A program made the translations under genes and the position numbers. The notes under the pieces are model-generated. The model saw only the letters and a program-made list of their open reading frames with translations, ran no database searches and had not been told where the DNA came from. A stretch of 64,000 bases of DNA from positions 62,001-126,000 of the forward strand of contig NZ_JANHOK010000004.1 of assembly GCF_026929975.1 (NCBI RefSeq). Direction: 5' to 3'. Below, one piece after another: positions 1 to 64,000 of the stretch (its first letter is position 1; every line of letters begins with the position of its first letter). Origin of the DNA: Bartonella sp. F02 (lineage in GTDB: Bacteria; Pseudomonadota; Alphaproteobacteria; Rhizobiales; Rhizobiaceae).

Positions 1-1658
<1,658 letters not shown>

Positions 1659-1734
1659 CTATAATCATATAAATCTGCTCTCTTTGGCACAAAAAAGAAG
1701 CCAAATGAGCACCATTTTTGTATCATTTAATTCG

Positions 1735-3402
1735 TTACATTTTCGCTAAAAGCTTTTTGGCTGCTGCACGGGCTTCTTCAGTAATTTCTTCTCCAGCCAA
1801 CATGCGTGCAATTTCTTCTATGCGTTCGTGTTCCTCAATTTTATGAACAGCTGTAATAAACTGTCCTTTGTCAACACTTTCAATTTTTGAAATCAAAAAA
1901 TGAGTATGCGCTTTCGAAGCAACCTGAGGCGCATGGGTAACAGCAAATACTTGCACATTTTTTGATAAATGAAGCAGACGTTGCCCAATAGCAGCCGCAA
2001 CTGCTCCTCCAACACCTGTATCAATTTCATCAAAAATCAGTGTAGGCGCAGATCCACGATCTGCCAAAACAACTTTTAATGCCAATAAAAAACGTGATAA
2101 CTCACCACCAGAAGCAACACTCAATAGTGGTCCAGCCTGTGTTCCTGGATTTATTCGCACCCAATATTCAACACGATCGATACCATCTGGGCCGCGTTTT
2201 TCAATACTACTTTGTATTTCAACGATAAATTCTGCTTTTTCTAATTTTAATGCTGGTAACTCATTCATTACACTGGCAGATAGATGATGTGCGACTTCTT
2301 GACGTTTTTTAGAAAGCGACTGTGCTAACGTGTCATATTTCTTTTGTGCTTCTCGTGCTTCAGTTTCTAAATGCTGCAATGTCACTTGAGCCGTTTCAAA
2401 ATTAGAAAGTTCATTCGCCATTTTATCGCGTAATTGAGCTAATTCAGCTACAGTAACACGATATTTTCGTGCAAATCCCCGAAGAGAAAAAAGACGTTCT
2501 TCTATTTGTTCCAATTCACCAGTATCAAAATCTAACGCCTGCATAGCAACTTCAATCCCCTCCTGTGCTGTTGCAAGTGCATGCAATGCACTATCAATAG
2601 ATTGCACCACAGGCGTAATCAGCTCTTGCGCTTCAGGAATTTTTCGCTCTAAACGTCTCACTAAATTGGAAAGTACAGGAATTGGTGATTTTGAACCATT
2701 TAAAAGATCATTGGCTTCTTTAATGTCTATTGCTATTTTTTCTAATTTAAGCATATCCGCACGGCGATTGGATAGCACTTCTTCTTCATCAACTTTGAAA
2801 TCAAATTTATCAAGCTCTTCCACACTCGCACGAAGATAATCAGAATCACGCAGAGCATTTTCCACTTTAAGACGCTGTTGCTGTACACGTTCTTCTAATT
2901 CGTTCCATATCCGATAACACTCACGTAAATGCTCTGTTTCCTTTTCAAGCCCACCAAAAGCGTCTAATAATTGACGATGCGTCCCAATATCAACAAATGC
3001 ACGATCATCATGCTGTCCATGAATTTCAACTAACAAGCGACCAACATTGCGCATCAATGCAACACTCGCAACTTGATCATTAATGAAAACACGACTACGA
3101 CCATCTTTTGATTGGACACGTCTTAAGATAATATCACCTTCATCATCAAAACCACTTTCACGAAGTAGTTGACGTGCGGGATGTGCAAGAGGAACATCAA
3201 AAACAGCTGTCACCTGCCCACGTTCTGCACCATGGCGCACAAGCGAAGCATCACCTCGCCCGCCAAGAGCTAACGATAAAGAATCGAGCAGAATAGATTT
3301 TCCAGCACCCGTTTCTCCCGTTAAAATAGACAGCCCTTCTGCAAAGCGAACATCGAGCTTTTCGATCAAAACTATATCATGAATCGAAAGCTGCACCAGC
3401 AT
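1735..3402 (-). CDS. recN: DNA repair protein RecN
   Basis: RecN is an SMC-like ATPase that acts early in double-strand break repair. The 555-residue product has the normal family length. Walker A is GETGAGKS at about residues 29-36. A long central coiled coil (about 150-370) is rich in Glu, Lys and Leu. The ABC signature region (VASGGELSRFLLALK) and Walker B (LIFDEIDTGVGG) are near the C-terminus, followed by the switch histidine (VTHAPQVAS). The ATG lies 6 bp after the bamD stop, so the two are almost certainly co-transcribed. bamD-recN-ligA is an order seen in Rhizobiales. Confidence 0.96.
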   Translation of the reverse strand: MLVQLSIHDIVLIEKLDVRFAEGLSILTGETGAGKSILLDSLSLALGGRGDASLVRHGAERGQVTAVFDVPLAHPARQLLRESGFDDEGDIILRRVQSKDGRSRVFINDQVASVALMRNVGRLLVEIHGQHDDRAFVDIGTHRQLLDAFGGLEKETEHLRECYRIWNELEERVQQQRLKVENALRDSDYLRASVEELDKFDFKVDEEEVLSNRRADMLKLEKIAIDIKEANDLLNGSKSPIPVLSNLVRRLERKIPEAQELITPVVQSIDSALHALATAQEGIEVAMQALDFDTGELEQIEERLFSLRGFARKYRVTVAELAQLRDKMANELSNFETAQVTLQHLETEAREAQKKYDTLAQSLSKKRQEVAHHLSASVMNELPALKLEKAEFIVEIQSSIEKRGPDGIDRVEYWVRINPGTQAGPLLSVASGGELSRFLLALKVVLADRGSAPTLIFDEIDTGVGGAVAAAIGQRLLHLSKNVQVFAVTHAPQVASKAHTHFLISKIESVDKGQFITAVHKIEEHERIEEIARMLAGEEITEEARAAAKKLLAKM

Positions 3403-3408
3403 ATGAAA

Positions 3409-4299
3409 TTAACGCACTTTATTCTTGTTACCACTCAAAACATTTGAAATCCAAGAAGATTTATGCTCGTGCGGTAATATATTACTTTTTCGTAGCAAAT
3501 TATAAGCAAATTGATACCATTGACTTGTAGGATAACTACGCTTCAAAATAGCTGTAGCTGTTTGCGCTTCCATGATTAAACCAAGAGATAAATTAACTTC
3601 AGTCAAGCGATAAAGGGCTTCTTCAATTTGATGTGTATCGGAATATTCTTCAATGACCGTACGAAAACGTCTACTTGCAGCAAGATACTTTCGTCCTTTT
3701 TCATAATAACGACCAATCTGCATTTCTTTACCAGCCAATTGTTCTCGTGCCAAACGTATTTTAGCTTTCGCATCCTTAACATACTTAGATTGCGGATAAA
3801 GTTCTATTAAAAGCTGCATAGCAGCAATAGCTCGTTTAGTTTCTTGCTGATCACGCGTAACATCACGAATTTGGCTAAAAGAAGAAAGACCAATGATATA
3901 ATAAGCATAAGCAGTATCATCTGCTGAAGGATGCAGCGTCACATAGTGTTGTGCCATACTAATTGCATCATCATATTTACCTAATTTATAATTTACAAAA
4001 GCACCCATCACTAAAGATTTACGCCCCCACTCCGTATAAACATGCTGTTTCTCAATAACAGAAAACTTCTTCGACGCTTCCTCAAGTTTTCCTGCATTCA
4101 GATAAGCAACAGCTTGTTTATACAAAACATCTGGTGGATCTATTGTTAAAACATGCGCTGAAGGATTAATAGTATTATTCCCTTTATTGAAGCATCCTGA
4201 CAGTACAAGTACGCCCCCTCCCAAAAAACCAATTAATATTTTGCGTACAACGTTAGATTTCCTATGTGCTATATTGTTAGTATATATATTATTTATCAT
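3409..4299 (-). CDS. bamD: outer membrane assembly lipoprotein BamD (ComL)
   Basis: BamD is the essential lipoprotein partner of BamA in the machine that inserts beta-barrel proteins into the outer membrane. The N-terminus is a basic, hydrophobic lipoprotein signal ending in the lipobox LSGC. The mature part is a series of TPR-like helical repeats (YKQAVAYLNAGKLEEASKKF, and the DDAISMAQHYVTLHPSADD segment). I chose the ATG at 4299 because GGAGG lies 11 bases upstream; an in-frame ATG at 4347 would add 16 residues without a clear ribosome binding site. Product about 296 residues. It sits between lpxC (169 bp away) and recN (6 bp). Confidence 0.9.
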   Translation of the reverse strand: MINNIYTNNIAHRKSNVVRKILIGFLGGGVLVLSGCFNKGNNTINPSAHVLTIDPPDVLYKQAVAYLNAGKLEEASKKFSVIEKQHVYTEWGRKSLVMGAFVNYKLGKYDDAISMAQHYVTLHPSADDTAYAYYIIGLSSFSQIRDVTRDQQETKRAIAAMQLLIELYPQSKYVKDAKAKIRLAREQLAGKEMQIGRYYEKGRKYLAASRRFRTVIEEYSDTHQIEEALYRLTEVNLSLGLIMEAQTATAILKRSYPTSQWYQFAYNLLRKSNILPHEHKSSWISNVLSGNKNKVR

Positions 4300-4467
4300 A
4301 GTTTTTCTAACCTCCAGAAAATACCACCCTAGTAAAACACTCATCATAAGCGGTTTATACTCTTACACCCTCGGCCTCATAACCGAATTTATAAGCATCC
4401 CAAAAATCATTTGCCTCAACAACAAAATAGAATACAGCTATTTTTTTCAAATTTACTCTTATTTTAC

Positions 4468-5331
4468 CTATAAAGTGCTTTTTTCATAACATGATTCGTC
4501 AACCAAAACAGCTTTAACTAATTGCGAATTAAGTTTGTGGCCACCATAGTAAGAGCGAAATAAACCAATAAAAGGCGCTCCCAACAAAGCAGTATCACCA
4601 ATAGCATCAAGCATTTTATGCCGAACACACTCATCTTCAAAATAAAGTCCAGTTGGATTCATAACTTGATCATTAAGATCAAAAATTAAAGAATTTTCCA
4701 AAGAAGATCCTAATCCTTTTCCTAAAACTTGCAACTGCTCTAAATCTTTAAGAAACCCAAAGGTTCGTGCACGCGATAAATCATCCCTAAATTTCTGTGA
4801 TGTCAGATCAAAAATGAATTGTTGCTTTCCAATAGCAGGGGAAGAAAAATTGATTGTAACATCAAACTGACATCCATCGAATGGCAAAATTTCTGCGAAA
4901 CCATTCATTGTTTCAATACGCACTGGTTTTTTTATAATAAAATAGGTTCGTAATGCAGACTGTTGCATAACACCAACGTGTTCAAAACTCTGACAATATT
5001 GCCAAGAAGAACCATCTAAAATAGGAACCTCATTACTCGATACTTCAATAACAAGATTATCCAAATTATAAGCCGCAATTGCAGCCATCAAATGCTCAAT
5101 CGTCTCAACCCTTACATCTCCATGTCCGAGTGTTGTTGACAATGTAGTTTTTCCCGTTTGAAACGCATGTGCTAAAAATTTTTGTTCTTTAATACCTAAT
5201 CCACAACGTTTAAAAACAATACCATGCCCAATATCAGCCGGATATATTTTTACTACAGACCTTTCCCCACTATGAACTCCATATCCTTCAAATGTCACGA
5301 TATCTTTAAGTGTTGATTGATATTTGTTCAC
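4468..5331 (-). CDS. lpxC: UDP-3-O-acyl-N-acetylglucosamine deacetylase LpxC
   Basis: LpxC is the zinc-dependent deacetylase for the committed step of lipid A synthesis in the cytoplasm. The zinc-site motifs are visible: the ETIEHLMAAI helix with its histidine (near residue 80) and the HKMLDAIGD segment (near 235) with histidine and aspartate. The YNLDNLVIEV and VPILDGSSW blocks and a late GGHKLN motif are also typical. At 287 residues it is close to the family length of about 300. It follows ftsZ but an intrinsic terminator separates them, so it probably has its own promoter in the 190-bp gap. Confidence 0.95.
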   Translation of the reverse strand: MNKYQSTLKDIVTFEGYGVHSGERSVVKIYPADIGHGIVFKRCGLGIKEQKFLAHAFQTGKTTLSTTLGHGDVRVETIEHLMAAIAAYNLDNLVIEVSSNEVPILDGSSWQYCQSFEHVGVMQQSALRTYFIIKKPVRIETMNGFAEILPFDGCQFDVTINFSSPAIGKQQFIFDLTSQKFRDDLSRARTFGFLKDLEQLQVLGKGLGSSLENSLIFDLNDQVMNPTGLYFEDECVRHKMLDAIGDTALLGAPFIGLFRSYYGGHKLNSQLVKAVLVDESCYEKSTL

Positions 5332-5413
5332 TGAATTTATAACATCACTTTCCTATTTTTTTAATAATTTTTAGAGTATCCATAAAATTACTAAAAAATC
5401 ATCATACCATAAT

Positions 5414-5438
5414 AAACCCGCTTATTATAAGCGGGTTT
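5414..5438 (-). terminator. terminator hairpin after ftsZ
   Basis: A perfect 11-bp stem (AAACCCGCTTA paired with TAAGCGGGTTT) closes a 3-base loop, followed on the minus strand by TTTATTATG-type sequence. It lies 86 bp past the ftsZ stop and 83 bp before the lpxC start. It probably ends the dcw transcript and isolates lpxC. Confidence 0.75.
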
Positions 5439-5523
5439 ATAAAGAACAACAAAAAAATTATACAAGTTTCACACAATTTTCTGTCATAAAAACTTTTACT
5501 TTACGAAAAAATCTTTCTATTCA

Positions 5524-7281
5524 TTAATGTGCTTGACGCCGTAAAAATGCAGGTATTTCCAACTGCTCTTCTTCACCAATAAAAGCCTGTTGATCTCGTG
5601 ATACACGTGACTGTACATCCGAAGAACGACGAGGAGCATAAACAAGAGAATCCTGAGATAAAGCCTGAGAACTTTTATTAGAGACATAAGGCTCTCTACT
5701 CTGAACAGGCTTTACCGCAGGTTCTAAACGAGCTTCTGGTTCAACCTCTTCACGATAGATTAAACTTTGTTTCAAACGCTGCCAAAGATTACGAGGTCCC
5801 TGATCAGCAGTAGAAGATCCTCTATTTTCAACATGAGAAACGGAAGGAAAATCTTTTAACTCAGGCATACGCATCGAAACTGAACGTGGCTGCGCTTGTA
5901 CTCTCTTTTCTTTATGTTCAACAACTTCAGTTGCTTCATCAGAAATGCGCACTGCCGCTTCCATATCCATAGCTATAGCTGTAGATTGTTGAGCAATACG
6001 ACCAACCTGCATACGCTGCGTATTGTATACTTGTCCCTGTGAAACATTTTGCTCATAAAGATTAGGATTCACGCTTCGTGTAGAGATTGCATCTGTAGGC
6101 TGCACAAAAATTTTACTTTTTGGACGAAACTGCTCTTCAAGAGATTGATTTCCACCAACTTCAAATGTCTCCATCGTCTCTGTCGCTGTCTCAGAACGTG
6201 ATGATGGCGTTTGTTGAATCTGAGATGAAGACTGTGATGAATTATTTTCACTTTTTCGCAATGGAGCCGTAGGTTTTTGAAGTTTAGGATTAGAAGGTTG
6301 AACAATGTCACTTCCTTCACGATCAATTCCCGTTGCAACAACCGACACCCGAATAACGCCTTCAAGCGATTCATCATCAATAGCACCAAAGATAACATTC
6401 GCATCAGAATCAACTTCTTCACGAATACGATTAGCAGCCTCATCCACTTCAAATAAAGTCATATCACGACCCCCAGTAATGGAAATCAAAAGACCGCGAG
6501 CACCACGCATAGAGGTATCATCTAACAACGGGTTAGCAATCGCAGCTTCAGCTGCAGCCAAAGCACGCCCTTCTCCAGATGCCTCACCTGTTCCCATCAT
6601 CGCACGACCCATTTCATGCATAACAGAGCGAACATCAGCAAAATCAAGGTTAATAAGCCCCTCTTTTATCATCAAATCCGTAATAGAAGCGACACCAGAA
6701 TACAAAACCTGATCAGCCATAGCAAAAGCGTCTGCAAATGTTGTTTTTTCATTCGCAATACGAAAAAGATTCTGATTAGGAATCACAATCAACGTATCAA
6801 CAGATTTTTGCAATTCTTCTATACCAGCTTCCGCCGTTTTCATACGGCGCGCACCTTCAAATTGAAACGGTTTTGTTACAACACCAACGGTCAAAATACC
6901 TTTTTCACGCGCTGCCCGAGCGACAACAGGCGCTGCTCCTGTTCCAGTACCTCCGCCCATACCAGCAGTAATAAAAACCATATGAGAATCCGCAAGATGA
7001 TCAATAATCTCATCGATACATTCTTCTGCAGCAGCTTGCCCAACTTCCGGCAAAGCGCCAGCACCCAAACCTTCTGTAACGGCTGCACCAAGCTGAATAA
7101 CACGTTCAGCCTTTGACATAGCTAAAGCTTGTGCATCCGTATTGGCAACGACAAAATCAACCCCTTGAAGAGCTGCATTAATCATATTATTTACGGCATT
7201 CCCACCACCACCTCCAACACCAAAAACGGTAATACGTGGTTTCAATTCCGCGATATCTGGCCGATGCAGATTAATCGTCAT
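5524..7281 (-). CDS. ftsZ: cell division protein FtsZ
   Basis: FtsZ is the tubulin-like GTPase that forms the division ring. The GTP-binding core covers about residues 10-320 with the tubulin signature [13 protein letters not shown] and the T7 loop NLDFADV. A long linker of about 250 residues, rich in Ser, Gln, Arg and Glu, follows, then the conserved C-terminal peptide EIPAFLRRQ that binds FtsA and other partners. Total about 585 residues, much longer than E. coli FtsZ (383) but normal for Rhizobiales. The start at 7281 ([10 protein letters not shown]) has AGAAGGA upstream; an in-frame ATG at 7305 would add eight residues. It lies 67 bp after ftsA. Confidence 0.97.
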
Positions 7282-7348
7282 TTTCTTTTCCTTCTCATAA
7301 GACATCGCAAGCCAAGCGATGAAATTTAACTTACTTTAACAGACTTAC

Positions 7349-8650
7349 TTAAAAACTCTCACGCAACCATTGACCAACACGCTGAAGATATCCACTCGTG
7401 CCTGTCGATAAATGTTTCACTGCAGCTTGCACTGTTTTTTCTTCAAACCCCACCAATTGCGGATAAACCAACAATCCAACAGCAGATGAAAATGCCGCCC
7501 CTTTTGCAAGAGAAGGAAGCCTAGAGACACCTAAAGGCCGTCCTATACGAACATTTCTTCCCAATATTGTACGTGCCATCTCAGGCAAACCAGTTAACTG
7601 ACTTGCTCCCCCTGTCAAAACAACACGCTTCCCAATAATATGACCAAAACCAGAACGATTTAAACAATCACGTAACATTTCTAATATTTCTTCAACACGC
7701 GCACGAATAATACGACCAAGAACAGCCCGAGGATACTGAATTTCATGATACTCACTTCCAATTTCCGCCACATTAATCATACGTCGATCATCAGCACTCT
7801 CCAGAAACGTCGAACCATACATAACTTTTAAGCGTTCCGCTTCTTCAATAGACATAGAGAATCCACGCGCAACATCAAGAGTCACATGATGTCCACCAAC
7901 TGCAAGTGTATTCGCGTGAACAAATTTTCCTTCAGCAAATACCGAAAATGTGGTTGTACCACCACCAAAATCAATGCATGCAGCTCCTAAATGCGCTTCA
8001 TCACCAATTAAAACAGCAAGACCACTAGCAAAAGGTGTCGAAACCATTGCCTCAACGCTTAAATGTGCCCGATTAATGCATACTTCTAAATTACGCAAAG
8101 ATGCGGTTTCCGCTGTTACAACATGCACATCAACACCAAATAATTCTCCAACCATTCCAACGGGATCAGAAATTCCTTTATCCCCATCCAATGTATAAGA
8201 CACTGGAATTGAATGCATAATATGGCGTTCAGCATCAAAAGTTTGACGAGAAACATCTGCTAATGCTCTACGCATATCGCGCGGAGTTACTTCACGCCCT
8301 CCCAAGCGTACTGTTCCTTTCACAAAAGTACTTTGCAACCGGCTCGAAGAAAAATTCACAATCACCGAATCCACAATCAAACCAGCCATTTTTTCTGCTG
8401 CATCAACAGCCAAACGTATTGACTGTTCCACAGCAAACATATCCATTACAACCCCAGACTTAATCCCTCGTGAACGCTGGACACCAAAACCTAAAATCTC
8501 TACAGAATGCGTGCGACCGTGCAAATATTGCGTATATTCTAAAGGACGCAAACAAGCAATAAGACAAACAATCTTACTTGACCCAACATCAAGAACTGTC
8601 AGAAAACGCGCCTTACGCCCCCCTCCATGATGTGATCTCAGTAACATCAT
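7349..8650 (-). CDS. ftsA: cell division protein FtsA
   Basis: FtsA is the actin-like ATPase that tethers FtsZ to the membrane and recruits later divisome proteins. The 433-residue product has the actin-fold signatures: phosphate 1 LTVLDVGSSKI near residue 18, phosphate 2 ACIDFGGGTTTFSVF in the middle, and the adenosine motif VVLTGGASQLTG near 345. The C-terminal amphipathic segment (SGYLQRVGQWLRESF) fits the membrane-targeting sequence. The start overlaps the end of ftsQ by four bases (8647-8650), which suggests translational coupling. Confidence 0.96.
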   Translation of the reverse strand: MMLLRSHHGGGRKARFLTVLDVGSSKIVCLIACLRPLEYTQYLHGRTHSVEILGFGVQRSRGIKSGVVMDMFAVEQSIRLAVDAAEKMAGLIVDSVIVNFSSSRLQSTFVKGTVRLGGREVTPRDMRRALADVSRQTFDAERHIMHSIPVSYTLDGDKGISDPVGMVGELFGVDVHVVTAETASLRNLEVCINRAHLSVEAMVSTPFASGLAVLIGDEAHLGAACIDFGGGTTTFSVFAEGKFVHANTLAVGGHHVTLDVARGFSMSIEEAERLKVMYGSTFLESADDRRMINVAEIGSEYHEIQYPRAVLGRIIRARVEEILEMLRDCLNRSGFGHIIGKRVVLTGGASQLTGLPEMARTILGRNVRIGRPLGVSRLPSLAKGAAFSSAVGLLVYPQLVGFEEKTVQAAVKHLSTGTSGYLQRVGQWLRESF

Positions 8651-9555
8651 AAACTCCCTGCCTTTAATTTCTTTAAGATACGTTCTTCCTCTTTGACATT
8701 AGCATAATAACGCGCTAATTCCTCATCAGATAAAGCAACAGTCATGCGATCAGAAAGACGCAAATCAATACTTAAAATATTACGAGACAAAAGATCTTCT
8801 ATTACTCCTCGCTCAATAAGAGAAGCAAGTCTTTCAATAGCTTTCTTCTCGGGCAACATAATCTGCATTCCATTATCTAAGAAAATATCCCAACGCCGAT
8901 CACCTACACGCACATAAGAACGAATCCGAGTATGCAAGTGCGGATACGCAGAAAGTGCTTGTATAAAAAATTGAGCTTCCTTTTGCGCACCAGAACCAAC
9001 CACAAGAGGCAACCCAGAAACCAAATCTGCTTGGAATGGAACAATGACATACCCTGTGCGATCAATAATATCCACCATACCATTATGTTGCCAAATCGCA
9101 TAAGGTTCACGTTCAATCATAGCAATTTTTATCTGATTAGGATAAATTTTTTGAACAACAGCCGATTGTATCCAAGGTTGCTGTTCCAAAATAGAACGTG
9201 CTTTATCAACGTCAAAATCAACAATTGATAACTGAGCATTCAGCCCCAAAACTGTCAAAACATCTTTCTTCGCAGTACGTTTATTGCCACTCATATAAAC
9301 ATCCGTAATCATAAGACCGACACTAGATGTTGTAGTTTTCACAACATTCTTCATACGCCCACTCGATGAAATTCCATAAAGCGCAGAAAGAAAGAAAAAA
9401 AGCAAAACAGCAAAAGAACCAAAATGGCGCGGAACATAATTATCTAACAAAGCGAACTGGAGAACAAACCCTGAAAAGCGACGATAAAAACGCGGCAAAA
9501 ATGCTCCTGAGCACACCGCTAAAGTATCTACCTTCTCAACACTCAACGCATACAT
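8647..9555 (-). CDS. ftsQ: cell division protein FtsQ
   Basis: FtsQ is a bitopic inner-membrane protein that links FtsA/FtsZ to the septal synthases. It has a short cytoplasmic N-terminus, one membrane segment ([17 protein letters not shown], about residues 45-62), a POTRA domain (starting near [18 protein letters not shown]), and the FtsQ beta domain. The ATG at 9555 (MYALSVEK) is preceded by GGAGG with seven bases between. The track-length alternative at 9576 would extend seven residues into ddlB. The chosen start already overlaps the ddlB end by 13 bases. About 302 residues. Confidence 0.93.
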
Positions 9556-10463
9556 GACGCGTCCTCCACCATCCACTTAACAAGATCACCGTAAGTACGG
9601 CCACTTACTTTTGCAATATCAGGGACAAGAGAAGTTGGCGTCATACCAGGCTGCGTATTAATTTCAAGCCAAACCAGCTCTCCTGTTTCCTCATCAAAAC
9701 GAAAATCAGAACGACTAACACCTCGACAACCAATAGCCTGATGCGCCGTTAAAGACATTCTTTGCACCTTTTGGTAAATATTTGGTGAAAGTTGAGCAGG
9801 GCAAATATGAAGAGATCCACCAAACTTGTATTTCGAGTCATGATCATAAAACCGAAAATGTTTATCCGGCATAATTTCACAAACATCTAAAACTTCATCA
9901 CCCAAAACAGCACAAGTAAGCTCACGCCCTCCAATATATTTTTCAACAATCACCTCATCTTCATACCCCCACTGTGCACTCACAATACTTTGTGGAGGCA
10001 AAACTTCACCACTCCTCACAATCACAACACCAAAACTCGACCCTTCACGCACGGGTTTAATCACATAAGGCGGCTCCATTGGATGCTCTAATTCTATAGC
10101 AAAACGATTCATCACACGAGAAGGAGCAACTGTAACACCAGCGCTCTCCGCAACAATTTTTGCACGCCCTTTATCCATTGCTAACGCCGATGCCATAACA
10201 CCAGAATGCGTATAAGGTATTTTCAAATATTCAAGAATCCCTTGGATACATCCATCCTCACCAAACGTTCCATGCAGTGCATTCAAAGCAACATCTGGCT
10301 GCATTTCTTCCAAAACAGAAGCAATCCGGCCATCAACATCAACACGACTTACACGATATCCTTGCTTCTCAAGAATATCAGCACACCCCTCACCAGAAGA
10401 TAAACTAATAGAGCGCTCAGATGAAAACCCGCCCATCAGCACAGCAATATGCTTATCCTCCAT
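9543..10463 (-). CDS. ddlB: D-alanine--D-alanine ligase
   Basis: This ATP-grasp enzyme joins two D-alanines to make the dipeptide that MurF adds to the precursor. Visible are the N-terminal [17 protein letters not shown] motif, the central lid [18 protein letters not shown], and the C-terminal catalytic and metal-binding region [17 protein letters not shown]. Length 306 residues, as expected. It lies 233 bp after murB, the largest gap inside the cluster, so an internal promoter is possible there. Which Ddl isoform it is cannot be told from sequence alone; the name ddlB follows its dcw position. Confidence 0.95.
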
Positions 10464-10696
10464 AACATTATCCCTCTTTACACACTAGATATAGATTTCT
10501 AAAAATCGTAAACACTACACATAGGAAAAAGTATGATTTATCCTTGCGAATCAATCATCTAGCATTTGCTCTAATGAATCAGAATCACACGCATGAAGCA
10601 AGAGCTTCTCTGTTAATTTGTTGATTTTTAATGTATTTTTTTATTATCTCTTTGAAATGACTCATTTTTTAGAGACATAAAAATAAATTGATGAAA

Positions 10697-11668
10697 TTAT
10701 TCAAAAAAAGAAACAATACGCCCTAGTTCAAATTGACCAACACGCTGTATTTCCCACTGTAGCGAATGAGCCGAATGTGAAAAAACGCGAGCGCGAACTG
10801 TCTCTCCCAATGTTTCAAGATCATAACCTGTCGCTTGCCCCGTATTAATCATAAAATTACAGTGCATTTCACTCATTTGCGCATCACCAACTCGTAAACC
10901 ACGGCACCCTGCTTCATCAATAACGCGCCATGCAGATATCCCTTCAGGATTACGAAAAGTTGATCCGCCTGTTTTTTCGCGAATAGGTTGCACTGTTTCC
11001 CGATGATGTACAACCTCATCCATTGCAGCACGAATTTTATCTTTATCTCCTAGCTCTCCTTCTAATAAAGCAGCCGTAAAAATAAGATTTTCAGAAACAT
11101 CACAATGACGATAAGAATAATGCATATCTTCCAAACTCAAAACATGATGCTGTCCTTGACGATCAAGGGCATAGACCTCAACAACGCGCGCAGCTGTTTC
11201 AAGGCCATTAGCCCCAGCATTCATTCTTAAAGCTCCCCCGAAAGATCCAGGAATACCATAATAAAAATGGAACCCAGAAATTCCAGCATTTAAAGCTGCT
11301 GTTGCTAAATGCTTATCGGGCACACCCGCACCAACTAAAAAACGCGTTGAAGAAATTTGTTGAATCTTTCTAAAATTTTTCTCTGAAAGACGAATAACAA
11401 CACCAGGAATCCCTCCATCACGCACCAAAAGATTAGAGCCAATCCCTACAATGGTTACTGGAACAGATTTAGGAAGCACTTGAAGAAATAAAGCTAGATC
11501 AGTTTCGTCAGCAGGTTGATAAAAAAGTTCAGCCAATCCACCCGCACGAAACCACGTCACCTTACGAATATCAACATTGGGCGTTAATTTCCCTTTTATA
11601 TCACTTAATACTGGACGCAATTGAGCTAAAAGCGCTTCACCATCAATGGGCTGAAAATCCATCATCAC
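10697..11668 (-). CDS. murB: UDP-N-acetylenolpyruvoylglucosamine reductase MurB
   Basis: MurB is the FAD/NADPH enzyme that reduces UDP-GlcNAc-enolpyruvate to UDP-MurNAc. The FAD-binding motifs [13 protein letters not shown] and [18 protein letters not shown] are present. The catalytic serine sits in [12 protein letters not shown], and a late [12 protein letters not shown] motif is typical. At 323 residues it looks like the shorter type II MurB found in many Alphaproteobacteria. The start overlaps the murC stop by four bases. Two further in-frame ATGs follow directly (MMMDFQ), so the start may be off by one or two codons. Confidence 0.95.
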
Positions 11669-13071
11669 GATCTCAATCCTGCTAATTGATTTGGAAAATC
11701 ATAAGCCCATTGTGTAATATTACCCGCACCAAGAAAAACCACATAATCTCCAGACTGAGCAAATTCAGCCACAACAGAAACAGCATCCTCTAAAGATTGA
11801 ATCAAACGCACATCACGATGACCAGCCATTTGAATATGCTCTACTAAATCTTCAGAACCGAAACCAACAATAGGCTCTTCACCAGCTGCATAAACTGGTG
11901 CAATCATCACTATATTAGCATCATTAAAGCAAGTAACAAAATCATCAAACAAATGATGTAAACGCGAATAACGGTGCGGTTGCACAACAGCAATAACACG
12001 CCCTTTTGTACTTTCTCGAGCCGCACATAAAACAGCTTTTATTTCAGCTGGATGATGTCCATAATCATCAAATATTTCAACACCACGCCAACTCCCCACT
12101 TGTGTAAAACGACGTTTAACCCCTCCAAACTCTGCTAATCCTTTTCGAATAAACTCATTTGAAATTCCAAGCTCATGAGCAACGGCAATTGCTGCAGTTG
12201 CATTAGAAACATTGTGTTGTCCTGACATTGGTAAAACTAAATCTTTAAGTTCAGTTTCGAGACCTGTTTTGCGTGAGCGAATGAGAATATCAAAATGTGT
12301 TTTCTGACCTTCCATAACAAGATTAAGAAAACGGATATCAGCTTGTGGATTTGATCCATAAGTAATCACACGACGTTCATCAATCCGACTAGCCAGTGCC
12401 TGCACCTCTGGATGATCAAGACATATAACGGAAAATCCATAGAAAGGGACATTCTTGACAAATTGTTGAAAAGCCTCACGAACAGCATCAAAACTACCAT
12501 AATGATCTAAATGCTCAGCATCTATATTCGTAACCACAGCAATATCAGCAGGCAATTTTAAAAATGTACCATCACTTTCGTCAGCTTCAACGATCATCCA
12601 ATCACCGTTCCCTACACGGGCATTGGTTCCATATGCATTGATAATGCCTCCGTTAATAACAATTGGATCAAAATGGCCAGTATCTAAAAGCGCTGCAACC
12701 ATTGATGTTGTCGTTGTTTTTCCATGCGTTCCACCTATAGCGATTGCACGACGAAAGCGCATCAATTCAGCAAGCATTTCCGCTCGCCTCACAACCGGTA
12801 AATTTTTTTCCTTAGCAGCAATATATTCAGGATTTGTTTTCTTTATAGCAGTAGAAATCACAACAACTTCTGCGGCTCCTAAATGATCAGGATGATGCCC
12901 TATATAGACTTTAATCCCTTTATTCCGTAAACGCTCAACATTTATGCTATCCGATTGATCAGATCCTTGAACTTCATACCCAAGATTATGTAAAACCTCA
13001 GCAATTCCACTCATTCCAATACCGCCGATCCCCACAAAATGAATAAGGCCAATATTAAGCGGCATTTTCAT
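11665..13071 (-). CDS. murC: UDP-N-acetylmuramate--L-alanine ligase MurC
   Basis: MurC adds L-alanine to UDP-MurNAc, the first amino acid of the stem peptide. The Rossmann-type UDP-binding motif [17 protein letters not shown] is at the N-terminus, the ATP loop [14 protein letters not shown] near residue 110, and [10 protein letters not shown] in the C-terminal domain. I chose the start at 13071 (MKMPLNIG) because GGGAG lies seven bases upstream; the upstream frame to 13113 lies wholly inside murG. The chosen start overlaps the murG end by 17 bases. About 468 residues. Confidence 0.95.
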
Positions 13072-14200
13072 CCCAAAACTCCCTTTTAATATCTGATAAT
13101 GATTGTCCTGCAATCAGCCCTTCTGCAACATGAGCAAGAAGATTAGTTGCATGAGATTTTCCAGCTTTTTTTGCAGCCATTGCCTGTTTTGTCAATAAAT
13201 GTGGCTCATAACAAATTTTCGTTAGAAAAGAAGCGAGAGTTTGCGCATTTAAATCTTTTTCTCGCATAATTTCAGCTCCTCCTGTCTCAGCAAGTATAGC
13301 AGCGTTTTCTGCTTGATCATGATCAAGAGCTTGAGGATACGGAATAAGTAAAGCTGGCCGACCAATCACAGCAATTTCACAAACTGTTGAAGCACCAGCA
13401 CGCGACATTATAAAATGCGATCGAGCAATACGCTCAGCCATATCATCAAAAAAAGGAGCAATTTCTGCTTGCACTCCCATATCCGCATAAATTTTTGCTA
13501 AATTTTCTGATTCACCACATGTCTGCTGAACAATACGTAAACGCTTCCGCAATTTTTCATCAAGCAAAGCAATCGCCTCAGGAACAACTTGCGAAAAGAA
13601 AGAAGCTCCTTGACTTCCACCAAAAACCAAAAAGTGAAATGGTTCTTCACCCATAGAAGGAGAATAGGGAATCTCTGCAGCCTTGAGAATAGCATCACGA
13701 ATAGGATTCCCTGTTAGAAACATTTTATGAGTGTAAACGCTATCCATTGATAATAAACCACCTGCTATTGCATTAACTCGAGCTGCCAACATCCTATTTG
13801 CACGCCCCATAACTGCATTTTGCTCATGGATAAATGTAATATAGCCCATGAAGGTAGAAATTAAAACGGGTGGGAAACTAGGATACCCTCCAAATCCACC
13901 AACAAGAGCAGGACGCAATTTACGAAAAAGTAACCACGATTGCCCCATTCCTTTCAAGATATGCCAAAATGTTTTTATAAGCGCAAAAGGGCAGCGTCGT
14001 TTTAATGTTGCCGATGAAATAATATGAACATGTTCTTCATCAAAATGACGCACAAAACGTCTTGCTCTTTCATCCGTTGCCAGATGAACATCATATCCAC
14101 GCCGCCTTAACTCAACTGCAAGAGCTTCTGCAGGAAAAAGATGTCCTCCTGTACCGCCAGCAGCTAAAATAACAACTTTTTTATGTGTCATAAGAAGCAT
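13055..14200 (-). CDS. murG: UDP-GlcNAc:lipid I transferase MurG
   Basis: MurG is the membrane-associated GT28 glycosyltransferase that turns lipid I into lipid II. The N-terminal loop [17 protein letters not shown] is diagnostic, and the C-terminal donor-binding domain has [13 protein letters not shown] and [18 protein letters not shown]. Length 381 residues. The start at 14200 overlaps the ftsW end by 20 bases; an ATG three codons later (14191, MTHKK) is an equally possible start, and no strong ribosome binding site decides between them. Confidence 0.95.
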
Positions 14201-15338
14201 CCGAAATGATAGGTGTTGAAAAAGCTGAATGTCGCGCTTCTGGCCAACGGCGCGTCAAACTCAGTAAAATACCCATAGAAATAGCGATCGCTATCATAGA
14301 TGAACCACCATAAGAAATAAATGGCAATGTCATTCCTTTTGGAGGAATTAAATGAAGATTAACGGCCATATTAATTCCTGACTGAAAACCAATCATCATC
14401 GCCATCCCAGTAGTCGCCAGACGTGTAAATAAATCACGCGTATTTGAAGCTATATAGAGTGAACGTACAACAATAAAACAAAAGAGAACTACAATAAATA
14501 AACAGAGAACAATACCATATTCTTCAGCGGCAACAGAAAAGACAAAATCAGTATGACTATCAGGAAGAAGACGCTTAACTGTACCTTCACCAGGGCCTTG
14601 TCCAAACCATCCCCCATTTAAAATAGCTTCACGCCCTACATCAACTTGAAATGTATCACCTTCACCGGTTAAAAAACCGTTGATCCGTTCACGCACATGA
14701 TGAACAAAAGAATAAGCCAAAAAAGCACCCAAAGCACCTAAAGCAAGTAATATTCCAATAACGACAAGAGAAACACCAGCAATAAAAAACAAACCTCCCC
14801 ACGTTAAACTGATCAAAAGAGTTTGGCCGATATCAGGCTGTAAAATAAGGAGAACAGAACAAAGAGCATAAAGAACAATCGCTAATACATAACCCCAAAT
14901 ACTTTTACGCCGTATCTGCTCTGAAAATAGCCAAGCAGACATAATAACAAAAGCTGGCTTCATAAACTCTGAAGCTTGTACAGAAAAACCAAAAACAGAA
15001 ATCCAACGCCGTGCTCCTTTTAATTCAGGCCCTAATAATAAAGTAGCAACCATAAGCATAAGCGTCACAATCAACAAAAGAGCACATAAACGACGGATAT
15101 TACGAGGAGTAAAAAAAGAGAGAATAACCATTGTAAAAAACGCAGGAATACTAAAAATGATATGCCAACGAACAAAATAAAAACTATCAATAATTCCTAT
15201 TTTTTTTGCAACAGAAGGACTCGCTGCAAAAGAAAGCATAATGCCAATTCCTATCAGAATGATACATACAGCAAAGATAGAGCGATCAATCGTCCACCAC
15301 CAATTAGCAATTGGATCTCGACTTGCACGAGTAACCAT
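14181..15338 (-). CDS. ftsW: septal peptidoglycan polymerase FtsW
   Basis: FtsW is the SEDS-family glycosyltransferase that polymerises lipid II at the septum together with FtsI. The protein is highly hydrophobic with about ten membrane segments. SEDS motifs visible are QPDIGQTLLISLTW, GPGEGTVKRLLPDSHTDF and the late PPKGMTLPFISYGGSSM. I chose the ATG at 15338 because GTGAGG lies just upstream; a GTG at 15347 would add three residues. About 385 residues. A 123-bp gap separates it from murD. Confidence 0.95.
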   Translation of the reverse strand: MVTRASRDPIANWWWTIDRSIFAVCIILIGIGIMLSFAASPSVAKKIGIIDSFYFVRWHIIFSIPAFFTMVILSFFTPRNIRRLCALLLIVTLMLMVATLLLGPELKGARRWISVFGFSVQASEFMKPAFVIMSAWLFSEQIRRKSIWGYVLAIVLYALCSVLLILQPDIGQTLLISLTWGGLFFIAGVSLVVIGILLALGALGAFLAYSFVHHVRERINGFLTGEGDTFQVDVGREAILNGGWFGQGPGEGTVKRLLPDSHTDFVFSVAAEEYGIVLCLFIVVLFCFIVVRSLYIASNTRDLFTRLATTGMAMMIGFQSGINMAVNLHLIPPKGMTLPFISYGGSSMIAIAISMGILLSLTRRWPEARHSAFSTPIISDASYDT

Positions 15339-15461
15339 GATCCTCACCGTACCTTTTTATCAGCTTATTAAGAGCGATATAACTTCTTTATTTTTTAATA
15401 AATATTCGAGAGATAGATTATACCTAAAAAGATTCTGGATTATTAACACAGAAACATTTTT

Positions 15462-16868
15462 TTAAAATTCATTCTCTTTTAACTGCATGACAAGAGAAAC
15501 AAAAGCATCACCACGCACTTCATAATTTTGAAACTGATCATAACTGGCACAAGCTGGTGAAAATAAAATAACCGCTTCTTTTTTTTGCTCACGAGCTACA
15601 TCAGCAACTGCTTCTCGTATTGCATTTTCTAAAGTAATACTCATTGAAAAAGGACAAGCCGAACCAATAACGCGCGCAAATTCTTCTGCTGCATTTCCAA
15701 TCAAATACGCTTTACGAATTTTATAAAAAAAATCCTTAAGCGAATTAATCCCCCCCTCTTTTGCTTCTCCTCCAACAATCCAAAAAACATTTTCAAAAGT
15801 AGAAAGGGCAGAAGCTGACGCATCTGCATTGGTTGCTTTACTATCATTAATAAAAACAACAGATCCAATTGTACGTACTGTCTGCATTCGATGGGAAAGC
15901 CCTCTGTAATTGGCTAAATATTTTTCTATGTGTGGATCGGTAATTTCTAAAGCTTTTAACGTCGCTAAAACCATCAATGCATTTTGCGCATTATGATGAC
16001 CACGTAATGCCGTCATATGAGCAAGATCTGCTAATTGATGTAAACACCCATGACGAACAAAAAAAAGTTTTGTGCCATCCGCATAAAATCCATTTTCAAG
16101 AAAACATTCTTTAGAAATTGCCTCAACTGGATAACCTTCATTAACAAGCTGCTGATACAGAGTTTGGCAAGGAATATCATCAACCGCTACAAGAGCATGA
16201 AAAGCTCCAGCAACTAAACGTCTTTTAATTTGTGTATAATGAGCAAACGTCCCATGGCGATCAATATGATCAGGTGTTAGATTCAGCAAAACACCCACTG
16301 TTGGTTTAAGAGAAGGCGCTAGGTCAATTTGAAAAGATGAACATTCAATAACATAAATACGATTTTTAACAAATGGTTTCAGCATTAATATTGAAGGTCC
16401 AATATTGCCTCCTACCTGCACATCATAACCCATCTGTTCTAAAACATGGCCAAGCAAAGCAGATGTTGTCGATTTTCCGTTTGTCCCTGTAATAGCAATA
16501 AACGGAACATCTCGATCACAAAAGCTATGCTGTTCTAAAAAATCATTCCGCGCACGAACAAATAATTCAATATCTCCAACAATCTCTATATTTTCTTGGT
16601 GCGCTTTTTTGACAACCCAATGAGGTTTAGGATAAGTTAAAGGAACTCCAGGAGCTAAAATTAATGCAACAAATTCTGACCAATCTTCATGATGAAGATC
16701 TCTCGTTGGGATATTTTGCTTACAAGCTTCTTCGATAGCATAAGAATTATCGTCCCAAGCAACCACCTCTGCACCACCAGCTATCAATGCTTGCGCTGCA
16801 ACCAACCCTGATTGCCCTAGTCCAAATAAAGCAACCTTTTGACCTTTATAACATTCAACAGGAATCAC
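15462..16868 (-). CDS. murD: UDP-N-acetylmuramoyl-L-alanine--D-glutamate ligase MurD
   Basis: MurD adds D-glutamate to UDP-MurNAc-L-Ala. The N-terminal domain has the nucleotide-binding [17 protein letters not shown]. The ATP loop is [19 protein letters not shown] near residue 125, followed by [13 protein letters not shown] and [12 protein letters not shown]. The C-terminal [11 protein letters not shown] motif is MurD-specific. Length 468 residues, the expected size. The start is five bases after the mraY stop, so the two are translated from one transcript. Confidence 0.96.
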
Positions 16869-16873
16869 GATCG

Positions 16874-17944
16874 TTACCTCAACTTAAGTGTTGAAAGACC
16901 AATTAATGCTAAAACAATTGAAATAATCCAAAATCGTATAACGATTTGGCTTTCAGTCCATCCCTTTTTCTCAAAATGATGGTGTATTGGTGCCATGAGG
17001 AAAACACGCTTTTTTGTTAATTTAAAGTAACCAACTTGAATAATAACGGATAACGCCTCTAAAACAAAAAGCCCGCCAATCACACCCAAAATAATTTCAT
17101 GTTTGGTTGCTACGGCAACAACACCTAATAATCCGCCAAGAGCCAATGAACCAGTATCGCCCATAAAAATAGCTGCCGGAGGCGCATTAAACCATAAAAA
17201 TCCAAGACCAGCACCAACAACCGCTCCCAACAAAACAGTTAATTCTCCTACCCCAGGAACATAATGAATCTGCAAATAATTCGCAAAATTCATATTACCA
17301 GAAAGATAAGCAATGAGCGCAAAAGACAAAGCCACAACCATGACAGGAACAATAGCAAGTCCATCAAGGCCATCGGTAAAATTAACGGCATTACCGGTTC
17401 CAACAATAACACATGCTGTAAAAGGAAGAAAAAACCAGCCTAAATCAATAAAATATTCTTTCAAAAAAGGTAACGCTAAACCCGATGAATTAATTTCTAG
17501 AATAATAAAAGACGCCCCAATCGCAATTAAAAATTCTAGCCCTAATCGCGCTTTCCCAGAAAATCCTTTATCTGTTTGTTTGGTTACTTTTAGATAATCA
17601 TCATAAAAACCAATTGCTCCAAAAAGCAGCATAACCAATAATGATACCCAAAAATAAATATTCAATAAATTACACCATAAAAGAGCTGATACGACAACAC
17701 CGCTTAAAATCATCAACCCACCCATTGTAGGTGTTCCAGCTTTTTTAAAATGAGTTTGAGGACCATCAGCTCTAATTGGTTGTCCCTTACCCTGTCGCAC
17801 CTTAAGAGAAGCAATAATGCTCGGACCAAATAAAAAAACAATTAACCCTGATGTTAGCATAGCTGCTATTGTGCGAAATGTAATATAGCGAAAAACATTA
17901 ACACCTGGAAGCCAATCACTTAACAAAGATAAAAATAGCATCAT
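16874..17944 (-). CDS. mraY: phospho-MurNAc-pentapeptide transferase MraY
   Basis: MraY transfers phospho-MurNAc-pentapeptide to undecaprenyl phosphate in the inner membrane, making lipid I. The 356-residue protein has about ten membrane segments. The conserved cytoplasmic loops are visible: [37 protein letters not shown] (with the catalytic aspartates) and [19 protein letters not shown]. It lies 24 bp after murF and 5 bp before murD. Confidence 0.97.
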
Positions 17945-17968
17945 AGCACAAAAACCTTATCCAAATTA

Positions 17969-19384
17969 TCAGGAAATCACTTTATAGCGATTGAACATTT
18001 CAGTCACAATACGTGATAAACAAATGCTATGGGAAGATTTAATCATCACCAGATCTCCATTTGAAACTTCTGCAAAAATCAAAGGCAAAATTTCTTCAAT
18101 ATATTCTGCATAATGAACTCTAACAGATGCAGGAAGATCCATAGCCAAAAACTTCATTTCCTTACCAATTAAGAAAACTGGATTAGCACCAGAGTGACCT
18201 ATGGGATCGACCAATTCACGGTGCAATTTCTCACTATAATCTCCTAATTCAAGCATATCACCTAAAACGGCGATTCTTCGACCTTTCTCACCAACTGGCC
18301 CTGTAGCAAGCAGATTAAGAGCAGCACGCATAGAAGCAGGATTGGCATTATAACTTTCATCAATTAAACGAAATTCACCCCCTCCGGGTAAAGACAATTG
18401 GTAACGAATCCCTCGACCTTTTGGAAGAGAAAAACTGCTTAAAGAAAAGATAACACGTGTAATATCAGCACCAACAGCATCACACGCTGCAATAACCCCT
18501 AAACTATTTTGCACAATATGCCGACCAGGAGCTCCAATTTTAATCATTGCATTGTGAGAAGAAATACGTGCAAGCATACAAGAGCAATCTGCTAACAGAC
18601 GAATCTCTTTTGCTTGATAATCCGCACAATGAGCTTCCCCAAAACTCACAATATTTTTTACACCGTATTGCTTTGCTTTGTGAATTAAATAAGAGAAAAA
18701 ATCACTATCCGCATTTAAAACAGCCACACCATTATCACTCAACCCTTCAAAAATTTCAGCTTTTGCATTTGCTATTTCTTCAATATTTTTGAAAAATTCC
18801 ATATGTCCGGCAGCAATATGTGTAATCAAAGCAACATGTGGGCGCACTAATTTTACCAAAGGACGAATTTCATCTTTATGATTCATACCAATTTCAAATA
18901 TAGCATAATCACAATCTTCAGGGAGACGCGCCAAAGTTAAAGGAACTCCCCAACAATTATTTAGAGAAGCAAGATTAGCATGAACTTTCCCAACAGATTT
19001 AAGAACATGTTGGAGAATATCTTTTGTTGTTGTTTTTCCAACAGAACCCGTTACTGCTATAATCTTAGCTGTTGAGCGCTTACGGGCTGCCTGCGCGAGA
19101 CTTTCTAAAGCTTGTAAAACATCAGGAACAACAATCAACGGAGCTCCTATTTTTTTCATCTCTTCCAAATGATTTTGCTCGATCACAAGAACACCCGCAC
19201 CCTGTTTATAAGCATGCATAGCGAAATCATGACCATCAAGATGATGACCTTTGATACAAAAAAAAATATCACCTTCTATAAGAGTTCGGCTATCAATAGA
19301 AACTCCTGAAAAAGTTTCTGGTAAAGCTCCAATTACAAAACCATTGATTGCAGTCAGAAGTGTTTGTCGATCCCATAAAACCAT
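17969..19384 (-). CDS. murF: UDP-MurNAc-tripeptide--D-Ala-D-Ala ligase MurF
   Basis: MurF adds the D-Ala-D-Ala dipeptide to the UDP-MurNAc tripeptide. The N-terminal domain has GVSIDSRTLIEGDIFFCIKG. The ATP loop is VTGSVGKTTTKDIL near residue 110, followed by EIGMNHKDEI and DESYNANPASMRAAL in the middle and C-terminal domains. Length 471 residues. Its first base overlaps the murE stop (19384), a sign of translational coupling. Confidence 0.96.
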   Translation of the reverse strand: MVLWDRQTLLTAINGFVIGALPETFSGVSIDSRTLIEGDIFFCIKGHHLDGHDFAMHAYKQGAGVLVIEQNHLEEMKKIGAPLIVVPDVLQALESLAQAARKRSTAKIIAVTGSVGKTTTKDILQHVLKSVGKVHANLASLNNCWGVPLTLARLPEDCDYAIFEIGMNHKDEIRPLVKLVRPHVALITHIAAGHMEFFKNIEEIANAKAEIFEGLSDNGVAVLNADSDFFSYLIHKAKQYGVKNIVSFGEAHCADYQAKEIRLLADCSCMLARISSHNAMIKIGAPGRHIVQNSLGVIAACDAVGADITRVIFSLSSFSLPKGRGIRYQLSLPGGGEFRLIDESYNANPASMRAALNLLATGPVGEKGRRIAVLGDMLELGDYSEKLHRELVDPIGHSGANPVFLIGKEMKFLAMDLPASVRVHYAEYIEEILPLIFAEVSNGDLVMIKSSHSICLSRIVTEMFNRYKVIS

Positions 19385-20835
19385 TATTGATTCCGCTCTT
19401 TCAAAGCAGCCATTGCTTTCAAACGATCTGAAAAAGGATAAGTTTTCTGCCCTATAATTTGGCCTTCTTCATGACCTTTCCCAGCAATAATCAATGTATC
19501 ACCAGTTTCAAGCATCTTCACAGCAAAATCAATTGCTTCACCACGATCTGCTATTTCTATAGCTTCCGGAACCGCCTGTAAAATATCTTTTCTAATTTTT
19601 TCTGGAACTTCAGTACGAGGATTATCATCTGTTATAATAACAATATCAGCTTTATTTCGTGCGATTTCTCCCATGATCGGCCTTTTTCCTTGATCTCGAT
19701 CACCTCCACAACCAAAAACAAGAATTAAACGTCTTTGCGTAAAAGGACGAACAGAAAGTAAAACTTGCTCCAAAGCTTCTGGTTTATGGGCATAGTCGAC
19801 ATAAACAGGAGCATTATTCTCTGTTTTTCCAATTAACTCTAATCGCCCAGATGCTCCTTGTAATTTTTCAAGAAAATTAAACACTTTATCTGGAGATCCA
19901 TTTGTGACAATCGCTAAACCTGCAGCCATAAGCGCATTAGCAACTTGGAAATCTCCGATTAAAGGTAAATCAAAGGTATAAATATTGTTTCCCATACGAC
20001 ATTCAACATATTGCTTTGAACGTTGATGCTCAACACGATTAAGCGTGATAAACTGCCCTTTACGCCCAATTGTTAACACACGACGACCTGCTTTTGTGAC
20101 ATAATCAATCACTTTTTGCGAATAAATATCATCGGCAAAAATCAAAGCAGGAGCATCTTGCGGCAAAAGAGTATCAAATAATCTCATTTTAGCACGAAAA
20201 TAATCATCGACATCTCTATGATAATCCATATGATCTCGTCCTAAATTAGTAAAAGCAGCAGCAGAGAGCTGCACTCCATCAAGCCGACTCTGATCAAGTC
20301 CATGCGAAGAAGCCTCAAGCGCAGTATGCGTAACACCCTCTTCTGCCATTTCACATAATAAACGCTGCAACATTACTGGATCAGGTGTTGTTAGAGAACC
20401 ATAATCATGACGTTTAGGAGAGATAATTCCTACCGTTCCTATACTCGCAGCACGAAGCCCAACATGTGTCCAAATTTGCCGAGTAAAAGATACAACAGAT
20501 GTTTTTCCACTTGTTCCCGTAGCAGCTACGATAGTTTCAGGTTGAGAATTATAAAACCGTGCAGCTGCTATAGCTAAATGATGACGCACATTGGCAACAC
20601 GCAAAATTGGAATAGATGAATGATCAAATACAAATTCACTATCTGTAACGATAATCTTTGCACCACGCTTTATAGCATCGTCTATATATTTTCTGCCATC
20701 TTCATGACTTCCTTTAAGAGCTACAAACACATAACCTGGTAACACTTCTCGAGAATCTATGCTTATTCCTGTAACTTCAAGAGAGGAAAGACAATCATCT
20801 TTAATACACTCTGTAAATAATGTTCCAAGCAACAT
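19384..20835 (-). CDS. murE: UDP-MurNAc-L-Ala-D-Glu--2,6-diaminopimelate ligase MurE
   Basis: MurE adds the third amino acid of the stem peptide. The ATP loop is [18 protein letters not shown] near residue 110. The specificity motif DNPR (in ITDDNPRTE) predicts meso-diaminopimelate rather than lysine, as expected for a Gram-negative. [13 protein letters not shown] and [15 protein letters not shown] are further family motifs. Length 483 residues. It lies 32 bp after ftsI and overlaps murF by one base. Confidence 0.96.
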
Positions 20836-20867
20836 GATGGCTTATCCTTATATGAATTGTATTAATT

Positions 20868-22613
20868 TTATTGTGTTTTATATAGCTCAAAATTTTTATT
20901 TCTATTTAAAATCGGCTCATATTCCTTTTTAAAATCTGATTTTACTCCAAGAAAACTCGCTGAACGGCGAATAATATTAGAAAGCATTGGCCCCGCATTC
21001 ATTCCTGCCGTTGCCGAGCGTTTTCCTTCTTCAGGCTTAGGTTCATCAATAATTGTTAAAACAACATAAGAAGGATTATCGATAGGAAAAGAAGCAAGGA
21101 AGCTATTAAAATTTTTTGTTTTAGAATATTTTCCATTCTCAACTTTTTCAGCTGTTCCCGTTTTGCCACCAATACGATATCCTTCTACCTTTGCATTACG
21201 CCCTGAACCGATATCACTATTTAATTTATAAAGGTAACGCATATCTTGACTTGTTTGTGACTTTAAAACTCGCTTAGCTTTTTTCAACGCCTCTTCTCGA
21301 GTTCGTTTTAAAAATGTCGGTTCAATCAACCAACCACCATTCATTAAAGCAGCTGCTGCAACTGCTGTCTGTAATGGTGTTGTTGCCATACCATGCCCGA
21401 AAGAAATCGTCATAGAATTAATATCGCGCCAATGACGCGGCAATATAGGATGAGCAACTTCAGGCAGTTCTATTGTCATCCGATCCAATAGGCCAAGTCG
21501 TTTTAAAAAATCACGATGCTCATTAACACCAACTGCTAATGCCTCTTTAGCAGAACCAATATTAGAAGAATAAACAAAAACCTCCCATAATTTTAAAGGA
21601 CGATTTTTCCCGTGGAAATCATGAATAAAATAACCTCGACTTGCATGAATTGGTTTTGAAGCATCGATAACACTATTTAAATGAAAAAGACCTGAATCAA
21701 GCGCCATTGCTGTCGTAAAACTTTTGATAATCGATCCCATTTCAAAAGCTCCAGCTGTCATTCGGTTCAAACGATTATTTTTGAGAGCATCAACAGGATT
21801 TCCAGGATCAAAATCTGGAACAGATGCCATAGCGATCACTTCACCGGTATGAATATTTAAAATGACAGCACCCGCAGCAATTGCTTTATAGCGTTTCATA
21901 GCTTGCATCAATTCATCACGAACAATTGTTTGAACGCGAATATCAATCGAAAGCTGAACAGGGCTTAAAGACGTTTCCGTTCCAAGACCATTTTCACGCA
22001 GAACACTCAACCCAGTATCATCAATATATTTTTCCATTCCCGCTATACCCTGATTATCAACATTCACTATACCGAGAATATGAGAAGCGACAGGTCCACT
22101 GGGATAAAAACGACGTATTTCATCGCGAAAACCAATACCCGGAATACCAAGCGCCATAATTTGTGTCTTTTGCATCGGCGTCAATCCTCGCTGGATCCAA
22201 GAAAAATTGGATTTTCTTTTTAAACGGTGATAGGTCTCCTGCCAATTAAGCTTTGGTAAAACTGTTGAAATTAATTCAATAGTCTCATCCACATCAATAA
22301 TGCGATGCGGTTCAGCAAAAAGAGAGTAAGTTTTAATATCTGTCGCTAATAAACGTCCATGGCGATCAATAATCTCTGGTCGTGTCGATAATTGCTGTAT
22401 TTCTGGATCTTTTATCTTTGCAGGTTTTCCACCTTCAAGACCATAAGAAATAAGACACCATCCTATAATCCCATATAAAACAAGAAAACATATTAAAGAA
22501 AAAATCAAACGTGAACGACCAATATGTGGATGATAAACAGAAAAATCCTGTGAATTCAATTGACTATTTAAGCGCTTGTTTTTACGCGAAAACAGGCTTG
22601 ATAATTTCATCAC
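20868..22613 (-). CDS. ftsI: septal transpeptidase FtsI (PBP3)
   Basis: FtsI is the class B penicillin-binding protein that cross-links septal peptidoglycan with FtsW. One N-terminal membrane segment (LIFSLICFLVLYGIIGWCLI, about residues 33-52) anchors a periplasmic body. The pedestal domain starts near RPEIIDRHGRLLATD. The transpeptidase motifs are SIIK (in FEMGSIIKSFT), SSN (in YSSNIGSAK) and KTGT (in GGKTGTAEK). Length 581 residues. The start overlaps the ftsL stop by four bases. Confidence 0.96.
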   Translation of the reverse strand: MMKLSSLFSRKNKRLNSQLNSQDFSVYHPHIGRSRLIFSLICFLVLYGIIGWCLISYGLEGGKPAKIKDPEIQQLSTRPEIIDRHGRLLATDIKTYSLFAEPHRIIDVDETIELISTVLPKLNWQETYHRLKRKSNFSWIQRGLTPMQKTQIMALGIPGIGFRDEIRRFYPSGPVASHILGIVNVDNQGIAGMEKYIDDTGLSVLRENGLGTETSLSPVQLSIDIRVQTIVRDELMQAMKRYKAIAAGAVILNIHTGEVIAMASVPDFDPGNPVDALKNNRLNRMTAGAFEMGSIIKSFTTAMALDSGLFHLNSVIDASKPIHASRGYFIHDFHGKNRPLKLWEVFVYSSNIGSAKEALAVGVNEHRDFLKRLGLLDRMTIELPEVAHPILPRHWRDINSMTISFGHGMATTPLQTAVAAAALMNGGWLIEPTFLKRTREEALKKAKRVLKSQTSQDMRYLYKLNSDIGSGRNAKVEGYRIGGKTGTAEKVENGKYSKTKNFNSFLASFPIDNPSYVVLTIIDEPKPEEGKRSATAGMNAGPMLSNIIRRSASFLGVKSDFKKEYEPILNRNKNFELYKTQ

Positions 22614-23014
22614 CGTAAGCCTTTTGAGACATCACTATTCATAGGATAAACATGATTATCAGCGAGAAACGTTTTACTATCTTCAAAATTATTTTGTCTA
22701 ATCAATTCTTCAATTTGATCATTTAAACGTATCGGAATATCTTTGAATTCAACGACCTGATGAGGTTGTATCATCTCTAGTCCCAATTCTTGTTGATAAC
22801 GTTCTGCAAGTTTTTTCATACGTAAGGGATCTGTCATCACAGCCCATTCAGCACGAAAAAGATTGATCATATTTTTTTCCGAAGCAATCTCATGTTCAAT
22901 GCGACGCACTTCGCCAATTTGTTTTTGGACATCATACTTTATTTTATATGTAAAACCTGCAGTACAAATCATAATGATCACTAAAACGACATCTAATGTG
23001 CGAAAAACTACCAT
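22610..23014 (-). CDS. ftsL: cell division protein FtsL
   Basis: FtsL is a small bitopic membrane protein that, with FtsB and FtsQ, activates FtsWI. The 134-residue product has one N-terminal membrane segment ([19 protein letters not shown]) followed by a coiled-coil-like stretch ([19 protein letters not shown]). Sequence conservation in this family is weak; the call rests on size, topology and the position between rsmH and ftsI. It overlaps rsmH by seven bases and ftsI by four. Confidence 0.85.
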
Positions 23015-24009
23015 TTCTTATTGCCTTCAAAATCAGCAATTTCTGCCAAACCAAATAATTTCATATCTTCTGCAATAACATCTGCCTGAGTACGAATGCC
23101 AACGCGCAATCTTGCAGAACGTGCACGAGAATTTTTCTGCAACTCTTCTTTATCTGCAATTTTAACACCTCTAAACAAAGGAATAAATGTTGCTGAAATA
23201 CTTTCCACCTCTGGAAGATAGCGTGATCCTTTCTTTTCACCTGAACGAGCAGAAAAAAATTTTTTTACCATACGATCTTCAAGAGAATGAAAACTAACCA
23301 CTCCCAAACGACCTCCTGGTTTCAAAATGCGTTCAGCAGCAAATAAACCACGCGCAAGCTCACCTAATTCATCATTGACATAAATGCGAAGCGCTTGAAA
23401 GACACGGGTCGCAGGATGAATACGATCTCCTGGTTTACGCCCTACTAAAGATTCAATCGCATGAGCAAGATCGCTTGTCCGTAAAAAAGGTTGAAAATGA
23501 CGACGCTTTTCAATCATCCGCGCAATTCGACCCGCATAGCGTTCTTCACCCAATATCCGAAATAATCGTGCCAAATCATCCACTTTTAAATGGTTAACCA
23601 CATCACCTGCAGTAAAACCGCTCTGCGCCATTCGCATATCTAACGGACCATCTTTTTGGAAAGAAAATCCTCGTCCTGCTTCATCCAACTGCATGGAAGA
23701 AACACCAATATCAAGGATGACTGCATCCACTTTTTCTTCAACAACACGATCCAACTGAGAAAACTCCGTTTGTACCAAACGAAGACGTGGAGAAAATTTA
23801 TCGACAAGTGATTTCCCTTCACGAATTGCTTCAGGATCACGATCAAGAGCAATCACATTTGCCCCAGCTTCTAGAAAAGCGCGCGTATACCCTCCAGCAC
23901 CAAAAGTGCCATCAATGACTTTAGCTCCAGATAACGGCGCAAGATCAGTTAAAACTGATTGCAACAAAACTGGAACATGACGCTCAATTTCTTTATACTG
24001 TTTTACCAA
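23008..24009 (-). CDS. rsmH: 16S rRNA (cytosine1402-N4)-methyltransferase RsmH (MraW)
   Basis: RsmH methylates N4 of C1402 in the ribosomal P site and is the first gene of the cluster here. The N-terminal [10 protein letters not shown] and the SAM-binding [20 protein letters not shown] are diagnostic, with [19 protein letters not shown] and the late [16 protein letters not shown]. Length 333 residues. In many bacteria mraZ precedes it; here the 288 bp upstream hold no gene, only AT-rich sequence that must carry the cluster's promoter, and then rnpB. Confidence 0.97.
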
Positions 24010-24297
24010 AATAACTCATCTTAATTTATATTTTTCAATATTAACAAACGCCAATTGCAAAAAATCATAAATTGCAAAAGATATTGTCATCACTAAAACT
24101 TTAATTTTCATACCCATGATTACATGGCTTATTTTATAGAAAATGGATTAAAGTTTACTCAATCCATTATACATTGGCTCATTATGTTTAAAAAAATGTT
24201 ATGATTTTTAAAAATACTCTTTCTTGAATATATCATTCAAGAAAAAATAAAATCGATAGAAGTTTTATATAAAAATTATTGATAATATAAAAATATC

Positions 24298-24685
24298 AGT
24301 CGGCCTATAAGCCGGGTTCTGTATAGTAAAGCTTGTGCTCTACATGGCAACCATTCATCTGGGACAGATGTTACCATCCGCCTCGTGCAACCTACCCAAA
24401 TGACTCACCTGGAAAATGGCTGCAAATTAAACTTTGCGCGTCATTTCTATTCGGTCTTGCTCCCGGTGGGGTTTACCTTGCCACACTCATTACTGAGTGC
24501 GCGGTGGGCTCTTACCCCACCCTTTCACCCTTACCTATAAAAATAGGCGGTTTGCTTTCTGTGGCACTTTCCCTAGGGTCACCCCTGCCGGGCGTTACCC
24601 GGCACCGTTTTTCCATGGAGCCCGGACTTTCCTCACCTGCCTACATTTTATATTAAACAAGCGCGGCTGCCCAGCCGACTGACTA
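24298..24685 (-). ncRNA. rnpB: RNase P RNA, bacterial type A
   Basis: This is the catalytic RNA of RNase P, which trims the 5' leader of tRNA precursors. Read on the minus strand, the 5' part has the P1-P3 region (AGTCAGTCGGCTGGGCAGCC) and the universal GAGGAAAGTCCGGGCTC. The 3' part has AGAACCCGGCTTATAGGCCG, which pairs with the start to close P1. The ACAGAA and GGTAAACCCC segments of the core are also visible. Length about 388 bases, normal for the family. Reading frames that cross it are artefacts. Ends are estimated to within a few bases. Confidence 0.95.
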
Positions 24686-24781
24686 ATTATTTATAAAACA
24701 TTTTTCATAGAGTGAAAAGAACTACTCTAAAATATTTCAACATCCCATCAAATTAGCTAATCCATTACAACAACATATGCA

Positions 24782-25306
24782 TTATTTGAGAGACGCAAGG
24801 TAAATTTTAACTTTTGAACAATATTTTGCTGAAATAGAATTCATTTTTTTTGCAGCATGACCAGCATTATATTTCAGAATCGTGCGGCATGTATTTCCAC
24901 TGCTTAATTTGTATGCCTTCGCTAAATAACGTATACCATATTCTAGATTTGTCCTAGGATCGTAAAGATCCTGCACAGAACCGTTAAATCCTAACCATCG
25001 CGCAGTAGAAGGTTTGATTTGCATTAAACCTATTTCACCTGCAGCTCCTTTTGAAAAGACTTTATAACTACTCTCAACATTGATAACAGCATGTGCTAAA
25101 TCAATGGGAACCTTATACTTAGTAGCAAGTTTTTGAACGAGAGCTTCATATGGTCGAATAACTTTCTTAGAAGAAATTGATATTATGTTCTTACTTGCAC
25201 CCACAATACCCGATATTGCATGAGCTCTATTTAGACTAAACACAAAAAATATAACAAATGCCATTCCTAAAAAAAATTTCAAAAATTGTATTTTTTCTCT
25301 TTTCAT
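24782..25306 (-). CDS. lytic transglycosylase, SLT domain (secreted)
   Basis: The product is a family 1 lytic transglycosylase, which cleaves MurNAc-GlcNAc bonds in peptidoglycan. An N-terminal signal peptide (MKREKIQFLKFFLGMAF ... HA) precedes the SLT fold. The catalytic glutamate lies in INVESSYKVFSKGAAGEIGL, followed by GLMQIKPSTARWLGF and the LEYGIRYLAKAY and YNAGHAAKKM motifs. I chose the ATG at 25306 (GAAGAG upstream); a TTG seven codons earlier is possible. About 174 residues, a minimal enzyme. Similar proteins include VirB1-like and housekeeping enzymes, and nothing nearby indicates a secretion system. Confidence 0.9.
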   Translation of the reverse strand: MKREKIQFLKFFLGMAFVIFFVFSLNRAHAISGIVGASKNIISISSKKVIRPYEALVQKLATKYKVPIDLAHAVINVESSYKVFSKGAAGEIGLMQIKPSTARWLGFNGSVQDLYDPRTNLEYGIRYLAKAYKLSSGNTCRTILKYNAGHAAKKMNSISAKYCSKVKIYLASLK

Positions 25307-25966
25307 TAAAACACTCTTCAATAACAACCATAACAGTTTTAAGAGAGCATTTTATCAAGAAAAAAAGCCAAAGAACGACACGAACATGAAAATATAAAGG
25401 CAATTTTAAGATAAGATTGCATATTATAGAAAAAATACTCAACATATGAATAATATATTTCTTGAATTTTATTAATATTCATTGAGAGCAAATAATATTT
25501 TCAATAAGAAGTTGTAACATACTATAAAACAATACGAAAATTAATTATTCATGATATCTGTTGTACTCTTAAATTTAAAAAAAATGACACTGAAAAATTT
25601 TTAAAATTAACCACATCAGTAACGCTCAAACACTCTCATAAACGAAAGTGTTTTATTTAATATCTGTCTTGAACTGTTCTCACCAATCATTATCAAAACG
25701 GATATGCATTACATTCTTCAGACAATGCGTAGAAATTCATACAAAAGGGAAAAATATTTAATATAGAATCAATTATTTATTTAAGAACATGCTCAACTGC
25801 TAAATTTTCAAGCACATAATAAGTTGTATATACAACAGATACACCCTGTTCTGGTATACTTGATAATCATCGCTATTTTTATTTTTTAAAAATTCTATCA
25901 AAATCTAAACATTCAATACCAGCGCATAACAGCTCAAAACATCAGTTTTTTATAAAGATAAACTCA
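25307..25966. other. gene-poor stretch, 660 bp
   Basis: No convincing reading frame on either strand. A 7-bp stem-loop (AAACACT with AGTGTTT, near 25628-25655) followed by TTATTT could be a plus-strand terminator, but no plus-strand gene precedes it. The sequence is AT-rich and could be a decayed gene. Confidence 0.4.
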
Positions 25967-26347
25967 TTAAAAATAAGCATTAGTAATAGAAGGTTGCAAA
26001 ATTGCTTTTGATATAGCAGTAACAACAGCGTCACCAAATTTGCGAGCATCCTCATCACTCTGACCACTCGCAATAGCAGAAGAAATAGCATCTCGGCGCG
26101 CTTGCTCGATAATTCTTCGCTTGTTCTGATCACTCATCTTAGAAAGATTAACTATAAGATCTGGAGATAACACAGCTAATCTTTCTAAAACCTCATCCTC
26201 TGTAGCACGGTTTCTATAAGAAGCAGCTGTTTTACCAAGCATACTCTTATAAAATGAAGAACCTCGATGAATCAAAAAAGCGACAGAAAGAATAAACAAT
26301 ACAGACAAAATCAGAATAATTACACAACGCCAGTGAACTTTTACCAT
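25967..26347 (-). CDS. hypothetical membrane-anchored protein
   Basis: I do not recognise this 126-residue protein. It has a basic N-terminus and one membrane segment (VIILILSVLFILSVAFLI, about residues 9-26). A charged, mostly helical part follows, with an EDEVLERLAVLSPDLIVNLS segment and a helix rich in Arg, Asp and Ala (RRIIEQARRDAISSAIASG). Topology suggests a short cytoplasmic tail and a periplasmic body. It stands alone, facing the same way as the transglycosylase 660 bp downstream. No clear function can be given. Confidence 0.6.
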   Translation of the reverse strand: MVKVHWRCVIILILSVLFILSVAFLIHRGSSFYKSMLGKTAASYRNRATEDEVLERLAVLSPDLIVNLSKMSDQNKRRIIEQARRDAISSAIASGQSDEDARKFGDAVVTAISKAILQPSITNAYF

Positions 26348-26554
26348 TGCCTATCCTAAATACTATAATAGTATACAAAATACACACTACTCACAGAATG
26401 CCTAAATAATATTTTTTGATTTCCTTACCTACTCCACCTGTTTCAGTCTTTAAAAGCATAATCTAAGAAATTTGGATCGTCAAATTACTTCTTACATATA
26501 TTACAAAATAGATACAGTTTCTTCAATAATTACTCAGCAGTATATCATTTACAA

Positions 26555-26589
26555 AAAATAAAACCCGACTGGATATATTCTCAGTCGGG
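26555..26589 (-). terminator. intrinsic terminator of the sRNA candidate
   Basis: An 8-bp perfect stem (CCCGACTG 26566-26573 with CAGTCGGG 26582-26589) is followed on the minus strand by TTTTATTTTTT. This is one of the clearest terminators in the window, and no protein gene lies directly upstream of it. Confidence 0.85.
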
Positions 26590-26690
26590 CCAGACAATCT
26601 AAGGAATCCACGCGGGGGGGGGGAGGAGGCTCCCTGATTGTCCTACGACATCAGCCATATTTCTGATGTGATATCTCTGCTATGGTATAA
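26555..26690 (-). ncRNA. small RNA candidate with C-rich anti-Shine-Dalgarno loop
   Basis: Read on the minus strand, this 136-base stretch folds into three hairpins in a row. The first has stem ACATCAG/CTGATGT (26648-26669). The second has GACAATC/GATTGTC plus GGGA/TTCC, with a large loop holding CCTCCT and a run of ten C. The third is an 8-bp GC-rich terminator. It encodes no protein. Three hairpins with a CCUCC-type loop complementary to ribosome binding sites resemble the alphaproteobacterial alpha-r14 sRNA family; that assignment is inference. The 5' end is a guess. Confidence 0.6.
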
Positions 26691-27347
26691 AACGTTTTAA
26701 ACGACAAGAAATTCTTATCATCCTATCAAAAAAAAATGCAAAAAAAATTGTAGTGCGCATAAAAATGAAAATAATAAGGCATAAGTCATAAAAAATGATC
26801 CAATTTGAAGCAAATTTATTTGAACGATATCAATAAAATGATTTCTAACAATTTTATTTCTCTGCAACATGCCTCTCAAAACATAAATCCCGAACCATTC
26901 AATTTCTTTGAAAGCAAAATATTAAAACTCAATCTCCTCACCATGTTAAATTAAAAAATCATCATGGTTTAGGAAATGATAAATTTATTAATCAGTATTG
27001 ATCCTTGCTATCAAAAATACAAATAAATCAGAGAAAAATAGAACTTTACATTCATTGCATTGTCAGCACATTAAAAATGAGTAGCATTAACTTTCAAATC
27101 TTTAGTTTTGAGAATGCAATTAACAAACATAATATTTTCAAACAATCAGTACTTTCTAATTTGTTTATACACGCTCAGCGCTACTCATTCTTACTTATAT
27201 CAAAAAGCTAAAAGTGATGCTCTCTTTCTATTAATTTTTAATCAAAAAGCATACATCACCCTAAAATACTAATGTAGGCTCAATTTCTTGAAGGCCTAAT
27301 ATAGAAACCATGAACTTTGTTTAGCAAAACTTGTCTAAGAAGCAGTA
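26691..27347. other. gene-poor stretch, about 650 bp
   Basis: AT-rich and without a supported gene. A TTG-started frame at 27005-27211 has no ribosome binding site. The left end must contain the promoter for the sRNA candidate, and the right end the 3' region of ettA. Confidence 0.4.
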
Positions 27348-28994
27348 TCAACGTGTAAGAGGCTTATAATTTACACGTTTATTTATAGAATCTGAACCAA
27401 GACGACGAATTTTATCTGCTTCATACTCAGCAAAATTACCCTCAAACCACTCTACATGCCCCTCTCCTTCAAAAGCCAAAATGTGAGTTGCCAAGCGATC
27501 AAGAAACATACGATCATGCGATATAATGACTGCACAACCAGCAAAATTTTCCAATGCATCCTCTAACGCACCTAACGTTTCTGTATCGAGATCATTTGTT
27601 GGCTCATCGAGAAGAAGAACATTTCCTCCTTCTTTTAAAAGCTTAGCTAAATGAACACGATTGCGCTGCCCTCCAGATAAATTTGCTACTTTCTGCTGCT
27701 GATCTGCTCCTTTAAAGTTAAAGGCGCTACAATAAGCGCGGCTATTCATTTCGCATTTGCCTAATTTAACAATATCGTTTCCACCGGAAATTTCTTCCCA
27801 AACAGTTTTATCACCTGCCAATGAATCACGACTCTGATCGACATAACTCATCTTGACCGTTTCCCCAATCCGTATTTGACCTGAATCTGGCTTTTCTTGC
27901 CCCGTTAACATTTTAAATAAAGTGGTTTTTCCCATACCGTTAGCGCCAATAACCCCAACGATTCCACCAGCAGGCAATTTAAAAGAAAGAGAATCGATCA
28001 ACACACGATCTCCATACGCTTTTACTAAATTATCAACTTCAATAACAACCTGCCCTAATCTTTCACCAGCAGAAATAACAATCTGTGCATCCCCAGGGCG
28101 ACGTTCATTTGCAGCCTGAACCAACTCATCATAGGCCTTAATACGGGCTTTAGATTTTGTTTGACGTGCCTTCGGACTTGACGCCATCCATTCTCTCTCG
28201 CGTGACAAAGCCCGTTGACGCGCAGCTTCTTCACGACCTTCCTGTGCCATACGCTTAGCCTTAGCACTCAAATAAGCAGAGTAATTACCTTCATAAGGAA
28301 TACCTTTCCCGCGATCTAATTCTAAGATCCAACCGGTTACATTATCCAAAAAATAACGATCGTGCGTAATCAATAGTACTGCACCTGAATATTCACGCAA
28401 ATGTTTTTCAAGCCAAGCTGTCGTTTCAGCGTCCAAATGATTTGTCGGTTCATCTAAAAGCAGTAAATCAGGTTTTGACAACAGTAACTTACAAAGTGCG
28501 ATACGTCTCTTCTCTCCTCCGGAAAGTTTCGTCACATCTTCATGTGCGGGAGGACAACCAAGAGCAGTCATCGCCATTTCAACTTGATTTTCTAAATCCC
28601 ACAAATTTTGACTGTCTATAATATCTTGCAGACGAGCACTTTCATCAGCAGTTTCATCACTATAATTCATCATTAATTCATTATAACGATCCAAAATTTT
28701 CTGCTTATCTGCAACTCCTTCCATCACATTGCCAAGCACATCTTTACTCGCGTCAAGAACAGGTTCCTGTGGGAGATAACCGCAACGTGCACCTTCAGAA
28801 AGCCATGCTTCTCCTGTATATTCTTTATCTAACCCAGCCATAATCCGTAAAATTGTCGACTTACCAGCACCATTTGGTCCTAAAATACCAATCTTTGCAT
28901 CTGGATAAAAAGACAAATGAATGTTTTCTAAAATTTTTTTATTACCGTAAGCTTTATTAAGCCCAGCCATATGATAGATAAATTGACGTGCCAT
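27348..28994 (-). CDS. ettA: energy-dependent translational throttle protein EttA (ABC-F)
   Basis: EttA is a soluble ABC-F ATPase that binds the ribosomal E site and gates the first elongation step according to the ATP/ADP ratio. Two ABC cassettes are visible: Walker A GPNGAGKST near residue 40 and GANGMGKTT near 355, signatures LSGGEKRRIAL and LSGGQRNRVHL, and Walker B LLLLDEPTNHLDAE and VLLLDEPTNDLDTE. The inter-domain linker (about 245-310) is rich in Arg, Lys and Glu as in ABC-F proteins. Length 548 residues, close to E. coli EttA (555). It has no membrane domain and is not a transporter. Confidence 0.93.
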   Translation of the reverse strand: MARQFIYHMAGLNKAYGNKKILENIHLSFYPDAKIGILGPNGAGKSTILRIMAGLDKEYTGEAWLSEGARCGYLPQEPVLDASKDVLGNVMEGVADKQKILDRYNELMMNYSDETADESARLQDIIDSQNLWDLENQVEMAMTALGCPPAHEDVTKLSGGEKRRIALCKLLLSKPDLLLLDEPTNHLDAETTAWLEKHLREYSGAVLLITHDRYFLDNVTGWILELDRGKGIPYEGNYSAYLSAKAKRMAQEGREEAARQRALSREREWMASSPKARQTKSKARIKAYDELVQAANERRPGDAQIVISAGERLGQVVIEVDNLVKAYGDRVLIDSLSFKLPAGGIVGVIGANGMGKTTLFKMLTGQEKPDSGQIRIGETVKMSYVDQSRDSLAGDKTVWEEISGGNDIVKLGKCEMNSRAYCSAFNFKGADQQQKVANLSGGQRNRVHLAKLLKEGGNVLLLDEPTNDLDTETLGALEDALENFAGCAVIISHDRMFLDRLATHILAFEGEGHVEWFEGNFAEYEADKIRRLGSDSINKRVNYKPLTR

Positions 28995-29418
28995 AAATTT
29001 CTCTTTAACGTTATATGGATATAAAAGGTTAGAACTTTAAAATACTATTTCTCTTTTCTTGAATTAAAAAAAACAAATAAAGCTTATCTTAATTTTGATG
29101 ATTTTTTGCTCTACATTGGTACATTCTTTTCATCTAATAAGCATTACTGCGATTCTAATGATAGAAATACTCCTTTCAAAAAGAATACTAAAAATTCTAC
29201 ATTCATATGCTTTACTGTTCATAATAATTCCTAACCTATAATACTATTGTCCTATCATTGTACAACAGGAAAAATTAACCAATACATCATAAAAATCCCC
29301 TTTATCTAATGGGATATACAAAAACAATGCTAACGATCATAAAATAATTTCAAAACTTCAAAATGAAATATAAGTTAAAGGTTCTTACAAAAAATAAGCT
29401 CCTTACAGGAATAAATTC
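28995..29418. other. divergent intergenic region, 424 bp
   Basis: Lies between the divergent ettA and pncA and must carry both promoters. No reading frame or clear stem-loop is visible. The AT content is high throughout. Confidence 0.4.
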
Positions 29419-30027
29419 ATGGAAAAAAAAGCCTTGATTGTTATTGATGTTCAAAATGATTTTTTACCAGGAGGAACACTCGCTGTGCCACAAGGTGATA
29501 CGATCCTTCCTGCTGTTAATAACTTAATATCTCGTTTTGATAATATTATTTTAACTCAAGACTGGCATCCCAAAAACCATTGTAGTTTTGCCTCTATTTA
29601 TCCTAGAAAATCGCCCTATGATACAATTAATCTCAATTACGGTCTTCAAATACTTTGGCCTAATCATTGTGTACAAGGAACACAAGGAGCAGAGTTTCAT
29701 AAATCTCTTAGAACTGAAAAAGCGCAACTTATCTTAAGAAAAGGCTATAATCAAAGCATTGATAGTTATTCTGCTTTTTTTGAAAATGATCAAAAAACAC
29801 CAACAGGATTACATGTGTATCTTAAAGAACATGGTTTTACACACTTGGTTATGTGCGGTTTAGCAACCGATTTTTGTGTTGGATTTTCTGCACTTCACGC
29901 TATAAAATGCGGCTTTAAAGTGAGTATTTCACTGAATGCCTGCGCTGGAATTGACCTAAATGGATCTCTTAACCTAATGCTTAAGACCATGAATGAAGCC
30001 GGCGTTGAACTCTTGATGTCTTCTTAA
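29419..30027 (+). CDS. pncA: nicotinamidase/pyrazinamidase PncA
   Basis: PncA deamidates nicotinamide to nicotinate in the NAD salvage pathway; the same activity turns pyrazinamide into its active acid. The catalytic aspartate is D10 in IDVQNDFLPGG. The metal-binding region is TQDWHPKNHCSF, and the nucleophilic cysteine lies in HLVMCGLATDFCVGFSA near residue 152. WPNHCVQGTQGAEFH is also typical. Length 202 residues. AGGA stands nine bases before the ATG. It converges with the DUF475 gene 54 bp downstream. Confidence 0.95.
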   Translation: MEKKALIVIDVQNDFLPGGTLAVPQGDTILPAVNNLISRFDNIILTQDWHPKNHCSFASIYPRKSPYDTINLNYGLQILWPNHCVQGTQGAEFHKSLRTEKAQLILRKGYNQSIDSYSAFFENDQKTPTGLHVYLKEHGFTHLVMCGLATDFCVGFSALHAIKCGFKVSISLNACAGIDLNGSLNLMLKTMNEAGVELLMSS

Positions 30028-30081
30028 AATATTCTTCTTCTAACATATTGCTATAAGAATAAAAAGATTTTGATATTTATT

Positions 30082-31122
30082 TTAATGAGATGCAGAACGC
30101 TTATTGTTAAAGCGAAGAGAAGAATAAAATGCAGCACCAATAATACATATACCAATAAGCCCTGTTACGATTTCAGAAACTGGTATAATCGTTTGCATAT
30201 ACATAATTACCGCAAGGATTAAAATTGCATAAAAAGCGCCATGCTCTAGATAGCGATACCGCAACAATGTTCCTGTTTCAACCAACATAATCGTCATTGC
30301 ACGGACATAAAACGCGCCAATACCAAGACCAATTGCAATGATAAAAAGATTGTGTGAAAAAGCAAAGGCTCCTACAACACCATCAAAAGAAAAACTAGCA
30401 TCTAGAATTTCTAAATAAAAAAATGATCCTGCCCCTCCCTTAACAATTGAAAATAAAGTAGTTTTTGAGGAATCCAGCAGTGAGCCAATTGCATTGACCA
30501 CGATAAATGTTAAAAGTCCATAAAAGGCAGAAAATAAAAAAGTTAATTGATTTTCTGTTCTCAATTGTCCTGAAAAAAATAAAATTAGCATCAACATTAT
30601 AGCAATCTCGATCCCCATAATGGAACCAAATTTCTGAGCCGGTTTCTCAATAAAAGCTAACCAATGCACCTCTTTCTTAGGATCAAAAAAATATTTTAAG
30701 CCAACCATCATAAGAAAAGTTCCCCCAAAAGCTGCAATACTCATGTGGGCATCTTTTAAAATGGCAGCATATTGATGCGGTTCCCATATTGCTAATTTAA
30801 TTGCAGTAATTGGGTTAACCCCAACAGCAAAAACAACAACTAACACCGGAAAAATAATCCGCATCCCAAAAACCGCTATCAAAATTCCCCACACTAAAAA
30901 GCGGCGACGCCATAGCTGATCCATTTGTCCAAGAATACGTGCGTTAATAATAGAATTATCAAAAGATAAAGAAATTTCTAAAATTCCTAGAACACAGCAA
31001 ATAAAAAAATATTCTAAAAAACCAACAATACTGCCAGTTTCTAACCAACCAACAATACCACCTAAAAAAACACCAATAATTGTGAAAACAAAAGCCCATC
31101 TAAAATAACTGAACAGGGCCAT
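30082..31122 (-). CDS. DUF475 / TerC-like integral membrane protein
   Basis: A 346-residue membrane protein with about nine hydrophobic segments. The motif EISLSFDNSIINARILG near residue 48 and the later EILDASFSFDGVVGAFAF are characteristic of DUF475, a relative of TerC. In TerC-like proteins such aspartate motifs are linked to metal (probably manganese) export; for DUF475 itself the role is not settled. It begins with MALFSYFRWAF. A 365-bp AT-rich gap separates its start from the divergent regulator at 31488. Confidence 0.85.
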   Translation of the reverse strand: MALFSYFRWAFVFTIIGVFLGGIVGWLETGSIVGFLEYFFICCVLGILEISLSFDNSIINARILGQMDQLWRRRFLVWGILIAVFGMRIIFPVLVVVFAVGVNPITAIKLAIWEPHQYAAILKDAHMSIAAFGGTFLMMVGLKYFFDPKKEVHWLAFIEKPAQKFGSIMGIEIAIMLMLILFFSGQLRTENQLTFLFSAFYGLLTFIVVNAIGSLLDSSKTTLFSIVKGGAGSFFYLEILDASFSFDGVVGAFAFSHNLFIIAIGLGIGAFYVRAMTIMLVETGTLLRYRYLEHGAFYAILILAVIMYMQTIIPVSEIVTGLIGICIIGAAFYSSLRFNNKRSASH

Positions 31123-31385
31123 GATCCTTTCCTAAAGTTTATCTATTTTGACGTCGATCAAGAATTTATATTTCTATTATTATAAAAAATGCATATAGCA
31201 GGATTTATATGCATTCTACTCAATAAAAGACAAGACGAAAACTAACAAATCTCTATATTTTTATAAAGAATAATGCTTAAATAATAAAAAATAAATAATA
31301 ATAAAATACGAAAAGTTAAAATTAAATTCATATCCATTAAAATTAAAAAAAATATATTAAAACTTACAAATATCAGTTACAAATA

Positions 31386-31420
31386 TTGACATTACGTAAT
31401 GAGATATTAATACTAATATT
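31386..31420 (+). promoter_or_regulatory. putative promoter and operator of the HTH regulator
   Basis: TTGACA (31386-31391) is a consensus -35 box. AT-rich sequence with TAATACT-like candidates for a -10 box follows about 16-17 bases later. The 10-bp palindrome ATTACGTAAT (31391-31400) and the imperfect palindrome ATATTAATACTAATAT overlap this region. Such dyads are what a lambda-type repressor would bind, so self-regulation is likely but inferred. Confidence 0.4.
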
Positions 31421-31487
31421 TAGTGATACATTGTGTGCCTTTATTGGCAAAACTCATACCATGATGATTTACTGAGGGAGATAATTC

Positions 31488-32027
31488 GTGGCGCGTCCTG
31501 AAACTAAAGCAAAAACTGCATTTGGAAAACGCTTACGTCGTGTACGTCTCGCTTTAGGAGACCCGTCACGTGAAGCGTGGGCTAAAAATTTTAGCATGAC
31601 AAAAAACTCTATCGCTTTTTATGAGCGTGGGGAAAGAGAACCTAATCTTAGTGTGTTGCAAACATATCGTATGTTATATGGTGTCAATATTAATTGGCTT
31701 TTAACCGGACAAGGTAAAATGTTTGATGCCGAATACACTAAAAGTGAGTTTGATTGGAATTACTTTATTAAAAAAATTGAGAGACTTGAAAATATTCTCT
31801 CTAAAGATAACCATAGTAATCAGACTCTCCCTGAAAATATTGAAAGTTCTTATAAGAAATTACAGCAATATTTGTCTACAAAAGATATACCTAATGGTTT
31901 TAATCAAAAAGCAGCAACATCTTTAGTAGATATCAAAGCAAAAATGGTTAACTCTTATGCTCTTAGCCTTTTTATCGATTTACTGATCCGAAGTGTATCA
32001 CACAATAAACCTTTTGCTAATCAATAA
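31488..32027 (+). CDS. phage-type helix-turn-helix transcriptional regulator
   Basis: The N-terminal 70 residues form an XRE/Cro-type DNA-binding domain: FGKRLRRVRLALGDPSREAW, then NSIAFYERGEREPNLSVLQT, then INWLLTGQGKMFD, which is a typical ending for phage repressors of this class. The remaining 110 residues are helical and charged and carry no LexA-type peptidase motif that I can see. GAGGGAG lies nine bases before the start codon; the start is GTG (ATG-equivalent), followed by GCGCGTCCT. It opens the AT-rich island and is followed by a terminator. Likely a remnant or resident prophage/island repressor. Confidence 0.8.
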   Translation: MARPETKAKTAFGKRLRRVRLALGDPSREAWAKNFSMTKNSIAFYERGEREPNLSVLQTYRMLYGVNINWLLTGQGKMFDAEYTKSEFDWNYFIKKIERLENILSKDNHSNQTLPENIESSYKKLQQYLSTKDIPNGFNQKAATSLVDIKAKMVNSYALSLFIDLLIRSVSHNKPFANQ

Positions 32028-32063
32028 GTTTTTGTGTTATTAATCAATAAGTTTTTGTGTTAT
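32018..32063 (+). repeat. perfect 23-bp tandem duplication at the regulator's stop
   Basis: Positions 32018-32040 are repeated exactly at 32041-32063 (unit begins TAATCAATAAG and ends TGTGTTAT). The first copy contains the stop codon of the regulator. It looks like a recent slippage event. Confidence 0.9.
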
Positions 32064-32091
32064 AAAGAAAATTAAATAATTTCAATTTTTC

Positions 32092-32127
32092 AGTGTGGGG
32101 AGCGATTATTCAGCTTGCCACACTTTT
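32092..32127 (+). terminator. terminator after the HTH regulator
   Basis: Outer stem AGTGTGG/CCACACT (32092-32098, 32118-32124) with an inner AGC/GCT pairing, followed by TTTT. It lies 65 bp beyond the regulator's stop codon. Confidence 0.65.
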
Positions 32128-32414
32128 GGATTCTGATAGATTCTAATTTTTTAGTATAAATACTCAGATATTACTATTTATTTGAATTCAAATACAACGA
32201 TTATTACAATTATTAGTTCTGATATTAACTCTGCAAGGAGTTGTTAAAAAATAACCATAATTCTTCTATTTATTTTAAGAATATTTTATCATCTGCAGTC
32301 AAAAAAAATAAAGGGAATATATTGACGGTTTATGATGCGAATATACTTATATCCATATTAGATGGGTTGAATGCTTACTCTATAAGTCTGTGACTATTTT
32401 GTGAGGTAGGAGAT

Positions 32415-32594
32415 ATGTATTTTGAAGTATTTCAAGGAGTCCATAATCAGTGGTATTGGCGTTTAATTTCAAAAGATGAACAAAAAATTGCTTTTTCTAG
32501 TAAAGGTTATCCCACCAAACAAGATATTCTTGCAAATATTGAGCAGCTGAAAGAAATTACGCGAAATACCTCTATCAGAGAATTACAATATTAA
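32415..32594 (+). CDS. YegP-like DUF1508 small protein
   Basis: This 59-residue protein starts MYFEVFQG and shows one DUF1508 repeat: a strand with QWYWRLIS, then KIAFSSKGYPTKQDILANI, which matches the family pattern of a YWRL strand, a SEGY-like turn and a helix. YegP proteins usually have one or two such repeats; their function is unknown. GGTAGGAG stands five bases before the ATG, a strong ribosome binding site. It lies 390 bp downstream of the regulator, beyond a terminator, so it has its own promoter. Confidence 0.85.
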   Translation: MYFEVFQGVHNQWYWRLISKDEQKIAFSSKGYPTKQDILANIEQLKEITRNTSIRELQY

Positions 32595-33220
32595 TGTTAG
32601 CGAAATTTACTCAATCTCCACATATTTTTTCAAAAATATATTTGTTCAATTGCTTCCCTCTGTAGCATTAGATGGCTAACCACAGAATAGTAACATTTAT
32701 CTCATACATATAATTTGAAATAGCGTTTTATATTATCATAAAGTTATTACAATTCGTACTTTTTCAACGATTTTAAGAATAGATTTCCGTACTAATCCTC
32801 ACATTGAAATTATGTCATTCTCTAGAAAAATAACATTCCTATTGGGTTAGAAATATTTCTAGTTTTTTGTTTTGTATCTTAAAACTCTTTAAAACCGAAT
32901 ATGGAAACAAGCTTACATTTAAAAAATATTCTTATTCTCTTTATACAGTCATAGCTATAGTCTCAAAAAAGACAAAAGAATTGTACGCCTTCATTTCAAC
33001 CTCAAGAAACTTTCAGAAACTCAAAAATAAACTTTCCTCTAATAGGAATCGTCAGCAATATTTTTCTTTGGTTTCAAAATTTTCTTTTTTCACACATTTC
33101 ATACAGAAACATGAATGAATTAATATTTCGATTTTTCTCTAATAATTTTAATATTATTAGATACATAAAAACAATAATTTAATAATAAAGAATACAATTA
33201 GTATAAATATTAAAAATACG
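32595..33220. other. gene-poor stretch, about 630 bp
   Basis: Very AT-rich. A TTG-started frame at 32867-33118 has no ribosome binding site and poor codon character, so I do not call it. Nothing else is visible. Confidence 0.4.
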
Positions 33221-33250
33221 AATTGACATTAAACAAACGAATCAATATTA
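33221..33250 (+). repeat. 30-bp island repeat, copy 1
   Basis: Matches the element at 35148-35177 at 25 of 30 bases. Both copies start AATTGACA, contain CGAATCAATA and carry an ATTGA/TCAAT inverted repeat with 14 bases between. TTGACA could act as a -35 box. It lies about 200 bp upstream of the first tiny membrane protein. Confidence 0.6.
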
Positions 33251-33447
33251 AGGCCATATCGTAATTGATAGAAGAGTAAACAAAATATCTGATTGTTGTC
33301 TTTTACAGTTATAGATAGAAATATTTTGTCATAAATTGAAATTAAGATATTTCTATAAAAAAAAGAGAAAATGCTTTCGTGTTTTATGAATAGTGATATT
33401 TAGTGTAAACTAGAGTAAACTATTTAAATAATGAAGGAGGTAGTGTG

Positions 33448-33519
33448 ATGGTTATTGAGCCATTTTTTTATGTCATTGTAGCAGGTATAACGTTTATCAT
33501 TGCTCTTATAACATCATAG
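33448..33519 (+). CDS. tiny membrane protein, 23 residues
   Basis: MVIEPFFYVIVAGITFIIAL is the start of a 23-residue product that is essentially one membrane helix. AAGGAGG, a perfect ribosome binding site, lies seven bases before the ATG. I do not recognise the sequence. The strength of the translation signal and its place among similar tiny genes are the reasons to call it. A short toxin-like or regulatory membrane peptide is possible, but no function can be assigned. Confidence 0.6.
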   Translation: MVIEPFFYVIVAGITFIIALITS

Positions 33520-33896
33520 TTATAATGTATCAAGCAAATTCAAAGTCTATACACAATCGATATCTTTTAGAAAATAAATAGTTTTTATAAATTAAAAATT
33601 TAAAATCTTGTAATTTGTATAAATATTATACAGAAAAAATAAAAAAAGTGAGTGTCTTGATCGGTTGAGAGTTTTTTTACTTGGCCATTCAGTTATTACA
33701 TACGAAGAGAGTTTATTATTATACAAATAATGAACTTAATCTTAAATGTTAAGCGTGTTCATTCAAAAGAGACACTAAATAGTTTTTATGGTTACTCAAT
33801 ATATCTAAAAAGAAAATATTATTGTTACTATTTAGCTTATATGAAAATAAATTCATATGAGCGAAATATAGTGCCTAAAGTGAAGGAGAATTTAAA

Positions 33897-34007
33897 ATGC
33901 TTGCTGAATTAGGAATATCAGGTCTCTCTGTCTTAGTGATGGGGGTTGTAACTGGGTTTGCTGTTTTTAAAAAGTTAATTAGTACAATCCTTGCTTACAC
34001 ATTATAA
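33897..34007 (+). CDS. tiny membrane protein, 36 residues
   Basis: The product starts MLAELGISGLSVLVMGVVTG and has one hydrophobic helix followed by a short basic stretch (FKKLISTILAYTL). AAGGAGA lies eight bases before the ATG. The membrane helix with lysines after it predicts the C-terminus inside. It is followed after 35 bp by the next tiny gene, so the two could share a transcript. Not recognised. Confidence 0.6.
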   Translation: MLAELGISGLSVLVMGVVTGFAVFKKLISTILAYTL

Positions 34008-34042
34008 GTAGGTTCAAATAGTTTGATAGAAAGGAAGTACCA

Positions 34043-34162
34043 ATGCCTTTTATAGCAATTATAATATTGATGGCGGTTATAACTGGGACAACTCTTCTTG
34101 TTGATATGGTTGCTGATACGACTTATGAACAGGCAATAAAAAATAAGGAACGTTCAACATAA
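34043..34162 (+). CDS. tiny membrane protein, 39 residues (MP..ITG..TT type)
   Basis: The product starts MPFIAIIILMAVITGTTLLV; one membrane helix is followed by a charged tail (DMVADTTYEQAIKNKERST). AAGGAAG lies six bases before the ATG. Its pattern (MP at the start, ITG in the helix, a TT pair in the tail) is shared with the protein at 37035 and partly with that at 35360, so they look like paralogues. Function unknown. Confidence 0.6.
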   Translation: MPFIAIIILMAVITGTTLLVDMVADTTYEQAIKNKERST

Positions 34163-34240
34163 AAATAATAACAACCCCAAAATAGTTCTTCAAGGTAGAA
34201 TTAGAACATAATAAATAAAATATTATAGAAGGAAAAAGGA

Positions 34241-34351
34241 ATGTTGTTTACAGGAGCTGCATGGATAGTGACAGTAGCGGTTTGGGCAGGAGTAGTTGTT
34301 GGAAAGTTAGTTGTTTCGCTCACTAAATTAGTTAAACTAGCATCTGGATAA
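34241..34351 (+). CDS. tiny membrane protein, 36 residues
   Basis: Starts MLFTGAAWIVTVAVWAGVVV, then GKLVVSLTKLVKLASG. One membrane helix with two tryptophans, then an amphipathic basic segment. AGAAGGAAAAAGGA stands directly upstream of the ATG. About 80 bp after the previous tiny gene. Not recognised; the pattern recalls small holin-like or type I toxin-like peptides, but that is only a resemblance in shape. Confidence 0.55.
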   Translation: MLFTGAAWIVTVAVWAGVVVGKLVVSLTKLVKLASG

Positions 34352-34835
34352 ATAAGTTTTAGTTCTTACATTTTGGAAATATTTTTAAAAAATGTATTAG
34401 AAATAAATTGATTTTGAATATAAAAATTCAATCTTTTTCAAAAGGTGGATCTGTTTCTTGTTACTTTGTTATGTTTAAAAAGTTATGATGGCAGCTATCT
34501 TTAATTTTTCTTCATTTTATTTTTAACTTCCCCTTATATCATATCAAGCTTTATATTTTGGTATAAAAATCACCAAGTCTATAATGATATTAAATCAATT
34601 AAATAATATTGTTTTGATATGATGAGGCATTACTTTTCAATAGAGATAATATTCATTGTTTTCTAAATCTTAGAGAGGTAATTTGTAATGTTTAAACCTA
34701 TGATGTATATTATACTATCAAAAAATTGTAGATAGTGAAATTTATGAATTTTAAGTATTATATTCTATATCAATTTATCCGTAATAAAAGATCAAATTGT
34801 CAGTAATAAAAACGTAATAGAATGAAAAGAAAAAT

Positions 34836-34925
34836 ATGTGGAGTTGGTTAGACATACTGTACTCACTTGTAATGCTATGTGTGTCTTTTATAACTGTTGT
34901 GAGTTGTTCACTTACTGCGTTTTAA
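34836..34925 (+). CDS. possible tiny membrane protein, 29 residues
   Basis: Starts MWSWLDILYSLVMLCVSFIT and is almost wholly hydrophobic. The ribosome binding site is weak (AGAAAAA), so the call is less certain than its neighbours. About 40 bp upstream is a sequence (AATTGTCAG...) that resembles the first part of the 30-bp island repeat. Confidence 0.4.
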   Translation: MWSWLDILYSLVMLCVSFITVVSCSLTAF

Positions 34926-35147
34926 TTATTTGCTTTGTTCTGTATTCTTTAAAGAAAATATAATGTTGTATAAATTGATAGGGCAAACAATAACTTATTA
35001 ATTTAACAAGATTATAATTAAGTAGAAAATTAATAAATAAATTGCATATTCCCACCTTAAAAGGTGTCTTCATTTAATTTCTGAAAGCTTTGTAAAATAA
35101 TAAATGCGAATACCGATATTATTATATCGTATTTTATTAAAAATAAA

Positions 35148-35177
35148 AATTGACAGAAAATAAGCGAATCAATAGTA
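35148..35177 (+). repeat. 30-bp island repeat, copy 2
   Basis: Second copy of the element at 33221-33250, identical at 25 of 30 bases. It ends 37 bp before the tiny gene at 35215, a spacing suited to a promoter or operator. Confidence 0.6.
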
Positions 35178-35214
35178 AAAAACGAATTTTAATAATTAAT
35201 TTAAAGAAAAAAAT

Positions 35215-35295
35215 ATGTTTATTCTCGTTAGCTCGCTTATAGTTAGTTATTTTGCTATGTCAGCTTTTGTTTATGGCGTTTCAACATTAATATAA
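35215..35295 (+). CDS. tiny membrane protein, 26 residues
   Basis: Starts MFILVSSLIVSYFAMSAFVY; a single hydrophobic helix with no charged residue. The upstream AAAGAAAAA is a weak ribosome binding site. It sits just after copy 2 of the island repeat and 64 bp before the next tiny gene. Not recognised. Confidence 0.45.
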   Translation: MFILVSSLIVSYFAMSAFVYGVSTLI

Positions 35296-35359
35296 TATCT
35301 AAACTTATAAAGACATATAACTCAAAACAATAATTTAAACAGTATAGGATAAACAGAAA

Positions 35360-35548
35360 ATGTCTATATTTGTAATAGCAGGAATACTTTTAGGATCATT
35401 ACTTTTTACACCCGTAATAATTGATACTACAACAAGCGCTTTAAAGCTTCCTAAAAAAACAGATTTTAGAGGAGATCCTATAAATCCCGTCGTAAAAAGA
35501 TCATCTAAAAACTCAACAAGTCAAACTCAAACCCCAAAAAGACCATAA
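35360..35548 (+). CDS. small membrane protein with basic tail, 62 residues
   Basis: Starts MSIFVIAGILLGSLLFTPVI: an N-terminal membrane helix, then a threonine-rich turn (IDTTTSALKL) and a polar, basic tail of about 30 residues rich in Lys, Pro, Ser and Thr (NPVVKRSSKN...TPKRP). AGGATAAACAG is a loose ribosome binding site. The helix and the DTT part resemble the proteins at 34043 and 37035. The tail would lie free in the cytoplasm or periplasm. Function unknown. Confidence 0.6.
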   Translation: MSIFVIAGILLGSLLFTPVIIDTTTSALKLPKKTDFRGDPINPVVKRSSKNSTSQTQTPKRP

Positions 35549-35748
35549 GAAATTGATATGAAAGAAACTCGAATAAGAACTAATTGACATCATTACAGGC
35601 AGTGTTTATAAACATTTTGTGTCGTTCATAAAAACGACTTAAATCTTAAACTATCTTTTTGTGTTAATTTCATTTTTCCTCATCTCGTTCATCGGTAAGT
35701 ATAAACGGATTAACATTAGATGATAAGATTCCAAAAAGGAGAAAAAAT

Positions 35749-35841
35749 ATGTGTCCATTTCTCATAGCATTGCTTTCACTAGCTAGTATGTTCGGTTTTA
35801 TGGGTTTCGCAACACAGGTGGCAAATAGCGTCGCTTCATAA
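35749..35841 (+). CDS. tiny membrane protein, 30 residues
   Basis: Starts MCPFLIALLSLASMFGFMGF and ends ATQVANSVAS. AAAAAGGAGA lies six bases before the ATG. A strong terminator follows 48 bp after the stop. With a good ribosome binding site and its own terminator it is one of the best-supported tiny genes of the island. Not recognised. The minus-strand frame over it is a shadow. Confidence 0.6.
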   Translation: MCPFLIALLSLASMFGFMGFATQVANSVAS

Positions 35842-35889
35842 AATAGAAATTTTTTTCGATAATCTTTATACATCTAAAGAAAAATTTTC

Positions 35890-35922
35890 ATTATCTCTAG
35901 TATATAACTAGAGATAATTTTT
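35890..35922 (+). terminator. terminator after the 30-residue gene
   Basis: A perfect 11-bp stem (ATTATCTCTAG with CTAGAGATAAT) closes a 7-base loop and is followed by TTTT. It ends the transcript of the gene at 35749. Confidence 0.75.
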
Positions 35923-36018
35923 GCGAAAACGGTACCACTTCACTGTTTTTGCAAAGACGGCACTACTCCACTGTCTTGTCAAAATTCTGTTTGTCAAGCA
36001 AAATGCAAACCGACAAAC
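35921..36018 (+). other. nested, mutually exclusive hairpins
   Basis: Hairpin 1 pairs 35921-35933 (TTGCGAAAACGGT) with 35942-35954, 13 bp. Hairpin 2 pairs 35954-35960 with 35971-35977 (AAGACGG with CTGTCTT, including one G-T pair) and competes with hairpin 1 for base 35954. The cores are alike (AAAAC/GTTTT and AAGAC/GTCTT), with the third pair changed on both sides. Hairpin 3 pairs GTTTGTC (35989-35995) with GACAAAC (36012-36018). Function unknown; a structured RNA or a protein-binding array are both possible. Confidence 0.5.
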
Positions 36019-37034
36019 CCCGTACAACACAGTATTAAGCAAAGAAAATAACTAAGGAGAGAACTGCTTTTACTGATGAAGTCCGCTAATTTTGCAATAA
36101 TCAGTGGAGTAGACCGTAAGTTTAAAACAGTATTAACTTCTTACCGTTTTTTGCAGAAAAAAGAGTCAACTCATGCCCTTTTAACGAAAGTAATATATTG
36201 TTTATGCTTTGAATCCTTCTATTTTGTGAAACATTTAACTTTCATATTTATCATAAATAACACTTTATAACACCACTAAGAACTCATTACGTTACTATTT
36301 GAATATACTTTGTGTCAATACTCTACAGAAATATTTTATGATCTTGATGAAATTTTTCTGTTTATAAACTGAATGATTTTGCCGTTGATATTATAAAGTT
36401 CTGAGTTTTTCTAACTTAATAATACAAGAATGCATATTTTTTGAAAATACAAAAAACATTTAAAGAGCTTCATCTGTTCTGCAAACTGTTTTTGTTTATG
36501 AAATCAAAATACCTCGTAATAATTTTAGAAACTCTCTACATCTTTATGAGAAAAAGTATTAAATCAGTCGGCATCTTACAATTATAGAATATATCAACAA
36601 GAAAATGGTAAAATTTACTTATGAAATAAGACGCAGCATCATTTATATATCATAATTATAATACAATGCTGTCTTGTATGAGACTGTTCAAATTCAATAG
36701 AGTTTTACTTTATTAAATAATTATAAATTGCCTCTAATAGCTTTACGGACTCATTAAAAATACGCTCAACAGTCACATTTCTTTATGTTGACGAAAATAA
36801 TTTAAAATGCATTATTTTACAATTTAACACTTTTGTACTTAATCTTTTTAATAGAGAAACATTTTATCGTTTAATTTTCTTGCTCTAAAAAGATAAATTA
36901 TATTCTATTATAGTTTCTCTTCTATTTTATGACTTGTAATTCTCGTCTCAGATTATTCTTTACTGTTTATTATAAAAAATACAAATTATGGTATATAATT
37001 GCACCAAAATAACACTATCATAAAAGGAGTAAAA
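36019..37034. other. gene-poor stretch, about 1 kb
   Basis: AT-rich. A frame at 36076-36270 starts 16 bases after AAGGAGA, too far for a normal start, and has ordinary non-coding composition after its first third. I see no other candidate. It may hold decayed small genes. Confidence 0.4.
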
Positions 37035-37184
37035 ATGCCCATTTTTGCATTTGTTTTCGGATGTTTATTAATTACAGGAATCATTGGCGGGACACATGCA
37101 CTCACTACGCATCTCGTAGAATCAAAGCGCGTTGGTCGGTGTGGTGGCGGAATGCATCAGCCCCCCCCTTTAATGAACAGTTAA
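37035..37184 (+). CDS. small membrane protein, 49 residues, with a C tract
   Basis: Starts MPIFAFVFGCLLITGIIGGT; a membrane helix followed by HALTTHLVESKRVGRCGGGM and a proline turn. AAAAGGAGT lies five bases before the ATG at 37035, which decides this start over an upstream ATG at 36999. The MP, ITG and TT positions match the protein at 34043. A run of eight C near the 3' end encodes the prolines; slippage there would change the last residues. Function unknown. Confidence 0.65.
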   Translation: MPIFAFVFGCLLITGIIGGTHALTTHLVESKRVGRCGGGMHQPPPLMNS

Positions 37185-37796
37185 CAAAAAAGTAATTTTA
37201 CGCTACCGATTAATTATTTTATAAAATTCACTAATTCATAAATATTTGTCATTTCTAAGAAAGTTGAACTTTAATCACGCCAACTATATTAAGAGATAGC
37301 GTTACATCAGCATAAAAATAGAGAATGCTTTAATTATTGTACTTAAAAGGATTATGTAAAACTATAAATATGCATCAATCACTTTTGAAATCTTAGTGTT
37401 TTTTTCAAATATTATCAAAAAATCCATTTATTATAATTGTTAACGAGCACTAGAGTCTAGTGCTCTTCACGCAGATTTGTTATACAATACTTTAATGTGC
37501 GAAAAACATTGAAAGAGTATTTTTTGTTTCAAACCGTACAACAATTTAAAAATCAATATTTTCTTCTCACAGTGTAAAACTAATAACACTTTTTACAATA
37601 AAAACCCTATCAGAAACAGATCTTTAATACTAGTTTCAATAAAAAATTCCAATCAACTCTTCCAAGCGTGATTTCACTGCAAGACTGCGAAAATACCTAA
37701 GCAGAATAATCGACTATGCGAATCTCAAACAAAAACCAATGAAAAAAATGATTAAAGAGAAATCTTTGTTTATAGTCGAAAATAAACTTTATAAAA
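37185..37796. other. gene-poor stretch, about 610 bp
   Basis: No reading frame. It contains the perfect palindrome at 37445-37465 and otherwise only AT-rich sequence up to the tRNA gene. Confidence 0.4.
37445..37465. repeat. perfect palindrome with 10-bp arms
   Basis: GAGCACTAGA and TCTAGTGCTC flank one central base. No T run follows on either strand, so it is a poor terminator; a protein-binding site is as likely. Confidence 0.6.
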
Positions 37797-37873
37797 TGGT
37801 GGGCCCGGAGGGACTCGAACCCCCAACCAAGCGGTTATGAGCCGCTGGCTCTAACCAATTGAGCTACAGGCCC
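37797..37873 (-). tRNA. tRNA with CAT anticodon (tRNA-Ile2 or elongator Met)
   Basis: The 77-base gene folds fully on the minus strand: acceptor stem GGGCCTG/CGGGCCC, D arm AGCTCAATTGGTTAGAGC, anticodon stem AGCGG/CCGCT with loop CTCATAA, T arm GGGGG/CCCTC with loop TTCGAGT, discriminator A and encoded CCA. The anticodon is CAT. The GGGCCTG acceptor stem matches what I recall for alphaproteobacterial tRNA-Ile, which favours the AUA-reading Ile2 tRNA made by lysidine modification, but Met cannot be excluded by eye. It borders the accessory island. Confidence 0.95.
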
Positions 37874-38019
37874 TAAGACCGCTCCTCTCTAAACTAAAAC
37901 ACTTTCTAATACAAGACCCTGTTTAAATTATAATAAATATTTTTTCTTTTCTTTCTATTTTTTCTCAAAATATTAATTTAATTTACAGAAACTACAAAAA
38001 ACACAATGAAGGAGTGGAT

Positions 38020-38757
38020 ATGAAAGAAATAACTTTTCAAATATTGAAAAACTCTCGGATGAAAGTAGCTATATTGACTGCATTAACACTGTTAAATAGT
38101 TCATTCTCTGGATATGCTGAAAAAAATACGATCAATGAAACTATTACAGTTACCGCCATAGGTGAAAACCAAGCGGAACCAGATATAGCGATTATCCATC
38201 TCGCTATTGTTACGCGCGATAAAACAGCTCAAAAAGCATTAGCAGACAATAATAAATCTATGAATGATGTTATCAATGCCTTTAAAAATAATGGAATTCA
38301 GGCAAAGGATTTACAAACATCAGGATTATCTATTTATCAATCCAAATCAGAGACCTACAATAGCAAAAAAAACAGCGAAAATTTCTATGAGGTTTCAAAT
38401 TCTTTAACAGTACGTATCCGTGATCTTTCCAATGCTGGAAAAGTATTCGATCAAGCAATGGCACTTGGGATTAATTCCGTTAATGGTATTACTTTTACCA
38501 ATGCAGATACAAAGCCATTATATAAAGAAGCGCGCGCGCAAGCTATCACTAATGCTATTGAAAAAGCTGAAACTTTAGCACGAGCAGCAAATTTAAAATT
38601 AGGAAAAATCCTTCAAATCAATGAAAGTGATAATAACAATCGTCCTATGCCGCGTCTCATGAGAGCTACACCAAGTGCGAGCTACTCAGAAACAAATTTT
38701 TTAGGAGGTGAATTGAATTATAATGTCAATGTCACTGTAACATTTGCAATTGATTAA
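38020..38757 (+). CDS. SIMPL domain (DUF541) secreted protein
   Basis: The protein has a signal peptide (to about residue 32, ending SFSGYA) and a SIMPL/DUF541 domain, marked by ITVTAIGENQAEPDIAIIHL near the mature N-terminus and by the late ARAQAITNAIEKAETLARAANLKLG helix. Family members (such as E. coli YggE and Brucella BP26) are periplasmic or exposed and linked to oxidative stress or immunogenicity. GAAGGAG supports the ATG at 38020; a GTG at 38014 is in frame. About 245 residues. It stands alone after the tRNA. Confidence 0.9.
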   Translation: MKEITFQILKNSRMKVAILTALTLLNSSFSGYAEKNTINETITVTAIGENQAEPDIAIIHLAIVTRDKTAQKALADNNKSMNDVINAFKNNGIQAKDLQTSGLSIYQSKSETYNSKKNSENFYEVSNSLTVRIRDLSNAGKVFDQAMALGINSVNGITFTNADTKPLYKEARAQAITNAIEKAETLARAANLKLGKILQINESDNNNRPMPRLMRATPSASYSETNFLGGELNYNVNVTVTFAID

Positions 38758-38796
38758 ATGAATGTAAAATAACAAATATCCTATAAAACGATTTTA

Positions 38797-39258
38797 TCAT
38801 CGGTGGTCATAGAGGACACCGGTGATATATTGAGGGTAATCCTCATCAGAGGATAATTCGTTATCATAAATTCGAATTTGTTCACACGCAGAAAATTGAG
38901 CTTGATGCACAGTCTGGCAACTTTTGGATACCAATGGATGCCACCATTGAAGGTCTTTTCCTTCATAAATCAACCGATAAGCACAATGTTCCGGCAGCCA
39001 ACGAGCCATTTTAATTGTTTCAATGTCAAGTAATATACAATCAGGAACTATTGACATACGATTAACATAATCTCTACATTGGCAAGTTTCTTTATCCAAA
39101 AGACGACAAGCAACACCTGTCGTATAAATCACGCCACTATCGTCATCCTCCACTTTATGCATACAGCAACACCCGCAGCCATCACAAAGACTTTCCCATT
39201 CAGCAATGGACATTTCTTCTAATTTTTTAACTTTCCAAAAAGGAAGCTCCCTATTCAT
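38797..39258 (-). CDS. YcgN-like cysteine cluster protein (UPF0260)
   Basis: The 153-residue protein carries the CDGCGCCCMHK motif near residue 26 and the later CRLLDKETCQCRDYVNR and CAYR motifs of the YcgN / UPF0260 family, part of the wider CxxCxxCC group thought to bind zinc or an iron-sulfur cluster. PDCILLDIETIKMARWLPEHC is also characteristic. The function is not established. It converges with the SIMPL gene 40 bp away. A second frame over its 3' end is a shadow. Confidence 0.9.
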   Translation of the reverse strand: MNRELPFWKVKKLEEMSIAEWESLCDGCGCCCMHKVEDDDSGVIYTTGVACRLLDKETCQCRDYVNRMSIVPDCILLDIETIKMARWLPEHCAYRLIYEGKDLQWWHPLVSKSCQTVHQAQFSACEQIRIYDNELSSDEDYPQYITGVLYDHR

Positions 39259-39534
39259 AAAACGAACTATATCCTTTTGCTCAATTAAAAAAACTATTCA
39301 GAAAGTGAAAAATAAATAGAATTTCACACCGTAATACAACACATTTTTTAATTTTGAAACGACCTTACAAAAAGAGAAGCACTCTCAAAAAACGCATATC
39401 AATAGAAACAATTCATAAAAGCATAAAACGCATGCTTTTTCATATACACTCATATCCACTTTTTATGAATATTTTTCACAAAAAAATCGTATCTTTTCCG
39501 CCATAAAATCCGTTTGATGATATTGAATATCTTA

Positions 39535-41547
39535 TCAAGAATCAAGAAAACTGCGCAATTTACGTGAACGACTTGGATGTTTCAATTTACGAAGGGCTTT
39601 TGCTTCAATCTGACGAATACGTTCTCGCGTAACTGAAAATTGTTGACCAACTTCTTCTAATGTATGATCAGTATTCATTCCAATACCAAAACGCATTCTC
39701 AAAACACGCTCTTCACGCGGCGTTAGTGACGCAAGAACACGCGTTGTCGTGTCTCGCAGATTAGCCTGAATAGCAGCATCAATGGGTAATAATGCATTTC
39801 TATCTTCAATAAAATCACCTAAATGAGAATCATCCTCATCACCAACTGGTGTTTCAAGTGAAATAGGCTCTTTCGCAATTTTAAGAACTTTTCTTACTTT
39901 TTCTAACGGCATAGAAAGTTTGCTAGACAATTCCTCCGGCGTAGGCTCACGCCCTATTTCGTGTAAAATTTGACGCGATGTACGAACAATCTTATTAATT
40001 GTTTCGATCATATGGACAGGAATACGAATAGTTCGTGCTTGATCAGCAATTGAACGTGTAATCGCCTGACGTATCCACCATGTGGCATACGTCGAAAATT
40101 TATATCCACGCCGATATTCAAATTTATCAACAGCTTTCATCAAACCAATATTGCCTTCTTGAATCAAATCAAGAAATTGCAGACCGCGATTCGTGTATTT
40201 TTTAGCAATTGAAATTACAAGACGCAGATTAGCCTCTACCATTTCTTTTTTAGCAATCGCTGCCTCACGCTCACCTTTTTGAACTTGCGTAACAATCCGG
40301 CGAAACTCTCCAATTGAAATAGCCGTTGTTTTTGCAAGCTCCTGTATTTCACTTCGCAAATTTTGAATAACTTTTTCTTCTCGGGTTGCAAATTCTTTCC
40401 AACCATTTCCTGGCAAAGCTGAAATATACTTAATCCAATCAACCTCAAACTCACGGCCCTGATATTCTTTCAAGAAGTTTTCATGACCAATTCCATAATT
40501 ATGAGCAATCCTCTTTAACTTACCTTCATTATGCATCAACTGCTTATTGATAGTATAAAGCTGCTCAACTAACGACTCAATACGATTTTGATTTAAGGAA
40601 AGAGATTTGACGGCCTGAATCAATTCATTTTTCAATTGAGTACATTTTTTCTTTTGTGAAGAAGACAGAGCCTTCTCTTTATGATCAGTTAAACTGCTTT
40701 CAACGTGCTGATCTTGCAGTTTCCGTAATTTAGCGTATGTCTCAGCAATAAAATCCAAAGTTTCCATCACCTGAGGACACAACTCATTTTCCATTGCAGC
40801 AAGTGATAAATTAACTTCATCATCATCTTCATCATCATCTTCGAGGTTAACATCTCGAGAAATATCATCTATATTACGTGAACGAGCAAAAGAAGACTGC
40901 CCCTCTTTGATCCTATCGATATCATTCGGCTCGATAACAGGCGCTTGTTTCGCTTCCGGTCCAGCATAAGTCATTTCAAGATCAATAATTTCGCGAAGAA
41001 GAATACGCTGCTCTTTCAACTCTTCACGCCAAATAATCAAAGCTTGAAACGTTAAAGGGCTCTCACAAAGCCCCGCAATCATCGTTTCACGCCCTGCCTC
41101 AATACGCTTAGCAATAGCAATTTCACCTTCACGCGATAGAAGCTCAACAGCACCCATTTCACGTAAATACATACGGACAGGATCATCTGTTCGATCTGTA
41201 GCATCTCGTCTAGAAGTTGTTGTAATCGCACGACTCGTAGATTCTACTAAATCTCCACCTTCTACTACAGTATCTACTTCATCATTCTCTAATTCAATTT
41301 CATCTTCATCATTAACAACATTAATACCCATCTCAGAAAACATTGCTAATGTATCTTCAATTTGCTCAGATGTGACTTCATCAGAAGGAAGAACTGCATT
41401 CAACTCATCCATTGTCACGTAACCATTCTTTTTGGCAAGTTTAATCATTTTTTTGATGGCATCATCAGAAAAATCAAGAAGAGGGCTATCCAAACTCACT
41501 TGGCTCGTTGCTTCCATATTGTCTTTCTGTTTAACTTGTGTCGCCAT
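39535..41547 (-). CDS. rpoD: RNA polymerase primary sigma factor RpoD
   Basis: The main housekeeping sigma factor, which recognises -10 and -35 boxes. Region 1.1 is at the N-terminus ([20 protein letters not shown]). Region 1.2 is [22 protein letters not shown] long non-conserved insert with acidic runs lies at about 215-330. Region 2 has [20 protein letters not shown] and [17 protein letters not shown]. Region 4 has the helix-turn-helix [20 protein letters not shown]. Length 670 residues, typical of Alphaproteobacteria. The gap of 361 bp upstream separates it from dnaG, the usual partner. Confidence 0.97.
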
Positions 41548-41908
41548 ACCATTAACTCCACTTGATCACTCTGCCTGTTTTGTGTGATCAACTTCTCTAC
41601 GTTCTTACTGAATAGATAAACAATTCTTCATATACATTTCTTCTCAAAAAAATCTTTGTTAATAAAGAATACATTTTTTACACACAATCTTATTCACACA
41701 AAAACACGGGAAAACTCCAGAAGTTTCCCCGACACCTTTCAGCCTTTCTGAAAAAGTTTTTGTACCATCTAGTAAGAACAAATTTCCCGCTTTTCTTAAA
41801 TTCAATCGCCATTTTTAAAAAAAATACCGCCTCGATAATATTTCCTTATATCATGCTCTAGGTGACTGATTCGCTTCAAAAAAGCGAATCATTTTATTAT
41901 AACTTGGT
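41548..41908. other. rpoD-dnaG intergenic region, 361 bp
   Basis: Contains the rpoD promoter on the minus strand and a 9-bp stem-loop just after dnaG (41868-41890). No gene is visible. Confidence 0.5.
41868..41890. terminator. stem-loop after dnaG
   Basis: GATTCGCTT pairs perfectly with AAGCGAATC across a 5-base loop. It lies 18 bp beyond the dnaG stop, but the T-rich side (ATTTTATT) is on the plus strand, so as a minus-strand terminator it lacks a U tract. Confidence 0.4.
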
Positions 41909-43840
41909 TTACTTTTTATCTGTTCGCTCATCAAACCAATATCCAAATCCTTCAATTAAAGCTGCTAAAGTCTCCGTTTCCTGCATATGCTTTATTTCGC
42001 TTTGCATCTCACGCAGTGAATTTAAAATCTCATCATTGGGATTTTCTATATACTGTTCTTGAATATCTTTTATCCTCTTATGTAGGTGGTGTTCCTTAAG
42101 ATGCAAGTAGACAGCTTGTTTTAATACAATACGAACATCTTCAATGGAAGCGCCAACAAAAAACTTATGTATCCCAACATTATGAAGACGTTTCTCCATT
42201 TGTTCTAAAATCGTTTTTTGTCCTCTTTCTTCTAAAAATAAGACCATTGTTTCTTTATCATAAAGTGATTGATTTCCCAATATTTCTAACATAGTTCTAT
42301 GTAAAATTATTAATTGAGAATTTTTAAATTCTAGTGCAGAAAGCGTTTCAAAGTCCTCATGCCAAAGCTCCGGATAATGAACCAATATTAGTAAAATTAA
42401 CATATCGCGTACAGACGCAGAATGCATTTTTGGAGTACGCAGCATATTAGACTTTTCTAACAGAGGGAAAGAGGTCTTTCCAAAAAGACTGTTTTTTCGA
42501 TTTTCGCTATATCCTTGCATAGTCTTTTGTTTAAAACTAGACGAACGAAAAAAAACGAAGAGGCGTTTTTTTATATCTTGCAAATAATAACGACGTATAT
42601 CGCCATCTTTAATTGTAAAAATTTTCTGTCTAAGTTTTCGTTCCAGTGCTGCTCGTTCTTCTGGCGTTTCAAAATGCTTTCCATAAGTAGCACGCTGCCA
42701 TAAAAGCTCAACCAACGACATTGATTTTTGCAACAAAGAAGTAAAAAATTGTGCGCCGTTAGAGTGAATAATTTCGTCAGGATCTGTACCCTGTGGCAAT
42801 AAGACAACGCGCACAGAAACCCCTGCCCTTAAAAGAGGCAAAACACGATCAGCAACACGAAGAGCGGCATTTATACCAGCGTTATCACCATCAAAACACA
42901 AAATCGGATCAGGTTTTATCTGCCATAACAGTTGGATTTGTGTTTCTGTTAAAGCTGTCCCCAAAGGAGCAACAACTTGCTCGAAACCAGCTTTAGTTAA
43001 AGAAATAACATCCATGTAGCCTTCTACAACAATGAGAGAGTGCCTCTCTTCACTTTTAACAGAACGACTGTTTTTTCGAGCAGAAGCCGCATTATAAAGA
43101 ATATTCCCTTTATGAAAAAGAACTGTTTCAGGGCTATTAAGATATTTTGCCAGTGCCTCTTTATCAAGTGCACGTCCTCCAAATGCCACCACACGTTCGC
43201 GAAGATCTTCAATAGGAAACAGGATACGATTTCTAAATCGATCATAGGGAACTGCAATATCTTCACCCGATATGAGAAGACCACAATCTTCCATTTGTTT
43301 TACCGAAATGCCTTGGGCACTCAAAGCATCCTTCAAGGCCGTTCGTCTTGCTGACGCAAACCCTATCCGAAAACGCTTTATCAACTCTATCGTTACACCA
43401 CGCTCATCAAGATAACGAAGCGCTTGTCTTCCTTCAGAACTGAATAAATTTTTGTGAAAAAAATCTGTAGCAATCTGCATAATATTATAAAGATCAGATT
43501 TTTGCTTCTCACGTTTATAACTTTGTGGATCAAGAATAGGAACAGCTATTCCTGCCAAATGAGCTAAACGCTCTACAGCTTCTGAAAAGTGCAATCCATC
43601 AAGTTCACAAAGAAAAGTGAAAATATCACCCTTTACTCCACAACCAAAACAATAATAACGTCCTTTACGATCATCACAATGAAAACTCGGTGTTTTTTCC
43701 CCATGAAATGGACAGCAACACCAAAAATCTCCTCGTGAAGACTTGCTTTTTCGAGAATCAAATGTCACTCTTTGTCCAATAACTAGAGAAATTGGTAATC
43801 TAGTGCGAAGATCATCAAGAAAATCAGACGAAAAATGCAT
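41909..43840 (-). CDS. dnaG: DNA primase DnaG
   Basis: DnaG makes the RNA primers for replication. The N-terminal zinc-binding domain shows CCPFHGEKTPSFHCDDRKGRY and CFGCGVKGD. The RNA polymerase core has RIGFASARR and the Toprim motifs VVEGYMDVISL and LCFDGDNAG. The C-terminal helicase-binding part is divergent. I chose the ATG at 43840 (MHFSSDF) after GGGGA; a GTG at 43852 is in frame. About 643 residues. It lies upstream of rpoD as in many bacteria. Confidence 0.96.
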   Translation of the reverse strand: MHFSSDFLDDLRTRLPISLVIGQRVTFDSRKSKSSRGDFWCCCPFHGEKTPSFHCDDRKGRYYCFGCGVKGDIFTFLCELDGLHFSEAVERLAHLAGIAVPILDPQSYKREKQKSDLYNIMQIATDFFHKNLFSSEGRQALRYLDERGVTIELIKRFRIGFASARRTALKDALSAQGISVKQMEDCGLLISGEDIAVPYDRFRNRILFPIEDLRERVVAFGGRALDKEALAKYLNSPETVLFHKGNILYNAASARKNSRSVKSEERHSLIVVEGYMDVISLTKAGFEQVVAPLGTALTETQIQLLWQIKPDPILCFDGDNAGINAALRVADRVLPLLRAGVSVRVVLLPQGTDPDEIIHSNGAQFFTSLLQKSMSLVELLWQRATYGKHFETPEERAALERKLRQKIFTIKDGDIRRYYLQDIKKRLFVFFRSSSFKQKTMQGYSENRKNSLFGKTSFPLLEKSNMLRTPKMHSASVRDMLILLILVHYPELWHEDFETLSALEFKNSQLIILHRTMLEILGNQSLYDKETMVLFLEERGQKTILEQMEKRLHNVGIHKFFVGASIEDVRIVLKQAVYLHLKEHHLHKRIKDIQEQYIENPNDEILNSLREMQSEIKHMQETETLAALIEGFGYWFDERTDKK

Positions 43841-43940
43841 GATTCCCCACAAAATTCTAAAATCTTTTCTATATATTTAATGATTTTAAAGGATAATTCT
43901 AAATATTTTATTTGCAACAATTGAAAATTCTAGACCAATC

Positions 43941-45200
43941 ATGAATTTTTCAGAAGGAAATAGCAAAAAAATGACGAAACTGTTTATTCAATACCCCTTG
44001 CTAGAAACTATCTCTTGGTTATTTGGCCTGATTTTTATTGCACTTCTCATCAATTTTTTAGCACGAAAACTGCTCATTAATGGTATAAAACAGCTTTCTC
44101 ATTTGCTCCCTAAAGCAACAAATGTTGATATTGAAAATGCTATTCGTTATATGGCAAATATCACTTCAGCCTTAATTCTCTCAATAGGTGTCAATTTTAT
44201 CCCCACATTGCCCGATGCACTCAGCACTGTTATTCGCAATGTCGCTAACGCTTTTATTATTTTTATCGTTACCCTAACCATTTCTGCTCTCTTTAATATC
44301 ATCAATATTCTTTACGAACAAAAAGAAACAGCACGGTTAAAACCAATAAAAGGCTACATTCAAATCGCTAAAATTGCGCTTTTCACAATTTCTGCCGTTT
44401 TAATGTTAGCTACATTAATCGATCGCTCACCTCTTATTCTCTTTTCTGGATTTGGTGCAATAACCGCTGTTCTTATTTTGGTTTTTCAAGATACGCTCCT
44501 TTCTTTCATTGCAGGCATTCAAATTTCATTCACCGATATGGTTCGTGTTGGTGATTGGATTGAAATCCCCAATCTCGGTGCAGACGGGGACGTCATTGAA
44601 ATTGCACTGCATACTGTTAAAGTTCAAAATTTTGATAAAACAATTACGACAGTTCCTATTCGTAAATTGGTAACCGATCCTTTTAAAAATTGGCGTGGAA
44701 TGACCGAAGCAGGTGGAAGACGCATTAAACGGTCTCTATTTATTGATCAATTAAGCATTCACTTTCACACCGAAGAAGAACAAGAACACCTAAAAAGATT
44801 TAATCTGTTAGAAGAATATTTTGCACAAAAAATATCAGAAATTAATGAATGGAATGCTACATTAAACAAAAATCACGATATGCCAGCTAATATGCGTCGT
44901 TTGAGCAATATCGGAACTTTCCGCGCTTATATTTTTGCCTACTTACAACAACACCCATACATCGCACAAAACATGCCTCTCATGGCACGACAATTACCTC
45001 CTACATCTGAAGGGTTACCTTTGGAAATCTACTGTTTTACCAATACAACTGTCTGGTTAGACTATGAACAAATTCAATCTGATATTTTTGATCATCTTTA
45101 TTCCATTATTCCTAATTTTGGTTTAAAAATTTTTCAAAATCCAAGCAGTTATAATTTTATTCATACATTTGAAAAAAGTGAAACTATAAATCAAAAATAA
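43941..45200 (+). CDS. MscS-family mechanosensitive channel (YbdG-like)
   Basis: A 419-residue membrane protein with about five hydrophobic segments. The MscS core is visible: FSGFGAITAVLILVFQDTLL (pore-lining helix and start of the beta domain), then VRVGDWIEIPNLGADGDVIE and TTVPIRKLVTDPFKNWRGM. The N-terminal helices and the long soluble C-terminus resemble E. coli YbdG (MscM), a channel for mild osmotic downshock. AGAAGGA precedes the in-frame ATG at 43971, which may be the true start. The Na/Pi transporter follows after 49 bp. Confidence 0.88.
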   Translation: MNFSEGNSKKMTKLFIQYPLLETISWLFGLIFIALLINFLARKLLINGIKQLSHLLPKATNVDIENAIRYMANITSALILSIGVNFIPTLPDALSTVIRNVANAFIIFIVTLTISALFNIINILYEQKETARLKPIKGYIQIAKIALFTISAVLMLATLIDRSPLILFSGFGAITAVLILVFQDTLLSFIAGIQISFTDMVRVGDWIEIPNLGADGDVIEIALHTVKVQNFDKTITTVPIRKLVTDPFKNWRGMTEAGGRRIKRSLFIDQLSIHFHTEEEQEHLKRFNLLEEYFAQKISEINEWNATLNKNHDMPANMRRLSNIGTFRAYIFAYLQQHPYIAQNMPLMARQLPPTSEGLPLEIYCFTNTTVWLDYEQIQSDIFDHLYSIIPNFGLKIFQNPSSYNFIHTFEKSETINQK

Positions 45201-45249
45201 CCATTCTTAAAATTAGCTCATAATTCCGAACAAAGAAAGAAAAAGTATT

Positions 45250-46923
45250 ATGAATGGCTCACTGATACTCCTTCATCTTGCAGGAGCTATTTCTTTACTT
45301 CTGTGGGCTACACGCATGATACGCACAGGAGTTGAGCGTGCTTATGGTGATAAACTCAAATATCAATTACATCATGTCATATCCAATCCATTTTATGCAG
45401 TAGGATTTGGACTTTTTTTGGCAATAATCTTACAAAGCTCTACAGCTGTAACACTTTTGGTAAGTTCTTTTGTCGAATCTCATTTTATTTCTGCCTTAGC
45501 AGGACTTATGGTTGTCCGTGGAGGAGAGTTAGGATCAGCATTTGTTGTTAAAATTCTCTCTTATGACCTTACAATTGTCGTACCTCTATGTCTTTTGATT
45601 GGCACATTTATTTTTATGACAACTGAAAAAAAAGATTGGCGCCAAATAGGACGGATTATTATTGGAGTTGGTCTCTTAATTCTCTCTTTACAAATGACAA
45701 GCGCTGCTACAGAACCTTTACGTGAGAGCGCTATTTTACCCAATATCGTTCACTATCTTTCAACAGACTCTATTTCTGCTTTCTTGTTGGCAGCAGTTTT
45801 AACCTATTTCTTACATTCATCCATTGCCGGAATTGTTCTTCTCATTAATTTTGCCAACTACGATCTTATTCATACTCAATTATGTGTCGTCATGGTCCTT
45901 GGTGTTAATTTAGGTTCTTCTTTTATAGCACCACTCTTAACACGAAATGCTCCTTCTAATGCACGACTTATCCCCTTAGGAAATTTACTCACACGGGGCA
46001 TTGGTTCAATTCTTATTCTCATTTTATTCCTCTCCTTTAAACCACCAATCACATGGCTTGGAAAAGAAGCTGCAACGCAAGTTATAAATGCTCATATCAT
46101 TTTTAATACTCTTATCCTTTTTGCAAGCATACCGCTATCACAGTGGATTTTAAAACTGACCACTAAAATCGTCCAAATATATGTAAAAAATCAGCCATCC
46201 AATAATATATTTGATTTAACGGATCAAACAGCCCTTGACGAAAGTGTTTTGGATCGCCCCACTTTAGCACTCTCAAATGTAACGCGTGAAGTTATCCATA
46301 TTTGTAATCTTGTTGATATCATGCTGGAAAAAATTATGGAGCTTTATGAAAAACCTGACCGCAATATTATAAATGAACTCAATCAATTGAATGTTATTTT
46401 GCACAAAAAACATATTGCGATTAAACTCTATCTTGCACAACTCGCTGGACAAAAATTATCAGATGAAGAAGCCTTTCAAACTCAAGAGCTTTTAGATGCA
46501 TGTATAAAACTCGATCAAACAGGAGACGTCATCATCCATAATATGATCACGTTGGTTAAAAAGAAACAACAGAAAAAATTACAATTTACCAATGATGGTT
46601 GGAACGACTTGCTCCATTTTCATGCAATTGTTTTAGCCAATGCGCATATTGCATTTAACGTTCTTGTCTCACGCGATACGCACACAGCACATTTGTTAGT
46701 ACAAAAAAAAGATAAACTCCGTGACTTAGAAAAAGAAATGAGTTTAAAGCATTTTAAACGCTTGCGCGAAGGAAATGTTCAAAATATAGAAACATCCAGT
46801 CTTCATCTTGATACTGTGCGTGATCTCAAACAAATAAATTCTCTTTTAACCTCTATGGTCTATCCTATTTTAGAGGCACAAGGTCTATTAAAAAGTTCTA
46901 GATTACGAACTCCTTCTGAGTAA
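45250..46923 (+). CDS. Na/Pi cotransporter family protein with PhoU-like tail
   Basis: A 557-residue inner membrane protein of the PNaS/NptA family. Two inverted repeats carry the signature serines, LQSSTAVTLLVSSFVES near residue 60 and LHSSIAGIVLLINFAN near 190. About nine membrane segments fill the first 310 residues. The rest is soluble and helical like PhoU (from DRPTLALSNVTREVIHIC). Such proteins move phosphate with sodium; bacterial forms like E. coli YjbB may export it. It follows the MscS gene by 49 bp and may be co-transcribed. Confidence 0.9.
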   Translation: MNGSLILLHLAGAISLLLWATRMIRTGVERAYGDKLKYQLHHVISNPFYAVGFGLFLAIILQSSTAVTLLVSSFVESHFISALAGLMVVRGGELGSAFVVKILSYDLTIVVPLCLLIGTFIFMTTEKKDWRQIGRIIIGVGLLILSLQMTSAATEPLRESAILPNIVHYLSTDSISAFLLAAVLTYFLHSSIAGIVLLINFANYDLIHTQLCVVMVLGVNLGSSFIAPLLTRNAPSNARLIPLGNLLTRGIGSILILILFLSFKPPITWLGKEAATQVINAHIIFNTLILFASIPLSQWILKLTTKIVQIYVKNQPSNNIFDLTDQTALDESVLDRPTLALSNVTREVIHICNLVDIMLEKIMELYEKPDRNIINELNQLNVILHKKHIAIKLYLAQLAGQKLSDEEAFQTQELLDACIKLDQTGDVIIHNMITLVKKKQQKKLQFTNDGWNDLLHFHAIVLANAHIAFNVLVSRDTHTAHLLVQKKDKLRDLEKEMSLKHFKRLREGNVQNIETSSLHLDTVRDLKQINSLLTSMVYPILEAQGLLKSSRLRTPSE

Positions 46924-47445
46924 AAACATTTAAACCTTAATTTCAATGTTGTTCTTAACACGAAAAATAAAACAATATTATGAGAAAATATAACTGAATA
47001 CTCGCTATTATAGCTATAATTTCTTTAGAGAATCCAAGTAATATGGATTAATCATTGAATTAAAAGAAGCAAACGTCTCTGCTTATATTCTATTGGATAT
47101 GTTTTTTAATTCTGTTATTCTTCAGAATATTGCATTTTAAACGATTAAGATCTTATATTTTCATTATTGTTAAGACTTTATTCTTAAATACAATTTTTTG
47201 AGATTTAAAATCATTATCGATCATATTTTGTCTGTTGGTCTAGAATTTAAGTTGTTCTAGTGAAGAAAAATAATACTAAATTCAATTATGTTTTCTTTTA
47301 TTTGAAACTCAATACAACATAAACTACACACAATACTTCTATCATTCATCTCTCTTTAGACAATAAATAAGAAAACCTTGAACTGTATAAAATTTACCCT
47401 AACTAAGCTTACCAACAGTTTAAACTAAGGGATAAGGAGGATAGA
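46924..47445. other. gene-poor stretch, 522 bp
   Basis: No supported reading frame or clear hairpin. The right end holds the promoter and leader of the GlsB-like gene, with AAGGAGG just before it. Confidence 0.4.
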
Positions 47446-47697
47446 ATGGAAGATACAAATATTGGCTGGATTATCGCTATTATTATTGGCGGCCTTGCAG
47501 GATGGGCTGCACAGTATTTTATGAAAAGTCGAGCAGGAATATTACTAAACATTGTTTTAGGGGTTCTTGGTGCTGCGTTAGCTAGCTTCTTTTTTGGTCT
47601 TTTAGGTATCAATTTTGCAGGATGGTTTGATTACCTCATTTCAGGTTTTATCGGAGCCTGCATATTAATATGGATAGGTCGGAAAATTCGACCATAA
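47446..47697 (+). CDS. GlsB/YeaQ/YmgE-family membrane protein
   Basis: An 83-residue protein with three membrane helices and glycine-rich motifs (IIGGLAGWAAQYFM, NIVLGVLGAALASFFFGLLG, and GFIGACILIWIG). This is the pattern of the family once called transglycosylase-associated proteins; no enzymatic role is proven and many members respond to stress. AAGGAGG lies five bases before the ATG. It stands alone between two gene-poor stretches. Confidence 0.9.
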   Translation: MEDTNIGWIIAIIIGGLAGWAAQYFMKSRAGILLNIVLGVLGAALASFFFGLLGINFAGWFDYLISGFIGACILIWIGRKIRP

Positions 47698-48146
47698 ATA
47701 CTTATTAACTCTTCAACTGCGTCTTGAGTGCCTTTCTAAAGCTATCCGAAATCAACTTCTATTCTTAACGTTTTATACCTATATCTTCTACAAAATAGAA
47801 GAATAAAAACTTTCTAATTTGTAGTTTTTATTGTACCCACGTTAAAATCAACGAATAGTTAAAAATTCTACTCATTGTATTCCTTTATACACAGGTAAAC
47901 TAAAAAGCATGTTAAATAACCGTAATGACTCCCACTTCCATCAAAAGGCATATTTAAACAATCTTGAAGATATAAATATTAAGTCATTATGAGTACAAAA
48001 GCAGATCTATTTTCCTCAACTCACTTGTTATAACAATCTTATAGTGTATTCATCTTATCGATCAATACCGCTTCATACTCTTTCCTTACCAAACAATTTG
48101 AGAAAGAAAACAAAATTTTCGTCTATGTTCTGGAATTTTTGAAAAT
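47698..48146. other. gene-poor stretch, 449 bp
   Basis: Between convergent genes. A small TTCTA/TAGAA hairpin near 47785-47803 could mark a transcript end for the GlsB-like gene. Nothing else is seen. Confidence 0.4.
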
Positions 48147-48611
48147 TTATCTTAATTTTTCACGAAGATTATTACTAACCTTAGAAAAATCCATTTGGCC
48201 TGCATAGCGCTCTTTTAACCAAGAGATTACTTTTCTAATATCACAAACCCCTTTGGCTTTTGTCTGTTCCAAAGCTTCACAAAGAACTTTCTCAATTTCC
48301 GCTTCATCAAATTGATGAGGAAGAAGTTCACGAATAGCCGCTGCTTCTATCTTCTCCTTTTTTGCCATATCAAAGCGACCAGATTTTTCATAAATATGCG
48401 CTGATTCTTCACGCTGTTTAATCATTGTAACTAAAATAAATTGTATCTGATGATCATTCATTTCCTGTTTATCTTCACTACAACGAAGAATATCACGATC
48501 TTTAATCGCAGCATTAATTAAACGAAGTACAGAAAGGCGCGCTTTATCTTGCTTCTTTAAAGCAATGTTGAAAGCCATATCAATCCGATCACGTAACATA
48601 AATATATCCAA
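48147..48611 (-). CDS. GatB/YqeY domain protein
   Basis: The 154-residue protein matches the YqeY family: ISV-like helix ALKKQDKARLSVLRLINAAI, then DEEEQ-type region, MIKQREESAHIYEKSGRFD, KKEKIEAAAIRELLPHQFDE and the C-terminal helix with MDFSKVSNNLREKL. The domain is shared with the tail of GatB, the amidotransferase that makes Gln-tRNA, where it binds tRNA; the stand-alone protein's task is unclear. It is divergent from carA, an arrangement common in Alphaproteobacteria. Confidence 0.92.
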   Translation of the reverse strand: MDIFMLRDRIDMAFNIALKKQDKARLSVLRLINAAIKDRDILRCSEDKQEMNDHQIQFILVTMIKQREESAHIYEKSGRFDMAKKEKIEAAAIRELLPHQFDEAEIEKVLCEALEQTKAKGVCDIRKVISWLKERYAGQMDFSKVSNNLREKLR

Positions 48612-48871
48612 TGTAACTCAAACAAGAGCGTAATTCTAAACCAATCCTTAAACACCTTTCAATGCATAATAAAAAATAAAGCCACAGAAAATCTAAAAAC
48701 AACTCTTTACCTATTTATCGAATAAACTTATAATCCGTGGCTTAAGTGAAGTATTAAGATAACATAAAATACGGCATTTATTAGAGTAAAGAGAATGCGT
48801 CTATTACGGTTGCAGTTTTCATATCTCATTCATTATTACATTATTAGAACCATGGATTGTGAACACGCACT

Positions 48872-50104
48872 ATGACACAAACTATCCCGTCTCCCAATCC
48901 TTGGGGCACCAGTAAGCCTACAGCTCTTTTAATCCTAGCTGATGGAACAATTATTGAAGGAAAAGGCGCAGGTGCTACAGGTATCGCTGAAGCTGAGGTA
49001 TGTTTCAATACTGCCATTACAGGCTATGAAGAAATTCTTACTGATCCATCGTACACAAAACAAATCGTCAACTTTACATTTCCTCATATTGGCAATGTAG
49101 GAACGAATAGTGAAGATATTGAAGATCTTAATCCTCTCGATTGTTGTGGTGCGGTTGGTGCTATTTTCAAAGCCGATATTACCTGTGCTTCAAATTATCG
49201 TGCAAATGAAAATCTTAATCAGTGGCTTAAAAAACGCAATATCATTGCACTTTGTGGCATTGATACACGGGCATTAACGGTTCTCATTCGCGAAAAAGGT
49301 TTCCTCAACGCTGTCATTGCTCATGACCAAAATGGAAACTTTGATATTGAAACTTTGAAAAAGTGTGCGCAAAAATGGCCTGGTATTACAGATCTTGATC
49401 TTGCAAAAAATGTAACATCAAAACAATTAATGACATGGGACGAAAAACCGTGGATATGGAATAAAGGTTATAGCCAAAATAAAAAACACAATTTTCATAT
49501 TGTCGCAATTGATTATGGTATTAAGCGGAATATCCTTCGCCTTCTAGCTGCGCAAGGAGCTCGCATAACAATTGTACCCGCAGATATAACTGCAAAAGAA
49601 ATTTTAGCAATGAATCCTGATGGCATTTTTCTTTCTAATGGCCCTGGAGATCCAGCTGCGACAGCTGAATACGCCGTTCCAACAATAAAAGAATTAATTA
49701 ATTATAATATACCGCTTTTTGGCATATGTCTTGGTCATCAACTTCTCGCTCTTGCGGTTGGAGCAAAAACATCCAAAATGCATCAAGGACATCATGGTGC
49801 AAACCATCCTGTTAAACATTTTAATACGGGAAAAGTTGAAATTGTATCCATGAATCACGGTTTTAGCGTCGACGCCACATCTTTGCCACCGTATGTTGAA
49901 GAAACACATATTTCTCTTTTTGATGGATCAAATTGCGGTATCCGATTCATTGAAAAACCTATTTTTTCTGTACAACATCATCCTGAAGCTTCTCCTGGGC
50001 CACAAGACAGTCACTACCTTTTTCAATATTTTTGTAATTTGATTATTGAGTACAAAAAAAACAATTTAACTCAATCGTCTCATCTTTCCGAGTGTCACGT
50101 GTAA
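48872..50104 (+). CDS. carA: carbamoyl-phosphate synthase small subunit CarA
   Basis: CarA is the glutaminase subunit that feeds ammonia to CarB for arginine and pyrimidine synthesis. The N-terminal domain has LILADGTIIEGKGAGATG and the CarA-specific NTAITGYEEILTDPSY. The class I amidotransferase domain has LSNGPGDPAA, the nucleophile in GICLGHQLLAL near residue 287, and the triad histidine in SVQHHPEASPGP. Length 410 residues. carB follows only after 824 bp without a gene. Confidence 0.96.
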   Translation: MTQTIPSPNPWGTSKPTALLILADGTIIEGKGAGATGIAEAEVCFNTAITGYEEILTDPSYTKQIVNFTFPHIGNVGTNSEDIEDLNPLDCCGAVGAIFKADITCASNYRANENLNQWLKKRNIIALCGIDTRALTVLIREKGFLNAVIAHDQNGNFDIETLKKCAQKWPGITDLDLAKNVTSKQLMTWDEKPWIWNKGYSQNKKHNFHIVAIDYGIKRNILRLLAAQGARITIVPADITAKEILAMNPDGIFLSNGPGDPAATAEYAVPTIKELINYNIPLFGICLGHQLLALAVGAKTSKMHQGHHGANHPVKHFNTGKVEIVSMNHGFSVDATSLPPYVEETHISLFDGSNCGIRFIEKPIFSVQHHPEASPGPQDSHYLFQYFCNLIIEYKKNNLTQSSHLSECHV

Positions 50105-50928
50105 ACCTGTGTACTTTGTGTTTCATGAGATGCACACATTCATGAACAACATACAAATTAATAAAAACAGGTGAACTTTATTCTTTCTTGATCAATAAAA
50201 TATTTCTACAAAAATATATTATGAAATAAACGAACCTGTAAAACAAAGATTATTGTTGCGGCAATCATTACAAATTTTCCCCCTCTCAACTAAAAAATTA
50301 CAGAGAAATTATAAGTCATTTCTTTATCAATAAACCGCTCAAAAAGAGAAGAGCGGGTTCCATGATTAATTTTAATAAACGAAATAAAAAAAATGTTACA
50401 AATTTCTCTTTGAAAAAGACAGACAACTACACTGGAGTTAATTTTAGTGTATGTCTCAAAATTCCATAAACACACTCTCAAGTAATGTATCATTATTTTA
50501 TGTAGATTTTTAAATCTTATCATTATTTCTTTGAGAGATATTGAGCACTCTTTCAAAATGCACATTCAAAATGCACAAAGAATCAATTTTAATATATCTC
50601 AAAAATCTTACCCTTCTAAAATTATACCTCAATTATAGTTTTTAATATCAAAATCGTATGAATAATTATGCACACGACACGCTGCTATCTTATAACTGTC
50701 AAATAGCTTAAAATTTTTAAATATAATATAAATAACAAAAGCTTATGATCAAAAAAACAACAAAAATTAATTATAATCAAAGAAAATATTAGTCGGCAAT
50801 TTTATGAAAAAAACATTTTATAGCTTACTTTATTTGTTTATTAACCTATAAAAGAAAACTGAACTTTCCAATCTTAATATTCTACCTGCTACAAAATTGC
50901 ATACGAATATTCGTTTAAGGGGAAAAAC
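50105..50928. other. 824-bp gap between carA and carB
   Basis: No reading frame has a ribosome binding site or protein-like composition; the minus-strand frame at 50290-50565 is phenylalanine/isoleucine-rich noise. It may be the trace of a lost gene. The last 100 bp must serve as carB leader, with AAGGGGAAA before the ATG. Confidence 0.45.
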
Positions 50929-53900
50929 ATGCCAAAACGCACAGATATAAAATCTATTCTTATCATTGGAGCAGGACCTATTATTATCGGCCAGGCATGT
51001 GAATTTGATTATTCAGGCACACAAGCTTGCAAAGCCTTAAAAGAAGAAGGTTACCGGATTATTCTTGTCAATTCGAATCCTGCAACCATTATGACAGATC
51101 CAGATTTAGCTGATGCAACTTATATTGAACCTATTACCCCAGAAGTCGTTGCACAAATTATCGCTCGTGAACGCCCTGATGCTCTTTTACCAACGATGGG
51201 AGGACAAACAGCACTCAACACCGCTTTATCATTAAAGCGTATGGGAATTTTAGACCGTTATCACGTTGAAATGATTGGGGCAAATGCTGATGCTATTGAT
51301 AAAGCCGAAGATCGAGCTTTATTTCGTGAAGCTATGACAAAAATCGGTTTAGAAACACCGCGTTCTCTCTTAGCCAATGCAACCGAACTTAAAGAGCAAC
51401 ACCGCCAACTTTATGCAGAAAAATACAATAAATTTAAAACAACACTTTCCGGTGATGCATTGGACAGAGCATTAGAAGAACTTGAGAAAGATTGGCAACA
51501 TGGAGAATCCGACCGGAAACAACATTATATAGCACATGCAGCAGCAAAAGCAGTTCAAGCTCTTGATACTATTGGTCTCCCAGCAATTATTCGTCCTTCA
51601 TTCACACTTGGTGGCACCGGTGGAGGTATTGCTTATAATCGAACTGAATTTTATGAAATTATTGAGCGCGGTCTTGAAGCTTCACCCACAACAGAAGTTT
51701 TAATTGAAGAAAGTGTTTTGGGATGGAAAGAATATGAAATGGAAGTTGTACGTGATAAAAACGACAACTGTATCATCATTTGTTCCATTGAAAATATTGA
51801 TCCTATGGGAATCCACACAGGTGATTCTATTACCGTTGCCCCTGCTTTGACTTTGACAGATAAAGAATATCAAATCATGCGTAACGCTTCAATTGCTGTG
51901 TTGCACGAAATTGGTGTTGAAACTGGAGGATCCAATGTACAGTTTGCTGTCAATCCTGATAATGGACGTCTCGTTGTTATTGAAATGAACCCACGTGTTT
52001 CTCGTTCTTCTGCACTTGCGTCCAAAGCAACAGGCTTTCCTATTGCTAAAGTGGCAGCAAAATTAGCAGTCGGCTATACACTTGATGAATTAAAAAATGA
52101 TATTACAGGTGGTACAACACCAGCATCATTTGAACCTTCAATTGATTATATTGTTACCAAAATTCCTCGTTTTGCTTTCGAAAAATTTCCCGGTTCGACA
52201 TCTGTTTTAACCACAGCAATGAAATCTGTAGGAGAAGTTATGGCCATTGGTCGTACTTTTCAAGAATCTTTGCAAAAAGCACTTCGTGGACTGGAAACAG
52301 GACTTACCGGTCTAGATGAAATTGCAATTCCTGAACATGCAGAAAGTGATGAAAAAAACTCTATACGTTCCGCTATTGCAATCCCAACACCTGATCGTTT
52401 GCGTTACATCGCTCAAGCGATACGAATGAACTTATCTTTAAAAGAAATTCATCAAATTAGCAAAATTGACCCTTGGTTTTTAGAACAAATAGCATCCATC
52501 GTTAATATGGAACAGCGTATTCGTACCTACGGTTTGCCTCAAGATGCCAATAATTTTCGTATGTTAAAAGCTATGGGATTTTCAGATGAGCGTTTAGCTA
52601 ACTTAACCAAGAAAACACCAAAAGAAATTGCTGCCCTACGCAAATCATTGAATGTAAAACACGTTTTCAAACGCATCGATACTTGTGCTGCTGAATTTTC
52701 TTCCCCAACAGCATATATGTATTCAACATATGAAACACCTTTTGCAGGAATAGAACACTCAGAAGCACAAGTTTCTGAGCGTAAAAAAGTTGTGATTTTA
52801 GGAGGGGGACCCAACCGGATTGGTCAAGGAATTGAATTTGACTATTGTTGCTGTCATGCGGCTTTTTCTCTCCGAGATGCAGGTTTTGAAGCCATCATGG
52901 TCAACTGTAACCCTGAAACGGTTTCTACTGATTATGATACCTCCGATCGTCTTTATTTTGAACCTTTAACAACAGAAGATGTTCTTGCTATTTTAGAAAC
53001 AGAACAAGAAAAAGGTGAATTATTGGGTGTTATCGTACAATTGGGTGGGCAAACACCACTAAAATTGGCAAGTGCCTTAGAAAAAAACAAAATTCCCATT
53101 TTGGGAACTTCACCTGAAGCTATTGATCTCGCAGAAGATAGAGATCGCTTTCAAAAATTGTTATTTAAACTTAATTTAACGCAACCTAAAAATAGTATTG
53201 CTCATTCTATTGAACAGGCACGTATTGTTGCTTACGAACTTGGTTTTCCACTCGTTGTACGCCCTTCTTACGTTTTGGGAGGACGTGCAATGCAAATTAT
53301 CCGCGATGAACGGAGTTTACAAAACTACTTACTCGAAATCGTTCCCGAATTGGTATCAGAAGATATCAAAGCGCATTACCCAAATGATAAAACAGCTCAA
53401 ATCAATACATTGCTCGGGAAAAATCCACTATTATTTGATACCTATCTGACAGAAGCTATTGAAGTAGATGTTGATTGTCTATGTGATGGAGAAGAAACGC
53501 TCATCGTTGGTATTATGGAACATATTGAAGAAGCAGGAATCCATTCAGGAGACTCCGCCTGTTCTTTACCGGTGCGTACACTTTCACAGAAAATAGTTGC
53601 TGAACTGGAACGGCAAACAAAAGCTTTAGCACAAGCACTCCATGTACGTGGTTTAATGAATGTACAATATGCTATCAAAGATGAAACAATCTATGTTTTA
53701 GAAGTAAATCCTCGTGCATCACGTACCGTCCCCTTTGTTGCAAAAGCAATTGGTCAACCCATCGTCAAAATTGCTACACGCATTATGATAGGAGAAAGTC
53801 TTCACGAAGCATTGAAAGCCTACGGTGGAGTAGCTCCTATACCAAACAAATCACATATTGCTGTTAAAGAAGCTGTCTTTCCTTTTTCTCGTTTTCCAGG

Positions 53901-54414
53901 TGTCGATACTCTGCTTGGTCCAGAGATGCGTTCAACTGGTGAAGTAATGGGGTTTGATTACGACTTTGCTCTTGCTTTTGCAAAAGCACAACTTGGAGCT
54001 GGTGTCGATCTTCCTCAAGAAGGTACTTTGTTTGTTTCCGTGAAAGATGAAGATAAAAAACGGATTTTAAAACCTGTAAAACGCTTAACAGAGCTTGGGT
54101 TTTCAATTTTAGCAACAAATGGAACTCAAAAATTTCTTGCTCAACACGGTATTAAAGCCGAAAAAATCAATAAAGTACTTGAAGGTCATCCACATATTGA
54201 AGATGCTATTCGTAATCGCAAAATTCAATTAATTTTTAATACAACAAATACTGCTAGTGCTATTTCAGACTCCAAATCATTACGCCATGCCGCAGTTATG
54301 CAAAAAATTCCTTATTATACAACAATTACTGGAGCTGAGGCTGTAACCCACGCCATTCAAGCTTTAAAAACAAAAAAACTTGAAGTGCGTCCACTGCAAA
54401 ATTACTTTACTTAA
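50929..54414 (+). CDS. carB: carbamoyl-phosphate synthase large subunit CarB
   Basis: CarB makes carbamoyl phosphate from bicarbonate, ATP and the ammonia supplied by CarA. Two homologous ATP-grasp halves are visible: [20 protein letters not shown] and [20 protein letters not shown] open each, with [16 protein letters not shown] and [16 protein letters not shown] in the lids and [18 protein letters not shown] and [18 protein letters not shown] in the metal sites. The C-terminal MGS-like domain binds effectors. At 1161 residues it is about 90 longer than E. coli CarB; an extra helical segment near 155-205 explains much of this and is usual in Rhizobiales. Confidence 0.97.
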
Positions 54415-54659
54415 ATCATGCAACCAAAAATGTTCTTTACTTTATTTACCCATCCTTTTTTTGAGAGAAAAAATCGATTCAGCTTGCATTTCACTAGGAA
54501 TTATTTTATAGTTCCTCTCGTCGGACTTTTGGTTACGTGACTTTTTTTTCTGTGCGATGTGCACTTTTGACGAAACTTCTCCTACCTAATTTCGATCTAC
54601 AACTGTATTGGATGCTTAAAGCTCCAATATATAATTATTTTTATATTCAGGAGTTTCCT

Positions 54660-54869
54660 ATGTCGACAGGAATAGTTAAGTGGTTTAATGCAACAAAAGG
54701 TTTTGGTTTTATCCAACCGAGTGATGGAAGTGCAGATGTATTTGTTCATATTTCTGCTGTTGAGCGTTCTGGTTTGAACAGCCTAAACGAAGGTCAGAAA
54801 GTATCTTATGAGGTTCTTCAAGATCGTCGTTCCGGAAAATTTTCCGCGGGGAATCTTGCTGCTGTTTAA
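54660..54869 (+). CDS. cold-shock protein, CspA family
   Basis: A 69-residue single cold-shock domain that binds single-stranded RNA and DNA. RNP1 (KGFGFIQPSDG) and RNP2 (DVFVHISAV) are both present. I chose the ATG at 54660 (MSTGIVKWFN) with AGGAG seven bases upstream; the frame runs further up to 54537 but that part does not look like protein. The 245 bp upstream contain no gene and could be a long regulated leader, as for other csp genes. A strong terminator follows. Confidence 0.95.
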   Translation: MSTGIVKWFNATKGFGFIQPSDGSADVFVHISAVERSGLNSLNEGQKVSYEVLQDRRSGKFSAGNLAAV

Positions 54870-54897
54870 ATTTCTTCACTTATCTACTTTACAGAAT

Positions 54898-54923
54898 CTC
54901 GCCTTTCTAGGCGAGTTTTTTTT
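54898..54923 (+). terminator. terminator of the cold-shock gene
   Basis: CTCGCC (54898-54903) pairs with GGCGAG (54910-54915) across a 6-base loop, followed by eight T. It starts 28 bp after the stop codon. Confidence 0.9.
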
Positions 54924-56738
<1,815 letters not shown>

Positions 56739-57116
56739 TCACCCTAATTTTGATTCTTATGAGCAGTTTTATATCAAAACGTTTACATGCATGAGAGTAG
56801 AATAGAGCATGAATGTTGTATTTTTTGAAAAAAATAACTGTACAAAATTGATATTCTAAAAAACAATCTTCCAAACACTCCATTTTAATGAATGACCATA
56901 AAAAAATTGGTAGTTATAGAGATACGAATAAGTAAAATTTTAATACTCTAAAACATATCGATACAGTGCGAATAGAGCCTCTATTTCTTCAAAATATATT
57001 AATTTTTAGAAAAAATCATTTATTCTTCACACAATTTTTGAGATTTTTCTTTTGTAATTTTTCATTATATTTCACTTTTTCACCACAATTGGTGTTTAGG
57101 GATTCCGGTTTAAACT

Positions 57117-57142
57117 AAAAAAATACCGGGCAAATGCCCGGT
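57117..57142 (-). terminator. strong minus-strand terminator
   Basis: ACCGGGC (57125-57131) pairs with GCCCGGT (57136-57142) across a 4-base loop, followed on the minus strand by A and seven T. It is GC-rich against a very AT-rich background. Confidence 0.85.
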
Positions 57143-57230
57143 TAAATTGGAAGATCTTTGGAGATAAATTAACTTTTAGACCTTCGAAAGGGAACACTCA
57201 AGAAAACGCAATAAAGAGAAACATAATCAA
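57117..57230 (-). ncRNA. small RNA candidate beside the LsrB-like regulator
   Basis: On the minus strand about 110 bases end in a perfect terminator, with a small CCTTTCGAAGG hairpin and a CU-rich stretch upstream. It lies about 110 bp beyond the LysR stop, so it could be the regulator's 3' UTR or an independent RNA. In related bacteria the LsrB/VtlR regulators control AbcR-type sRNAs of similar size; membership of that family is a guess from size and location. Confidence 0.35.
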
Positions 57231-57342
57231 GAGATAGTACCTTATCTCATTTTATAAAAATGAAGACAATAAAAACTTAAGCGTATCTGCTATGCAATAA
57301 GTACATGGCTGCTCTCTTATTGTGGCGTAATTTTTAAATCTG

Positions 57343-58248
57343 TTAAAATGACCATTGGCGTGCTTTTGAAAAAATGTAATCTCTAAAAGCAATGAGTTTC
57401 GCTGAATTCTTTAAGGCATTAGAGTAACAAAAGAATGTATCGAAAGAAGGTATATCAATCATATCAGGAAAAAGACGTACAAGTTTCTCATCATTATTCA
57501 CAATATAATCAGGAAGGACTGCAATACCAAAATCACGTATAAGTGCGTTTTTAATAGAAATAATATTATTGATTTGTAATACAGAAAAACGCAAAGAACT
57601 ATCTCTTCTTCCAACTTTTTCCAGCCAATTCAAACCAGATAAATGATGTGGAATAGGTTCACCAAATGAAATAATACGATGTGAATCAAGCTCAGACAAT
57701 TTTTCTGGTTTTCCATATTGTTCAATATAATTTTCTGAAGCATAAACATGCATATGAACTGTAAATAATTTTCTTTGTATAATATCAGGTTGCTGAGGCT
57801 GATGTAAACGAACAGCACAGTCCGCATAACGCATTGTTAAATCTACTTCTTCATCGTTCAGCAAAAGTTGAATTTGCATATCAGGATAAAGATTAAGAAA
57901 TTCTGGCATACGTTCCGCAAGCCATCCTGCTCCCATTCCAAATGTTGAGGTAACACGTAAATGTCCTTTTGGCTTCTCTCGACTTTCATTTAATTGTGAA
58001 CGAGCATTTTCCAGTTTCATGAGAACATCATGAGCTGTACGATAGAGAATTTCACCCTGCTCTGTTAAAATTAAGCCACGTGCATGACGTTGAAATAAAG
58101 GAACACCGACATCCTGTTCTAAAGCTGACACCTGTCGTGAGATAGCTGATTGAGATAAATAAAGTCTTTGAGCAGCACGTGTAAAAGAACCTGCTTCTGC
58201 AGCAGCATGAAACACTCTTAGTTTATCCCAATCTAACGGTACAACCAC
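57343..58248 (-). CDS. lsrB: LysR-type regulator, LsrB/VtlR-like
   Basis: A 301-residue LysR-family regulator. The winged helix-turn-helix is at the N-terminus (LDWDKLRVFHAAAEAGSFTR, then SQSAISRQVSALEQDVGVPL), followed by the effector domain from about residue 95. The very strong N-terminal match that I recall to LsrB of Sinorhizobium/Agrobacterium and VtlR of Brucella, and its place 60 bp from trxB, support that name. Those proteins regulate redox functions, small RNAs and, in Brucella, very small proteins. It reads in the same direction as trxB and is probably co-transcribed with it. Confidence 0.85.
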   Translation of the reverse strand: MVVPLDWDKLRVFHAAAEAGSFTRAAQRLYLSQSAISRQVSALEQDVGVPLFQRHARGLILTEQGEILYRTAHDVLMKLENARSQLNESREKPKGHLRVTSTFGMGAGWLAERMPEFLNLYPDMQIQLLLNDEEVDLTMRYADCAVRLHQPQQPDIIQRKLFTVHMHVYASENYIEQYGKPEKLSELDSHRIISFGEPIPHHLSGLNWLEKVGRRDSSLRFSVLQINNIISIKNALIRDFGIAVLPDYIVNNDEKLVRLFPDMIDIPSFDTFFCYSNALKNSAKLIAFRDYIFSKARQWSF

Positions 58249-58307
58249 AATTTTTTCTCTAATTTTATATTATTAATGAATCACAAACGTTATTCAAATA
58301 TTGAGTT

Positions 58308-59261
58308 TTACATCTGCGAATCTAAAAACCGTTCCGCTTCCAATGCCGCCATGCATCCTCTTCCCGCCGCAGTTACCGCCTGGCGGAACACATCATCCGT
58401 CACATCTCCTGCAGCAAAAACACCTGCTACACTTGTTGTCGTTGAATCTGGTGCTGTCCATAAATAACCGTTTGGTTTTTGTTTCAATTGCCCTTCAAAA
58501 AGAGAAACAGAGGGATTATGTCCAATGGCAATAAATATTCCATCTGCATTTATTTTAAGCTCTTGACCTGTTTTTACATTTTTAAGACGTGCACCCGTTA
58601 CAAGAGCACCTCTTGAAGGCTGAGCTGGCAAACCAACGATCTCTTCAACCACATGATCCCAAATAACGCGCACATTATCACGGGCAAACAATCTATTTTG
58701 CAAGATTTTTTCCGCTCGAAAATGATCTCGCCGATGAACAACATGTACACTTTTAGCTAAATGCGATAAATACAGTGCCTCTTCAACAGCTGTATTGCCT
58801 CCCCCTACAACAACAACATCTTTATCACGATAGAAGAAACCATCACAGGTCGCACAAGCAGAAACACCTCCACCCATAAAGGTCTGTTCACTGTCTAAAC
58901 CAAGCCAACGCGCTTGTGCTCCTGTTGCAATAATAAGCGCATCACAACAATAATGTGTTCCAGAATCTCCATATAGACTAAAAGGACGTTTTGATAAATC
59001 AGCTTTTATAATATTATCATAGATAATTTTCGTCCCCATACGCTCAGCTTGCTTTGCCATTTGTTCCATCAACCATGGACCTTGAATTGGATCAGTAAAA
59101 CCTGGATAATTTTCAACATCAGTTGTAATCATCAACTGTCCTCCCTGTTGTAATCCAGTAACCAAAACAGGTTCAAGCATTGCTCTCGCCGCATAAATTG
59201 ATGCGGTATAACCCGCTGGTCCTGAACCAACAATAAGAACACGAATATGCGATTGTGTCAT
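58308..59261 (-). CDS. trxB: thioredoxin reductase TrxB
   Basis: TrxB is the FAD enzyme that passes electrons from NADPH to thioredoxin. The FAD-binding motif is VLIVGSGPAGYTASIYAARA, the redox-active disulfide is CATC in GVSACATCDGFFYRD, and the NADPH motif is VVVVGGGNTAVEEALYL. The late FAAGDVTDDVFRQAVTAAG is also typical. I chose the ATG at 59261 (MTQSHIRV) after AAGAGAA; the longer frame to 59306 adds 15 unlikely residues. About 317 residues. Confidence 0.95.
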   Translation of the reverse strand: MTQSHIRVLIVGSGPAGYTASIYAARAMLEPVLVTGLQQGGQLMITTDVENYPGFTDPIQGPWLMEQMAKQAERMGTKIIYDNIIKADLSKRPFSLYGDSGTHYCCDALIIATGAQARWLGLDSEQTFMGGGVSACATCDGFFYRDKDVVVVGGGNTAVEEALYLSHLAKSVHVVHRRDHFRAEKILQNRLFARDNVRVIWDHVVEEIVGLPAQPSRGALVTGARLKNVKTGQELKINADGIFIAIGHNPSVSLFEGQLKQKPNGYLWTAPDSTTTSVAGVFAAGDVTDDVFRQAVTAAGRGCMAALEAERFLDSQM

Positions 59262-59535
59262 GAGATTCTCTTTATTGATTGCGCATTTTGCATTTTTATT
59301 CATCAATTATGAAAGAAGTACAATCCCTAAAAAAGACTGTTTCAACAATTTAAATTATGATGAACATGTACTTTTTTCAAGATTTTCTGAAAGATTGATT
59401 GCCAATTGATAACAGCATACTTAATATATACTAGTATATAAAGCTTAATAAACAGAATACGACAACAAACACAAAAGATAGGGAAAAATCATTTTTCAAT
59501 TTATTACCAATGTCTGTGCACGTTTTGCATTAATC

Positions 59536-60942
59536 ATGGGCATGGCAATGCTTTTGCCGGCTTTTGTAGATTTGCGTGATGGAAGTCAAAATTGGACAAT
59601 TTTTCTTTATCCTTGTGCCATTACAACTATGTTAGCAACCTTAATTCTTTTAGCAACTAAAGGCGCTACCTGTCGTTTTTCAGCACGGCTCGGTTTTACA
59701 CTTACTGTTTGTTTGTGGTTAACAGGAAGTATGGTAGGAGCTCTGCCTCTTTATCTTTCTTTACTTCCCATTTCTTTAGCCGGTGCAGTTTTTGAAGCTA
59801 TCTCAGGGATAACAACAACAGGATCCACAGTCATAACAAATCTTGACCACTTATCCAGAGGCATTTTATTATGGCGCTCCATTATATGCTGGATTGGAGG
59901 GATTGGTTTTATTGGTTTAGCTTTATTACTCTTACCCTCATTTCGAGCAGAGGGAATACAACTTTTTCATATGGAGTCATCAGAAAAATCCGCAAAAATA
60001 TTACCTCGAATCACACAAATTGCCAATGGAATTATCACGGCCTATGTAGGACTAACATTTACCTGCACACTTTCTTATTTTGCTGCCGGCATGACTTTAT
60101 TTGATTCCATAAATCACGCAATGAGTACAATAGCAACAGCTGGTTTCTCAACGCATGATGCTTCTTTCGGTTATTTCTCTGATAAACCAGCTATTTTGAT
60201 TGTTGCAACAATTTTTATGCTGCTGTCTTCTCTTCCTTTTATGCTTTACGTTAAACTCGTTCTTCCTGGCCAAGCTAAACGCTCTATTGATCCGCAAGTT
60301 ATTGTTTTTCTCACGATCGTTTTTCTATTCAGTTCTGCTTTGGCATTATGGTTACGATTTCATGATCATTTAACATCTCACTGGGTTTTTCTTGATGTTA
60401 TTTTTCATCTTACATCGATCATTAGCACCACTGGCTACAGTGCCGAAGACTATCAGCTGTGGGGTCCTTTTGCGCTTGGTATCTTTTTTATTATTTCTTT
60501 TACAGGCGGATGTGCTGGCTCTACTTCTGGAGGCATAAAAATTAACCGTTTGATTATTCTTTGGCGTATTGCGCAAACGAATATGACAAAACTTCTCTCC
60601 CCAAATACTGTCGTAAAAGTTCGCTATGATCATTCAAATATATCAAACGATATTGCAAAAGAAGTTTTGCTGTTTGTCTGTCTTTATATGTTTTGTCTTC
60701 TTATTGGGACTGCACTTTTACTCACAACTGGTCTTGATTTTACATCGTCCTTTACAGGTGCTTTAACAGCTCTTTCAAATATTGGTCCCGGTTTTGGAGA
60801 TATTATTGGTCCTGTTGGAAACTTCTCAACAATTAATGATAATGCTTTGTGGATTTTAAGTTTCCTAATGCTTGTTGGGCGTCTCGAAATTCTAACTATA
60901 TTTGTACTTTTTGTTCCTGCTTTTTGGCGTGAACAATTTTAA
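59536..60942 (+). CDS. trkH: TrkH/KtrB-type potassium transporter subunit
   Basis: A multi-spanning K+ transporter subunit of the Trk/Ktr/HKT group, with about ten membrane segments. The four pore loops show FEAISGITTTGSTV, HAMSTIATAGFSTHD, HLTSIISTTGYSAED and GALTALSNIGPGFGD, each with the filter glycine. From the first ATG the protein has 468 residues, but protein-like sequence continues 15 codons upstream to a TAG at 59479, with no ATG, GTG or TTG in that part. An ATT at 59491 or ATC at 59488 with AGGG upstream may be the true start. The partner TrkA is not in the window. Confidence 0.88.
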   Translation: MGMAMLLPAFVDLRDGSQNWTIFLYPCAITTMLATLILLATKGATCRFSARLGFTLTVCLWLTGSMVGALPLYLSLLPISLAGAVFEAISGITTTGSTVITNLDHLSRGILLWRSIICWIGGIGFIGLALLLLPSFRAEGIQLFHMESSEKSAKILPRITQIANGIITAYVGLTFTCTLSYFAAGMTLFDSINHAMSTIATAGFSTHDASFGYFSDKPAILIVATIFMLLSSLPFMLYVKLVLPGQAKRSIDPQVIVFLTIVFLFSSALALWLRFHDHLTSHWVFLDVIFHLTSIISTTGYSAEDYQLWGPFALGIFFIISFTGGCAGSTSGGIKINRLIILWRIAQTNMTKLLSPNTVVKVRYDHSNISNDIAKEVLLFVCLYMFCLLIGTALLLTTGLDFTSSFTGALTALSNIGPGFGDIIGPVGNFSTINDNALWILSFLMLVGRLEILTIFVLFVPAFWREQF

Positions 60943-61206
60943 TATATTATAATTGAAATTTCTGCACTGACTTTATTGAAAACGCATCCGCAGTCTAAAA
61001 TTTATAAAAAGTACTCAACACAAGAACTTTGACATACACTAAAGTTTTTAGAGTTATAGCTAATTTATCTCATCCAACCAAAACTTTATTTCTATAACAT
61101 GGCTCTCAAAATGCCTCTACGAGCTAAATATAGAATTCATATAAGAGCTTTAACATTCATCATCACAAATAACGCATAAATAAGAGTTTAAATTGAATCC
61201 ATAAAT

Positions 61207-62265
61207 TTAAAGTGCTGCACTTGAAAATATTTCTTTATACACATTTCCAATTGCAACTGCTTCTTTTTCTAGAGGGAAATGTGTCCGAACATGAGAATAA
61301 GCCTTTTCTCCTGCTTTTAATGTTTTTTCTAAATCGGCAAAATACGGCTCAATGGCTTCAATTAAAGCTGACCCATCTCCTGCTTTCACAACTGTGCCTG
61401 TTCCTTCTATAACCAAATCTTCATAAATACCCACATCACTAGCCACAACAGCTGTCTGTGAAGCCATCGCTTCTAATGGTGTTAACCCAAAACCTTCCTC
61501 CCGAGAAGGTGCGACATAAAGTGACATACGGCGGTACCACCGGTGTGTATCCAGAATCTCTCCAAGAAAAATAATACGATCACTCAAATCGGAAGCCGTA
61601 ATCTTTCTACGTAATTTTTTCTCAAAATAACAATGCTGTTCTGTAGTACGACCCGCAATAATCGCTGTCCATTCGGGATAACGCGGCAATAAAGCTATCA
61701 TTGCATCGACAAATAAATCAGTTCCCTTTGAATAGCGTATACGCCCAAAACATCCTATCGCATATTTTCCTGGAAACCCTGCAGCAGAAAAACAATCATC
61801 AGCCGTTTTGGGTGGTGAAAAACGCTCAAGATCTATTCCATGCATAATAACTTCATAAGGAACTTCTAAATAAGCCCCTGTACGTGCACTTGTAGCAATA
61901 ACCTTATCCATGCGACGAATTAACCACTTTGTAAATGGTTTATGGTGTCGTTGAGATGCTGACGTAAAGACAAGCTTAAGCTTCATTCGCAAAACATCGC
62001 GCAAAAAAACCCCACACAGCATCTCAATATTACGCCGCGCATGCCAAATACGAAATGGTTTTCCTATAGGAGCTTTCCAAAGTCCGAAAAGATCCTTAAA
62101 AGAGAGAGCCGGAAAATTTTTCGGTAATCCCGGCCCTAAAGTGGATATAGCAACTCCTTGTTTTCTCTGTAACGGAACAAGTTGAATGATTGTAGAAGTA
62201 ACTCCTGACAAGCGTCTTTTAAAATGAGGAGCAATCACATCCGTTGTCTTTAAAGACATGCGCAT
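61207..62265 (-). CDS. lpcC: lipopolysaccharide core glycosyltransferase, LpcC-like
   Basis: A 352-residue GT4-family (GT-B fold) glycosyltransferase. The C-terminal donor-binding half has IGCFGRIRYSKGTDLFVDAM and the SREEGFGLTPLEAMASQTAV motif with the two glutamates typical of GT4. The N-terminal half begins with KTTDVIAPHFKRRLSGVTST. It resembles what I remember as LpcC, the mannosyltransferase of the LPS core in Rhizobium and Bartonella; the sugar cannot be proven here. It follows greA by 14 bp, so they form one transcript. Confidence 0.8.
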   Translation of the reverse strand: MRMSLKTTDVIAPHFKRRLSGVTSTIIQLVPLQRKQGVAISTLGPGLPKNFPALSFKDLFGLWKAPIGKPFRIWHARRNIEMLCGVFLRDVLRMKLKLVFTSASQRHHKPFTKWLIRRMDKVIATSARTGAYLEVPYEVIMHGIDLERFSPPKTADDCFSAAGFPGKYAIGCFGRIRYSKGTDLFVDAMIALLPRYPEWTAIIAGRTTEQHCYFEKKLRRKITASDLSDRIIFLGEILDTHRWYRRMSLYVAPSREEGFGLTPLEAMASQTAVVASDVGIYEDLVIEGTGTVVKAGDGSALIEAIEPYFADLEKTLKAGEKAYSHVRTHFPLEKEAVAIGNVYKEIFSSAAL

Positions 62266-62279
62266 AATACTTAAAATAC

Positions 62280-62753
62280 TTAAATATATTGCACTTCAAT
62301 AATTTCGTAATTATGCGCACCACCCGGTGCATTCACTTCAATAACATCACCCTCTTGTTTACCAATCAGAGCACGTGCAATAGGTGAAGAAATCGAAATC
62401 TTACCAATTTTTACATCAGCCTCTTGATCACCAACAATCTGATAAACCTTATTTTCTTCAGTATCTTCATCTAAAAGTTTTATCGTTGCTCCAAACTGAA
62501 TTCTATCGCCTGAAAGACGTGAAACATTTATGACTTCTGCTCGCGCAATATAATCTTCAAGCTCATTAATTCGTCCTTCATTATAGCTTTGCGCTTCTTT
62601 AGCAGCGTGATATTCAGCATTCTCGGAGAGATCTCCATGCGCACGAGCTTCAGAAATTGCTTCAATAATCCTCGGACGCTCTTGCTGTTGACGCCAACGC
62701 AGTTCCTCTTTAAGACTTTCAAAACCAGCTGTAGTCATCGGAACTTTTTCCAT
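62280..62753 (-). CDS. greA: transcription elongation factor GreA
   Basis: GreA rescues backtracked RNA polymerase by stimulating transcript cleavage. The N-terminal coiled coil (about residues 1-75) carries [20 protein letters not shown] with the acidic tip, followed by [16 protein letters not shown]. The C-terminal FKBP-like domain has [19 protein letters not shown] and [18 protein letters not shown]. Length 157 residues, exactly typical. A terminator lies in its leader 42 bp upstream of the ATG. Confidence 0.97.
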
Positions 62754-62794
62754 GATCTGTCCCTTTCTTTCACACGGAAGGCTTTATAAAACAT

Positions 62795-62827
62795 AAAAAA
62801 CGGCTTCCAAAAATATTTTGGAATCCG
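62795..62827 (-). terminator. terminator in the greA leader (attenuator candidate)
   Basis: On the minus strand a 12-pair stem with one mismatch (CGG.TTCCAAAA at 62801-62812 with TTTTGGAA.CCG at 62816-62827) closes a 3-base loop and is followed by six T (62800-62795). No minus-strand gene ends before it, so it acts on a transcript starting upstream of greA. Confidence 0.7.
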
Positions 62828-63065
62828 GATATTACAATTGCCTCCATTATATAGTACAGAAACCCTATTTTCCATACAAAAATAAAGGAGAATATAGTGT
62901 ATTCCTTTATTATTTATAAATTGAGATGATATTTTAAATTAAAAACGCACATTTCACTCTCTATAACGCTTCTCTATATCGTAGAGAAAAATTGTATTTT
63001 TTGTCATTCTGTTATAACTTACAAGAAAATTGTATGAAAATAGAGAGAAATCCTGTGAGGAAACA

Positions 63066-63404
63066 GTGAAAAAAATAGCCTATTTTTTTGTATTGCTCTC
63101 TCTCTTCTTCGTCACAATAAAAACATATGCTGCAAATGCTATCGTAACAACAAACCTTAATTTTAGAGCAGGACCGAGCACATATTATACACTGCGTGGT
63201 TTAATTCCTGCAGGACAATCAGTTCTCGTTCACACTTGCAGTGGGAACTGGTGTCAAATTAGCTATAATACACAAAAAGGTTGGGTATCCGCCCATTATC
63301 TTTCGTTTAAAAATAGTCACGAGCTTTATCGAACCTATACATTATCATCATCTTCAGAACCCCTCTTCAACTCTGCATTCATAACAAACAATGATTATAA
63401 TTAA
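63066..63404 (+). CDS. secreted SH3b-domain protein
   Basis: A 112-residue protein with a signal peptide (KKIAYFFVLLSLFFVTIKTYA) and one bacterial SH3 domain: NLNFRAGPSTYYTLRGLIPAGQ, then SGNWCQISYNTQKGWVSAHYL, the family pattern with two cysteines. Such domains bind peptidoglycan or other surface polymers. The start is the GTG at 63066, with GAGGAAAC just upstream; a frame from 63030 lacks this. The tail is rich in Ser and Asn. It stands alone. Confidence 0.85.
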   Translation: MKKIAYFFVLLSLFFVTIKTYAANAIVTTNLNFRAGPSTYYTLRGLIPAGQSVLVHTCSGNWCQISYNTQKGWVSAHYLSFKNSHELYRTYTLSSSSEPLFNSAFITNNDYN

Positions 63405-63728
63405 TTTTATCATAAGCGCTTTTTGGACAAGAGCACCATCAAGGTCGCAATTTAAATTTTAGAAAAGATAAAGTATAAAAAGTAATTATTATGCATAGCA
63501 TATTTTATAATCACAAAAAGTTGAAAAGAAATGGTATATACTTCAATCATTATATCTTTTTGGAATTTTAAAATTTTTAAAGAATATTCACTTCAAATCT
63601 TTACAGGGTCAAAGCGCTCACTTATTTTCTTGAATTAGGGTCTTTCTATGTAAATAAATCTCATACGATCGTAAATATAATTGTCCATATAGGTTTTACT
63701 GTTTTATTTTTGCACTTAAGATTTTATT
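63405..63728. other. gene-poor stretch, 324 bp
   Basis: AT-rich with no supported gene or clear hairpin. Confidence 0.35.
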
Positions 63729-64000
63729 ATGAATTTTGACTATTTGACTTCATTATTATGCAATAAGTTTCCATCAACATCCGCAATATTAATACTTCTC
63801 ATTGTAGGTTATAAATATAGAAAACAATGGATATCTTTTCTCTACAACTTCATAAACAAAGATGATGACCGGATAAGGAACTTTACTTGTTTCTTTAAAT
63901 ATCTAGCAATTTCTTACCCTGAAATATTTATTTGGGTAATTCATTCGGTTTTATTTTATCCGAAAGCTAACGGAAAAAACTATCTTTTTTTAAAAAAAAT
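63729..64000 (+). CDS. partial hypothetical reading frame at the right edge
   Basis: From the ATG at 63729 the frame stays open to the window end (90 codons). It starts MNFDYLTSLLCNKFPSTSAI, then has a hydrophobic part (ILILLIVGYKYR) and several aromatic-rich stretches (FTCFFKYLAISYPEIFIW). There is no clear ribosome binding site. The mix of membrane-like and charged segments could be protein, but chance is possible in such AT-rich DNA. Not recognised. Confidence 0.35.
   Translation, partial: MNFDYLTSLLCNKFPSTSAILILLIVGYKYRKQWISFLYNFINKDDDRIRNFTCFFKYLAISYPEIFIWVIHSVLFYPKANGKNYLFLKK

Follow-up and report, generated by a model that had tools for sequence, protein, structure and literature searches.

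A seemingly empty stretch of the Bartonella sp. F02 genome was found to carry nine very short plus-strand open reading frames (ORFs) for putative one-helix membrane peptides, which as a set lie far beyond chance and are probably real, fast-changing and easily overlooked small genes. They lie in the window, a 64,000-nt stretch of contig NZ_JANHOK010000004.1, within an island with a GC content of 27.1% (positions 33301-37250), the DNA between the ORFs having 23.9%. An earlier note on this DNA had described an AT-rich island of nine such frames, at least six of them with clear ribosome binding sites, with no larger gene between them and one hydrophobic helix in each product, and this description held throughout: all nine ORFs are present with exactly the lengths given (23, 36, 39, 36, 29, 26, 62, 30 and 49 aa for peptides 1 to 9), each product is predicted from hydropathy to be single-span, and the longest other ORF within the array, on the minus strand and overlapping peptide 8, has 67 codons. 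Annotation readily overlooks such short genes, and it is unusual to find a group of tiny, mostly dissimilar ones together in one gap.

Clear ribosome binding sites (SD), with spacings of 5-8 nt, precede six of the ORFs, namely those of peptide 1 (33448..33519; AAGGAGGT, spacing 6), peptide 2 (33897..34007; AAGGAG, spacing 8), peptide 3 (34043..34162; AAAGGA, spacing 7), peptide 4 (34241..34351; AAGGA, spacing 7), peptide 8 (35749..35841; AAAGGAG, spacing 7) and peptide 9 (37035..37184; AAAGGAG, spacing 5). The last of these stands apart from the others and starts at the ATG at 37035, within a longer TTG frame. Peptide 7 (35360..35548) has a weak SD, AGGA only, and peptides 5 (34836..34925) and 6 (35215..35295) have none, peptide 6 being proposed from its position and hydropathy only. 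When ORFs were counted that have an ATG start, 18-90 aa, an SD match of at least 5 nt and a hydropathy of 1.9 or more over 17 residues, thresholds that were set after the finding was known, six were found on the plus strand and none on the minus strand, whereas dinucleotide-keeping shuffles gave a mean of 0.027 and a maximum of 1, and 0 of 1000 reached six. With the SD requirement dropped, the counts were 10 and 1, against a shuffle mean of 0.82 and a maximum of 5. A sample of 222,415 bases of the same genome held 11 SD-led hydrophobic ORFs on both strands, or about 0.05 per kb compared with 1.5 per kb in the island. The synonymous codon choice of the nine ORFs is shifted toward that of the long genes of the window (p = 0.015), the summed score still being negative.

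A 44-nt promoter-like element precedes both peptide 1 and peptide 6. Its two copies, which are 84% identical, lie on the plus strand at 33208..33251 (TTGACA, a 17-nt spacer ending in CGAATCAA, and TATTAA) and, 36 nt ahead of peptide 6, at 35135..35178 (TTGACA, a 17-nt spacer with the same ending, and TAGTAA), and they are the only occurrences of the element core in the genome at up to three mismatches. Promoter-like sites overall are at chance level, with 45 on both strands together versus 41.6 expected. The arrangement suggests two transcription units, peptides 1-5 and peptides 6-8, each behind one copy of the element, with peptide 9 separate. A weak plus-strand hairpin at 35053..35066 (z of -2.7 in a 36-nt stretch and -1.6 in a 91-nt stretch) is a possible terminator of the first unit, and an AT-rich hairpin at 35890..35918, with T residues on the plus side (z of -5.6; 0 of 200 shuffles), is a possible terminator of the second; the terminator scan lists the latter on the minus strand only. 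The ribosome-site regions of the peptides, folded within 90 nt upstream, are in no case unusually closed. By eye, a TATAAT can also be seen at 36994-36999, ahead of peptide 9.

The suggestion in the earlier note that an HTH regulator controls the array did not find support. Orthologues of this regulator (at least 70% identity) occur in 48 of 61 Bartonella genomes, its own included, and among 53 loci fetched from 47 other HTH-bearing genomes only one encodes, on the strand of the HTH gene, a similarly hydrophobic peptide with an SD; because the regulator occurs so widely in the genus unaccompanied by the array, we reject it as a dedicated controller. A candidate conserved peptide behind the regulator in the B. 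melophagi group was also rejected, as there is an indel within its frame.

Pairwise DNA comparison of the ORFs, using non-overlapping flanks, combined with codon shuffles, revealed that peptide 3 resembles peptide 7 at the protein level (0 of 1000 codon shuffles) and that a 23-nt block is common to peptides 3 and 2. Peptides 3, 7 and 9 have charged tails. A common ancestor of all nine is not supported, most of them not being visibly related to each other in the codon shuffles. The comparison of each peptide with other Bartonella genomes, which had been proposed earlier, bore fruit for peptide 5, which has relatives; among 71 genomes, no convincing relative was found for peptide 2, the own genome gave the sole match to peptide 4, and a joint profile of peptides 3, 7 and 9 had no convincing match beyond the own genome. 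For peptides 1, 6 and 8 the comparison covered the fetched loci, in which peptides 1 and 6 have no relative. No genome closely related to the present one came to light. Only peptide 5 beats shuffled queries among the peptide-to-ORF matches in these loci (0 of 100); the matches of peptides 7 and 8 were equalled by 4 and 6 of 100 shuffled queries, and those of the other peptides by at least 15 of 100, so that the apparent relatives of peptide 8 (z of 6.2) and peptide 2 (z of 5.2) were not upheld by this control. Peptide 7 was not found in viral contigs, and among solved structures neither peptide 9 nor the family of peptide 5 has a match, the 3/7/9 profile having matches only at E of 0.57 or above. 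At the DNA level, the island has no match in phage and plasmid records, and the island-region DNA common to relatives amounts to one weak match at 37555-37593, outside the ORFs.

What is new here is that peptide 5 has relatives in the equivalent gap of Bartonella sp. A05 and in Bartonella prophages. The A05 gap holds two tandem copies of a peptide 5 relative, one of them decayed, and a usual start codon is missing from one copy; 0 of 500 and 0 of 1000 shuffles matched peptide 5 as well as these copies do. In 18 of 71 Bartonella genomes there is an intact relative of 31 residues, situated in prophages near phage structural genes; it often follows one HicB-like gene and faces a second. For its match to peptide 5, 0 of 1000 codon shuffles and 0 of 100 shuffled queries did as well. 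A profile built solely from the prophage peptides recovered an A05 copy at 9.4e-6 and left peptide 5 unmatched at E up to 1. Like peptide 5, the prophage peptide is of the same length class with a single helix, and the two share L, D, Y, M, S and T residues and a terminal AF; unlike the island peptides, it occurs in single copy between HicB-like genes, with a strong SD in most copies, and not in an array. Sequence homology links peptide 5 with this 31-aa family of Bartonella prophages; no phage or HicB-like gene is present at the island itself. The prophage relatives are under purifying selection, with a dN/dS of about 0.35 among 16 distinct sequences, although the third-position excess of variable sites is weak (15, 11 and 17 at codon positions 1-3). 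The 31-aa peptide has no match among the PHROG and PADLOC families scanned and no family name in the scanned libraries, is absent from the phage collection searched, and is present in eight viral-contig loci, in one as residues 1-23 only. Neither peptides 2 and 4 nor the 3/7/9 profile match it above chance, and a literature search found neither it nor the island named.

The explanation that we favor, to which we give somewhat less than an even chance, is that about seven to nine of the frames are translated into one-helix membrane peptides, a set specific to this lineage, arranged in two units, of prophage accessory origin and acting at the inner membrane. It is supported by the excess over both shuffles and the genome sample, the homology of peptide 5, the repeated promoter-like element and the ribosome sites that are not unusually closed; against it count the restriction of relatives to peptide 5, which the profile of prophage copies fails to reach, the weak third-position excess in the prophage peptide, the lack in the island of a phage gene and of DNA matches to phage or plasmid records, and the chance level of promoter-like sites. 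Since the equivalent gap takes in phage-type genes in relatives (one of them has an endolysin there, two others have phage-type repressors), the set most likely goes back to prophage-borne accessory genes that were retained, some of them duplicating, and that changed rapidly. With the shared promoter on, ordinary translation of the peptides would probably follow; they would then probably insert into the inner membrane and affect the membrane or one of its proteins; the likeliest uses would be to exclude phages or to adjust the membrane under stress. The earlier note had offered toxins, holin-like peptides or regulators; the prophage kin of peptide 5 and the selection on them agree with peptides of phage type, but no toxin, holin or defence family fits, searches of the peptides against such families having given weak matches only. 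In particular, there is no holin family match and no adjacent endolysin, no ORF exceeding 83 codons from 32.6 to 38.0 kb.

Among the alternatives, the peptides could be membrane-damaging agents akin to type I toxins, each silenced by an antisense RNA, which we consider rather unlikely. Ldr, Ibs, Fst and TisB are short one-helix hydrophobic toxins of this type, sometimes with several copies per intergenic region, and the island resembles them in its clustering and, as far as hydropathy tells, in the size and single hydrophobic helix of its products; the kin of one peptide, moreover, lie in prophages beside HicB-like antitoxin genes. DinQ is described as a 27-aa single-helix toxin whose gene is intergenic and neighbors duplicated antisense RNAs (PMC3567139). 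The island differs, however, in that its peptides are mostly unlike one another and that, folded within 90 nt upstream, none of its ribosome sites proves unusually closed. Pfam, which includes families for these toxins, likewise gave no hit to them with an E cutoff of 1, and promoter-like sites, counted over both strands, are not in excess, though such a scan does not decide on antisense RNA. Alternatively, the peptides could serve the host, independently of phage, as small regulators or subunits of specific membrane complexes, in the manner of KdpF, CydX or MgtS. This would account for their single span, their ordinary SD sites and the charged tails of peptides 3, 7 and 9, but there is no partner gene nearby and almost no conservation in the genus, unlike core-complex subunits. 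Peptide 9, which by eye we took to resemble CydX, fails as such because the genome lacks a cydB-type gene (PF02322, detected in 10 of 14 control genomes). We hold this reading to be unlikely.

About as unlikely is that the island consists for the most part of neutral, AT-rich gap sequence whose T-rich codons yield hydrophobic ORFs by chance, plus one decaying phage relic, peptide 5. The strong-SD hydrophobic ORF behind the HTH gene in B. melophagi, broken by an indel in relatives, the A05 copy with no usual start codon and the missing SD of peptides 5 and 6 are in keeping with this, but six SD-led ORFs where shuffles average 0.027, none on the minus strand, and the codon choice argue against it. 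At the far end, and improbable in our estimate, the island would be a diversifying bank of one-helix membrane peptides that derive from prophages and share a promoter element. Every peptide would stop its own incoming phage or membrane process, and turnover would be so quick that species have next to none in common. The 31-aa prophage peptide is a concrete member whose function is open to testing in a laboratory host and would tell what such islands do.

Stress-linked small membrane proteins of the YohP type are single, scattered genes, whereas the island has nine in one gap. Such proteins (PMC12719787) are similar to the island peptides in being shorter than 50 aa, with a single helix, and not enzymes. 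The Brt RNA/Trp regulator loci of B. henselae, according to their description, comprise XRE-type regulators and, in a hot spot, a family of nine RNAs that are 74-100% alike and lie 10-18 nt upstream of each regulator (PMC5387305). The likeness to the island lies in the Bartonella XRE-type regulators and the nine members; the island, in contrast, consists of nine mostly unlike ORFs located at least 1.4 kb downstream of one regulator.

All nine plus-strand ORFs that the earlier note had claimed in the AT-rich island are present between 33448 and 37184, with exactly the lengths it gave (peptides 1 to 9, starting at 33448, 33897, 34043, 34241, 34836, 35215, 35360, 35749 and 37035), and its count of at least six clear ribosome binding sites held as well, with six ORFs carrying a Shine-Dalgarno (SD) match of at least 5 nt at a spacing of 5-8 nt. 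Between 33301 and 37250, six ATG ORFs on the plus strand and none on the minus strand combine an SD of this kind with a strongly hydrophobic segment; 1000 dinucleotide shuffles yielded 0.027 on average and never more than 1. The hydrophobicity cut-off was chosen after the finding had been seen. The remainder of the 64-kb window contains two such ORFs (47446 on the plus strand and 27559 on the minus strand), and a 222,415-base sample from other parts of the genome (1.44 Mb, 19 contigs) contains 11. The pooled ORFs have a GC content of 0.44, 0.42 and 0.26 at codon positions 1-3, with 0.24 between the ORFs, and in synonymous codon choice they approach 14 long genes of the window more closely than expected from background sampling (p = 0.015). 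Folding within 90 nt upstream revealed no unusually closed site among the nine ribosome sites, which speaks for ordinary translation. Taken as a set, the nine ORFs are coding-like. The weakest individual calls are peptides 5 and 6, which lack an SD, and peptide 7, with a weak one; of these three, peptide 5 is supported by homology. On the plus strand of the window, just one other small hydrophobic ORF has a strong SD (AAGGAGG); it spans 47446-47697 and encodes 83 residues.

In the equivalent gap of Bartonella sp. A05, we found a relative of peptide 5, MGILVGLYCLAMAIISIATVSISMTTL (the first copy), preceded by the SD GGAGG, and, ~600 nt further, a diverged tandem duplicate (the second copy) lacking a usual start codon. 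Peptide 5 scored against the second copy above all 500 shuffles and all 1000 codon shuffles; the match to the first copy is less clear (15/1000 codon shuffles, protein). Of the nine, only peptide 5 yielded relatives, the profile of these three sequences matching in 21 of the 71 Bartonella genomes (E ≤0.05; its own and A05 counted). An intact 31-codon frame, typically MTGPEILDAVYMISMIVISLLTIAFCLPAAF, is present at 17 of the 19 matched loci inspected, and in 12 of these 17 AGGAG precedes the start codon. When built solely from 13 prophage copies, the profile recovered 19 intact copies in 18 of the 71 genomes (E 1e-18 or better) and partial copies in three; it reaches the second A05 copy at 9.4e-6 and does not recover peptide 5 at E up to 1. 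Across 16 distinct coding sequences of the 31-aa prophage peptide, mean dN is 0.10 and mean dS 0.29. In an order-level sample of 297 genomes, including two of Bartonella, peptide 5 itself was the sole match.

The 31-aa peptide is present in 14 of the 15 neighbourhoods fetched. A HicB-like gene, whole or broken, lies directly upstream on its strand in 8 of the 14, a second one in facing orientation in 13, and a complete or partial terminase gene nearby in eight. At one locus (L175:9470-10451), the peptide is flanked by two HicB-like genes in facing orientation; PHROG matches there include terminase, tail completion, anti-repressor and HicB-like proteins. Eight viral-contig loci carry the peptide, one of them only in part, and it is absent from the INPHARED collection. 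On a prophage-bearing contig of another genome (G038; L187:3187-3430), a different small membrane peptide (MDYGLAISLLSISVIVLNIIVFF...) occurs in two tandem copies with the SD AAAGGA.

Searches of the 71 genomes with the 3/7/9 profile and with peptides 4 and 2 singly yielded no convincing match beyond the own genome, the residual matches (E 0.02-0.1, five genomes) lying in frames of 63-389 codons. For peptides 1, 6 and 8, the comparison covered the fetched loci only. Against 458 SD-led hydrophobic ORFs of those loci, peptide 5 alone beat every shuffled query (0/100), the score being reached by 4/100 for peptide 7, 6/100 for peptide 8 and 15 to 91/100 for the rest. At p 0.01 under codon shuffling, the 36 within-window pairs include a single protein-level match (3 and 7) and three DNA-level matches (2-3, 1-7 and 4-7), where ~0.4 are expected by chance at each level and tests of descent on 23-62 codons have low power. 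Most of the nine resemble each other in form and show no visible common descent. No family in Pfam, NCBIfam or PHROG fits any of the nine, nor did a PADLOC scan of eight yield one; weak matches link peptide 7 to phrog_21511 (E 0.015) and peptide 8 to two Pfam families (0.03 and 0.15).

Their size, their single helix and the relationship of peptide 5 to a prophage peptide point to accessory peptides that would insert into the inner membrane and alter it or a protein within it. The likeliest uses would be phage exclusion and membrane adjustment under stress, on an equal footing. A role as type I toxins is possible, since the sequence leaves room for an antisense RNA. Peptide 9 was considered as CydX and rejected.

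Upstream of the island lie an XRE-type HTH gene (31488-32027), its stop codon spanned by an exact tandem repeat of a 23-nt unit (32018-32063), and a DUF1508 gene (32415-32594); downstream are tRNA-Met (37797-37873, minus strand) and a SIMPL-domain gene (38014). The named loci matching the HTH protein are all from Bartonella (35/35), which assigns the window to this genus, the closest compared relatives by HTH identity being A05 (80%) and G004 (79%). The regulator had been proposed as a possible controller of the array, yet orthologues at ≥70% identity occur in 48 of 61 genomes, the own genome counted, and an SD-led peptide of hydropathy ≥1.9 on the HTH strand was found in only one (A05) of 53 loci from the 47 other HTH-bearing genomes (41 complete intervals from the HTH to the SIMPL gene, plus 12 flanking pieces in six genomes where the two genes are apart); the HTH gene is thus no dedicated partner of the array. 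Four further loci encode weaker SD-led peptides (hydropathy 1.3-1.6) on that strand. The array is specific to its own lineage. Among relatives, the interval ranges from about 0.9 to 8.5 kb, and five ORFs tested from three of them comprise a phage endolysin (G004; phrog_7, 2.7e-63), two phage-type repressors, one ORF matching PHROGs of unknown function and one ORF without a match; the gap is thus a landing place for phage-type genes. Two genomes (G035:C1 and G039:C24) each have two adjacent SIMPL-domain copies, one G035 copy with an in-frame stop. In B. melophagi (L149:8796), a 20-aa hydrophobic ORF with the SD AAGGAGG lies 3' of the HTH gene, its frame broken in close relatives, a warning against trusting any one of the nine peptides singly.

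Promoter-like sites in the island are at chance level (45 versus a mean of 41.6), so that the reading as two units rests on a repeated 44-nt element. Its copies, starting at 33208 and 35135 and 84% identical, each combine TTGACA, a 17-nt spacer ending in CGAATCAA and a poor -10 (TATTAA and TAGTAA, respectively), and the core occurs genome-wide only at these two positions with ≤3 mismatches allowed. The first copy ends 196 nt before peptide 1 and the second 36 nt before peptide 6. A weak hairpin follows peptide 5 (z -2.7 by itself and -1.6 when more flank is included), and a strong AT-rich one follows peptide 8 (z -5.6; in the terminator scan on the minus strand only). We infer two putative units, peptides 1-5 and peptides 6-8, with peptide 9 separate.
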